A stretch of 40,885 nt of DNA from Methylomonas koyamae (GTDB lineage Bacteria > Pseudomonadota > Gammaproteobacteria > Methylococcales > Methylomonadaceae): assembly GCF_001644025.1 (NCBI RefSeq), contig NZ_LUUK01000064.1, positions 1 to 40,885 of the forward strand. The letters are read 5' to 3'. Positions 1 to 40,885 of this stretch are shown here, in pieces; positions within the stretch are counted from its first letter, which is position 1, and each line of letters opens with the position of its first letter. The notes under the pieces were generated by a model, which was not told where the DNA came from, did not search any database, and saw nothing but the letters and a program-made list of their open reading frames with translations. Both the position numbers and the translations under genes were made by a program.

Positions 1-2
1 TG

Positions 3-1238
3 GCGGCGGCTCAGCAAGTGCTCGGCGGCACGCCGGGCATCAACCCGGAAACCTTGAAAATGCCCGGCCTGGGTTACGCGGTGGCCTACCCGTTCGGCAT
101 CATCGGCATCATCCTGACCATGCTGATCTATCGAAAACTCTGCCAGGTGGACATCGACGCCGAAACCCAACAATACGCCGAAAGCCAACAAAAAAACGAT
201 GTACCGATCTGGAAGGACTTGCGCGTCGAAAACCTGAATTTGCACGGCAAGACGCTGGAAGAGATTCCGTTTATTCACGAGCATAACGTGGTGACCACCC
301 GGATTCTGCACGAAGGCCAAGTGCAGTTGGCCAAGCGCCAAAGCCAACTGGCGGTCGGCGACATCCTACGCCTGGTCGGTCCGCGCGAGCCGTTGGAACA
401 GCTCAAAATGCTAATCGGACCGGAATCCGACGTCGACCTGAAACAAATTCCCAGCCATCTGGACAGCAAGCGCATGGTCGTGACCGACCGCTCGGCGATT
501 GGCGTTACCATCGGCGAGCTTTGCCTGCTCTACGGCGTGACGATCTCCAGGGTACATCGCCCAGACGTGGAATTCTCGCCGGCCAGCAACGTGCAGGTGC
601 AATACGGCGACGAGTTGCACGTAGTTGGCAGTAAACAGGCGCTGACGAACATCGCGGCGGCCTTGGGCAATTCGCTGGAGACGCTGGACCACCCGCAAAT
701 CATCCCGATCTTTATCGGCCTGACTCTGGGTATTTTGCTGGGCAGCATTCCGTTGTACGTGCCCGGCGTACCGTCGGCGATCAAACTCGGCATGGCCGGC
801 GGCCCGCTGTTGGTCGCCATCGTGTTGAGCCGCATCGGCAATTGGGGCACGGTCACCTGGCACTTGCCGAAAAGCTCGAACATCATTTTGAAGGACATCG
901 GCATCGTGCTGTTCCTGGCCTGCGTCGGCCTGAACTCCGGCGACCAATTCGTCGCCACGCTGGTGCACGGCGACGGCGTTTACTGGATGGCCTGCGCGGC
1001 GGCGATTACCTTGTTGCCGCTGTTAATCGTCGCCGGCATCGCGAGGCTGGTGTATCGGATGAACTTTCTGTCGCTATGCGGTTTGTTGGCCGGCAGCATG
1101 ACCGATCCGCCGGCGCTGGCCTTCGCCAACAGCTTCAGCCCGTCGCCGGCGGTCTCGGTGGCCTACGCCAGCGTGTATCCGCTAGTCATGATCCTGCGCA
1201 TCGTCGCCGCGCAAATGTTGGTCCTGCTGGTCCATTGA
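3..1238 (+). CDS. YidE/AspT-family transporter, 3' part
   Basis: C-terminal 411 codons of an inner-membrane transporter of the aspartate:alanine exchanger (YidE/YbjL/AspT) type; the frame is open to the left edge, so the true start lies outside the window. The visible part has the end of the first membrane half, then a hydrophilic stretch of about 170 residues that fits two TrkA_C (RCK_C) domains, then a second membrane half with five or more hydrophobic helices. The late motif AGSMTDPPALAFAN is characteristic of the family. A full member is about 550 residues, so roughly 140 are missing. The substrate cannot be told from sequence; members move small dicarboxylates or are uncharacterised. The stop codon overlaps the start of the following alkB-like gene, suggesting co-transcription. 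Confidence 0.85.
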   Translation, partial: AAAQQVLGGTPGINPETLKMPGLGYAVAYPFGIIGIILTMLIYRKLCQVDIDAETQQYAESQQKNDVPIWKDLRVENLNLHGKTLEEIPFIHEHNVVTTRILHEGQVQLAKRQSQLAVGDILRLVGPREPLEQLKMLIGPESDVDLKQIPSHLDSKRMVVTDRSAIGVTIGELCLLYGVTISRVHRPDVEFSPASNVQVQYGDELHVVGSKQALTNIAAALGNSLETLDHPQIIPIFIGLTLGILLGSIPLYVPGVPSAIKLGMAGGPLLVAIVLSRIGNWGTVTWHLPKSSNIILKDIGIVLFLACVGLNSGDQFVATLVHGDGVYWMACAAAITLLPLLIVAGIARLVYRMNFLSLCGLLAGSMTDPPALAFANSFSPSPAVSVAYASVYPLVMILRIVAAQMLVLLVH

Positions 1239-1861
1239 ATCAGGCGATCGCTGACAATCTGGCGCCGTTCGACGGCGAACTGTATTGGCTACGCGGTTTT
1301 TATCCGACCGCATCGGCCGACGACCATTTCGAGCGCTTGTTAACCGAACTGACCTGGCAATCCGAACAAATCCACCTGTTCGGCCGCTGGGTGACCGTGC
1401 CGCGCTTGATGGCCTGGTACGGCGACGCCGACGCCCATTACCGCTATTCCGGCGTCGATCACGCACCGCTGCCGTGGACCGCCCACTTGCAAGCCCTGCG
1501 CGGCGAGCTGGAGACGGCTTGCGAGCATCCCTTCAATAGCGTGTTGGCCAATCTGTACCGCGACGGCCGCGACTCGATGGGCCTCCACGCCGACGACGAA
1601 CCCGAATTGGGCCGCAATCCGCTGATCGCTTCGTTGAGTTTCGGCGACAGCCGGCTATTACGTTTTAGACACAAGCGCGGCCGCGAAACCCTGGATATCG
1701 ATTTGGCGCACGGCGACTTGCTGATCATGGCCGGCAGCCTGCAACACCACTGGCGTCACGAATTGCCGAAAACCCGTCTAGCCAAGCAAGCGCGCATCAA
1801 TTTGACCTTTCGGCGGATTGCCGCGCCGCCCAGTCCGCTCGGGCAATCCGCGCCGAATTGA
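1235..1861 (+). CDS. alkB: AlkB-family 2-oxoglutarate/Fe(II) dioxygenase
   Basis: Predicted 208-residue DNA/RNA alkylation-repair dioxygenase, which removes methyl groups from bases by oxidation. The sequence shows the iron triad: HAD (H-x-D) after the NLYRDGRDSMG stretch and a later His in HHWRHELPKT. The 2-oxoglutarate and substrate motif follows as RINLTFR (R-x-N-x-T-x-R), the family signature. Length matches the bacterial short AlkB/ALKBH2-like group. The only start that yields a normal N-terminus is TTG at 1235, which shares bases with the TGA of the upstream transporter (TTGA). Translational coupling is therefore likely. The last 65 bases overlap the 3' end of the converging sulfatase gene. 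The family call is firm; the exact start is less so. Confidence 0.88.
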   Translation: MNQAIADNLAPFDGELYWLRGFYPTASADDHFERLLTELTWQSEQIHLFGRWVTVPRLMAWYGDADAHYRYSGVDHAPLPWTAHLQALRGELETACEHPFNSVLANLYRDGRDSMGLHADDEPELGRNPLIASLSFGDSRLLRFRHKRGRETLDIDLAHGDLLIMAGSLQHHWRHELPKTRLAKQARINLTFRRIAAPPSPLGQSAPN

Positions 1862-3542
1862 CCTTGTCCAGCCACTCGCGCGCCAAATTCGGATCGGCCG
1901 GCGCCTTGCCGGCCAAGCGGGTCGCATCGCCGTCCAGCTTGATCAGATAATCGGCGTCCTCGCTAAACAAACTGGCCATATCGCGATTGTCGCCGCGCCG
2001 ATGCAAAATGAAACGCGGCGGTGCGCCGGCCAGCAAATCGCCGATCCAATCGCCGTGGCATTGCCGGCCTTCGATCAGGCCTCGCAGGCTGTGATACACG
2101 TCGATTTGCTGAAACGGCCGAGCTTCCACACCGGGCGGGATGCCGCGGCCGGCCAGTACCAACGGCACTCTGGCCGAAGCCTTGAACGGCCCAAAGCGCT
2201 CGCCCTCGGCTTTTTTCAGCGGCGTCATCGAATGATGATCGCCGACAATGACCAACACCCCGTTGTCGAAAAATCCCGAGGCCCGCAATTGCCGGTAAAA
2301 CCGGCCCAATTGTTGGTCGGTATAACGAATCGCCGCCGACTCGGATTTTTCCTTGGTCTCTGGGTTGATATAGGGATGGTGGCTGCTGACGGTCTTGGCG
2401 AACAGTAAATACGGTCCGCGTTGCGCCGCGACGCGATCCATAAGCCGCCGGTACAAGGCTTCGTCCGGCGCGGCCTGAAAGTGAAAACGCTCCCAGCGGT
2501 CGTATTCCGGATGATCGTGACCTTCGACACCATCGAAACCGGCGCGCCGCGCCCAATCGCCGGTATTGCCGAAATCCAGATCGGCGGTAGTCAGGAACTC
2601 GCTACGGTAACCGAGCGGTTTTAACACACGCGGCAAGGCCTCCGGCAAATCGTAAAAACTATGGAATGACGTACCGCCGTCGTCGCTGTAGCTGGACGGC
2701 GGATACAGCGGCAAGATCCCGGTCAATAACGCAATTTCGCCGTCCTCGGTAATAAAGCCGTTGGCGTAAAACTGGGTGTAGGCCCGTTGTTCGGCGGCAA
2801 TCGCGTCCAAATTCGGGGTCCAGTCCTCGATACCGGAAAAGAATCGACTCTGGTAGGCCGACAGCGACTCGACCATCAGGACAATGACGTTGGGCGCGGC
2901 CGGCGCCGCCGTTTGACAACTCAAGGTTTCGCGATACCGCAGCGCATGCCGGAAAGCCGGACTGTAAGGCGAGGCTTCCGACAGGATCGTCAGGTTGTAG
3001 TCGATGACGTTTTTGTAAATCCAGGCGTGGGCGTAGCGCTCGTTTTCCGCGAAGGCGGTAGCCAGCGGCAGACTGCAAATCAGTGCCAGCGGCCACTTCC
3101 GGCGGGTCGCGACGGCCGGAAACCGCGCCAGAACCCAGTAAGCCGGCAATATCGCCAGCGCCGCGCCCAGCAAGGCCAGCCCGGCATCGCTCAACCCGTA
3201 AATTTGCCGAATGTATTTCAGCGAATAATCGGTGTATTTGATCGCATCGCCGAGCGCTAGATGGGTATTGAAATTAACGATGATCGCGTAATCGATCCAA
3301 TACACCGCCCAGATCGCCAAGGCCGTCAGGCGTAACAGCGCTACCGCCGGACGCGGCAAGCGTGGCGACAGCGACACATATCCCAATAACAAGATCGCGA
3401 AAAACAGTACCGCGTCGTTGGCGATTACCTGCCCCAGACCCAGCCAGCGGGTGCCGGTGTAGTCGTAAATAAAGCGATCGACGTACAGCCCTTTCAATGC
3501 CAGCGGCGCGGCCAACAGCAGCCAGCCCAGTAATTTAAGCAT
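1797..3542 (-). CDS. LtaS-like membrane sulfatase / phosphoethanolamine or phosphoglycerol transferase
   Basis: Protein of 581 residues with about five N-terminal membrane helices (residues 1-165) followed by a periplasmic alkaline-phosphatase-fold domain from about 215. Metal and nucleophile positions of the LtaS group are visible: Glu225 in MVESLSAY, a Thr at 265 in ITEDGE (aligned with the nucleophile Thr of LtaS), His388 in SSHHPY and Asp435-His436 in VGDHHSM. Gram-negative relatives make osmoregulated glucan decorations or transfer phosphoglycerol or phosphoethanolamine to surface glycans; the acceptor here is unknown. The ATG at 3542 is preferred over an upstream in-frame ATG because it opens directly into a hydrophobic helix. 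Its 3' end lies antisense to the end of the alkB-like gene. Confidence 0.85.
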   Translation of the reverse strand: MLKLLGWLLLAAPLALKGLYVDRFIYDYTGTRWLGLGQVIANDAVLFFAILLLGYVSLSPRLPRPAVALLRLTALAIWAVYWIDYAIIVNFNTHLALGDAIKYTDYSLKYIRQIYGLSDAGLALLGAALAILPAYWVLARFPAVATRRKWPLALICSLPLATAFAENERYAHAWIYKNVIDYNLTILSEASPYSPAFRHALRYRETLSCQTAAPAAPNVIVLMVESLSAYQSRFFSGIEDWTPNLDAIAAEQRAYTQFYANGFITEDGEIALLTGILPLYPPSSYSDDGGTSFHSFYDLPEALPRVLKPLGYRSEFLTTADLDFGNTGDWARRAGFDGVEGHDHPEYDRWERFHFQAAPDEALYRRLMDRVAAQRGPYLLFAKTVSSHHPYINPETKEKSESAAIRYTDQQLGRFYRQLRASGFFDNGVLVIVGDHHSMTPLKKAEGERFGPFKASARVPLVLAGRGIPPGVEARPFQQIDVYHSLRGLIEGRQCHGDWIGDLLAGAPPRFILHRRGDNRDMASLFSEDADYLIKLDGDATRLAGKAPADPNLAREWLDKVNSARIARADWAARQSAERSN

Positions 3543-3665
3543 TTTGGCCTTCAACGGCGTTTGAGACAGAGAAATCGACACCATCCACGACAAAAAGCGA
3601 TCCGCAATAGCGCGCCGTCAGCGGTGACCGGCGATCAAGCACCGCATCATCGGAACAAGACGGAA

Positions 3666-3783
3666 CTATTAACCCGGCCCTATTGATCACAGGTATTTCA
3701 TTTGGGCTGAGCTCGTCGAAACCTAGGCTAGTGTGCCCTTCGACAGGCCCAGGGCGAACGGTATTCAAGAGCCAGGTTAATAG
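3666..3783. repeat. REP/MITE-like palindromic element, copy A
   Basis: A 118-base element bounded by inverted ends CTATTAACCCGG and CCAGGTTAATAG (11 of 12 positions pair). Inside, a unit close to the widespread CCTTCGACAGGCCCAGGGCG type palindrome (3737-3756) faces a partly complementary GGGCTGAGCTCGTCGAA (3704-3720). A diverged relative lies at 12484-12584. No target-site duplication is visible. It fills most of the gap between the sulfatase gene and the lipoprotein gene; I see no gene in the rest of 3543-3924. Confidence 0.75.
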
Positions 3784-3924
3784 GTGATTGAGGCAGATAG
3801 TCCAGGTTTCCGGCATTCAGTTCGGAGACGCCGGAAAACCGGCCGATACGCAATTGGCCGCCGAGCGGAACGCGGAACCGCCGCTGAACGCAAGCCTGCC
3901 CACGTATCGGTTGGCGACAACAGC

Positions 3925-4326
3925 TTATTTCACGAAGCAGGCTTTTTCGGCCTCGGCGTCGGCTTCCTTCAATTTGGCGCGCAAGTCCTTACTCTGTTTG
4001 GCATCGCGGAAGGCCGCGCCGGATTCGCCGGGAGCTTTCTGCATTTGCGTGTAGGTGCGCGCCGCCTCGTATTCGGCAAAAGTCAGTTTCTCGGCGATCT
4101 TATCCACCTTGCAGCCGCAGGCGTATTGGGTGATGTAACTGCCGCTACCGCCGCGCTTGGCCATGCATTCCAACACGTACTCCACCCGGTCGCGGGTCGG
4201 AAAGTCGTTAATCCTGGCCGGCGCCGCTTCGGTGGCCGAGGCTTCGGCTTGGGTATTTTCCTGCTGGGCGGCGCAACCGGTCAAAAGCGCGATCGCGGCA
4301 ATGGTCGAAAACAAGGTTTTTTTCAT
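3925..4326 (-). CDS. Small lipoprotein of unknown function
   Basis: 133-residue protein with a clear lipoprotein signal: MKK, a hydrophobic core and the lipobox LLTGC ending at Cys18, followed by a low-complexity Gln/Glu/Ala linker to about residue 40. The mature domain is charged and helical with four cysteines (LEC, YACGC, ACF), of which the CGC pair stands out; these could form disulfides or bind metal in the periplasm. I do not recognise a named family. It lies 28 bases downstream of the DUF302 lipoprotein on the same strand, so the two are probably one transcript and may act at the same membrane face. Confidence 0.8.
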   Translation of the reverse strand: MKKTLFSTIAAIALLTGCAAQQENTQAEASATEAAPARINDFPTRDRVEYVLECMAKRGGSGSYITQYACGCKVDKIAEKLTFAEYEAARTYTQMQKAPGESGAAFRDAKQSKDLRAKLKEADAEAEKACFVK

Positions 4327-4354
4327 GGTGTATTTCGGATGGGGTTGATTGAAA

Positions 4355-4813
4355 TCAGGGTTGGGCGGCGAAATCGACGATTTGCCGCAATTGCGGATTC
4401 ATTTCCTTGGCAAACGCGTTCAAGGCCGAATTATCGGTGTCCTCGGGCAGCAAATGGGTTTTGACTCGGGTCTTGCCGTCGAACTGGTAGGTCACCACAT
4501 TGCAAGGCATGAAGCCGATCGCGTGCGGCGTAATCTCCAGCACCACCTTCGCCAGCGTCAGATTGCAAAATTGGACCGTGTCGTATTCCGGAAAGCCCGA
4601 CGCGCCGCGATCGCGAATCACCTTGCCGACCCGGCTGTGGCCGGTGATCCGAAAGTTGTGCTCGGCGATCGCCACTTCCAGTTCCGCCAGCACCTCGTCG
4701 TAAGGCTTGACGGTTTCGACCTGGTAATACGGCACCAACTCGGTATTCGGCGGCAGCCCAGCGCAGCTTGCAAACAGGGGCAGGCTTGCGACAATGACGG
4801 CTCTCTTCAACAT
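4355..4813 (-). CDS. DUF302-domain lipoprotein
   Basis: 152-residue lipoprotein with lipobox FASC followed by a DUF302-like domain. Supporting features are the early YDEVLAELEVAIAEHNF helix, the central FCNLTLAK strand-helix, and the late MPCNVVTYQFDGKT strand, all in the family order. The biochemical role of DUF302 is unknown; members are often periplasmic and appear near redox or sulfur genes. ATG at 4813 is chosen over a TTG two codons upstream because it gives a normal MLKR signal-peptide start. The gene is divergent from mobA with only 17 bases between starts, so one of the two promoters must lie inside the neighbouring coding sequence. Confidence 0.82.
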   Translation of the reverse strand: MLKRAVIVASLPLFASCAGLPPNTELVPYYQVETVKPYDEVLAELEVAIAEHNFRITGHSRVGKVIRDRGASGFPEYDTVQFCNLTLAKVVLEITPHAIGFMPCNVVTYQFDGKTRVKTHLLPEDTDNSALNAFAKEMNPQLRQIVDFAAQP

Positions 4814-4830
4814 CGGCAAAGTTTATCATC

Positions 4831-5418
4831 ATGAACGGGCAAAACACAGTCGCCGGCTTGGTCCTGGCGGGCGGCCGCGCCAGACGCATGGACGGCCGCG
4901 ACAAAGGCTTGCTGCCCTTCCGAGGCTTGCCGCTGGCCGCTTACGGTTTGGCCGCGTTGCAACCCTTGGTGGGCGCTACCTGGATCAGCGCCAACCGCAA
5001 TCGCGACGCCTACCGTCAACTCGGCTATCCGGTAATTGCCGACGCCAACACCGACTTCGACGGCCCGCTGGCCGGTATTCTGGCCGGCATGCGAGCCTGC
5101 GATAGCGAGATTCTGCTGATCTTACCCTGCGATACGCCGTTGATCGAAACCGCCGATTTACAGCGCCTGCTGGCCGCGTTAAGCGACGAGCCAGCGATTG
5201 CCGCCGCCCACGACGGCAATCGCTGGCATCCGACCGTCGCCGCGTTACGCACCCACCTTGCCGCCGACCTGCAAGCCTATCTCGACCGCGGCGAGCGCAA
5301 ATTGCAACGCTGGTTTGCCGAGCACAACCCAGTCCTAGTAGATTTCTCGGATCGGCCCGGCATCTTCGCCAACGTCAATACCGCACTGGACCTGGCCGAG
5401 CTGGACCGGCACACCTAA
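4831..5418 (+). CDS. mobA: Molybdenum cofactor guanylyltransferase MobA
   Basis: 195-residue cytoplasmic enzyme that joins GMP from GTP to molybdopterin, giving the guanine dinucleotide form used by DMSO reductase-family enzymes such as nitrate reductase and formate dehydrogenase. The nucleotidyltransferase signature LAGGRARRMDGRDKGLL is at residues 12-28, and the metal-binding PCDTPL loop near residue 92. Length equals the E. coli enzyme. No good ribosome binding site precedes the ATG. It stands alone here but the window also holds modABC 32 kb away, showing that this cell invests in molybdenum enzymes. Confidence 0.93.
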   Translation: MNGQNTVAGLVLAGGRARRMDGRDKGLLPFRGLPLAAYGLAALQPLVGATWISANRNRDAYRQLGYPVIADANTDFDGPLAGILAGMRACDSEILLILPCDTPLIETADLQRLLAALSDEPAIAAAHDGNRWHPTVAALRTHLAADLQAYLDRGERKLQRWFAEHNPVLVDFSDRPGIFANVNTALDLAELDRHT

Positions 5419-5493
5419 GTAGTGTTCCCGTTAGACGAAACCAATCCGTGCCGGTATCATGCCGCTCCCAAATCCGCCGACTTTCCAACCCAC

Positions 5494-6777
5494 ATGACCG
5501 AAGCCACCATCACCTGCCCCAATTGCAGCACGCAAGTACCGTTGACCGAGTCGCTGGCCGCGCCGCTGCTCGCCGCCACCCGCAAACAGTTCGAGCAGCA
5601 GTTACAGCAAAAAGACCAAGCCATCGCCCTGCGCGAACAAGGCATCAAGGACCAGGAGAAACAACTGGCCGAAGCCAAGCGCGGCCTGGACGATCAAGTC
5701 GCGCAGCAAGTCGCCAAACAATTACAAGCCGAACGCCAGCGGGTGATCGAGGAAGAAACCCGCAAAGCCAAACAAGCTGCCGCCGCCGAACTGGAGCACA
5801 AAAGCCGGGAACTGGCCGAACTGAACGAAGTCTTGAAAGTCCGCGACGCCAAACTGGCCGAAGCCCAACAAGCCCAAGCCGAGCTGATCAAGAAACAACG
5901 CGAACTGGACGACGCCAAGCGCGAGCTGGAGCTGACCATCGAAAAACGCGTACAAACCAATCTCAACGAAGTGCGCAACCAAGCCAAACGCGAAGCCGAG
6001 GAAGGCCTGAAACTGCGGGTAATGGAAAAAGACCAGACCATCGCCTCCATGCAGCAAAAAATCGAAGAACTGAAACAAAAAGCCGAACAAGGCTCGCAGC
6101 AATTGCAAGGCGAAGTGCAGGAACTGGAGCTGGAAAACCTGCTGCGCGCCAAGTTTCCGTTCGACAACATCGAACCGGTCGCCAAAGGCGAATTCGGCGG
6201 CGACCTGCTGCAACGCGTGGTCGGCGGCTCCGGGCAAGCTGCAGGCAGCATTCTCTGGGAAGCCAAACGCACCAAAAACTGGAGCGACGGCTGGCTGGTG
6301 AAACTGCGCGAAGACCAGCGCAGCGCCAAGGCCGACATCGCCGTGCTGGTCAGCCACGCCCTGCCCAAAGGCGTGGACAGCTTCGACGTCATCGACGGCA
6401 TCTGGGTCACCGCCCCACGCGCCGCCCTGCCGGTCGCCACCGTGCTACGCCACACCCTGCTGGAAGTGGGCATGGCCCGCCTCGCCGCCGAAGGCCAACA
6501 CGGAAAAACCGAGATGGTCTACCAATACCTGACCGGCCCGCGCTTCCGTCACCGGGTGGAAGCCATCGTCGAAGCCTTCTCCACCATGCAGGAAGACCTG
6601 GACAAGGAACGCAAAGCCATCACCAAACAATGGGCCAAACGCGAGGCGCAAATCGAGCGGGTGATGAACGCCACGGTCGGCATGTACGGCGACTTGCAAG
6701 GCATCGCCGGTAAATCGTTACAAGAAATCGAAGGCTTGGAGATGCGGGCGTTGGGGATGGATGATGAGTTGGATTGA
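5494..6777 (+). CDS. DUF2130 coiled-coil protein with PD-(D/E)XK-like motif
   Basis: 427-residue protein. It begins with a CPNC half zinc-ribbon (residues 8-11), then a very long coiled coil (about 30-205) rich in Gln, Glu, Lys and Ala, then a compact domain. That domain shows Glu213 (LELENLL), Asp237 in GEFGGDLLQ, Glu256-x-Lys258 in ILWEAKRTKNW and Gln275 in REDQ, a spacing that resembles the PD-(D/E)XK nuclease fold. A final helical part contains KQWAKREAQIERV. DUF2130 proteins have no settled function; a nuclease role is inferred from the motif only. The start is ATG 5494, since the upstream in-frame extension is not protein-like. It lies 75 bases after mobA and borders the accessory island. 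Confidence 0.85.
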   Translation: MTEATITCPNCSTQVPLTESLAAPLLAATRKQFEQQLQQKDQAIALREQGIKDQEKQLAEAKRGLDDQVAQQVAKQLQAERQRVIEEETRKAKQAAAAELEHKSRELAELNEVLKVRDAKLAEAQQAQAELIKKQRELDDAKRELELTIEKRVQTNLNEVRNQAKREAEEGLKLRVMEKDQTIASMQQKIEELKQKAEQGSQQLQGEVQELELENLLRAKFPFDNIEPVAKGEFGGDLLQRVVGGSGQAAGSILWEAKRTKNWSDGWLVKLREDQRSAKADIAVLVSHALPKGVDSFDVIDGIWVTAPRAALPVATVLRHTLLEVGMARLAAEGQHGKTEMVYQYLTGPRFRHRVEAIVEAFSTMQEDLDKERKAITKQWAKREAQIERVMNATVGMYGDLQGIAGKSLQEIEGLEMRALGMDDELD

Positions 6778-6797
6778 GCTAACGACCAGCCGGTCGG

Positions 6798-6829
6798 TCT
6801 GGCTCCCAAGCTCCGGCTTGGGAACCAGA
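6798..6829. repeat. Short palindromic repeat, copy 1
   Basis: Hairpin of 32 bases: arms TCTGG-c-TCCCAAGC and GCTTGGGA-a-CCAGA around the loop TCCG. The core at 6802-6825 matches the reverse complement of 13407-13430 at 23 of 24 positions, so this is a dispersed repeat in two orientations. It lies just after the DUF2130 stop and could also fold as a transcript end, but no T-run follows. Confidence 0.8.
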
Positions 6830-6842
6830 GAAATTCACAAAA

Positions 6843-6872
6843 CTGACCCAAATATAAAACGATGTTTATACT
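6843..6872 (+). promoter_or_regulatory. Candidate sigma70 promoter for mazEF
   Basis: CTGACC and TATACT separated by 18 bases, in an AT-rich 60-base stretch ahead of mazE. A ribosome site AGGGA follows at about 6889. Read by eye only. Confidence 0.45.
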
Positions 6873-6899
6873 CACGTTTAAACACTTCAGGGAAACAAC

Positions 6900-7154
6900 A
6901 TGACCGAAGCCATACTCGATATAAAACAATGGGGCAATAACCTGGGCGTACGCCTACCGGCGGCCATTGCCAAAGCCGCCCATATGCACAACCATCAACG
7001 AGTACGGATATCCGTTGAAGATGACAAGGTGATTATCACCCCGTTAGCCGACGAAGCTTTAACGTTGGAACAACGCTTGGCCCGTTTCGACCCCGAGCGG
7101 CACGGCGGCGAAGCCATGGCAACCGCGGAAGCAATCGGTGCCGAACGTTGGTAA
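6900..7154 (+). CDS. mazE: MazE/AbrB-type antitoxin
   Basis: 84-residue antitoxin. The N-terminal half is a swapped-hairpin AbrB DNA-binding domain: ILDIKQWGNNLGVRLPAAIA, then RVRISVEDDKVIITPL. The C-terminal third, with LEQRLARFDPERHGG, is the flexible toxin-blocking tail expected in MazE. Such antitoxins neutralise a MazF ribonuclease and repress their own promoter. A ribosome site AGGGA lies eight bases ahead of the ATG. The downstream mazF reading frame overlaps its end but carries a stop codon, so the antitoxin may now be an orphan. Confidence 0.88.
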   Translation: MTEAILDIKQWGNNLGVRLPAAIAKAAHMHNHQRVRISVEDDKVIITPLADEALTLEQRLARFDPERHGGEAMATAEAIGAERW

Positions 7155-7537
7155 GCCGTAAGCAAACAGCGGCTTGGATACCGGAAAGGCAAGACATCAT
7201 CTGGATCGATTGCAATCCGCAAGTCGGCCAGGAAATGCGCGACATCCATCCGTTTTTGGTGCTCTCTCCGCGCATCTTCAACGAAAAAACCTAGCTGGTG
7301 ATCGGCCTACCGATGACCAGCGCTGCCTACAACGCCGACAATCCGTTTGCCGTAGCGATTGGTAAAGCCGGCGGCCGTAAAGCCGAACAAACCAGTTATG
7401 TGCTCTGCCACCAACCCAAGTCGTTCGACTGGCGCTTGCGCAAAGCCAAACCCCATCCGCTCAAGGTCTTACCTGGCAATTTGTTCGCTCAGGTTTGCGA
7501 GCGGTTGAATCAGATTATTCAGATTGGTTCGGGGTGA
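7148..7537 (+). pseudogene. mazF: mazF toxin interrupted by an in-frame amber codon
   Basis: Reading frame of 129 codons before the terminal TGA, recognisable over its whole length as a MazF-type mRNA interferase. It opens with a VSRK start region, then PERQDIIWIDCNPQ, PFLVLSPRIFNEKT, a stop, VIGLPMTSAAYNADNPF, SYVLCHQPKSFDWRL and a final AQVCERLNQII helix. The only lesion is TAG at 7292-7294, between EKT and LVIGLP; the frame is otherwise intact, with no indel. Ordinary translation would give about 48 residues, lacking most of the catalytic barrel. A downstream fragment could restart at GTG 7298 or ATG 7313. The presumed start TTG 7148 overlaps the end of mazE, as usual for such pairs. A sequencing error is also possible. 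Confidence 0.85.
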
Positions 7538-7672
7538 TCCCTCTGGACTGCTAAGGTTAGGGTGGAGTCGTCCCAAGCTTTCCCTGTGCCGATATCGCAA
7601 ACGAACGGATTTCTCCAATTTCCGCTTGGAAGTTTGGATGGATAGGGTTCTCGTTATTTAGCCCAGTCGTAT

Positions 7673-7730
7673 GTATTTAGCTATAGCGCTAAAAATACGT
7701 TAAAATTAACGCACGTTATTTTTAACGTAT
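7673..7730. promoter_or_regulatory. AT-rich operator-like palindromes ahead of the ATPase pair
   Basis: The non-coding stretch 7538-7756 ends in an AT-rich block. It has a perfect 11-base inverted repeat, ATACGTTAAAA at 7695-7705 and TTTTAACGTAT at 7720-7730, 14 bases apart. The motif ACGTTA/TAACG recurs between the arms. An overlapping imperfect pair is GTATTTAGC at 7673-7681 with GCTAAAAATAC at 7688-7698. It lies 26 bases before the first ATPase start, where a repressor or autoregulator would bind. Which protein binds is unknown. Confidence 0.6.
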
Positions 7731-7756
7731 CAAATACATCTATCAACGAGGCGCTT

Positions 7757-8938
7757 ATGAAAGCCAATCCCGGCGGTCAGATCGATTTAAACGAAATCAT
7801 AGGCCGCGATCGCGTCATCGAACAGCTTTGGGAAACCTTGGAGCAGCAATCGATACGCATCAACGCCGAACGCCGCATCGGTAAAACCACCGTCATCAAA
7901 AAACTTTGCGCGTCCCCTAAAGCCGGTTGGGTACCGATTTTCCAGGATTTGGAGCAATACCATAGCGCCATGGATTTCGCCCAAGCGGTTTACCGCGAAG
8001 TCGATGCTTACCTATCGGCTCGGAAGCAGAGCGCGCGACGAGCGAAGGATTTTTGGAAAGCCATCGGCGGTACGGAAATCAAAGGCGTGCTCAAGTTACC
8101 TACCTTTAACGACCAAACGCCTTGGAAGACGTTACTGAGCAAATCGATCGAAGATTTGGTCGTATCCCAACACCAACAAAAGGAGCGGCCTTTGTTGCTT
8201 TGGGACGAAGTGCCGCTGATGTTGCAAAGCATTGCCGCTCGCGAAGGCCAAGCCGCCGCGATGGAAGTATTGGATACCTTGAGAGCACTACGCCAGGAAT
8301 TAGGCGGCCAGGGCTTGCGCATGATCTTGACCGGATCGATCGGCTTTCACCATGTCATTGACAGCCTGAAACAACATGGCTACGCCAATTCGCCGTTAAA
8401 CGATTTATATGCCTTCGAATTGCCGGTTTTGGAGCCCAATTTCGCGCGAGAATTGGCAGAAAAATTGATCGAGGGCGAAAACATCGCCACGTCCGATGCG
8501 GCCATGTCCGCCCAAACCGTCGCCGAACGAGCCGACGGGTTTCCGTTTTACATCCACCACATCGTCAAGGCGGTGAAATTATCCGGACAAGAAGCGACCG
8601 CCGAGGTAATCGACAAGCTAGTCAGCAAACAAATGTTGGATAGCAACGATCCCTGGGAGCTGACGCATTACCGCGACCGAATCTCGACTTATTACGGGGC
8701 CGGTTCCGAAGCAGCCGTTTTAGCGCTGTTGGATAGCATCGCGGTGCGCGACGACACAACGGCGGTCAATACCATACTCCATGAACTGAAAGGTCAAGGC
8801 TTGACCGTGGACAGGGAAGAATTGCTGAAACTGCTGAAAGCGGTCGAACAAGACCACTACCTCGCCAAAGACGAACAAGGCTACCAGTTTCGTTTTCCGT
8901 TGCTGAAACGCTGGTGGCGCTTGTCGCGCGGACTTTAG
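7757..8938 (+). CDS. P-loop ATPase of the archaeal-ATPase/STAND type (gene A of pair)
   Basis: 393-residue cytoplasmic ATPase. The P-loop is the ERRIGKTTV variant at residues 38-46, lacking the usual first Gly, as in many COG1672/ATPase_2 proteins. Walker B is LLLWDE ending in Asp150-Glu151, and LTGSIGF at 191-197 looks like sensor 1. The C-terminal third, with a YYGAGSEAAVLALLDSIA helix and a YQFRFPLLKRWW end, fits the winged-helix tail common in this group. No catalytic effector domain or membrane segment is visible. A GAGG ribosome site lies six bases before the ATG. The next ATPase gene starts nine bases after the stop, so the two form one operon. Relatives occur in defence, plasmid and regulatory settings; the role here is unknown. 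Confidence 0.82.
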   Translation: MKANPGGQIDLNEIIGRDRVIEQLWETLEQQSIRINAERRIGKTTVIKKLCASPKAGWVPIFQDLEQYHSAMDFAQAVYREVDAYLSARKQSARRAKDFWKAIGGTEIKGVLKLPTFNDQTPWKTLLSKSIEDLVVSQHQQKERPLLLWDEVPLMLQSIAAREGQAAAMEVLDTLRALRQELGGQGLRMILTGSIGFHHVIDSLKQHGYANSPLNDLYAFELPVLEPNFARELAEKLIEGENIATSDAAMSAQTVAERADGFPFYIHHIVKAVKLSGQEATAEVIDKLVSKQMLDSNDPWELTHYRDRISTYYGAGSEAAVLALLDSIAVRDDTTAVNTILHELKGQGLTVDREELLKLLKAVEQDHYLAKDEQGYQFRFPLLKRWWRLSRGL

Positions 8939-8947
8939 GAGACGAAG

Positions 8948-11485
8948 ATGAACGAGTCAGCCTTTTTGTCGGTATTCACGCCGAGCCGGACCGCGCCGGA
9001 AGATTTGGAAGCCATCTTCGTTCAGCGCCATGCGCTGCTGGCCGACGCCGTGGAACGGGTTCGGGAAAGCGCCGGCAGCGGCCATAAACATCATCTGTTG
9101 TTCGTCGGCCCCCGCGGCACCGGTAAAAGCCATTTGTTGACCTTATTGGTTCACCGTGCCGGCTCGGACGAAAGCTTGCAACAGTCATTACGGATCGCCT
9201 GGTTGAACGAGGACGAAACCAGCACCACGCTGCTCGAACTGTTGCGCCGCATCTATTTGGCGCTGAGCAAACGCTACCCCGGCGATTACCGCGCGGACGA
9301 CCTGGAACCCATTTACGATTTGGATGCCGAGGCGGCCGAACGGCTGCTGGCAAGCTTATTGTTGGAAAAGCAGGCCGGCAAAACGCTGCTGGTTGCACTG
9401 GAAAACCTGGACGCCTTGTTCGAAGGCCTGGGCAAAACCGGCCAACAGCGCTTGCGCGCCTTTATCCAGGAACATCCGGTGATGACTATCGTCGCTACCG
9501 CCCAACGTTTGGTCGATGATGTGTCCAAGCGTAACAGCACCTTCTTCGGCTTTTTTCAGACCGAAATGCTGGCGATGTTATCGGTGGAAGAAGCCGCCGA
9601 ATTGCTCGGCAAAATCGCCGCGCTCAACCGTCAGGACAAAGCCGCCGCCTTTTTGCGCAGCCCCACCGGCCGTTCGCGGGTGCGGGCCCTGCATCATTTG
9701 TCCGGCGGCAACCATCGGGTTTATCTGGTGCTGTCGCAATTCATTACCGGCGACAACATCAACGCCTTGGTCGACCCCTTCGCCAAAATGGTCGACGAAA
9801 TGACGCCCTACTATCAGGAACGCATCCGCTGGCTGCCGCCGCAACAACGCAAGATCGTCGAATTCTTATGCAGCCGGGAACGGCCGACGCCGGTCAAGGA
9901 TATGGCCCGCCACCTGTTCGCCAGTCAACAAACCATCTCCAGCCAGCTCAAGGATTTGCGGGCAAAAGGCTACGTGCAATCGGCCCAGCGCGGCCGCGAA
10001 TCGCTGTACGAAATTGCCGAACCTTTGATGCGGATTTGCGTGGAAATCAAGGAAAACCAAACGCCCGGCCCGCTACGGCTATTGGTGGATTTTTTACGGG
10101 TTTGGTACGACGGCGTGCAACTCGACGAACGCTTGTCGGCCTGCGGCGAAGGCAGCTTGGCGCGCCATTATTTGCAGGCGGCGATCGATAGAAATTCGGT
10201 TTGGGGTAATTTGCGGGCGCAGTTGTTGGTGGAGGATTTTCGGAGCGAATTGAATGACGAGCAGCGTGAACAATGGATGTCTCTAATAGAAAGCACCGTA
10301 AAACTATCTGAAGAGCTGGCGCTTGCTTGTGGGGAATTAGCCAAAGGAAATCATGAACTAGGGATGAGGTACCTGGAAGAAATATGCCGGGAAACGGACA
10401 AATACTCTCAGCCAGTTATTGAAGCAGCATACGCCATAGCTGCCATTACTTACTTTGAGTTCAATCGGATCGAAGCGGGCATGTTAATGGTGGAACGCCT
10501 GCTTGAATTACCGAATGCATCCGGTGATCTAGTATCGATAGCTCTCAACAGAAGAGGGACTATTTACGAAGAATTGAGCATGCCCGAAAAAGCGCTCAAA
10601 GACTATAGTCACGTAATCGAATTTGGTGATGTTGCACCGGAACAAACTGCAAAAGCGCTTCTTCAACGAGGAAGGATAAAAGGACAAATGGGCGAAATCG
10701 AAGAAGCGCTGAGAGATTTTAATAGCGTTGGCGAATTGCACGACGTTTCGCCGGATTTGATCTCAAGAGCACATTACAGCCGGGGAATAGCATTAAGACT
10801 GTTGGGAGACTTCGCCGACGCGATTGCAGCCAACACAACGGCAATTGAGTTTCCTGAAAAATCGCCTGAGACCCTGGCGAATGCCTTATATAACCGAGGT
10901 TTGCTCTATTCCATGACTGATAGACTTGAAGATGCCGAACGCGATTACGCCACGATTTTAACTATCGATAATCTACCGGATGACTTATCTACGGACGCAC
11001 ATTTCGCTCTGGCATTAGTAAATTTTATGTTAGGACGCTGGAACGTGGGAATGGCAAGACTTGCGGACGGTTTAGGTCAATTAACCGCGAAGAGTCAACC
11101 GGAAGAAGTTCTATTTACAGCCATGGTCGCGTTTGTCTATGCCAGTAGTCTGACGACAGCAGCCCGCAAACAACGCATCGCCGAATTAGCGCAAGTATTC
11201 GAACAACACCACGCATCGACTTACCTCGGCGAAGCCCTAATACACCATCTGGGTTCTATCCACCGAGACCCCAACGAAACGCCTAGCCCCGACAATCTGG
11301 AACAATGGTGCGTGGCTTGGGAAGCCGCCGGCACAAACAGCGAGGCTTTGAAATTACCGCTACGCCTGTTGCGCACCGGCACCGACTTTCTGAAAGCCGG
11401 CGCTCAGGACCGTAGCGTTTTGCTGGACCTGAACCAAGAAGAACGGCAAATTTTGGTTCAGACTTTCGGTCTCGGGGAAGATTAA
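8948..11485 (+). CDS. AAA+/STAND ATPase with winged helix and 38-residue helical repeats (gene B of pair)
   Basis: 845-residue protein with three parts. Residues 20-285 form an AAA+ ATPase resembling Orc1/Cdc6 or STAND types: Walker A GPRGTGKS at 54-61, Walker B-like LLVALENLDAL at 147-157, sensor VATAQ at 182-186. Residues 295-365 form a winged helix (RKIVEFL, then PVKDMARHLFASQQTISSQ, then a GYV...YEI wing). Residues 450-710 are TPR-like helices whose core repeats exactly every 38 residues. This plan is sensing repeats plus ATPase switch plus possible DNA or partner contact, with no enzymatic effector seen. An AGGAGA site overlaps the end of gene A, indicating tight coupling. The repeat part is visibly AT-richer than the front, suggesting a swapped-in sensor. 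Function is not known. Confidence 0.82.
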   Translation: MNESAFLSVFTPSRTAPEDLEAIFVQRHALLADAVERVRESAGSGHKHHLLFVGPRGTGKSHLLTLLVHRAGSDESLQQSLRIAWLNEDETSTTLLELLRRIYLALSKRYPGDYRADDLEPIYDLDAEAAERLLASLLLEKQAGKTLLVALENLDALFEGLGKTGQQRLRAFIQEHPVMTIVATAQRLVDDVSKRNSTFFGFFQTEMLAMLSVEEAAELLGKIAALNRQDKAAAFLRSPTGRSRVRALHHLSGGNHRVYLVLSQFITGDNINALVDPFAKMVDEMTPYYQERIRWLPPQQRKIVEFLCSRERPTPVKDMARHLFASQQTISSQLKDLRAKGYVQSAQRGRESLYEIAEPLMRICVEIKENQTPGPLRLLVDFLRVWYDGVQLDERLSACGEGSLARHYLQAAIDRNSVWGNLRAQLLVEDFRSELNDEQREQWMSLIESTVKLSEELALACGELAKGNHELGMRYLEEICRETDKYSQPVIEAAYAIAAITYFEFNRIEAGMLMVERLLELPNASGDLVSIALNRRGTIYEELSMPEKALKDYSHVIEFGDVAPEQTAKALLQRGRIKGQMGEIEEALRDFNSVGELHDVSPDLISRAHYSRGIALRLLGDFADAIAANTTAIEFPEKSPETLANALYNRGLLYSMTDRLEDAERDYATILTIDNLPDDLSTDAHFALALVNFMLGRWNVGMARLADGLGQLTAKSQPEEVLFTAMVAFVYASSLTTAARKQRIAELAQVFEQHHASTYLGEALIHHLGSIHRDPNETPSPDNLEQWCVAWEAAGTNSEALKLPLRLLRTGTDFLKAGAQDRSVLLDLNQEERQILVQTFGLGED
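10541..11047 (+). repeat. 114-base (38-codon) tandem coding repeats in gene B
   Basis: Cores LNRRG, LLQRG, HYSRG, LYNRG and the weaker HFALA occur at residues 533, 571, 609, 647 and 685 of gene B, each 38 residues apart. Between them run acidic helix pairs of TPR type (A..D... with F, Y or I) and a linker often beginning with Ser-Pro or Pro-Asp. Canonical TPRs are 34 residues, so these are longer units. Confidence 0.72.
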
Positions 11486-11487
11486 GC

Positions 11488-11955
11488 AAACCTATTCGCC
11501 CTCGGAAAAGCTTGAATATCGCACTGGATTCCCGACGGTTTTTACGGCGCGGCAGCGGGTTTCAACTTTACGGTTAGGTGAGCTTGGAAAATCACCTGCA
11601 CCTGATCGCCGCTTCGCCGGATCTGAGCCGGGACATGCTGCGTTTTAAGGCTTACACCGCCAAGCAAATCATCGCCTAACTGCAGTAAAGCGGCTCTGCG
11701 CCAGTGCTGGCGGTATTGGCGCTGTTGAAGCGGTCGCATAAGATCGAGAGCGAGTACCGGGTTTGGGAGGAAGGTAGTCATCCGCGGCGGATCGAATCCG
11801 AGGCGGCGAGGCGGCGGAAGTCGGTTTACATCCACCTTGACCCGGTCAAACGCGGCTATGTGGATTTGCCGGAGCATTGGCGTTATTCCGGTTCGCGGCA
11901 TTATGCGGGCGCGGTGGGATTGGTCGACGCGATCAAAGACTGGCGAGAATTTGGG
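11488..11955 (+). pseudogene. REP-associated tyrosine transposase (RAYT, Y1_Tnp) remnant
   Basis: One continuous frame, immediately after gene B, reads as a transposase of the IS200-like RAYT group but is broken by stops. Recognisable blocks in order are SLNIALDSRRFL, FQLYG-stop, LENHLHLIAASPDLSRDM with the HUH-type His-x-His, RFKAYTAKQIIA with the candidate catalytic Tyr, two further stops, then SHKIESEYRVWEEGSHP, YIHLDPVKRGYVDLPEHW and RYSGSRHYAG. The N-terminal third is missing. RAYTs mobilise REP palindromes; REP-like elements occur at 3666 and 12484. It cannot make an active enzyme as it stands. Confidence 0.85.
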
Positions 11956-11989
11956 AAGCTGGCGCTTCCGGACGTGGTTCGAAAGGCGG

Positions 11990-12250
11990 CCTACATCGGT
12001 TTAGCGAAAGCCCGATCCTGCGCCATCGTCCCGGATTTGTTTCAAGACCGTCATGCGTGCCGGGAATCGGGCATCCAGTGCCATGGCGGTATGGCTTAAG
12101 TCCGTCCATGGCGTCCGGATTCGCTCCGAGCTCTAACGGGTCCGGCCATCCATCCCGGAACACAATGCTTGTTGAGTCATCTGACAAAATTGAATGAAAC
12201 CCACGCCGGATTCCGGCGAAAATCTCAGCACCGCGTATGGCTGGGGTTCG
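11990..12250. other. Degenerate intergenic repeat tract, no gene
   Basis: Open frames run through here but look like translated repeat DNA rather than protein. The stretch GTGCCGGGAATCGGGCATCC at 12057-12076, and a similar GGATTCCGGC nearer 12210, resemble the widespread intergenic CCGGGAATCC-type units, here decayed. I see no promoter or RNA gene. Confidence 0.5.
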
Positions 12251-12262
12251 GCCGAACAAAAA

Positions 12263-12330
12263 ATACTCGACGCCGCATATCACCGGCTCGACGCCGAGCA
12301 AAAAAGACTCGGCGTCGAGTATCGCCGGTG
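12263..12330. repeat. Nested inverted repeats (ATACTCGACGCCG unit, three copies)
   Basis: ATACTCGACGCCG at 12263-12275 pairs perfectly with CGGCGTCGAGTAT at 12310-12322. A middle copy, CTCGACGCCGAG at about 12288-12299, can also pair with the right arm, and CACCGGC near 12281 pairs with GCCGGTG at 12324-12330. Two mutually exclusive stem-loops are therefore possible. No T-run follows. Confidence 0.7.
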
Positions 12331-12483
12331 TTCGGGCCGGATTTGCCGACGGCATTGGCCTCCGCGCGGCGCGCTCCGGCGGACGCCCGTTCAAACCGAG
12401 CGTTTCAGCGGCGTTCAGGACAGGATTGGCGGCGCTCGGATTGGCGACTCCCTCTAAGGACGCGCCGGTAGAAAAGGATCGAG

Positions 12484-12584
12484 TGGTTAACCCGGCCCCT
12501 TGTATCGCCGGCATTTCGTTCGGTCTGGGCTCGTCTAAGCGCAGGCTGGCGCGCCCTTCGCCAGGCAAACGGCATTGAAGGGCC
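12484..12584. repeat. REP/MITE-like element, diverged copy B
   Basis: Alignable with copy A at 3669-3773: TTAACCCGGCCC, then GG-ATTTC-TT-GG-CTG-GCTCGTC, then AGGCT-G-GCCCTTCG-CAGG and AACGG-ATT-AAG-GCC in the same order and spacing with a few small gaps. Between here and the cytochrome gene (12585-12909) I see no gene; only a short TCGGA-AAAAA-TCCGA hairpin at 12803-12817. Confidence 0.7.
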
Positions 12585-12909
12585 GAGTTCGTCGGCTGGC
12601 TGGTCGGGCCGATGGTTTAATACCCTCGTGGTTCAGATCTTTAACCGTCTTTGCCCTGGAAATCCAAACTCGACGCTTGGTCCAAGGCTGGAACCCGCAT
12701 CGTTAAACAAAGCGCCGCGCCGGTCTGGCCCCGGTCCGCTCGCGCTTTTATGCCGCCACGATTTGCATTGCGGTAGGTCGTGTGATAGAAATTTTTTCGC
12801 AATCGGAAAAAATCCGACTGCGCTCGGTGTCCGTCCGTCGAGAAAATTTGATTGGAACGAACGCCGATTCTCAACTCAATAATTACTATAAAACCGAGGA
12901 GTCCGAGTT

Positions 12910-13167
12910 ATGAAGAAAGCTCTAATCACCACTGCCGCATCGCTGTTTCTTGCCTGGCTGCCGTCGTTGTCGCAAGCCGGCGACGCCGATACTTGCAAGG
13001 GTTGCCACAACGGTTCGGTAGCGCCCAGCTTCGAAACCTTGAAAGGCAAGTTCAAAACCGCCGATGAGTTGGTCGCCGGAGCGAAAGCCTCGAAAAACGA
13101 CATGATGAAACCGATGCAGGCCGACACCGCCAAGTTGAAAGCGGCGGCCGCTGAAATCGTGAAATAA
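12910..13167 (+). CDS. Very small periplasmic c-type cytochrome
   Basis: 85-residue precursor with a signal peptide (MKKALITTAASLFLAWLPSL, cleavage likely after SQA near residue 23), leaving about 62 residues. The single haem site is CKGCH at about residues 29-33; the distal Met is probably in NDMMKPM near residue 65, followed by a C-terminal helix. It is a class I-like electron carrier at the lower size limit. GAGGAG is seven bases upstream of the ATG and a strong terminator follows, so it is a single-gene transcript. Partner enzymes are not adjacent, so which electron path it serves is unknown. Confidence 0.85.
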   Translation: MKKALITTAASLFLAWLPSLSQAGDADTCKGCHNGSVAPSFETLKGKFKTADELVAGAKASKNDMMKPMQADTAKLKAAAAEIVK

Positions 13168-13209
13168 GCGCCCAGTCGGCCGGGTAACCGGCCACGGACT
13201 GTTAAGAGG

Positions 13210-13244
13210 AGCCCCGAGCGCCACCCGGCGTTCGGGGCTTTTTT
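13210..13244 (+). terminator. Rho-independent terminator of the cytochrome gene
   Basis: AGCCCCGA and TCGGGGCT form a GC-rich stem (with further pairing of GCGCC/GGCGT inside), followed at once by six T residues. It is 42 bases after the cytochrome stop and is the clearest terminator in the window. Confidence 0.9.
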
Positions 13245-13406
13245 ATTTAGGCAGCGGTTCGCAGGCGGGCGGCCGAATAGCCCCTTCCCGCCCCTGCCTA
13301 TCGGGTTCCGACCGGAACCGGCCCTATTGGCCAGGCAGAGCGAGTCATCGGCACAATCAGGGATTCCCGATGATTGAGTTAGGCAACTGGAACTTCTCAG
13401 GTTTGA

Positions 13407-13430
13407 GCTCCCAAGCCGGAGCTTGGGAGC
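13407..13430. repeat. Short palindromic repeat, copy 2
   Basis: Perfect 10-base stem GCTCCCAAGC/GCTTGGGAGC with loop CGGA. It is the inverted counterpart of 6802-6825, differing at one position, and lies between the cytochrome terminator and the AraC-type gene. Confidence 0.82.
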
Positions 13431-13518
13431 CAGCTTAAATCCACTCAACTCCGCACGTTCGGTCAGGCGGCGGGATTCGGCGCTTGTTACAGTAAGCCCC
13501 GAATCAGGAGGTATTACC

Positions 13519-14388
13519 GTGACAGACACAGTAGCGAACGCGGCCTATGCGGCGCGCTTCGATCGGGTTTTCGAGTACATCGACCGGCACTTGTTCGAGC
13601 CGCTGTCGGTTGACGAATTGAGCCGGCAGGCACATTTTTCCCGCTTCCACTTTCAACGGCAGTTTTCCGCTTATACCGGGCTGAGCACGACCCGCTACGT
13701 GCAGCTATTGCGCTTGCGCAAAGCCTCGTATCAACTGGTGTTTCAGGAACGGCGGCCGATTACCGATATTGCGTTGGAAACCGGATTCGGTAACGCGGAA
13801 TCGTTCTCTCGCGCCTTCAAAAAATGCTTCGGACAAACGCCGACTCAATTCAGAACCCAACCCGCATGGCAGCCGTGGAACCAGCGCATGCGCTTACCCC
13901 AACGTATCAGGAGTCACTTTATGCAAGTCAACATCGTCGAATTTTCCGAAACTCTGATTGCCGTGCTGGAGCACCGCGCCGCGCCCAGCCTAGTGATGGA
14001 CACGGTTCGAACCTTCATCGATTGGCGCAAGCAGAGCGGCCTGTCGCCGATTGCCACGAGCCGGACCTTCGGTATCGCCTATGACGACCCGGCCGTCACA
14101 CCGCCGGACGAGTTTCGCTTCGATGTCTGCGGCGAGGTCGAGCAAGCCGTGCCGGCAAACCCGCAAGGCGTCGTCAACAAACGGATTCCGGAAGGACGTT
14201 GCGCCGTGGTGCGCCATATCGGCTCGACCGACCGCATCAGCGATAGCGTGTACTACCTGTTCCGCGACTGGCTGCCCGGCAGCGGCGAGGAATTGCGGGA
14301 CTTTCCGCTGTTTTTCCACTATATCAAGCGCGTGCCGGAAACGCTGGAGCACGAACAGATCACGGATATCTACCTGCCATTGGCCTAA
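13519..14388 (+). CDS. AraC-family regulator with GyrI-like effector domain
   Basis: 289-residue transcription factor. Residues 10-105 hold the two helix-turn-helix units of AraC/XylS proteins (LSVDELSRQAHFSRFHFQRQ, then ITDIALETGFGNAESFSRAF, ending FGQTPTQFR). Residues 135-289 form a GyrI/SbmC-like ligand domain, as in Rob and related regulators that sense drugs or other small hydrophobic molecules. The GTG at 13519 is chosen because a full AGGAGGT site stands at 13506-13512; the upstream in-frame stretch runs into the palindromic repeat. No obvious target gene is adjacent. Confidence 0.9.
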   Translation: MTDTVANAAYAARFDRVFEYIDRHLFEPLSVDELSRQAHFSRFHFQRQFSAYTGLSTTRYVQLLRLRKASYQLVFQERRPITDIALETGFGNAESFSRAFKKCFGQTPTQFRTQPAWQPWNQRMRLPQRIRSHFMQVNIVEFSETLIAVLEHRAAPSLVMDTVRTFIDWRKQSGLSPIATSRTFGIAYDDPAVTPPDEFRFDVCGEVEQAVPANPQGVVNKRIPEGRCAVVRHIGSTDRISDSVYYLFRDWLPGSGEELRDFPLFFHYIKRVPETLEHEQITDIYLPLA

Positions 14389-14532
14389 ACGCCGGTACTC
14401 GAGCAGCCGTGTTAACGCGATTTATGGCCTTTTGCGTCCAATGCGTTCAGCATCGCGCTCGGTTCCGGCCGAACTGCCCGCCCCGCAATCATCCGGTCGA
14501 GCTTAAACGACCGGCGACAGAGCCGCGCGCCG

Positions 14533-15552
14533 TCACATCCCATCCAAAATACTCTTCTTCTTTTCCGCGTATTCCTCGGCGGTGATTAACTCGGCTTCGA
14601 ACATTTTTTTCAGTTGCGCGAGTTTTTCCATCGGATCGGCGGCGACCGGCGCGGACGTGGCTCCGCCGGCCGCGGGATTGTTCATTGCTTGCGCGATGTT
14701 CTGACCGAAACTGATGCCGGCGCCCAAGCCCATGCCCATGCCGGCACCGCCGCCTTCGTTGCGGGCGGCTTCGCGCATCGCCTCCAATTGCTGAATGCGG
14801 GCGTAGTCCAGACCGACTTCCTTGGCGGCCTGGGCTTCGGCGGTCATGTCGGCGATGCGGTTGATGCGTTTCAGGGTGTCTTCGTCGAAGTCGGTACCTT
14901 CGATTCTGAAGTCGGTGATCGCGAAGCCCAGTTCCGCAAACATCGGCAGCAACTTTTGCAGCACGCCGGCGGCGATTTCTTCGCGATTGGTATCGATATC
15001 CAGATAACCGAAGCGGCTGGTGGCCAGAAAATCGGCCAGCGGCTGGCCGAGCCGCGCGACGATCACGGTACGCAATTGCTCGGTGGTAAAGGCCTTTTGC
15101 TCGCCGACCACGTTGACGAAAAACCCGGCGGGGTCGGCGAGACGGTAACTATAATTGCCGTAGGCGCGCAGACCGACCGGAAATTTATAGGTTGGGTCCA
15201 GATATTTGATCATCGAAGTGGTACCCCACTTCTGATCTAAAATCACGGTCTTGCGGTAGAAATAAATGCCGACCTTGTACTGGCTTTCGAAGAACTGCAT
15301 GAAGCTGGCAATCGTGGTCCAAAACGGGATGTTGTCGGTCTGCAGGTTGTAGGAGCCTTCGGTGTCGAACACCGCCTGCACTTTGCCGCGATAGACGAAG
15401 ATGCAACCCTGGCCGGGGCCGACGATCAAGGTCGAAGCGTTTTTGATTTCGTCGCCGTTGTCGGTCCATTGTTCGAACAAGGCGTTCGGCGCCGGCTGTT
15501 GCCATTCGATAACCGAGCGCAGTTGGCGTTGCAAACCGTCGAAAAGTCCCAT
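14533..15552 (-). CDS. SPFH-domain protein with C-terminal SHOCT (YdjI-like)
   Basis: 339-residue membrane-associated scaffold. It starts GLFDGLQRQLRSVIEW, typical of the virion-core/YdjI group, followed by an SPFH (stomatin/flotillin) domain to about residue 250. A Gly/Ala/Met-rich linker follows, then a SHOCT tail with EKLAQLKKMFEAELITAEEY. No membrane helix is present, so membrane contact is probably peripheral. The ATG at 15552, with GGGGA upstream, is preferred over an extension. It is divergent from the TPM gene with 59 bases between. In Bacillus a protein of this type recruits PspA to stressed membranes; no pspA is visible here. Confidence 0.87.
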   Translation of the reverse strand: MGLFDGLQRQLRSVIEWQQPAPNALFEQWTDNGDEIKNASTLIVGPGQGCIFVYRGKVQAVFDTEGSYNLQTDNIPFWTTIASFMQFFESQYKVGIYFYRKTVILDQKWGTTSMIKYLDPTYKFPVGLRAYGNYSYRLADPAGFFVNVVGEQKAFTTEQLRTVIVARLGQPLADFLATSRFGYLDIDTNREEIAAGVLQKLLPMFAELGFAITDFRIEGTDFDEDTLKRINRIADMTAEAQAAKEVGLDYARIQQLEAMREAARNEGGGAGMGMGLGAGISFGQNIAQAMNNPAAGGATSAPVAADPMEKLAQLKKMFEAELITAEEYAEKKKSILDGM

Positions 15553-15611
15553 GATTGTCCCCTGAGAATAAAACTTGGAAACCAACTATAGAGCACGGCG
15601 GTGAAAAAGCG

Positions 15612-16235
15612 ATGAAACGATATTTGGCGGCAGACTATCAGGCCCGGTTATGGGAGGCGATCAAGCATATCGAACGCGGTTCGCAAGCCGAAGTCGTGGT
15701 GGTGTTCCGGGCGCGCTCGGCCGAATACGGCTCGGTGCCGTTGGTCTGGGGATTGGCTGCGGCCTGGCTGTGTTTTACGCTGCTGATGTACGCGCCGGTC
15801 GAGTTCGAAAACTGGCTAATCTACTACGCCCCGCTGCTGACTTTCGCTTTTGCTTACGCCGTCGCCACGTTGCCGATCATCAAGCGCTTTAGCGTACGCC
15901 GGGCGCGTCTGGACAAGGCGGTGGAAATCCTGGCTCGGGCGATCTTTCAAAAAGCCGGCATTCAGCATACGAGCGGCAAGACCGGCTTGCTAGTGTATTG
16001 CTCGCTGTTGGAGCGGCGAGTGTTTCTGTTGGCGGATCGGGGACTGGAGCAGGCGATTCCGCAACCGGTTTGGCGGACGCTGCAAGCCGAGTTCGACGCG
16101 GTCTTCGCCGCCGGCCGGCCGGAACAGGCCTTGCTGCCGGCCTTGGCGAACACCGCCGACGCCTGCGCCCGCTACCTGCCGGTGCGCACCGGCGACCTCA
16201 ACGAATTGCCGGACCGGCTGGACGTCGATTTATGA
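15612..16235 (+). CDS. TPM-domain membrane protein
   Basis: 207-residue protein. A short N-terminal helix (YQARLWEAIKHIERGSQAEV) starts the TPM fold, which is interrupted by two membrane helices at about residues 45-62 and 70-90. The fold resumes with GLLVYCSLLERRVFLLADRG and a C-terminal helix. TPM (formerly DUF477) domains occur in proteins of photosystem repair and in bacterial membrane proteins of unclear activity, some with phosphatase activity. Its stop overlaps the next start (ATGA at 16232), so the pair is translationally coupled. The SPFH gene lies opposite, making a three-gene set. Confidence 0.83.
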   Translation: MKRYLAADYQARLWEAIKHIERGSQAEVVVVFRARSAEYGSVPLVWGLAAAWLCFTLLMYAPVEFENWLIYYAPLLTFAFAYAVATLPIIKRFSVRRARLDKAVEILARAIFQKAGIQHTSGKTGLLVYCSLLERRVFLLADRGLEQAIPQPVWRTLQAEFDAVFAAGRPEQALLPALANTADACARYLPVRTGDLNELPDRLDVDL

Positions 16236-17734
16236 AAAAGTGGCTTGCGATCGTAACGTTGGTCGGTTTGACCGTTTCCCAAGCGCTGCCGGCCCGGCCG
16301 GGCGGCGGGCATTCCAGCAGTTCGCACAGCTCATCGAGTTCGCACAGTTTTAGCGGCGGCTCCCATTCGAGTTCCGGTTGGAGCACCCACGGCGGCGGAT
16401 CGTCGGCCGCTCATCCGATGTCGACGCTGGAAGCGTTGGTCCTATTTCTAATTATCGCCGCGATCGTCATTTACATCATCCACCAACAATCGCAAACCCG
16501 CGCCATCCCCGCCACCCCGCCGCCGGAAGTCCGCGTCCGCCGACAAAACGGCATTGCCGAGCAAGTCGCCGCGCTGAAGCGGCTGGACCGCAACTTTTCG
16601 GCGATCGTGTTTCTGGAATTCGTGCATTCCCTGTATTGCAAATTTTACGAATACTCGACCAAGCCGGAATTCGAGTACTTGTCGCCATTTTTGAGCGCCG
16701 AGCTACAAGGCCATTTCAACAAAGCCCAACCCTGGACCGTCAGCGAAATCGTCGTCAACGGCATGCGCTGGCTCGCCGTCGACACGACCGGCGCCGACAG
16801 CGACAGTATCGACATCGAGATCGACGCCAACTACAGCTTGGACCTGCAAGACGCGCATTCGCGCTACGCCGTCGTCGAGCGTTGGCGGCTATACCGCCGC
16901 AAGGGCTTGCTGTCGGCGGAACCTGAAAAAATGCAGACCCTGAGCTGCCCACAATGCGGCGGCCCCGCGCATTTTACCGATACCGGCGTGTGCGGCTATT
17001 GCGGCGCGACCGTACAAAAAGGCGGCGAGCAATGGTGTCTGGGCAAGCGCATCGTGGTCGGTACCCACGCGGTACCGGTGGACGAAGGCTTGGCGGCCTA
17101 CGCCGAAGAGCAAGGCACGCAAGCCGTCACGATCAAACAAAGCGATCTGATCGAACAGATCAATGCTTGGCAGCAACGATACGGCCTTGCCGATTGGACG
17201 CCGTTCTGGACGCCGTTTCAGAACGACGTGGTGCGCCCGTATTTCTTGACTATTTATGCTTGCTGGAGCCGGCGCGACTGGCAAGCGGCCCGGCATTTGC
17301 TGTCGGACCGACTCTACGAAACCAACGCCTTTTGGCAAAAAATGTACGTCGCGCGCGGCTGGTTCAACCGGTTGGATAATCTGCGGATCGAACAAGTCGT
17401 TTTGGCGAAAATCGATAGCGACCTGTTTTACGAAGCCGTCACCGTACGCATCTTCGCCGCCTGCAACGATTACACCGAAGACGGCAACGGCAAACTGGTC
17501 GGAGGCTCCAAATCCAAGTTACGGCGCTATTCCGAATACTGGACCTTCGTCCGCCGTACCGCCGCCGAACACCGCGCCCAGCCCTACGCGCTAAGCCAAT
17601 GCCCCAGTTGCGGCGCCCCGGCCGACAACATGGGCCAAAGCGGCGAATGCGGTTATTGCGGCAGCAAGATCAGCACCGGCCAGTTTTCCTGGGTGCTGTT
17701 TTTGATCGAGCAGGACGAGGTGTATGCGGGTTGA
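16232..17734 (+). CDS. Membrane protein with duplicated Tim44-like / zinc-ribbon units
   Basis: 500-residue protein. A signal-like N-terminus (1-22) is followed by a Ser/His/Gly-rich segment (24-61) and a membrane helix (66-83). Two similar halves follow. Residues 108-225 are a Tim44-like domain followed by a zinc ribbon (CPQCGG at 239 and CGYCG at 254). Residues 305-440 repeat this with a second ribbon (CPSCGA at 457 and CGYCG at 473). Tim44-like domains bind lipid or partner proteins; ribbons of this kind bind zinc. Start ATG 16232 overlaps the TPM stop. It resembles the zinc-ribbon partner YdjG only in general plan; a role in membrane maintenance is inferred from neighbours. Confidence 0.82.
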   Translation: MKKWLAIVTLVGLTVSQALPARPGGGHSSSSHSSSSSHSFSGGSHSSSGWSTHGGGSSAAHPMSTLEALVLFLIIAAIVIYIIHQQSQTRAIPATPPPEVRVRRQNGIAEQVAALKRLDRNFSAIVFLEFVHSLYCKFYEYSTKPEFEYLSPFLSAELQGHFNKAQPWTVSEIVVNGMRWLAVDTTGADSDSIDIEIDANYSLDLQDAHSRYAVVERWRLYRRKGLLSAEPEKMQTLSCPQCGGPAHFTDTGVCGYCGATVQKGGEQWCLGKRIVVGTHAVPVDEGLAAYAEEQGTQAVTIKQSDLIEQINAWQQRYGLADWTPFWTPFQNDVVRPYFLTIYACWSRRDWQAARHLLSDRLYETNAFWQKMYVARGWFNRLDNLRIEQVVLAKIDSDLFYEAVTVRIFAACNDYTEDGNGKLVGGSKSKLRRYSEYWTFVRRTAAEHRAQPYALSQCPSCGAPADNMGQSGECGYCGSKISTGQFSWVLFLIEQDEVYAG

Positions 17735-17766
17735 GTAAAACCCTATTCGCAAAGATAAGCCGTGTT

Positions 17767-18444
17767 CTAATTGGTCTTCCGTTTGATCCACAATTTTTTG
17801 ACCAGCACCGGCACCAGCGAAACGACCGCCACTAATAAGATAGCCGCAATTACCGGCGGTTCGAGCAATTGGTTAAACGACGCGATCCGCTCCAGTTTTT
17901 CGCCGCCGTTAGCGTAAATCAACGAAGTCGGCAACACACCCAATATCGTACTCAGACAATATTGCCGAAACGATACTCTGGAAATCCCGGCGGTGATATT
18001 GATGATAAAATACGGCACCACCATGACCAGTCGTAAACTCAGGAAATAATAAAAGCCATTATGTTCCAACTCGGTATCGATATTTTTTATTCGATCGTAA
18101 TAGCTTTTTTCAAACCACCCTTTTAACGCATAGCGGCTAATGGCGAACCCGACCAAACAGGCTAAAATAGTCGCCCCGACATTATAGATAGCTCCCAGAT
18201 AAAACCCGAAACAATAGCCGCCCAACACTTTGATCACCGCGGCGGCCGGTACCGGGGAGTTGACGAAAACGACACAAGCCAGAAAAAACAAGATCACCGA
18301 AAACGAGTAATGATCTTGAATAAACCGACTTAACCAAACTTTATTAGTTTTCACCGTTTCCAGCGTCAAATTGTCGGCATAATAGATTGAAACTGCCAAA
18401 AACAAAATAAATAACAACGCCAAAGCATATTTTTTTATTATCAC
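17767..18444 (-). CDS. TVP38/TMEM64-family membrane protein
   Basis: 225-residue integral membrane protein of the VTT (SNARE-associated, DedA-related) group. It has an N-terminal helix, a helix pair around FVNSPVPAAAVIKVLGG and GFYLGAIYNVGATILACLVG, the conserved RLVMVVPYFIINITAGIS segment, and a last helix before KKLWIKRK. Relatives act as lipid scramblases or affect envelope homeostasis. GTG 18444 is chosen because it opens directly into IIKKYALALLF; the longer frame upstream is not protein-like. Codon use is noticeably AT-richer than neighbouring genes. It converges on the Tim44-like gene with 32 bases between stops and no clear terminator. Confidence 0.85.
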   Translation of the reverse strand: MIIKKYALALLFILFLAVSIYYADNLTLETVKTNKVWLSRFIQDHYSFSVILFFLACVVFVNSPVPAAAVIKVLGGYCFGFYLGAIYNVGATILACLVGFAISRYALKGWFEKSYYDRIKNIDTELEHNGFYYFLSLRLVMVVPYFIINITAGISRVSFRQYCLSTILGVLPTSLIYANGGEKLERIASFNQLLEPPVIAAILLVAVVSLVPVLVKKLWIKRKTN

Positions 18445-18930
18445 AAAACCGCCATCTTCGAATAAATCCCTAGCCGTATTACTCTGGAGAACTCGTGCGG
18501 GTACGACTGGTTGTTTCTCTGCCGACCAGGTCCGTTCATCAACGCGACGTGACACCCACACCCAACGAGAGTCTGTCAATGTCATCGGACACAACCCCAT
18601 TTAAACCCGTGCGCGGGGCGGACAATCGCGACTAACGACGTGTTCTATATTCCATTTCTCGGGGCAATAAGCCTCACGGGATCGTTCGGCGGCTGATCCG
18701 CCCACGGGCCAACACTTTCCGCACAGCCGCTCGCGAAGAATCCTCCAATTGATACCATGCCCGGATGACCGCAATAAGACAACGCCGTTCGACCATAGGC
18801 ATTTAAACTGAAACTAGCGAAGATCGCCCGCGCGCGACAATCGGCCGTCATTGCGAACCGATAGCTGGTAAAATTGTCGGATCGCCGACATTCGGCGGCA
18901 TTTCGAGCGATCAATTCTAATAAGTCCATC
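18445..18930. other. Intergenic region, no gene seen
   Basis: Region between the divergent starts of the TVP38-type gene and queF. Frames here lack protein character. It must contain both promoters but I cannot identify convincing -35/-10 pairs, and see no preQ1-riboswitch-like structure ahead of queF. Confidence 0.5.
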
Positions 18931-19320
18931 ATGAGTACCCAACCCAGTTCCGACCTGACCACTTTCGAAAATCCCAGACCGGCGCGCGATTTCACGATCC
19001 GTATCGACATTCCGGAGTTCACCTGTTTGTGCCCGATGACCGGCCAGCCGGATTTCGCCAAATTGACGCTCGAATACGTGCCGGATCGGCTGTGCGTCGA
19101 ATTGAAATCGCTGAAGCTATATATGTGGACCTTCCGCGAGCGCGGCGCCTTCCACGAAGCGGTCACCAACGAAATTCTCGATCACATCGCCGCGGCGACC
19201 CAACCGAATTTCATGCGCTTGCGTGCCGACTTCAATGTGCGCGGCGGGATCTATACGACGGTGGTCGTCGAACATCGCAACCCGGCTTGGCAAGCGCCGA
19301 CGCCGGTCCAGTTGCCCTGA
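18931..19320 (+). CDS. queF: NADPH-dependent 7-cyano-7-deazaguanine reductase QueF
   Basis: 129-residue enzyme of the short (unimodular) QueF type, which reduces preQ0 to preQ1 in queuosine synthesis. Motifs visible: [14 protein letters not shown] with the catalytic Cys, [19 protein letters not shown] carrying the family QueF motif and substrate-binding Glu, and [10 protein letters not shown]. Start ATG 18931; the upstream frame is not conserved in character. The FlhB-like gene and psd follow at 13 and 3 bases, suggesting one transcript. Confidence 0.93.
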
Positions 19321-19333
19321 TCCGATCCGTCCG

Positions 19334-19615
19334 ATGATGAGCGGTAGAACCTTCTACAACGCCGACATCGCCGTCGCTCTGAAATACGACGGCAAGAACG
19401 CGCCCAAGGTCACCGCCAAGGGCGAAGGTTTTACCGCTCAACAAATTCTGGCGATTGCCGAAAAACACGACATTCCGCTACAAAATCAACCCGAACTGGC
19501 GCGCATTCTGGCCCAGGTGCCGCTCGGCGACGAGATACCCGAACAACTCTACGTCGCCGTCGCCGAAGTCATCGCCTTCGCCTATCTGATCGCCGGCAAA
19601 ACGCCCGACCTGTAA
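19334..19615 (+). CDS. Free-standing FlhB C-terminal-like protein
   Basis: 93-residue protein equivalent to the cytoplasmic C-terminal domain of FlhB/YscU flagellar and type III export proteins, without the membrane part. Matching features are AVALKYDGKNAPKV, KGEGFTAQQILAIAEKHDIP, and LGDEIPEQLYVAVAEVIAFAY. The self-cleaving NPTH motif is absent, so it corresponds to the portion after the cleavage site. Such FlhB2-like proteins can substitute for the FlhB tail in some bacteria, but in most their role is unknown. No flagellar genes are near. Position between queF and psd, three bases before psd, implies operon membership only. Confidence 0.85.
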   Translation: MMSGRTFYNADIAVALKYDGKNAPKVTAKGEGFTAQQILAIAEKHDIPLQNQPELARILAQVPLGDEIPEQLYVAVAEVIAFAYLIAGKTPDL

Positions 19616-19618
19616 TCC

Positions 19619-20479
19619 ATGAATTTAAAAGAATTGTTAACCGTCCTGCCGCAATACGGCTTGCCCCATCACGCGCTGTCGAATCTGATGGCCAAGCTGA
19701 CCCATTGCCGAAACTCGACCTGGAAAAACCTGTTCATCAAGACCATCGTTCGCCTGTACGGCGTGAACATGGCGGAAGCCAAATATCCAGACCCGGACAG
19801 TTACGCCAGTTTCAACGAGTTTTTCACCCGCGAATTGCAAGACGGTGCCCGCACTTTTGCGTCGGGCCGCGACGAGCTGGCTTGCCCGGCGGACGGCGAA
19901 GTCAGTCAAGCCGGCAAGATCGAGGCCGGGCGGATTTTCCAAGCCAAGGGCCGCGACTACAGCGTGCTGGAGTTACTGGGAGGAGACGCGGAGCGCGCAG
20001 CTGCTTTCAGTGATGGTCGGTTTGCCACGATTTATTTGTCGCCCAAGGATTACCACCGCCTGCACATGCCGTTGGCCGGCACGCTGAAGGAGATGATCCA
20101 CGTACCCGGCCGGCTGTTCAGCGTCAATAACACCACGGTCGGCGCGGTGCCGAATCTGTTCGCGCGTAACGAGCGGGTGGCATGCATTTTCGACACCGAA
20201 GCCGGGCCGATGGCCTTGATTTTGGTCGGCGCCATCTTCGTGTCCAGCGTCGAAACGGTCTGGCACGGCGTCGTCACGCCACCGACCGTCAGCCAAGCGC
20301 GGGTTTGGCAATACGGCGCCGACGCACCGACGCTAGCTAAAGGCGCCGAGATGGGCCGCTTCAACATGGGTTCGACGATCATCGTCCTGTTCGGCCCCGA
20401 GCAAGTCGCCTGGCATGCCGATCTGACCGCCGGCCGGCCGGTCCGGCTGGGCGAAAGCATCGGTAGGCATCTGGTTTAA
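19619..20479 (+). CDS. psd: Phosphatidylserine decarboxylase
   Basis: 286-residue inner-membrane enzyme that makes phosphatidylethanolamine from phosphatidylserine. It self-cleaves at a Gly-Ser bond to form a pyruvoyl group; the site is in FNMGSTIIVLF near residue 253, with Met in place of the commoner Leu of LGST. Other family marks are FNEFFTRELQDGAR, CPADGEVSQ, YLSPKDYHRLHMP and the VSSVETVWHG stretch. Length is normal for proteobacterial Psd. It follows the FlhB-like gene by three bases. Confidence 0.95.
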   Translation: MNLKELLTVLPQYGLPHHALSNLMAKLTHCRNSTWKNLFIKTIVRLYGVNMAEAKYPDPDSYASFNEFFTRELQDGARTFASGRDELACPADGEVSQAGKIEAGRIFQAKGRDYSVLELLGGDAERAAAFSDGRFATIYLSPKDYHRLHMPLAGTLKEMIHVPGRLFSVNNTTVGAVPNLFARNERVACIFDTEAGPMALILVGAIFVSSVETVWHGVVTPPTVSQARVWQYGADAPTLAKGAEMGRFNMGSTIIVLFGPEQVAWHADLTAGRPVRLGESIGRHLV

Positions 20480-20575
20480 CACCCTTAAAATGCGATCGGC
20501 GGCGGGCTATGGCATAATGCGCGCCTGTCCGCCCGGCCGGACCGCTAACAAAACGATAACAATTAGAGGACAACA

Positions 20576-20917
20576 ATGAGTTTCTTGATTTCAGACGCGA
20601 TTGCGCAAACCGCACCCGCCGCCCAACAACCCGGCATCGAAGGCATGCTGTTTCCGCTTGGCATCCTGATCTTTTTCTACTTCCTGTTCATTCGCCCGCA
20701 ATCCAAGCGCAACAAGGAACAAAAACAAATGTTGGCCGCGCTCGGCAAAGGTTCGGAAGTGGTCACCAGCGGCGGGATACTGGGTAAAGTCGTCGATCTG
20801 GACGACAACTTCGTCAAATTGGAAGTCTCGGACAACACCTTCATCCAAGTCCAACGCCACGCCGTCGCGACGATGATGCCTAAAGGCACGTACAAAACCC
20901 TGAACAAAAAAGCCTAA
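20576..20917 (+). CDS. yajC: Sec translocase accessory protein YajC
   Basis: 113-residue single-span inner-membrane protein associated with SecDF. It has an N-terminal segment, a membrane helix (GMLFPLGILIFFYFLFI) ending in the signature RPQSKRNKEQ, and a C-terminal KOW-like beta domain with GSEVVTSGGILGKVVDLDD. GAGG lies 9 bases upstream of the ATG. secD follows 75 bases later on the same strand. Confidence 0.95.
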   Translation: MSFLISDAIAQTAPAAQQPGIEGMLFPLGILIFFYFLFIRPQSKRNKEQKQMLAALGKGSEVVTSGGILGKVVDLDDNFVKLEVSDNTFIQVQRHAVATMMPKGTYKTLNKKA

Positions 20918-20992
20918 CGACTGCTCACAACGCCGCCCTCAATCCGCTCGCCCCTCCGGCGGCCTGGCTCGCGCAGCTATTAACGGAAACCT

Positions 20993-22840
20993 ATGCAAAA
21001 TCATTTTCCAGTCTGGAAGAACCTGATGGTTCTGACCCTTTTGGTGATCGGCACGCTCTACTCATTGCCGAATCTGTACGGCAACGATCCGGCGGTGCAA
21101 GTGGCTTCGTCCTCCGCCACGCCGTTGCAACAACGCCAAGCGGACGATGTCGCCGCCAGCATCCGCGACGCCGGTTTCACGACCAAGGCCTTCGAATTTA
21201 CCGACGGCAAGGTGCTGGCCCGTTTCAACAATACCGACGAACAAATGAAAGTCGCCGACCTGTTGCGCGACAAGCTGGCCGAGCAAGCCACGGTCGCGCT
21301 CAATCTGGCGCCGGCCACGCCGGATTGGTTGCGCATGATCGGCGCGGAGCCGATGCATCTGGGTCTGGACTTGCGGGGCGGCGTGCATTTCCTGCTGGAA
21401 GTCGACATGGACTCCGCGTTGAAGCAAACCGAAGAACGCTATAACAACGACATCCGCACCGCCTTCCGCGACGCCAAGGTCCGTTATCAGTCGGTCAGCA
21501 AGGAAGCGAACGGCATCAAGGTGGTGTTGCCGAACGAAGAGGCCAGGGTCGCGGCGGCGGCGGTATTGAACAAGGATTTCCGCAATCTGGACCTGAAGGA
21601 AACCGGCCCCAACGAATTCACGTTGTCGATCACCGAGCGCGAATTGCGCGACATTAAAAAATCGGCGCTGGGCCAAAACATCACGACGTTGCGTAACCGG
21701 GTCAACGAGCTGGGCGTGGCCGAACCGATTATCCAGCAGCAAGGCGACAGCCGTATCGTCGTCCAACTGCCCGGCGTACAGGACACGACTCGCGCCAAGG
21801 AACTGCTCGGCACCACCGCGACGCTGGAATACCGCTTGGTCGACGTCGAACACGACGTGCAATCGGCCCTGTCCGGCCACGAACCGGCCGGCGCCCGCCT
21901 TTACAAGGACAAAAACGGCAATCCGATCTTGCTGAAACGTTCGGTCATCGTTACCGGCGACCAGATTACCGACGCTTCGTCCGGCATGGACCAGGACGGC
22001 CAATCGGCGGTCTTTATTACCTTGGACGGCGCCGGCGCTAAAAAGATGGGCAAATTGACCCAAGAAAATATCGGCAAGCCGATGGCGGTGGTCTTCATCG
22101 AATACAAATCCGAGACCCGCGTCGTCAACGGCGAAAAAGTCCAGCACAAGGAAAAAGTCGAAAAAGTCATCAGCGTCGCGACCATACGCGACAGCTTCAG
22201 CAAACGCTTCCAGACCACCGGTCTGGACAGCCCCGAGGAAGCCCGCACCTTGGCCTTGTTGCTGCGCGCCGGCGCCCTGGCCGCGCCGGTCGAAATCGTC
22301 GAGGAACGCACGGTCGGTCCCAGTCTGGGTCAGGAAAACATCGACCAGGGCATGAACTCCATCGTCGCAGGCTTCTTGCTGGTCGTGGTCTTCATGGTGA
22401 TTTACTACCGAGCCTTCGGCCTAATCGCCAACTTTGCGCTGCTGTTCAACGTGGTACTGCTGATTTCGATCATGTCGGTGCTGCAAGCGACCCTGACCTT
22501 GCCGGGCATGGCCGGTATCGTGTTGACGGTGGGCATGGCGGTGGACGCCAACGTTTTGATCAACGAACGGATCCGCGAGGAACTGCGTCACGGCAACAGC
22601 TTGCAAACCAGCATTTACATGGGCTACGAAAAAGCCTTCGCGACGATTTTGGACTCCAACGTGACCCACTTCATCGTCGCGATCCTGCTGTTCGGTTTCG
22701 GTACCGGCCCGGTCAAGGGCTTCGCGCTGGTTTTGGTGATCGGGATCGCCACCTCGGTGTTTACCGCGGTCACCAGCACCCGGATGCTGGTCAATTGGTT
22801 CTACGGCAGCAACGGCGACCCCAGCCGGCTGTCGATCTAA
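20993..22840 (+). CDS. secD: Protein translocase subunit SecD
   Basis: 615-residue inner-membrane protein that uses the proton gradient to help exported proteins leave the SecYEG channel. It has TM1 at residues 7-26, a large periplasmic P1/head region including HLGLDLRGGVHFLLEVD and RNRVNELGVAEPIIQQQG, then five C-terminal helices with the conserved TVGMAVDANVLINERIREE carrying the proton-path Asp. Length is as in E. coli. secF usually follows at once, but here the next gene is ndk, so SecF must be encoded elsewhere or be missing. Confidence 0.95.
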   Translation: MQNHFPVWKNLMVLTLLVIGTLYSLPNLYGNDPAVQVASSSATPLQQRQADDVAASIRDAGFTTKAFEFTDGKVLARFNNTDEQMKVADLLRDKLAEQATVALNLAPATPDWLRMIGAEPMHLGLDLRGGVHFLLEVDMDSALKQTEERYNNDIRTAFRDAKVRYQSVSKEANGIKVVLPNEEARVAAAAVLNKDFRNLDLKETGPNEFTLSITERELRDIKKSALGQNITTLRNRVNELGVAEPIIQQQGDSRIVVQLPGVQDTTRAKELLGTTATLEYRLVDVEHDVQSALSGHEPAGARLYKDKNGNPILLKRSVIVTGDQITDASSGMDQDGQSAVFITLDGAGAKKMGKLTQENIGKPMAVVFIEYKSETRVVNGEKVQHKEKVEKVISVATIRDSFSKRFQTTGLDSPEEARTLALLLRAGALAAPVEIVEERTVGPSLGQENIDQGMNSIVAGFLLVVVFMVIYYRAFGLIANFALLFNVVLLISIMSVLQATLTLPGMAGIVLTVGMAVDANVLINERIREELRHGNSLQTSIYMGYEKAFATILDSNVTHFIVAILLFGFGTGPVKGFALVLVIGIATSVFTAVTSTRMLVNWFYGSNGDPSRLSI

Positions 22841-22861
22841 TCCGCCCGCGCCGCTGTCCGG

Positions 22862-22920
22862 AAGCCCGGCCGATACGCTGGGCTACTCCGGCACAGGCGC
22901 TCCATATGCTTGGCCGGGTT
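22862..22920. other. Long stem-loop between secD and ndk
   Basis: AAGCCCGGCC at 22862-22871 can pair with GGCCGGGTT at 22912-22920 around a 40-base loop. It might end secD transcripts, but only a weak TTTCTC follows. Confidence 0.4.
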
Positions 22921-22943
22921 TCTCATCACCCCGGCGAACGGGT

Positions 22944-22949
22944 TATAAT
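22944..22949 (+). promoter_or_regulatory. Consensus -10 box (TATAAT) for ndk
   Basis: TATAAT inside GGTTATAATGCC, 45 bases before the ndk start. The -35 side is poor (TTCTCA at about 18 bases). A GGGAG ribosome site follows at 22981. Confidence 0.55.
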
Positions 22950-22993
22950 GCCCTATTCTATTTTTTAATCATAAACCTACGGGAGTTAAATCA

Positions 22994-23425
22994 ATGGCCA
23001 TCGAACGTACTTTCTCCATCATCAAGCCCGACGCCGTCGCAAAAAACGTGATTGGAGAAATCGTCAGCCGCTTCGAAAAAAACGGACTGCGCGTCGTTGC
23101 ATCGAAAATGCTGCAATTGACCCAAGACCAAGCCGAAGGCTTTTACGCGGAACACAAGGAACGCGGCTTTTTTAAAGACTTGGTCAGCTTCATGACTTCC
23201 GGTCCGGTCGTCGTACAAGTGTTGGAAGGTGAAAACGCCGTTCTGAAAAATCGCGAACTGATGGGCGCGACCAACCCTAAAGAAGCCGCGCCGGGCACGA
23301 TCCGCGCCGATTTCGCGGTCAGCATCGACGAAAACGCCGTTCACGGCTCCGACGCTCCGGAATCGGCCGCCAGAGAAATCGCTTACTTCTTCAGCGCGAA
23401 TGAACTCTGCGACCGCATCCGCTAA
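22994..23425 (+). CDS. ndk: Nucleoside diphosphate kinase
   Basis: 143-residue cytoplasmic enzyme that transfers the terminal phosphate from ATP to other nucleoside diphosphates. The signature [12 protein letters not shown] with the phosphorylated His (about residue 117) is present, as is the N-terminal [17 protein letters not shown] precedes the ATG at good distance. Its 3' end overlaps the rlmN start by 26 bases, so translation of the two is coupled; it heads the ndk-to-der series. Confidence 0.96.
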
Positions 23426-24521
23426 ACCGGCATTGGTCAATTTGCTGGATTTCGACAGAAAAGGTCTGCAAGCCTTTTTTGTCGAACTCGGCGAAAAGCC
23501 GTTTCGCGCCACCCAATTACTGAAGTGGATTTATCAGGAAGGCGTTGCCGATTTCGAGCAAATGACCAACCTGAGCAAATCGTTGCGCCAGCACTTGCGG
23601 GAACATTGCGAAGTCAGGGCGCCGGACATTGTCACGGAACAATTGGCAAGCGACGGCACCTGCAAATGGGCGATGCAAATGCGCTGCGGCAATCGGGTCG
23701 AGACGGTCTATATTCCGGAAGATCGGCGCGCGACCTTGTGCGTGTCGTCGCAAGTCGGCTGCGCGCTGGCCTGCAGTTTCTGCTCGACCGCCCAGCAAGG
23801 CTTCAACCGCAATCTAAGTACCGCCGAGATCGTCGGCCAGCTTTATCTGGCCCAACAACGCCTCGGGCCCGAGCGCCGCATCACCAATGTCGTGATGATG
23901 GGCATGGGCGAACCGCTGTTGAACTTCGATAATGTCGTCGCGGCGATGAATCTGATGATGGACGACTTCGCCTACGGCTTGTCCAAACGCCGGGTCACCG
24001 TCAGCACCTCCGGCGTCGTGCCGGCGATGAAAAGACTGGGCGACGTCTGCGACGTCAGCATGGCGGTATCGTTGCACGCGCCGTACGACGAACTGCGCGA
24101 CCAATTGGTGCCGATCAACGTCAAATACCCGCTCGCCGAACTGATGGACGCTTGCCGCGACTACGCCAAGACCGGTCCGCGCAAGCACATTACCTTCGAA
24201 TACGTGATGCTGGACGGCATCAACGACGGCGCCGAACACGCGCGCGCCTTGGTCAAACTGTTGAAGAACGTCCCGTCCAAGCTCAATCTGATTCCGTTCA
24301 ATCCGTTCCCGCAGTCGTCGTACCGTTGCTCCAGCAGCGCCAACATCCTGCGCTTTCGCGACATTCTGCAGGACGCGGGACTAGTCACCACGATACGCAA
24401 AACGCGCGGCGAAGATATCGACGCCGCCTGCGGCCAACTGGTCGGCCAAGTCCAGGATAAAAGTCGCCGCCATCTAAAACTCCAAGCGATGCAGGCGCAC
24501 GGCAGCGGCAATGTCGCGTAA
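23400..24521 (+). CDS. rlmN: 23S rRNA / tRNA adenine-C2 methyltransferase RlmN
   Basis: 373-residue radical SAM enzyme that methylates A2503 of 23S rRNA and A37 of some tRNAs. The iron-sulfur site is CALACSFC (C-x3-C-x2-C) near residue 125, followed by [23 protein letters not shown] and [11 protein letters not shown] are typical, and the resolving Cys is in [11 protein letters not shown] near residue 340. Length is normal. It overlaps ndk at the start and pilW by 11 bases at the end. Confidence 0.96.
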
Positions 24522-25278
24522 ACCGATACGATACTGGGCTATCTGCGGCATCGCCGGTCTTCTGACCGGCGGGTGCGGCTTGCTGCCAGACATCAAGCCG
24601 TCGATGAGCAATGCCGAAAAGGCCACGCTCAATCTGCAAATGGGCGCTCGCTATCTGGACATGGGCATGTTGGACGCCGCCCGCGAAAAATTGCAAACCG
24701 CGCTCAGCCTGGACTCCGGCAATGCCGAAATCCATAACACATTGGCGGTGTTTTACGAGCGGGTCAAGGACTACGACGCCGCCGACGACAGCTACCGTAG
24801 CGCCTTAAGCCGCGACCCCGCCAATTTCAGCACCTTGAACAATTACGGCCGGTTTCAATGCGAACGCGACCGGGTCGACCAAGGCGTGGAACTATTGAAG
24901 CAAGCGCTGGACTCGGCAATGAACACCCGGCCGTGGTTCGCACTGACCAATCTCGGCGCTTGCGCGCTCAAGCAAAACGACGCGCAGCAGGCCGAAGGCT
25001 ATTTCCGCCAAGCCTTGCAAGCCCAAAGCGAATACGCTCCGGCCTTGCTGGAGATGCAGAAAATCAGTTATCAGAACCGCCAATATCTGTCGGCGCGCGG
25101 CTTCCTGGAACGCTATCTGGCCGTCGCCAATCACACCCCGGAAACCCTGTGGCTGGCTTTTCAAACCGAACGCTCGCTGGGCAACGGCAAACTGGCCGAA
25201 GAGTACCGCGACAAACTCCTATCCGCTTTCCCGGCTTCGAAGGAAGCTCAACTCGTTAAATCCGCGATTAGCAAGTAA
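24511..25278 (+). CDS. pilW: Type IV pilus biogenesis/stability lipoprotein PilW (PilF)
   Basis: 255-residue TPR lipoprotein that places the PilQ secretin in the outer membrane. The lipobox is LLTGGC with Cys about residue 22. About five TPR units follow, beginning [20 protein letters not shown] and including [20 protein letters not shown] and [19 protein letters not shown]. Position after rlmN and before hisS is conserved in gammaproteobacteria, though rodZ and ispG normally stand between pilW and hisS and are not here. Confidence 0.92.
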
Positions 25279-25285
25279 ACCCAAC

Positions 25286-26593
25286 ATGGCAAAACAACAG
25301 CAGGCCATACAGGCCATCCGAGGCATGCACGATATTCTTCCCGAGCAATCGCCGCACTGGCAATGGCTGGAAGGTCATGCCCGCGACGTGCTCGGCGCCT
25401 ACGGTTATCAGGAAATTCGGCTGCCCATCGTCGAAAAAACCGAGCTGTTCAAACGTTCGATCGGCGAAGTCACCGATATTGTCGAGAAGGAAATGTACAC
25501 CTTCGACGACCGCAACGGCGACTCGCTGACTTTGCGTCCGGAAGGCACCGCCGGCTGTCTGCGCGCCTGTCTGGAACACGGTTTGTTGCACAATCAAAGC
25601 CATCGGCTCTGGTATTACGGACCGATGTTCCGCCATGAACGTCCGCAAAAAGGCCGTTACCGCCAGTTTTACCAGTTGGGCGTCGAAACCTACGGCATGG
25701 CCGGTCCCGACATCGATGCGGAAATGATTTTGTTAACCGATCGGCTTTGGAAACGCCTCGGTATCCGCGACATGGTCGAACTGCAAATCAACTCGCTGGG
25801 TACCGCCGAAGAACGGCTGGCCTACCGCGGCACGCTGGTCGAATACTTCAATCAACACCTGGATTACTTGGACGAAGACAGTCGCCGCCGCCTGGATACC
25901 AATCCGCTGCGTATTCTGGACAGCAAAAACCCCGACATGCAGGCGATGCTGCGCGGCGCGCCGGTTCTGCTCGATCATCTGGGCACAGACAGCCTGGCGC
26001 ATTTCGACCGTCTGAAAGGCACGTTGGACGACTTGGGGCTGAAGTACGCGATCAACACCCGTCTGGTACGCGGCCTGGATTACTACGGCAAAACCGTGTT
26101 CGAATGGGTCACCGAACGCCTAGGTTCGCAAGGCACGATTTGCGCCGGCGGCCGTTACGACGGCCTGATCGAGCAACTCGGCGGCAAGGCCAACCATGCG
26201 ATCGGCTTCGCGATGGGCATGGAACGTATTCTGGCGCTGATCGAACAATTGGAACACGTCGACATTCCGGCCGGCGTCGACGTTTATCTGATCCGGGTCG
26301 GCGAACAGGCCGAAACCGTTGGCATGCGATTGGCGGAGCAGCTGAGAGATGCCCTGCCCGGCTTAAAAATCCAGGTCAATTGCGGCGGCGGCAGCTTCAA
26401 GAGCCAATTCAAAAAGGCCGACAAATCCGGCGCCGAATACGCGATTATCATCGGCGACGACGAAGCCCAAAACCAGGTCGCGGCGCTAAAGCCGTTGCGC
26501 CTTGAACAGGAACAAACCACGCTGGATCATCAGGCGCTCATCGAAACCTTGCGCGCCTGGCAACAGCAACGATTTCACACAACCGCAAACTAA
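25286..26593 (+). CDS. hisS: Histidyl-tRNA synthetase
   Basis: 435-residue class II aminoacyl-tRNA synthetase. Motif 1 region GMHDILPEQ, motif 2 [20 protein letters not shown], the histidine-specific [15 protein letters not shown], and motif 3 [12 protein letters not shown] are all visible, followed by the anticodon-binding domain with INVCGGGS-type variant [17 protein letters not shown]. Length is normal. It starts seven bases after the pilW stop. Confidence 0.97.
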
Positions 26594-26606
26594 GTAGAGA
26601 ATTACC

Positions 26607-27263
26607 GTGGCAATTTACGATACCGAAGAAGAACAACTGGAACAGTTGAAAAAATGGTGGGAAGCCAATCAGACAGCCGTGATTGCCGGCGTCGTCACCG
26701 CGCTGGTCCTGGTGACCGGTTGGAATCTGTGGCAAAACCATCACACCGAAAAAAACAGCCAGGCCTCGCTGATGTTTCAGCAGATGCTGGAAAGCGCGAA
26801 TTCCGGCAACCGCGAATCGACCGAAAAACTGGCCGAGCGCCTGCCTAGCGAGTTTCCGTCAACCGCTTACGCCGAGTTCGCCGGCCTGGAATTGGCGAAA
26901 TCCAAGGTCGAACAAGGCGATCTGGAAGGCGCGAAAACCCTGTTGAAAAAAACCGTCGAAACCACCACCAGCGACGAACTGCGCCATGTCGCTCGCCTGC
27001 GTCTGCTCCAGTTGCTGCTGGCCAGCCGCGAATTCGAACAAGGCCTGCAACTGATCGCGTCGGTCGACCCCGCCAAATCGGAAGGCTTTGCCGCCGCCTA
27101 CGACGAACTGCAAGGTGACTTTTACGTCGCCCTGGACCGGCCGGACGAGGCCCGCAACGCTTACCAAAGCGCGATCCGCACCGGGCAAGCCACGCCGCTG
27201 ACTCAATTCAAGCTGGACGATCTGAGCACCGAAACGCCGTTAGCGCCGCCAGCCGCCAACTAA
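26607..27263 (+). CDS. yfgM: YfgM-type ancillary SecYEG / envelope TPR protein
   Basis: 218-residue single-span membrane protein. A cytoplasmic N-terminus (YDTEEEQLEQLKKWWEANQT) leads into a membrane helix (AVIAGVVTALVLVTGWNLW, about residues 26-44). A periplasmic TPR domain follows, to a Pro/Ala tail. YfgM works with PpiD at the Sec channel as a chaperone link. It begins with GTG 13 bases after hisS and precedes bamB, the usual order. Confidence 0.9.
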   Translation: MAIYDTEEEQLEQLKKWWEANQTAVIAGVVTALVLVTGWNLWQNHHTEKNSQASLMFQQMLESANSGNRESTEKLAERLPSEFPSTAYAEFAGLELAKSKVEQGDLEGAKTLLKKTVETTTSDELRHVARLRLLQLLLASREFEQGLQLIASVDPAKSEGFAAAYDELQGDFYVALDRPDEARNAYQSAIRTGQATPLTQFKLDDLSTETPLAPPAAN

Positions 27264-27273
27264 CCCTCATTCA

Positions 27274-28491
27274 ATGCACATGCCGACCAGGATTTATCGA
27301 CTTCACCCGCTGGCCGCTCTGATCGCCTGCCTGCCGTTACTCGGCGGTTGCGCCGGTCTGGATGCCGGCCGCGACTTCATCTCCGGCATCACCGAATACA
27401 TTACCGGCGACGACGATAACGCCGACCCGCCGGCGACGTTGCAAGAATATACGATGGAAGTCCAGCCCGAAATCGTCTGGAAGGAATCGATCGGTAGCGG
27501 CGCCGACGAAAAATATCTGAAACTGATCCCGGCCGCCGCGGAGGGCAGCGTCTACGTCGGCGACCACAAGGGCCATTTGCAAGCGCGCGGCGCCGGCAAC
27601 GGCAGTTTGACCTGGGAAAACAATAGCGAGTACAGCTTTTCGGCCGGCCCCGGTCTGGGGCCGCACAGCGTCATCATGGGCACTAGCACCGGCGAAGTGG
27701 TAGCCTTCGACAAGGGCACCGGCGAGCAACGTTGGAGAACCGACGTTCCCAGCGAAGTACTGGCGACGCCGGTGGTCAGCCACGGCATCGTCCTGGTCCG
27801 CACCACCGACGGCAAGGTCCTCGGCTTGCAGGAAAACGGCGGCGGCGTGTTGTGGTCGTTCGAGCACAGCGTGCCGGCCCTGAGCATACGCGGTACCGGC
27901 GCCCCTATCGTCATCGACGACAGCGTCGTCATCGGCTCGGCCAACGGTAAATTGCAGGCCTTACAGTTAAAAGACGGCAAGGCCTTGTGGGAAGCCACGA
28001 TCGCGATTCCGAGCGGACGTTCCGAAGTCGAACGCTTGGTCGATCTGGACGTCGATCCGGTCGCCGCCCGCGGGGCGATTTATATCGCCAGCTTTCAAGG
28101 CGGCACCTCGTCGGTGTCGGAAGTCGACGGCGATGTGCTGTGGCGCAACGAAGCCGTGTCGTCGTATAGCGGCTTGAGCCTAGATTACCGTTATCTCTAC
28201 GTCAGCGATACCAAAAGCGAGGTCTGGCAGTTGGATCAACGTAGCGGCGCGTCGCTGTGGAAACAAAAGGATTTGCACAATCGGCAATTGACCGCCGCGG
28301 TTGCCTACCAAAACTATGTGGTGGTCGGCGATTACGAGGGCTATGTGCACTGGCTGTCGATTACCGACGGCCGCCAGCTGGGCCGCATTCAGGTCGGCAA
28401 GGCCGCGATAGAGGCCAAGCCGGTCGTCGTGGACGATACCGTTTATGTTTACGCTAAAGACGGCACCTTGGCCGCGTTGAGAGTCCACTAA
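27274..28491 (+). CDS. bamB: Outer-membrane assembly lipoprotein BamB
   Basis: 405-residue beta-propeller lipoprotein of the BAM complex, which inserts beta-barrels into the outer membrane. The lipobox is LLGGC near residue 26. Repeated PQQ-like blades follow, each with a Trp near a Gly-x-x-x-W pattern (GEQRWRTDVPSEVLATPVV, GGVLWSFEHSVPALSIRG, GDVLWRNEAVSSYSGLSLD, GASLWKQKDLHNRQLTAAV). A start at ATG 27280 is equally possible. Three bases separate it from der. Confidence 0.94.
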   Translation: MHMPTRIYRLHPLAALIACLPLLGGCAGLDAGRDFISGITEYITGDDDNADPPATLQEYTMEVQPEIVWKESIGSGADEKYLKLIPAAAEGSVYVGDHKGHLQARGAGNGSLTWENNSEYSFSAGPGLGPHSVIMGTSTGEVVAFDKGTGEQRWRTDVPSEVLATPVVSHGIVLVRTTDGKVLGLQENGGGVLWSFEHSVPALSIRGTGAPIVIDDSVVIGSANGKLQALQLKDGKALWEATIAIPSGRSEVERLVDLDVDPVAARGAIYIASFQGGTSSVSEVDGDVLWRNEAVSSYSGLSLDYRYLYVSDTKSEVWQLDQRSGASLWKQKDLHNRQLTAAVAYQNYVVVGDYEGYVHWLSITDGRQLGRIQVGKAAIEAKPVVVDDTVYVYAKDGTLAALRVH

Positions 28492-28494
28492 ATC

Positions 28495-29886
28495 ATGCTA
28501 CCCGTCATCGCCCTGGTCGGCCGCCCCAATGTCGGCAAATCCACGCTGTTCAATTATCTGACCCGCAGCCGCGAAGCGCTGGTCGCCGACTATCCTGGCC
28601 TGACCCGCGACCGCCAGTACGGCCGAGTCAAGCGCGGCGAGCGCGACTGCCTGGTCGTCGATACCGGCGGTATTACCGACGAGCGCGACGGCATTGACGT
28701 GTTCGCCAAGAAGCAGGTCGAAATCGCGCTGCAAGAAGCCGACGTGGTGTTCTTTTTAGTGGACGCCCGCGACGGCGTCAACGCGTCGGACGAAGCCATC
28801 GCCGACATGCTGCGCAAGTTGGGCAAACCGGTGGTGCTGGTCGTCAACAAGATAGACGGCATCGACAGCAACACCGTCGCCAACGATTTCTACGGCTTGG
28901 GTCTGGGCGAACCGGTGGCGATCGCCGCCGCCCACGGCCGCAACGTTCACGAATTGCTCGGCCAGATCGACACGCTGCTCCCACCTCAGGCCGATGAGTT
29001 TCAGGAAGTCGATCCCGGCATTGCCATTGCGGTCGTCGGTCGGCCCAACGTCGGCAAGTCCACGCTGGTCAATCGCCTGCTCGGCGAGGAACGGGTCGTG
29101 GTGTTCGACGAAGCCGGCACCACCCGCGACAGCATTTACATTCCGTTCGAACGCGACGGCAAAAAATTCACGCTGATCGATACCGCCGGTATGCGCCGCC
29201 GCTCGCGGGTCTCGCTGACCGTCGAGAAATTCAGCATCATCAAGTCGCTGCAAGCCATCGAAAAAGCCCACGTGGTGATTTACCTGATCGACGCCCGCGA
29301 AGGCATCACCGATCAGGACGCCCACATTTTGGGCTTGGTGTTGGAAGCCGGCCGGGCACTGATTATCGGCTTGAACAAATGGGACGGCCTGAACGCCGAA
29401 CACAAGGACTTCGTCAAGAAGCAGATCGAGATGAAATTGTCCTTCCTCGATTTCGCGGAAAAACATCCGATTTCGGCACTGCACGGCAGCGGCGTCGGCA
29501 AACTGTTCGACGTGGTACATACCTTGTACGACTCGGCGATGGTGGACATGTCCACACCGCTGTTGACCCGCATTCTTAGCGACGCGGTTGCGGCCCACCA
29601 ACCGCCGCTGGTCGGCGGCCGACGCATCAAGCTCAAATACGCGCACCAAGGCGGCCGCAATCCGCCTGTCGTCGTGATTCACGGCGTACAAACCGACGTG
29701 CTGCCCGGCGCCTACAAGCGCTATCTGATGAACTATTTCCGCGAGCAATTGCGCTTGGCCGGTACACCGGTCAGGCTGGTGTTCAAATCGCCGGAGAATC
29801 CGTTCCACGGCCAGAAAAACCAGCTTAGCGACCGCCAAGTCAAGAAACGCAAGCGGCTGATCGATTTCAGCAAGCGTCACAAATAG
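28495..29886 (+). CDS. der: Ribosome-assembly GTPase Der (EngA)
   Basis: 463-residue double GTPase needed to mature the 50S subunit. Two complete G domains are visible: [12 protein letters not shown] with DTGG and NKID in the first, [12 protein letters not shown] with DTAGMRRRS and NKWD in the second. A KH-like C-terminal domain follows, ending in a basic [17 protein letters not shown] tail. It is the last gene of the ndk series. Confidence 0.97.
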
Positions 29887-29952
29887 CTAACCCGCGAACA
29901 GAGCCGAGGTACGACGCCCGGCTATTGTGTTCAGCCATTCCCGGAGAACTGC

Positions 29953-30456
29953 ATGGCCACCATCACCTTCCAAGGCAAACCGATCAATACCTGCGGCGAT
30001 TTACCGACTATCGGCTCCCAAGCCCCGGATTTCAAGCTGACCAACCGAAAGATGCAAGATGTCGGCCTGACCAACTTTGCCGGCAAGCGTAAATTACTGA
30101 ATATCGTCCCCAGTTTGGATACCCCAACCTGCGCCACCTCGACCCGCAAGTTCAACGAGAAGGCGGCCCATCTGCACAATACCGAAGTCTTGGTGATCTC
30201 GGCCGACCTGCCGTTCGCCCAGGTGCGCTTCTGCGAAATCGAAGGTATCAAACATGTCGGTGCGCTTTCGACATTCCGCTCCAGCTTCGCGCAAGATTAC
30301 GGCGTCGAATTGCTGGACAGCATCCTGGCCGGCCTGACCGCGCGCGCGGTCTTGGTACTCGATGAAACCGATACCGTGATTCATGCCGAACTGGTCGCCG
30401 AAATTGCCGACGAACCCGATTACGCGGCAGCGCTGGCAGCTCTCTCCAAAGCCTGA
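29953..30456 (+). CDS. tpx: Thiol peroxidase Tpx
   Basis: 167-residue atypical 2-Cys peroxiredoxin of the periplasm or cytoplasm that reduces hydrogen and alkyl peroxides using thioredoxin. The peroxidatic Cys is in [11 protein letters not shown] (about residue 60) and the resolving Cys in [10 protein letters not shown] (about 94). A ribosome site CCGGAGAA precedes the ATG. It is 66 bases after der on the same strand but probably has its own promoter. Confidence 0.95.
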
Positions 30457-30889
30457 TCAGCCGAATTCGCAACGCTTTCTTAAGGAGCAACCACGATTTC
30501 AACCGCTTTCACGGTCGAAATCGTTGTGCTTCGGCGGAATTTACCAAATTTTGCATTTTAAAGGCAGTACAACTCGAACGCGCGACCAACCCACGAATAA
30601 TGGCCTAGGAACATAATCTTGCGCCCTTACTGGATAACTTTCCAGTTCCGCCGCCAAGCGACTCGGGACGTTCCTCCTCAAAACGCCGAGACCGAAGGTC
30701 TCGCCCGCTAGTCGATTTCCAGATAAAATCAAGGTGCCCGTTGCTTTTTTAGGCGAAAAAACCTCTATTTACTATGGTAATCGCGCTAAAAAGCAGCATT
30801 CGAAACCAATTGCCTACCCATCCGGTCGTTCCTTAATCGGCCGGATCAAATAGCAAGCAGGGTAGGAGCAGCCTGGAAAACCGCCATTA
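30457..30889. other. Intergenic region with three hairpins, no gene
   Basis: Three stem-loops are visible. ACGATTTC at 30493-30500 pairs with GAAATCGT at 30517-30524, with inner ACCG/CGGT pairing. CGAGACC and GGTCTCG at 30687-30703 form a 7-base stem with loop GAA. ATCCGG at 30820 pairs with CCGGAT at 30841. None has a proper T-run. The AT-rich stretch near 30740-30795 may hold a promoter, but I cannot place the boxes. Confidence 0.5.
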
Positions 30890-31195
30890 ATGGATAGCAA
30901 GCTCTCGGCGCGCCGTAGCGTCGTACGTCGCCAAGCAGAACGCAGAACCAATCCCTACGCTTTCAACAGCGAGGAATGGATTGCGATGATGCGGGAACAG
31001 TATCTGCTCTGGCCGAAATTCGACCGGCGAGCGGGCGATCGGCGTCAGTCCGAACGCCGTGCGATGGACAGGCGCGCCTCGTTGCGCTCCGCCGCCACCG
31101 AACACGCGTTCCGCCGGGTTCGCCTGCTGTCCGCCGACGATCTGCTCAACGACGACGAAAAACAGATGATCCGCGAGCTGTTCGCGGACGATTAG
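30890..31195 (+). CDS. Small Arg-rich protein of unknown function
   Basis: 101-residue soluble protein without signal or membrane segment. It is strongly basic in the first two thirds, with spaced arginine pairs (RRSVVRRQAERR, then FDRRAGDRRQSERRAMDRR), and acidic at the C-terminus (LNDDEKQMIRELFADD). The DRR/ERR spacing suggests an arginine-faced helix that could bind nucleic acid or an acidic partner. I do not recognise a family. The start has no good ribosome site, and the stop overlaps the end of the converging nuclease gene by four bases. Confidence 0.7.
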   Translation: MDSKLSARRSVVRRQAERRTNPYAFNSEEWIAMMREQYLLWPKFDRRAGDRRQSERRAMDRRASLRSAATEHAFRRVRLLSADDLLNDDEKQMIRELFADD

Positions 31196-32016
31196 TCGCC
31201 GAGCAGGATGTCGCCGCCGTGGCGCGCTTGCAACGCGAATTTGTCCTTGCTGCGCCGGACCCAACCTCTGGCCTCGACTTGCCGGCCGACATAGGACGCA
31301 AGCGGCGGAAACAAAGAGGCATAGCGATTTTCCACCGCGACGGCCACCCCGTCGGAAAATTGCAGATAGCTATATTTCGCGGTGCGTTTGATACCGCTAA
31401 TTCGGCCCGTCAACCGCTTCCAACCGTGATAATTTTCGGCGTTCAAGCTGGCATAGGGTTGCGCCGCGTACTCGGACCGACCCCAAATACCCAAACCGGC
31501 TCGTTCGGCGTCGCGCTGAGCCGCCAACAAGCTATCGACATATTTCAGATTCGGCGGGAATATGTTGACCATCGCCAAGCCAGCCCGAACCAACTCCAGA
31601 TTGACGAATTCACGCGACTCGGTAAACACGTAAGCCAATCGGCGTTGATATTTGTCCTGTTTCTCGACGTCGCCTTCCAAATACACTTTTCGGCGCTCCA
31701 ATTTGGCGCGCAGCCAAGCCTTGGCTTGTTCTCCGCCCGCTTCGGCGGACTTGTTGCGACCGGCAACTTCCGGCGTATTGACGCCCAGAAATCGGATTTT
31801 TTCACCGTTTGCCAATAAAATAGTGTCGCCGTCGTAGACCCTCTCGACTTCGACCAGCGCGACGCCGGGATCGACACTCAAAACCTCGGCGCTTTCGGTA
31901 CCCCGGTCCGAATAATGCCGCCGTCCTTGCGCATCGGTCCAACGATAAACGTCGCCGCCCTGAGCCACGGAGACAAGCAGCATGCCTAGCCCGCATAATT
32001 CCCACCGCTTAGCCAT
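31192..32016 (-). CDS. Secreted thermonuclease-like protein with DUF4124
   Basis: 274-residue exported protein. A signal peptide (to about residue 20) is followed by a short DUF4124 region with DVYRWTDAQGRRHYSD, then a staphylococcal nuclease-type (SNc) domain. Catalytic features are VYDGDTILL, the Arg of KIRFLGVNTPE with following Glu, and DKYQRRLAYV. A C-terminal beta domain of about 70 residues is present. It probably cuts extracellular DNA or RNA in a Ca-dependent manner. Its start lies only 15 bases from that of the divergent DUF1415 gene. Confidence 0.86.
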   Translation of the reverse strand: MAKRWELCGLGMLLVSVAQGGDVYRWTDAQGRRHYSDRGTESAEVLSVDPGVALVEVERVYDGDTILLANGEKIRFLGVNTPEVAGRNKSAEAGGEQAKAWLRAKLERRKVYLEGDVEKQDKYQRRLAYVFTESREFVNLELVRAGLAMVNIFPPNLKYVDSLLAAQRDAERAGLGIWGRSEYAAQPYASLNAENYHGWKRLTGRISGIKRTAKYSYLQFSDGVAVAVENRYASLFPPLASYVGRQVEARGWVRRSKDKFALQARHGGDILLGD

Positions 32017-32031
32017 CACCCACCACTAACC

Positions 32032-32583
32032 ATGACTGAACACCCCGCGATTACTGCCACCCGCCGTTGGCTGGAACACTTTGTGATTGCCTACGACATC
32101 TGCCCTTTCGCCCGGCGCGAGCATCAACGCGGCAGTATCCGATACCGGCTCGTCGCCGGCAACAGCCTGGAATTCGCGTTGGAAACCTTGATTAGCGAGT
32201 GCCTGCATCTGGACGCCGAACCGGAAACCGAAACCACCTTGTTGATTTTTAACGAGGACTTTCAGAATTTCGACGATTTCCTGGACCTGTTGGCGATTGC
32301 CGAACAGTTGCTGAGCGATCAGGACTACGAAGGTATTTACCAGCTGGCCAGCTTTCATCCCGACTATTGCTTCGACCGCGTCGATGCCGAGGATGCCGCC
32401 AATTACACCAATCGCGCGCCGTTCCCGATGCTGCATCTGATCCGAGAAGCCAGCATCGCGGCGGCCCTGGCCCATTACGCCCATCCCGAAACGATCCCGG
32501 AACGCAATATTGCGTTGACCCGGCGAATGGGGGTGGAGAAATTACGCGACATCCTTGCCGGTTGCTTTCAGGATTTGGAGTAG
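32032..32583 (+). CDS. DUF1415 family protein
   Basis: 183-residue cytoplasmic protein of the DUF1415 family, conserved in many proteobacteria with unknown function. The N-terminal WLEHFVIAYDICPFARREHQ with a conserved Cys, central ETTLLIFNEDFQNFDDFLDL, and YQLASFHPDYCFDRVDAED are characteristic. The end, NRAPFPMLHLIREASI, is also conserved. The last 16 bases overlap the end of the converging TPR gene. Confidence 0.87.
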   Translation: MTEHPAITATRRWLEHFVIAYDICPFARREHQRGSIRYRLVAGNSLEFALETLISECLHLDAEPETETTLLIFNEDFQNFDDFLDLLAIAEQLLSDQDYEGIYQLASFHPDYCFDRVDAEDAANYTNRAPFPMLHLIREASIAAALAHYAHPETIPERNIALTRRMGVEKLRDILAGCFQDLE

Positions 32584-33275
32584 TAGTCGAAATCTTCGGT
32601 CTTTTTCAACTTAAAATTCGGCTCGACATCGATTTGAACGTCTTTAAGCTTTTCCTTGGGTTCGGCTACCTTGGCTCGGACTTCTTCCAGAAAATCCTTG
32701 AACCAAGCCTGGTCGATCACTTCCGCCATGTCCTCGTCTTGCAGTATGTTGGGCTCGTCAGGCAGGCTGCCGTAATCGCGTGCCGTCCGCAAAGCCCCCA
32801 AGCAAGCCTCTTGGTCGCCTCGTAACGCAAAAATGCAAGCCAAGTTATAAGCTGCGCTACCTGTTTGAATGTCGCACGCTTTTTCGAAAAAACTCTCGGC
32901 CAATTGATACAAGCCCGGTTTGCTCTCGTCCGGACTGATCCGGGCCAATTCCATAAATGCCACGCCGCCGTCGATGGCGGCCCCCAGATAATTGGTCGCG
33001 ATCAACAGACAAAACGAAAACTTGGAAATCGCGTCCTCGTAGATTTCGACCGCCTCCTGACCTTGCTTGGTCTTGGCTTCGTGCAATAACGCAAAACCCC
33101 AATGATACAAGCCGTCCGCCACCAGGGGCTGGTCGGATACCACGCTGGCGAAACCTTGATAAGCGCCCTTGAACAATTGCTCGGCCCTACCGCCGTCGGC
33201 TTTGCGGGCTTGGGCAACTTGCTTGATCGCCGCATCCAACGTCGAACGTTTTTTAATGGAACTCAATAACGACAT
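32568..33275 (-). CDS. TPR-like protein of unknown function
   Basis: 235-residue soluble protein, mostly helical. TPR-like pairs include ADGLYHWGFALLHEAKTKQG and GSAAYNLACIFALRGDQEACL, the latter typical of the group whose final part reads LLGALRTARDYG-like. The C-terminus is charged (VEPNFKLKKTEDFDYYSKS). No signal peptide. Probably a scaffold; the partner is unknown. It is divergent from the DUF2288 gene with about 80 bases between. Confidence 0.8.
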   Translation of the reverse strand: MSLLSSIKKRSTLDAAIKQVAQARKADGGRAEQLFKGAYQGFASVVSDQPLVADGLYHWGFALLHEAKTKQGQEAVEIYEDAISKFSFCLLIATNYLGAAIDGGVAFMELARISPDESKPGLYQLAESFFEKACDIQTGSAAYNLACIFALRGDQEACLGALRTARDYGSLPDEPNILQDEDMAEVIDQAWFKDFLEEVRAKVAEPKEKLKDVQIDVEPNFKLKKTEDFDYYSKS

Positions 33276-33356
33276 CTAAAATCCTCGCTGATGGTTAACC
33301 GATCGGGTTGCGTTAAAATAGCCGTGCATACTACACCATCGCCCAGCCGCCGGAAA

Positions 33357-33662
33357 ATGTTAATGACCGACACCGCCAACCCTACCGAATTCGCCAAAAT
33401 CAATCTGGAAACCTCCGCCATCGCCTGGCGGGAATTGCAACGTTTCTTCGCGGCCGGACTGGCGATTGCCGTCGCCGCCGATTTGGATTTAGTAGACGTG
33501 GCTTGGCAATTCTCCCAAGACAACAAGGCCCAAGTCGAGCAATGGCTGAATAGCGGCCGTATCGGCCATGTTAGCGACGAGCAAGCCGGACGCTGGTATG
33601 CCGACGACAGCCTGGTTTGGGCCGTCGTCGTCAAACCGTGGGTGCTGGTACAAGCGCGCTGA
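33357..33662 (+). CDS. DUF2288 family protein
   Basis: 101-residue protein of the DUF2288 type. Family-like features are TSAIAWRELQRFFAAGLAI, DLVDVAWQFSQDNKAQVEQW and the end WVLVQAR, which is close to the invariant VKPWVLVQ motif. Function is unknown; members are found in many gammaproteobacteria and cyanobacteria. A second ATG two codons later (33363) is an alternative start. It converges with the DoxX gene, four bases between stops. Confidence 0.85.
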   Translation: MLMTDTANPTEFAKINLETSAIAWRELQRFFAAGLAIAVAADLDLVDVAWQFSQDNKAQVEQWLNSGRIGHVSDEQAGRWYADDSLVWAVVVKPWVLVQAR

Positions 33663-33666
33663 GTGC

Positions 33667-34311
33667 TCAATCGATCAGGTATTTGCGTTTAAGCCAGTAA
33701 TCGGCGCTGACGTAACGGCCGCCGCCCAGAAAAAACAACGCAACCAATAGCACGAAATAGGTCGCCGCGAATTCGATCCCGTTGTTCAGCATCGCCAGAC
33801 TGCCGAATTCGGTCAAATAGGCGTAATCGCCCTGAGCCTGCAAAATCTCCTTGGCCTTGTCCAATCGTTCGATCGCCGCCACGGTACGATCGGTCGCGAA
33901 TAGACCGCTACCGGTGGCGATGGCCAGCCAACCGTTTTGCCAATGCGCGGTCACGGCCGCCACCACCATGATGACCGACAACGGCAGGCTGATCACCCGC
34001 GTTGCAAAACCGAACATTAAAAACAAGGCGCCGAAGGTCTCGACGAAGGCCACCAGAAACACCAGCGCATACGGCGCGGGCAAGCCCAAGCCCCATTCCG
34101 CATTGCCGAACCATGCGGCGGTGTCGGTAAAGTTGGCGAATTTCTTGGTTCCGGCCATCCAAAATACCGGCGCCAAATATAGCCGGATCAGCAGCGGCGC
34201 CAGAAAATCCAGACACCTGGCGGTGTCGCAAGCCTTTCGGCACCAACGCGCCGCGACCGGCACCTTTTCGGCCGCGATGTTCATTAACGTGGCAAACGTC
34301 GTATTATTCAT
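33667..34311 (-). CDS. DoxX-family membrane protein
   Basis: 214-residue inner-membrane protein with four helices of the DoxX type. Marks are LLIRLYLAPVFWMAGTKKF, the second and third helices ALVFLVAFVETFGALFLMFG and LPLSVIMVVAAVTAHW, and a last helix ATYFVLLVALFFLGGGRYVS. An insertion of about 40 residues rich in charged residues precedes the last helix. DoxX members have been tied to quinone and redox stress functions; here the role is unclear. Its start is 30 bases from that of the divergent cupin gene. Confidence 0.87.
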   Translation of the reverse strand: MNNTTFATLMNIAAEKVPVAARWCRKACDTARCLDFLAPLLIRLYLAPVFWMAGTKKFANFTDTAAWFGNAEWGLGLPAPYALVFLVAFVETFGALFLMFGFATRVISLPLSVIMVVAAVTAHWQNGWLAIATGSGLFATDRTVAAIERLDKAKEILQAQGDYAYLTEFGSLAMLNNGIEFAATYFVLLVALFFLGGGRYVSADYWLKRKYLID

Positions 34312-34341
34312 GCTCTCCCCCTCGAAATGTTCGTTTTTATC

Positions 34342-34683
34342 ATGACTGGCTGTTCTTCGATCTTCGCCGACATTCCCAGCCGATTGCCGGCCGAATTATG
34401 CCAAACCTTGCATGCCGCGCCTACCGCCCGCATCGAGCGCATCGTCTCGCGGGGCCATGCCAGCGCTCCAGACGATTGGTACGATCAAGCCGAGGACGAA
34501 TGGGTCATCGTTCTGCAAGGTAGGGCCAGACTCGCGTTCGCGGACCGGGCGGTATTGGAGATGCGGGCCGGCGACTATTTGCTGATTCCGGCGCACTGCC
34601 GGCATCGGGTCGATTGGACCGATCCCGACACAGAAACCGTCTGGCTGGCCATTCATCTAGAATCCAAATCGACTAGCGTCTAA
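34342..34683 (+). CDS. Small cupin-domain protein
   Basis: 113-residue single-domain cupin. Motif 1 region DDWYDQAEDEWVIVLQGRARL shows the Glu, though the usual His pair is replaced by Tyr-Asp, and motif 2 is GDYLLIPAHCRHRVDWT with His. The family includes enzymes and sensors; this short type (EutQ/YlbA-like size) has no assigned activity. The ATG at 34342 is used; a start five codons upstream (34327) is possible. It ends 275 bases before the molybdenum-linked operator. Confidence 0.83.
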   Translation: MTGCSSIFADIPSRLPAELCQTLHAAPTARIERIVSRGHASAPDDWYDQAEDEWVIVLQGRARLAFADRAVLEMRAGDYLLIPAHCRHRVDWTDPDTETVWLAIHLESKSTSV

Positions 34684-34909
34684 ATCCAGCTCTCGGTCAC
34701 GCAACCTTTCCGAACTTCTCGACAGGCGCCAGCCATCTTACTCCACCTCGTCAGTTCCGGCGACGTTTTGGAAACGACGCTCCCAATCGAGGTCGCCGCT
34801 ACGCCCGGAATACGGTTCCAACGCCTGAAAATCCTAGCAACGCGCCCTAGTCAGCCATTTGCGCAGCCTCGACTAAAATTAACTGACCGGCAATAGTGTA
34901 TTTGCTCTA

Positions 34910-34933
34910 CGTTATTATCAATGATACATAACG
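34910..34933. promoter_or_regulatory. ModE-type operator over the porin promoter
   Basis: A 24-base box CGTTAT-N11-CATAACG. The arms and spacing are the same as the E. coli modA operator I recall. It ends five bases before a TATACT at 34939-34944, so it covers the -35 zone, where Mo-bound ModE would block transcription. The porin and then modABC lie downstream. The ModE gene itself is not in the window. Confidence 0.8.
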
Positions 34934-34938
34934 GCTGA

Positions 34939-34944
34939 TATACT
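34939..34944 (+). promoter_or_regulatory. -10 box of the porin-mod promoter
   Basis: TATACT, with TTATCA about 19 bases upstream as a weak -35 that lies inside the ModE box. Transcription from here would give a leader of about 85 bases before the porin ATG. Confidence 0.5.
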
Positions 34945-35035
34945 TTGAGTCCAGTCTTTGCCGGCTAACCACGAGACTCCGAAACCGGACCGCCGGAAGG
35001 AGCCGTCGTCCGACAAACTAACCAGGGATACCGTG

Positions 35036-36541
35036 ATGATTAATTGCCCATTCTCCACCCCCACTTCCGGCCGCTACCTGATTGCGATGGCGCTGGCTAG
35101 AGTTAACGCAAATCCGGCAGACTGCGCCGAAGCCAAAACCTACACCAAACCCGCCGTCACAGCCTTCTCCAGTCAAATGGACGATGCGTTGTTGGGCGGC
35201 GGTAAATTCGAAAAGCCGGTCTGGAATCTGCACGATGCGTTGCAGTTACCCAAATGGTTGGACATATCGATTGAACAGCGCACCCGCTACGAAAGCCTGG
35301 ATGGACGCTTCACAGCAAACGCCAAGGGAGGCGACCAACAAATTCCATTGCAAACCGACTTGTGGTTGCAAGCGCACCTCGGTCAATTCCGTTTCGCGAC
35401 CGAATTCGTGGATTCGCGGGCCTTAGGCGCCGACAGCGGCTCCGGCGTTAACAACACTCACGCCGATACCGCGGATTTTCTACAAGGTTATATTGCCTGG
35501 GCGGACCAAAACGTGTTTTACAGTGGCTTAGGCACCGAAGTGGTCGCCGGCCGGCAAACCCTGAATTTGGGGAGCCGCCGCCTGGTCGCCCGTAACGCGA
35601 TGCGCAACACCATGAACACCTTCACCGGGGTAAAACTGCGGGTTCTGGATTACGACAAATGGCAATTCACCAGTTTTGTGACGATGCCTGTACTTCGTTA
35701 CCCGAACACTGCCGTCGATATCCTCGACGAGACCCACGAATTCGATGAGGAAGACACCCATACTTGGTTTTCCGGCGGCTTTTTAGAGGTTTTCGACATC
35801 GGCTGGGGCGTCAACAGCGAGGTATACCTGTACAACCTCGACGAGGGCGACAGCATTCGCAATCAAACTCGCAATCGCCGTTATTTTACGCCGGGCATGC
35901 GTTTTTACCGAAAACCCGGCAAGGACAAATTTGACTTCCAAACCGAAACCATCGGCCAATTCGGGACGGTTCGCGCATCGACCGCTGCCTCCGCCAGCCT
36001 AGATCAAGAACACTCCGCCTGGTTCCAACATCTGGATGTCGGCTATACCCTAGGAATCCCTTGGTCTCCGCGACTGGGTTTGGAATACGATTACGCCAGC
36101 GGCGACCACGACCCCAACGACAACAAAGATCAACGCTTCGATACCTTATACGGCGTCAGACGGGGAGACTTCGGCGCGACCGGCATCTATGGCGCCTTCG
36201 CTCGCAGCAACATCAACTCGCCGGGCTACCGCATCAATCTTGCGCCGACTTCGGCAGTCCAGCTCGGCCTGAGCCACCGTTTTTTCTGGCTGGCCGAGGA
36301 CAAGGACGGCTGGACAACTTCCGGCACCGCGACCACCATGCTGCGCGACAGAACCGGGAAGACCAAAAATTTCATCGGCCAGCAACTCGAATTGACCGCG
36401 CGCTGGGACTTTAACAGCAGTCTGAATTTCGAAACCGGCTGGACCCACTTATTTAAAGGAACGTTTGCCAAAACGGCGACCAACGCACCCGCACCTCAGG
36501 ACATCGATTACTTCTATGTGCAAAGTTTGTTTCGGTTTTGA
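35036..36541 (+). CDS. Outer-membrane porin, alginate-export-like, ModE-linked
   Basis: 501-residue secreted beta-barrel. A signal peptide of about 33 residues (hydrophobic RYLIAMALARV) precedes a mature part resembling the alginate-export/AlgE porin family. Typical stretches are WLDISIEQRTRYESLDGRF, VFYSGLGTEVVAGRQTLNLG, the RRLVARNAMRNTMNTF loop, and a final strand ending in FRF. The last residue is Phe, as needed for BAM insertion. The ATG at 35036, with AGGG upstream, is preferred because the longer frame to 34958 would be only about 15 bases from the promoter and has no signal-like start. With a ModE box ahead and modABC behind, it may carry molybdate across the outer membrane; this is inference. 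Confidence 0.82.
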   Translation: MINCPFSTPTSGRYLIAMALARVNANPADCAEAKTYTKPAVTAFSSQMDDALLGGGKFEKPVWNLHDALQLPKWLDISIEQRTRYESLDGRFTANAKGGDQQIPLQTDLWLQAHLGQFRFATEFVDSRALGADSGSGVNNTHADTADFLQGYIAWADQNVFYSGLGTEVVAGRQTLNLGSRRLVARNAMRNTMNTFTGVKLRVLDYDKWQFTSFVTMPVLRYPNTAVDILDETHEFDEEDTHTWFSGGFLEVFDIGWGVNSEVYLYNLDEGDSIRNQTRNRRYFTPGMRFYRKPGKDKFDFQTETIGQFGTVRASTAASASLDQEHSAWFQHLDVGYTLGIPWSPRLGLEYDYASGDHDPNDNKDQRFDTLYGVRRGDFGATGIYGAFARSNINSPGYRINLAPTSAVQLGLSHRFFWLAEDKDGWTTSGTATTMLRDRTGKTKNFIGQQLELTARWDFNSSLNFETGWTHLFKGTFAKTATNAPAPQDIDYFYVQSLFRF

Positions 36542-36852
36542 CGAGCCGCCTCACGTCGCGACAGATCCGATAGCTCGACGGTTCTTAGAAGGCCAGTTAG
36601 TAAGATGATCGGTAACGGTTCCTGACTTGGGGGCGGCGGCGTCAAACCCGAAATTGCTCGGCATGAAATGATTCGGCATTCACGAACTCCGGTAGCCATT
36701 AATGATCGGTAGGCTCGACTTTGTACCAAGCACGTTGATGACCGAAACCCTATCCCTGATCGGCGAGGCTTTCGCCGTGCCGATTCGTGCCGGCACACAT
36801 TTGCGTCAGTTTGAATTTTGAACCTGCTGTTTTAAACCTTTGGGAGAACCCT
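36542..36852. other. Gap between porin and modA, no gene
   Basis: 311 bases with no gene, no second ModE box and no terminator that I can see. A GTGCCGGCAC palindrome lies near 36788. modABC could therefore be read from the porin promoter or from an unrecognised one here. Confidence 0.5.
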
Positions 36853-37623
36853 ATGATACATCGCCTTACCCTTCGCGCCATCGTTCTGGCGACCTCGCTA
36901 TTGCCTGCGTCGTCGGCCTGGGCCGCAACCACGCTGGTCGCGGTCGCCGCCAACTTCACCAAACCAATGGAACAAATCGCCGCCGAATTCCAAAAAGCCA
37001 CCGGTCACGAGGCCAAGCTGTCGTTCGGCTCCTCGGGCAAATTCGTGTCGCAGATCGAAAACGGCGCGCCGTTCGAAGTCTTCTTGGCCGCCGATCAGGA
37101 AAGCGCGGTCAAATTGGTCAACGCCGAGTTGGCGGTCGCCGACACTCGTTTTACTTATGCATTGGGCAAGCTGGTGTTGTGGTCGGCAACGCCGGGCTTG
37201 GTCGACGAGCAAGGCGAAATCCTCGCCAAGGGCGGTTTCAAACATCTGGCGCTGGCCGATCCCAAACTGGCACCGTACGGTGCCGCAGCGATTGACGTTT
37301 TGAAAAAACTCGGCTTGCGGGAGAAATTGCAGCCGCTAATCGTTCAAGGCGAAAATATCTCGCAAACCCATCAATTCGTCAGTACCGGCAATGCCGAACT
37401 GGGCTTCGTCGCCTTGTCTCAAGTCATCGATAACGGCAAGATCGGCAGCGGCTCGGGCTGGATCGTGCCCAGCGATAGCTACAACCCTATCCGGCAAGAT
37501 GCAATTCTGCTTAACAAGGGAGACGAGAATCCCGCCGCGCAAGCATTGCTGGAATTCCTAAAAGGGCCGGCGGCCTCGACCATCATCTTGAAATACGGCT
37601 ACAGCCTGCCCAGCCAACCCTAA
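36853..37623 (+). CDS. modA: Molybdate-binding periplasmic protein ModA
   Basis: 256-residue precursor; signal peptide cleaved after SAWA near residue 24. The mature protein starts TTLVAVAANFTKPMEQIAAE, the ModA beginning, with FGSSGKFVSQIENGAPFEVFLAAD forming the oxyanion site. The last third, STGNAELGFVALSQV and ILKYGYSLP, is also family-typical. It hands molybdate to ModBC. GGGAG lies upstream at 36842. modB starts two bases after its stop. Confidence 0.95.
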   Translation: MIHRLTLRAIVLATSLLPASSAWAATTLVAVAANFTKPMEQIAAEFQKATGHEAKLSFGSSGKFVSQIENGAPFEVFLAADQESAVKLVNAELAVADTRFTYALGKLVLWSATPGLVDEQGEILAKGGFKHLALADPKLAPYGAAAIDVLKKLGLREKLQPLIVQGENISQTHQFVSTGNAELGFVALSQVIDNGKIGSGSGWIVPSDSYNPIRQDAILLNKGDENPAAQALLEFLKGPAASTIILKYGYSLPSQP

Positions 37624-37625
37624 GC

Positions 37626-38312
37626 ATGCTCAACTCCGCCGATATCGCCACCTTGTGGCTGACGTTTAAAGTCGCTTGCCTGGCCACCCTGATCATGCTG
37701 ATTCTGGGTACCCCGTTGGCGTGGTGGCTGGCGCGCACCCACTCCCGTTTCAAAGGATTCTGCAACGCGTTGGTGGCCTTGCCGCTGGTATTACCGCCCT
37801 CTGTATTGGGCTTCTATTTGTTGGTAACGCTGGGGCCCAAAGGCCCCATCGGCAAACTGACCAGCGAATTGGGCTTGGGCACCTTGCCTTTCACGTTTCC
37901 GGGCTTGATCGTGGCTTCGGTGTTTTATTCGCTGCCCTTCGTCGTTCAACCCCTACAAGCCTCGTTTGCCGCGATCGGACGGCAACCCTTGGAAGCCGCC
38001 GCGACGCTACGGGCCGGACCGTTGGATACCTTTTTCAGCGTCGTGCTGCCTTTGGCGAAACCCGGCTTCATGACCGCGACGATTTTAGGTTTCGCGCATA
38101 CCGTCGGCGAATTCGGCGTGGTGTTGATGGTCGGCGGTAATATCCCGGACCGGACCCGAGTAGTATCGGTACAGATTTATAACCACGTCGAGGCCATGGA
38201 GTACGAACAAGCCCACTGGTTGGCCGGCGGCCTGCTATTGTTTTCCTTTACCGTTCTAATGGCGTTGTACAGCGCGTTGAAAACCCACCCCGTCGCCCAT
38301 CAACTTAAATGA
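37626..38312 (+). CDS. modB: Molybdate ABC transporter permease ModB
   Basis: 228-residue inner-membrane permease with five or six helices. The first is TFKVACLATLIMLILGTPLA, followed by LVALPLVLPPSVLGFYLLV, typical of ModB. The coupling helix region PLEAAATLRAGPLDTFFSVVLPLAKPG is the EAA loop that meets ModC, and GEFGVVLMVGGNIPDRTRVV is the strongest family mark. It overlaps modC by four bases (ATGA), so the two are coupled. Confidence 0.96.
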   Translation: MLNSADIATLWLTFKVACLATLIMLILGTPLAWWLARTHSRFKGFCNALVALPLVLPPSVLGFYLLVTLGPKGPIGKLTSELGLGTLPFTFPGLIVASVFYSLPFVVQPLQASFAAIGRQPLEAAATLRAGPLDTFFSVVLPLAKPGFMTATILGFAHTVGEFGVVLMVGGNIPDRTRVVSVQIYNHVEAMEYEQAHWLAGGLLLFSFTVLMALYSALKTHPVAHQLK

Positions 38313-39382
38313 CCGCACCCATCCGCGCCGAATTCGACCTCGACTACGGCGAATTTCGACTCAATGTAGATTTGGTGTTGCCCGGCAGCGGCGTCTCGGT
38401 GCTGTTTGGACATTCCGGCTCCGGTAAGACCACGCTGCTGCGCTGCATCGCCGGTTTGCAAAAATCCAGCAGCGGCTTTTTGCAGATCAACGGCGAAGTC
38501 TGGCAGGACAGCGAACGCGGGCTGTTTTTACCAACCCACCAACGTTCGTTGGGCTACGTATTTCAGGAAGCCAATCTATTTCCGCACCTGTCGGTCAAGG
38601 GTAATCTGCAATTCGGTTTGAAACGCACCGGCCAAGCCGGCGTCGACCTGACCCACATTCTGGAACTGCTGGGCATAGACCATTTGTTGGCACGCATGCC
38701 GGACGCGCTGTCCGGCGGCGAGCGCCAACGGGTCGCCATAGCGCGGGCATTGGCCCTGAACCCTAAAGTACTGCTGATGGACGAGCCGCTGGCGGCGCTG
38801 GATTTCAAACGCAAGCAAGAAATCCTGCCCTATTTGTCCCGCCTGCACCGGGAACTGAAAATCCCGGTGGTCTACGTCACGCATTCGCAACAGGAAGTCG
38901 CTCAACTCGCCGACCACCTGGTGATAATGGCCAACGGCCGCGTTTTAGCCGCTGGCCCGCTCGCCGAAACCCAGAGCCGACTGGACATGCCGCTAGCTCA
39001 GGACCGCGAAGCAGCCACGGTTTGGCAAGGTCTAATTCAAAGTCATGAATCCGATTACCATCTAACCCGCGTGGAAACCGCCGCCGGCTCGCTGAGCTTG
39101 GCGGCTTTACCCGCCGCCGCGGGCACGCCGCTACGCCTGCAAATTCAGGCGCGGGATGTCAGCATCGCGCTGGAAAAACCGGCGGCGACCAGCATCCTCA
39201 ACGTATTGCCCGCGACGGTCACCGGGCTTGCCGCCGAGTGCGACGGCCTATGCGTGGTCGGCTTGCAAGTCGGCCCGTTGCCGCTACTGGCGCACGTCAG
39301 TCAAAAATCCGCCGTCGTGTTGGGCTTAAAAACCGGCATGCTGGTCTACGCACAAATCAAGGGCACTTCCATCCTGAACTAA
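38309..39382 (+). CDS. modC: Molybdate ABC transporter ATPase ModC
   Basis: 357-residue ATPase. Walker A is GHSGSGKTT, the Q-loop FQEANLFPHLSV, the ABC signature LSGGERQRVAIARAL, Walker B VLLMDEPLAALD, and the switch His in YVTHSQQE. From about residue 290 a C-terminal TOBE (Mop) domain begins with LRLQIQARDVSIALEKPA and SILNVLPATV, which binds molybdate and can damp import when internal Mo is high. Length equals E. coli ModC. A weak hairpin TGCCC/GGGCA follows at 39398. Confidence 0.96.
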   Translation: MTAPIRAEFDLDYGEFRLNVDLVLPGSGVSVLFGHSGSGKTTLLRCIAGLQKSSSGFLQINGEVWQDSERGLFLPTHQRSLGYVFQEANLFPHLSVKGNLQFGLKRTGQAGVDLTHILELLGIDHLLARMPDALSGGERQRVAIARALALNPKVLLMDEPLAALDFKRKQEILPYLSRLHRELKIPVVYVTHSQQEVAQLADHLVIMANGRVLAAGPLAETQSRLDMPLAQDREAATVWQGLIQSHESDYHLTRVETAAGSLSLAALPAAAGTPLRLQIQARDVSIALEKPAATSILNVLPATVTGLAAECDGLCVVGLQVGPLPLLAHVSQKSAVVLGLKTGMLVYAQIKGTSILN

Positions 39383-39447
39383 GTCGCTTGGGGAGACGTG
39401 CCCAAACCGGGCATCCAGAGTCCGCGCGGTTTCAAGGCGACTAGACC

Positions 39448-39475
39448 GTGACAAAGTTGCCTAAGGCCTTATAAT
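39448..39475 (+). promoter_or_regulatory. Sigma70-like promoter for the barrel protein
   Basis: GTGACA and TATAAT with a 16-base spacer, the best promoter match in the window. Transcription would start about 32 bases before the GTG, leaving a short leader with GGAG eight bases upstream. Confidence 0.7.
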
Positions 39476-39513
39476 CCCGAGGGTTTACCATCTCAACACC
39501 ATGGAGTTGAACC

Positions 39514-40863
39514 GTGAAAACACTATTGGCCCTGGCCGGTTTAGGATTGAGCATGTCCGCCCACGCGACGATCACCGGCAGTTTGATCAGTTCCGATTCG
39601 CTGCAAAGCTACTCGATTAACGACTTTTCGTCGGCTTCGCTGATCGAAACCGCCTACACTCAGTTACTGAACTACGAAACCAGCAACAATCTAGACTTGT
39701 CTACCGCAAAAATCGTCGTCACCGACGATGTCTTTACCCTGGAAGCCACGCTGGGCGGTTTACTGACTTGTTACTACCAAGGCCGTACCGCTACTTCAAT
39801 CGAAGACTGCGCTAGCCTTACCGCCTATGCGACCGGCAATTTCGCGACAGGCACCACGCCTCAAGAGCAGAAAAGCCTAAACGCCGTCAACGACGCCACC
39901 ACGATCGGTTTGCAACTCAACCGCAGCACCACCCAGATTTCCAGCTCGTTACAGTCGCTCCGTCACCTGCGCATCGATCATTCCACCGCGAAAGGCGGCG
40001 GTGCCGGCGACGACCTCTACAGCATGGTCGGACCGTTCGGATTTTTCGTCAATGCCGGCGGTTCCTGGGGCCACGTGGACGGCAATACCGGCAGTGCCGG
40101 CTTCGCGTTGTACAACCGCAATTTCAACGCCGCGCTCGATTTCAAAATCAGCGAGCGCTTCGCGACCGGTATTCTGTTCGGCTATACCAGTTCCGCCGCC
40201 GAGCTGGATCGCGCCCAAGGCCGTTTCGATGCGAACATCTTTCGATTCTCGCCCTTCGCAACCTTAACGCCCACCGAAAACACGTATATCGATCTGGCGG
40301 CCGGTTACGCCAAACACGATAACGCGGCAAACCGGCAATGCCTGACTTGCGGCGGCGGGGCCAAAGCCCAGTTCGAAACCGACGAATTCAACATTTTGGC
40401 CGGCACCGGCTATACCCACAACATCGGCGCCTGGAGCCTGCGCGGCTACGGTCAAGCCTCGACGATTTACATGAATATCGGCGGCTACCGCGAACAGGGC
40501 CTACTGGGTGCAGGCAGCGGCCTGCTGACGGTACCGGAGCAATACGTAGTCTCGGTCACCAGCACCTTCGGCGTCGAATTGACCTATGCGTGGAGCCTGC
40601 CATTCGGCGTGCTGACACCCCGCGTCAACGGCGAGTGGGTGCGCGAATACGCCAACGATCCGCGAGTCACCCGCGCCTTTACCCGCTCCGGCTTGGCGGC
40701 GAGCATCGTCTCCAACGCCGCCGAACGCGATTGGGGCAACATGGGCGCCGGCCTGCAACTCAATCTATCGAACGGCTTGGCCGCGAATTTGGGCTATCAG
40801 GCCTTGATTATGTCCGGCTCCTACAATCACGCGCTGGAAGGCGGATTGCGCTGGGAGTTTTAA
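39514..40863 (+). CDS. Secreted autotransporter-type beta-barrel protein
   Basis: 449-residue protein starting at GTG, with signal peptide MKTLLALAGLGLSMSAHA cleaved after Ala18. Residues 19-150 form a short Ser/Thr-rich region with two cysteines (LLTCYY and EDCASL). From about 165 a barrel resembling the autotransporter domain runs to the end: GFFVNAGGSWGHVDGNTG, ALDFKISERFATGILFGYTS, and a final strand GLRWEF with terminal Phe. There is no long passenger, so it is probably a membrane barrel with a small plug rather than an exporter of its own passenger. A CLTC pair lies in a predicted loop near residue 273. Position after modC suggests a possible but unproved tie to molybdenum; it has its own promoter. 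Confidence 0.82.
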   Translation: MKTLLALAGLGLSMSAHATITGSLISSDSLQSYSINDFSSASLIETAYTQLLNYETSNNLDLSTAKIVVTDDVFTLEATLGGLLTCYYQGRTATSIEDCASLTAYATGNFATGTTPQEQKSLNAVNDATTIGLQLNRSTTQISSSLQSLRHLRIDHSTAKGGGAGDDLYSMVGPFGFFVNAGGSWGHVDGNTGSAGFALYNRNFNAALDFKISERFATGILFGYTSSAAELDRAQGRFDANIFRFSPFATLTPTENTYIDLAAGYAKHDNAANRQCLTCGGGAKAQFETDEFNILAGTGYTHNIGAWSLRGYGQASTIYMNIGGYREQGLLGAGSGLLTVPEQYVVSVTSTFGVELTYAWSLPFGVLTPRVNGEWVREYANDPRVTRAFTRSGLAASIVSNAAERDWGNMGAGLQLNLSNGLAANLGYQALIMSGSYNHALEGGLRWEF

Positions 40864-40885
40864 CCGGCCTAGGAGCCTGTCGGAC

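Follow-up and report, generated by a model that had tools for sequence, protein, structure and literature searches.

A two-gene ATPase module with a conserved promoter element and a seemingly exchangeable TPR block: a probable kin of bacterial immune receptors that has no name yet

What might two different P-loop ATPases do when they are encoded nine bases apart behind a single palindromic control region, as the initial annotation claimed for this locus of Methylomonas koyamae? In the window, by which we mean the whole 40,885-nucleotide stretch analysed here, we indeed find both open reading frames at the coordinates given there, on one strand with a gap of 9 bases, and upstream of them a 17-nt inverted repeat (7695-7711/7714-7730, 94% complementary). 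Taken together our sequence comparisons suggest that the pair, A-B, is related to the immune receptors of bacteria but has so far gone unnamed. We consider it somewhat probable that A-B is an accessory sensor of STAND/NLR type, complete with its two subunits and a self-controlling promoter, and most likely serving in defence against phages or mobile elements. The parts of the locus are:

7695-7730, no strand assigned: conserved promoter/operator-like element of about 36 bp, made of a tandem pair of ACGT-n9-ACG units (the pattern matches at 7697-7728)
7757-8938, plus strand: gene A, a 393-aa P-loop ATPase
8948-11485, plus strand: gene B, an 845-aa AAA+/winged helix/TPR protein
8948-9835, plus strand: B residues 1-296, AAA+ part, with P-loop G54-S61 and Walker B position E152-N153
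9836-10057, plus strand: B residues 297-370, ArsR-like winged helix, the best-conserved segment (mean pairwise identity 64%)
10358-11167, plus strand: B residues 471-740, TPR block, exchanged in another genome of this species
11168-11482, plus strand: B residues 741-845, a cap at the C-terminus without any known domain, which is 92% identical in that other genome of the species

A and B constitute a two-gene module whose members are constantly paired. In 37/37 contigs encoding the ATPase part of B, which by their record titles span at least 5 phylum-level groups, A lies directly upstream (complete, broken, or truncated where the contig ends), and order and strand are kept in all 37, which is more than chance; these 37 come from 39 loci, with a B fragment (L062) and a TPR-only match (L063) left out, and a duplicate of the window (L001) was likewise set aside. 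Among 369 gammaproteobacterial genomes the 11 that carry A (E<1e-15, a cut-off set after a gap down to 1e-10 had been seen) are the same 11 that carry B (E<=1e-12, four candidates scored per genome), and in a set of 41 relatives A and B (below 1e-20) are both confined to the same 7, a patchy distribution in keeping with the accessory island of the initial annotation. Moreover, identities of A and of B residues 1-435 rise and fall together over 26 loci (r=0.97, 0/2000 permutations). It had been proposed that homologues found apart from each other in most genomes would speak against a functional pair, and here the two genes differ: A-family matches below E 1e-15 all stand directly before B in the genomes searched (an A-like match without B in G270 has E 1e-10), whereas four plasmid records that we examined carry B-like proteins but no A. 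Carriage by phages was considered and rejected, as neither IMG/VR (11 and 92 pattern matches, none related) nor the phage records searched contained an A-B relative.

Both proteins have intact P-loops. That of A reads ERRIGKT and its Walker B motif LLLWDE; RR-GKT (39-44), D150 and E151 and the C-terminal R385, W386 and W387 are invariant (R385 in at least 90%), as is the P-loop G-K in 35 A sequences. In B the P-loop is GPRGTGKS, again with an invariant G-K in 32 sequences, and of the NTP-binding motifs of the pair only the Walker B of B is changed, to E152-N153, with N153 invariant in the same number of sequences. A R176, kept in at least 90%, and the invariant B R170 are putative arginine fingers, a role that we only guess at. 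The winged-helix-like tail ascribed to A finds a counterpart in a weak match of its C-terminal part to the MCM winged helix (E 0.02). An A profile (A1) aligns with PDB 2fna over positions 17-262 (E 0.001), a structure that a narrower profile (A4) did not find, and this weak alignment links A to archaeal-type ATPases (Pfam ATPase_2), although unlike them A has a constant partner in B and a conserved N-terminus of its own. A weak match to 9m0n (E 0.75) was also seen. Matches of the A profile to TAL effectors in the PDB (E 4e-11 and 0.0019) were rejected as chance; these proteins are highly repetitive, and the matches extend over some 54 positions.

B was described at first as an AAA+ domain joined to a winged helix and TPR-like repeats, and all three are found: beside the P-loop and the TPRs, residues 298-361 form an ArsR/MarR-type winged helix (HTH_5 at 26.9 bits, cut-off 22) that matches ArsR/CzrA/SmtB structures at E 2e-5. 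Among 32 members of the B family, AAA_16 is matched in 29, TPR_2 in 27 and MarR_2 in 20 at E<=1e-4. A single chain of B thus brings together a P-loop NTPase, a winged helix and repeats at the C-terminus, the combination that marks a STAND NTPase.

Rapid, swap-like change is confined to the TPR block of B. Against the second genome of the species, residues 471-740 are only 27% identical in amino acids and 44% in nucleotides, whereas flanking DNA is 94%, A 96% and most of B 89-99% identical. Similarly, the nonsynonymous distance to G013 is 0.37 in the TPR part and 0.06 in the AAA part, and B measures 604 and 923 aa in L040 and L026 although their AAA parts are 97% identical; the AAA parts are under strong purifying selection. 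Because this block is swapped while the rest of B is conserved, it looks like an exchangeable sensor, and the earlier suggestion that B is the partner that senses gains strong support.

The second feature that goes beyond the initial annotation is the element upstream of A to which the palindrome belongs, and which is present in the upstream regions of 35/37 close relatives (absent in L047, partial in L057; L033 and L046, where the contig starts there, were left out of the count). It scores 18-25 of 25 in 35/42 upstream regions, whereas the best of 2100 shuffles reached 17, with a consensus written after inspecting these same regions. In relatives it contains TTGACG-16-TATNNT, and promoter boxes coincide with it at fixed spacing in 27/37 loci by a loose pattern without a shuffle control; in the window the corresponding boxes are TTAACG and TATCAA, and the promoter is therefore weaker or different there. 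A significantly palindromic stretch occurs in only 15/37 close upstream regions, and of 20 A-B loci that are more distantly related, 10 are preceded by an inverted repeat (p<=0.05) whose sequence is different. When 20 whole genomes were scanned, the element was found at the A-B promoter in 18 and missed in G218 and G687, and its only match elsewhere had 3 mismatches and was at chance level (5 matches in a backward control). The element is essentially confined to A-B, which points to dedicated autoregulation, most likely through the winged helix of B. This domain is the candidate binder given its likeness to ArsR, CzrA and SmtB, and since no third gene of the module was found, the largest neighbour cluster being common to 4/30 loci. 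A-B resembles the ArsR/SmtB/CzrA repressors in this winged helix and in an operator-like element over the promoter, but unlike theirs the winged helix of B sits between an AAA+ part and TPRs.

We infer a role in defence, for which names and context were surveyed. Models of Pfam, NCBIfam, PADLOC and PHROGs leave both A and B without a name and match them through generic domains only, in keeping with the view of the initial annotation that the pair belongs to no named defence family. Its statement that neither gene has a recognisable effector also holds, as none is among the matches listed for A, B and the family members scanned. Avs1b reaches 12.7 bits against a cut-off of 1500, no PADLOC/NCBIfam model of Avs or another named defence system is passed, and PADLOC matches on B cover the winged helix, TPRs or P-loop only. 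With regard to BREX, in which a BrxC-like ATPase goes together with PglZ and PglX, BrxC-PglY matches B residues 49-77 at E 0.047, and no neighbour family is in common across loci. One A-B pair, in Moraxella, has qatD/kinase genes on one side and on the other, at a distance of 11 kb, a gene with the annotation anti-phage dGTPase, and in G013 an nSTAND1 protein adjoins it. PADLOC families number 45 in 126 flanking proteins and 13 in 126 control proteins, a modest excess, without a significance test, that counts families rather than proteins from mechanically called ORFs (99/225 flanking proteins, which exceeded a residue limit, and 71/197 control proteins were left out, as were L044 and L061 from the flanking set, near copies of L045). 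Of large flanking proteins examined singly, 3/10 matched PADLOC.

In the open-licence PMC literature we found no description of the pair or its element. The claim that it is undescribed stands to that extent, but two-gene STAND operons as such have been predicted in print, and the closest published system is nSTAND2, a predicted mobile operon whose products, both STAND-type NTPases, are thought to form a mixed ring (PMC8195603). One nSTAND2 member has eroded NTP-binding motifs and carries a variable effector, mostly GT4 or HEPN, and both members have a conserved arginine finger (PMC8195603). A-B shares the adjacent P-loop ATPase genes but differs from this description in two defining features, as both its P-loops are intact and neither GT4 nor HEPN is among the Pfam matches listed for the members scanned. 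A tentative assignment of both A and B to STAND proteins comes from weak nSTAND5/6, NACHT and ORC matches. More broadly, STAND/NLR-like ATPases (NACHT, AP-ATPase, Avs) resemble B in having a nucleotide switch, a winged helix and a sensor made of repeats at the C-terminus, and two B relatives (L066 and L108) pass the Pfam NACHT cut-off; unlike them, A-B is made of two genes, has no recognised effector and possesses a dedicated conserved promoter element.

In the mechanism that we propose, B would combine the exchangeable TPR sensor with a nucleotide-binding AAA+ switch and the ArsR-like winged helix, and A would contribute the second ATPase, whose catalytic Walker B is intact. In the resting state the two proteins, most likely via this winged helix, would occupy the tandem element at their promoter and presumably repress rather than activate it, holding expression low. 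The putative ligand, an invader's product, would bind the TPRs, the ATPases would be switched and the promoter released, and a predicted A-B hetero-oligomer would assemble, whose effector action would harm or arrest the cell. Several results speak against this proposal: no effector is recognised among the matches listed, the phage sequences searched contain no relative, the element is absent or partial at some loci and often not significantly palindromic, and unpaired B-like and A-like matches occur. We can also speculate, as a possible but rather doubtful extension, that A-B is a two-subunit, NLR-like immune receptor resting on its own promoter DNA, with the element of about 36 bp, nearly unchanged across phyla, as part of the off-state; the trigger would then work through the TPR cassette or a disturbance of the DNA complex, and would both free transcription and arm the A-B oligomer, with detection, amplification and response merged into one step. 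If our proposal is true, a widespread immune-type receptor is absent from the defence catalogues used here, its sensing part is marked out by a swap that nature has made within one species, and two questions can be put to the test, namely what is recognised by the TPR sensors of bacterial NLR-like proteins and how a receptor that lacks a recognisable effector acts. A promoter element conserved across phyla with its genes would likewise be unusual, and offers a simple handle for finding further members.

Similar features could be read in other ways. By sequence A-B is a two-gene operon with a conserved operator-like element over its own promoter, as in type II toxin-antitoxin systems, and its accessory distribution and the broken state of A in 5/37 contigs (split in L030, L036, L049 and L053, N-terminally cut in L040) would likewise suit an addiction or growth-control pair in which a toxic ATPase is kept in check by its partner and the complex represses its own operon, perhaps maintaining an element rather than sensing phage. 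We think this unlikely, as a simple pair needs no swapped TPR block, B is intact at several loci where A is broken, and known antitoxin-toxin pairs are unlike A-B in sizes and domains. A STAND-type transcription regulator comparable to MalT or AfsR, whose TPRs sense a ligand and which controls host genes along with its own promoter, would explain the ArsR-like winged helix beside ATPase and TPRs and the operator-like element; it is made quite improbable by the near-confinement of the full element to the A-B promoter in the scanned genomes and by the scarcity of shared neighbour genes, though a looser regulon of single half-sites is conceivable.

An ORC/Cdc6-like initiator or a pair of mobility ATPases, with the upstream repeats as a replication or recombination site, draws on two B relatives (L110 and L111) that pass the Pfam ORC-CDC6-like cut-off and on repeats that adjoin the gene. 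We give this reading little credence, as in most loci promoter boxes overlap the element at a constant spacing, by the loose pattern, no replication or transposition gene is common to the loci, and many A-B copies are found on large chromosomal contigs. Purifying selection on the AAA parts is what an ordinary housekeeping ATPase pair would show, an explanation that is scarcely credible because the distribution is so patchy, and one which a TPR block replaced within a single species also opposes.

As for the neighbouring genes, a frame resembling MazF upstream of A has one in-frame stop, in line with the broken, putative mazEF pair of the initial annotation, which also reports a flanking gene, a putative dead transposase, that would lie downstream. 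A 1297-aa gene 3' of B in L071 was considered as the effector of the system and rejected, being a DUF3418 helicase. In L072 a gene of equal length (1297 aa) also lies 3' of B.

The two ATPase genes of the window are adjacent on the same strand, 9 bases apart:

7757-8938, + strand: gene A, P-loop ATPase
8948-11485, + strand: gene B, AAA+ part, ArsR/MarR-like winged helix and TPRs

No model in Pfam, NCBIfam, PADLOC or PHROGs names either protein, and the AAA_22 match in A (26.5 bits) falls slightly below the cut-off of 27. In A the P-loop residues and the Walker B pair D150-E151 are invariant (n=35 homologues). The P-loop of B is likewise invariant (n=32), as is N153 in its Walker B position, which reads E-N, and because of this B may bind ATP yet hydrolyse it poorly.

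Scanning genome contigs, we obtained 39 loci, from which one B fragment and one TPR-only match were set aside, and in 37/37 of the remainder A lies directly upstream of B on the same strand, mostly with gaps of -8 to +28 bases. A is split in L030, L036, L049 and L053, runs off the end of the contig in L046, and is cut at its N-terminus in L040. The last is a decaying A-B copy in an isolate genome, although its B shares 97% identity with the Methylolobus one over the AAA part. By record title the 37 loci come from Gammaproteobacteria, Verrucomicrobia/Opitutia, Planctomycetes, Myxococcales, SAR324 and one acidobacterial name, and since many records are metagenome bins, individual assignments may be wrong. 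A was found in 11 of 369 gammaproteobacterial genomes at E<1e-15, a cut-off picked after the hits were known, and B at E<=1e-12 in the identical 11; the next A-like match (genome G270, 1.3e-10) has no adjoining B. Moreover, 6 of 299 genomes in a phylum-wide sample carry A at 1e-10, with B adjacent in each one read, and both genes occur in the same 7 of 41 relatives. The identities of A and B correlate (r=0.97, 26 loci), and the two evolve together. B-like proteins without A occur in four plasmid records, two of them with cyclase or Pycsar genes alongside, and a Methylomonas plasmid has A followed by merely a B fragment.

Genome G702, labelled as the same species as the window, carries A-B at the same place, with B of 845 residues in both. 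Identity is 94% in the flanking DNA and 95.9% in A; along B, it is 95% over residues 1-296, 99% over 297-370, 89% over 371-435, 80% over 436-470, 27% (DNA 44%) over the TPR block at 471-740, and 92% over 741-845. Such abrupt boundaries, together with DNA identity close to the random level, suggest that the TPR block was replaced rather than diverging gradually; no B protein in the comparison emerged as the donor. Between the window and genome G013 the nonsynonymous distance is 0.06 in the AAA part of B and 0.37 in the TPR part, where synonymous sites are saturated. L030 and L036 are 96% identical in the AAA part and 55% in the TPRs, and L026 and L040 (AAA 97% identical) have B lengths of 923 and 604. 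L040 (6700-9812, Methylotetracoccus oryzae) has a B without most TPRs beside its cut A.

Upstream of A lies an element of ~36 bp composed of two tandem units, roughly ACGTYAWWTTGACGYACGTYAWWTTRACGTAT. It scores >=18 of 25 in 35 of the 42 upstream regions from which its consensus was itself derived, against a maximum of 17 in 2100 shuffles. Of the seven low-scoring regions, five come from a more distant subfamily, and the close family accounts for the remaining two, L047 and L057. An independent scan of 20 whole genomes with <=3 mismatches (G240 and G689 seem to be one genome counted twice) found it in 18, at the A-B promoter by coordinates, with none in G218 or G687 and one extra hit, in G688 at 3 mismatches; a backward control gave 5 hits in total. 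The element overlaps boxes resembling TTGACG-16-TATNNT, and a loose promoter pattern matches 27/37 close and 10/20 distant upstream regions (raw counts, no shuffled comparison) and has no match in the window's own. In 16 loci the element stops 8-12 bases short of the start of A, so that the mRNA would be leaderless or nearly so; in 18 the distance is 26-50 bases. L041, L044, L045, L048, L050, L051 and L058-L061, among others, are in the 8-12-base group. Among the distant A-B loci, 10/20 have a significant inverted repeat of other sequence. Since no neighbour gene was widely common across the loci compared, the putative binder of the element is most likely A or B, and the winged helix of B would be the better candidate: no other segment of B is as conserved (64% mean pairwise identity), and it has structural matches among ArsR/CzrA/SmtB repressors.

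These observations fit a nucleotide-switched receptor in which the TPRs would be swapped under selection, with the ATPase core and its operator held fixed. This combination looks like an immune sensor, but its ligand, output, oligomer and direction of regulation are all inferred; the main rival is a toxin-antitoxin-like role of A-B. Among published systems the nearest is nSTAND2, a predicted two-gene operon (PMC8195603) in which the NTP-binding motifs of one member are eroded and the effectors are GT4 or HEPN. A-B, in contrast, does not show the eroded motifs, and neither effector is among the Pfam matches listed for the members scanned; it is therefore not assigned to nSTAND2, though its mode of action may be similar.

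PADLOC at 1e-10 matched 45 families in 126 flanking proteins (49,076 residues) vs 13 in 126 control proteins taken at arbitrary positions of the carrier genomes (41,557 residues), raw counts that tally families, not proteins; taken singly, 3/10 large flanking proteins matched. On Moraxella pNP7-2, A-B follows qatD and a kinase, with a gene annotated as anti-phage dGTPase 11 kb further on, and in G013 an nSTAND1 protein adjoins A. No phage carriage of A-B was found in IMG/VR or phage records. One gene, which we take to be DUF2130-like, lies near A-B in both the window (5422-6777) and G013 (L075 7198-12391), in opposite orientation. In genome G005 (L176) this gene and MazE occur but A-B is absent, and the A-B site may therefore be an insertion hotspot. 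After the presumed MazE, a frame we assume to be MazF-like is interrupted in the window (6900-7537) by one in-frame stop, while in G702 (L172 8132-8766) the frame following MazE is uninterrupted and 129 aa long. A Mycobacterium avium plasmid (L069 7653-10345) encodes a short B-like protein, an ATPase with a MarR-like helix and without TPRs, directly followed by a serine/threonine kinase gene. On a Moraxella plasmid (L066 7122-14229), A-B is followed on the same strand by a 1248-aa gene without a Pfam match and also by one encoding a STAND-like (NPHP3_N) domain; both are absent after B in the related plasmid L070.
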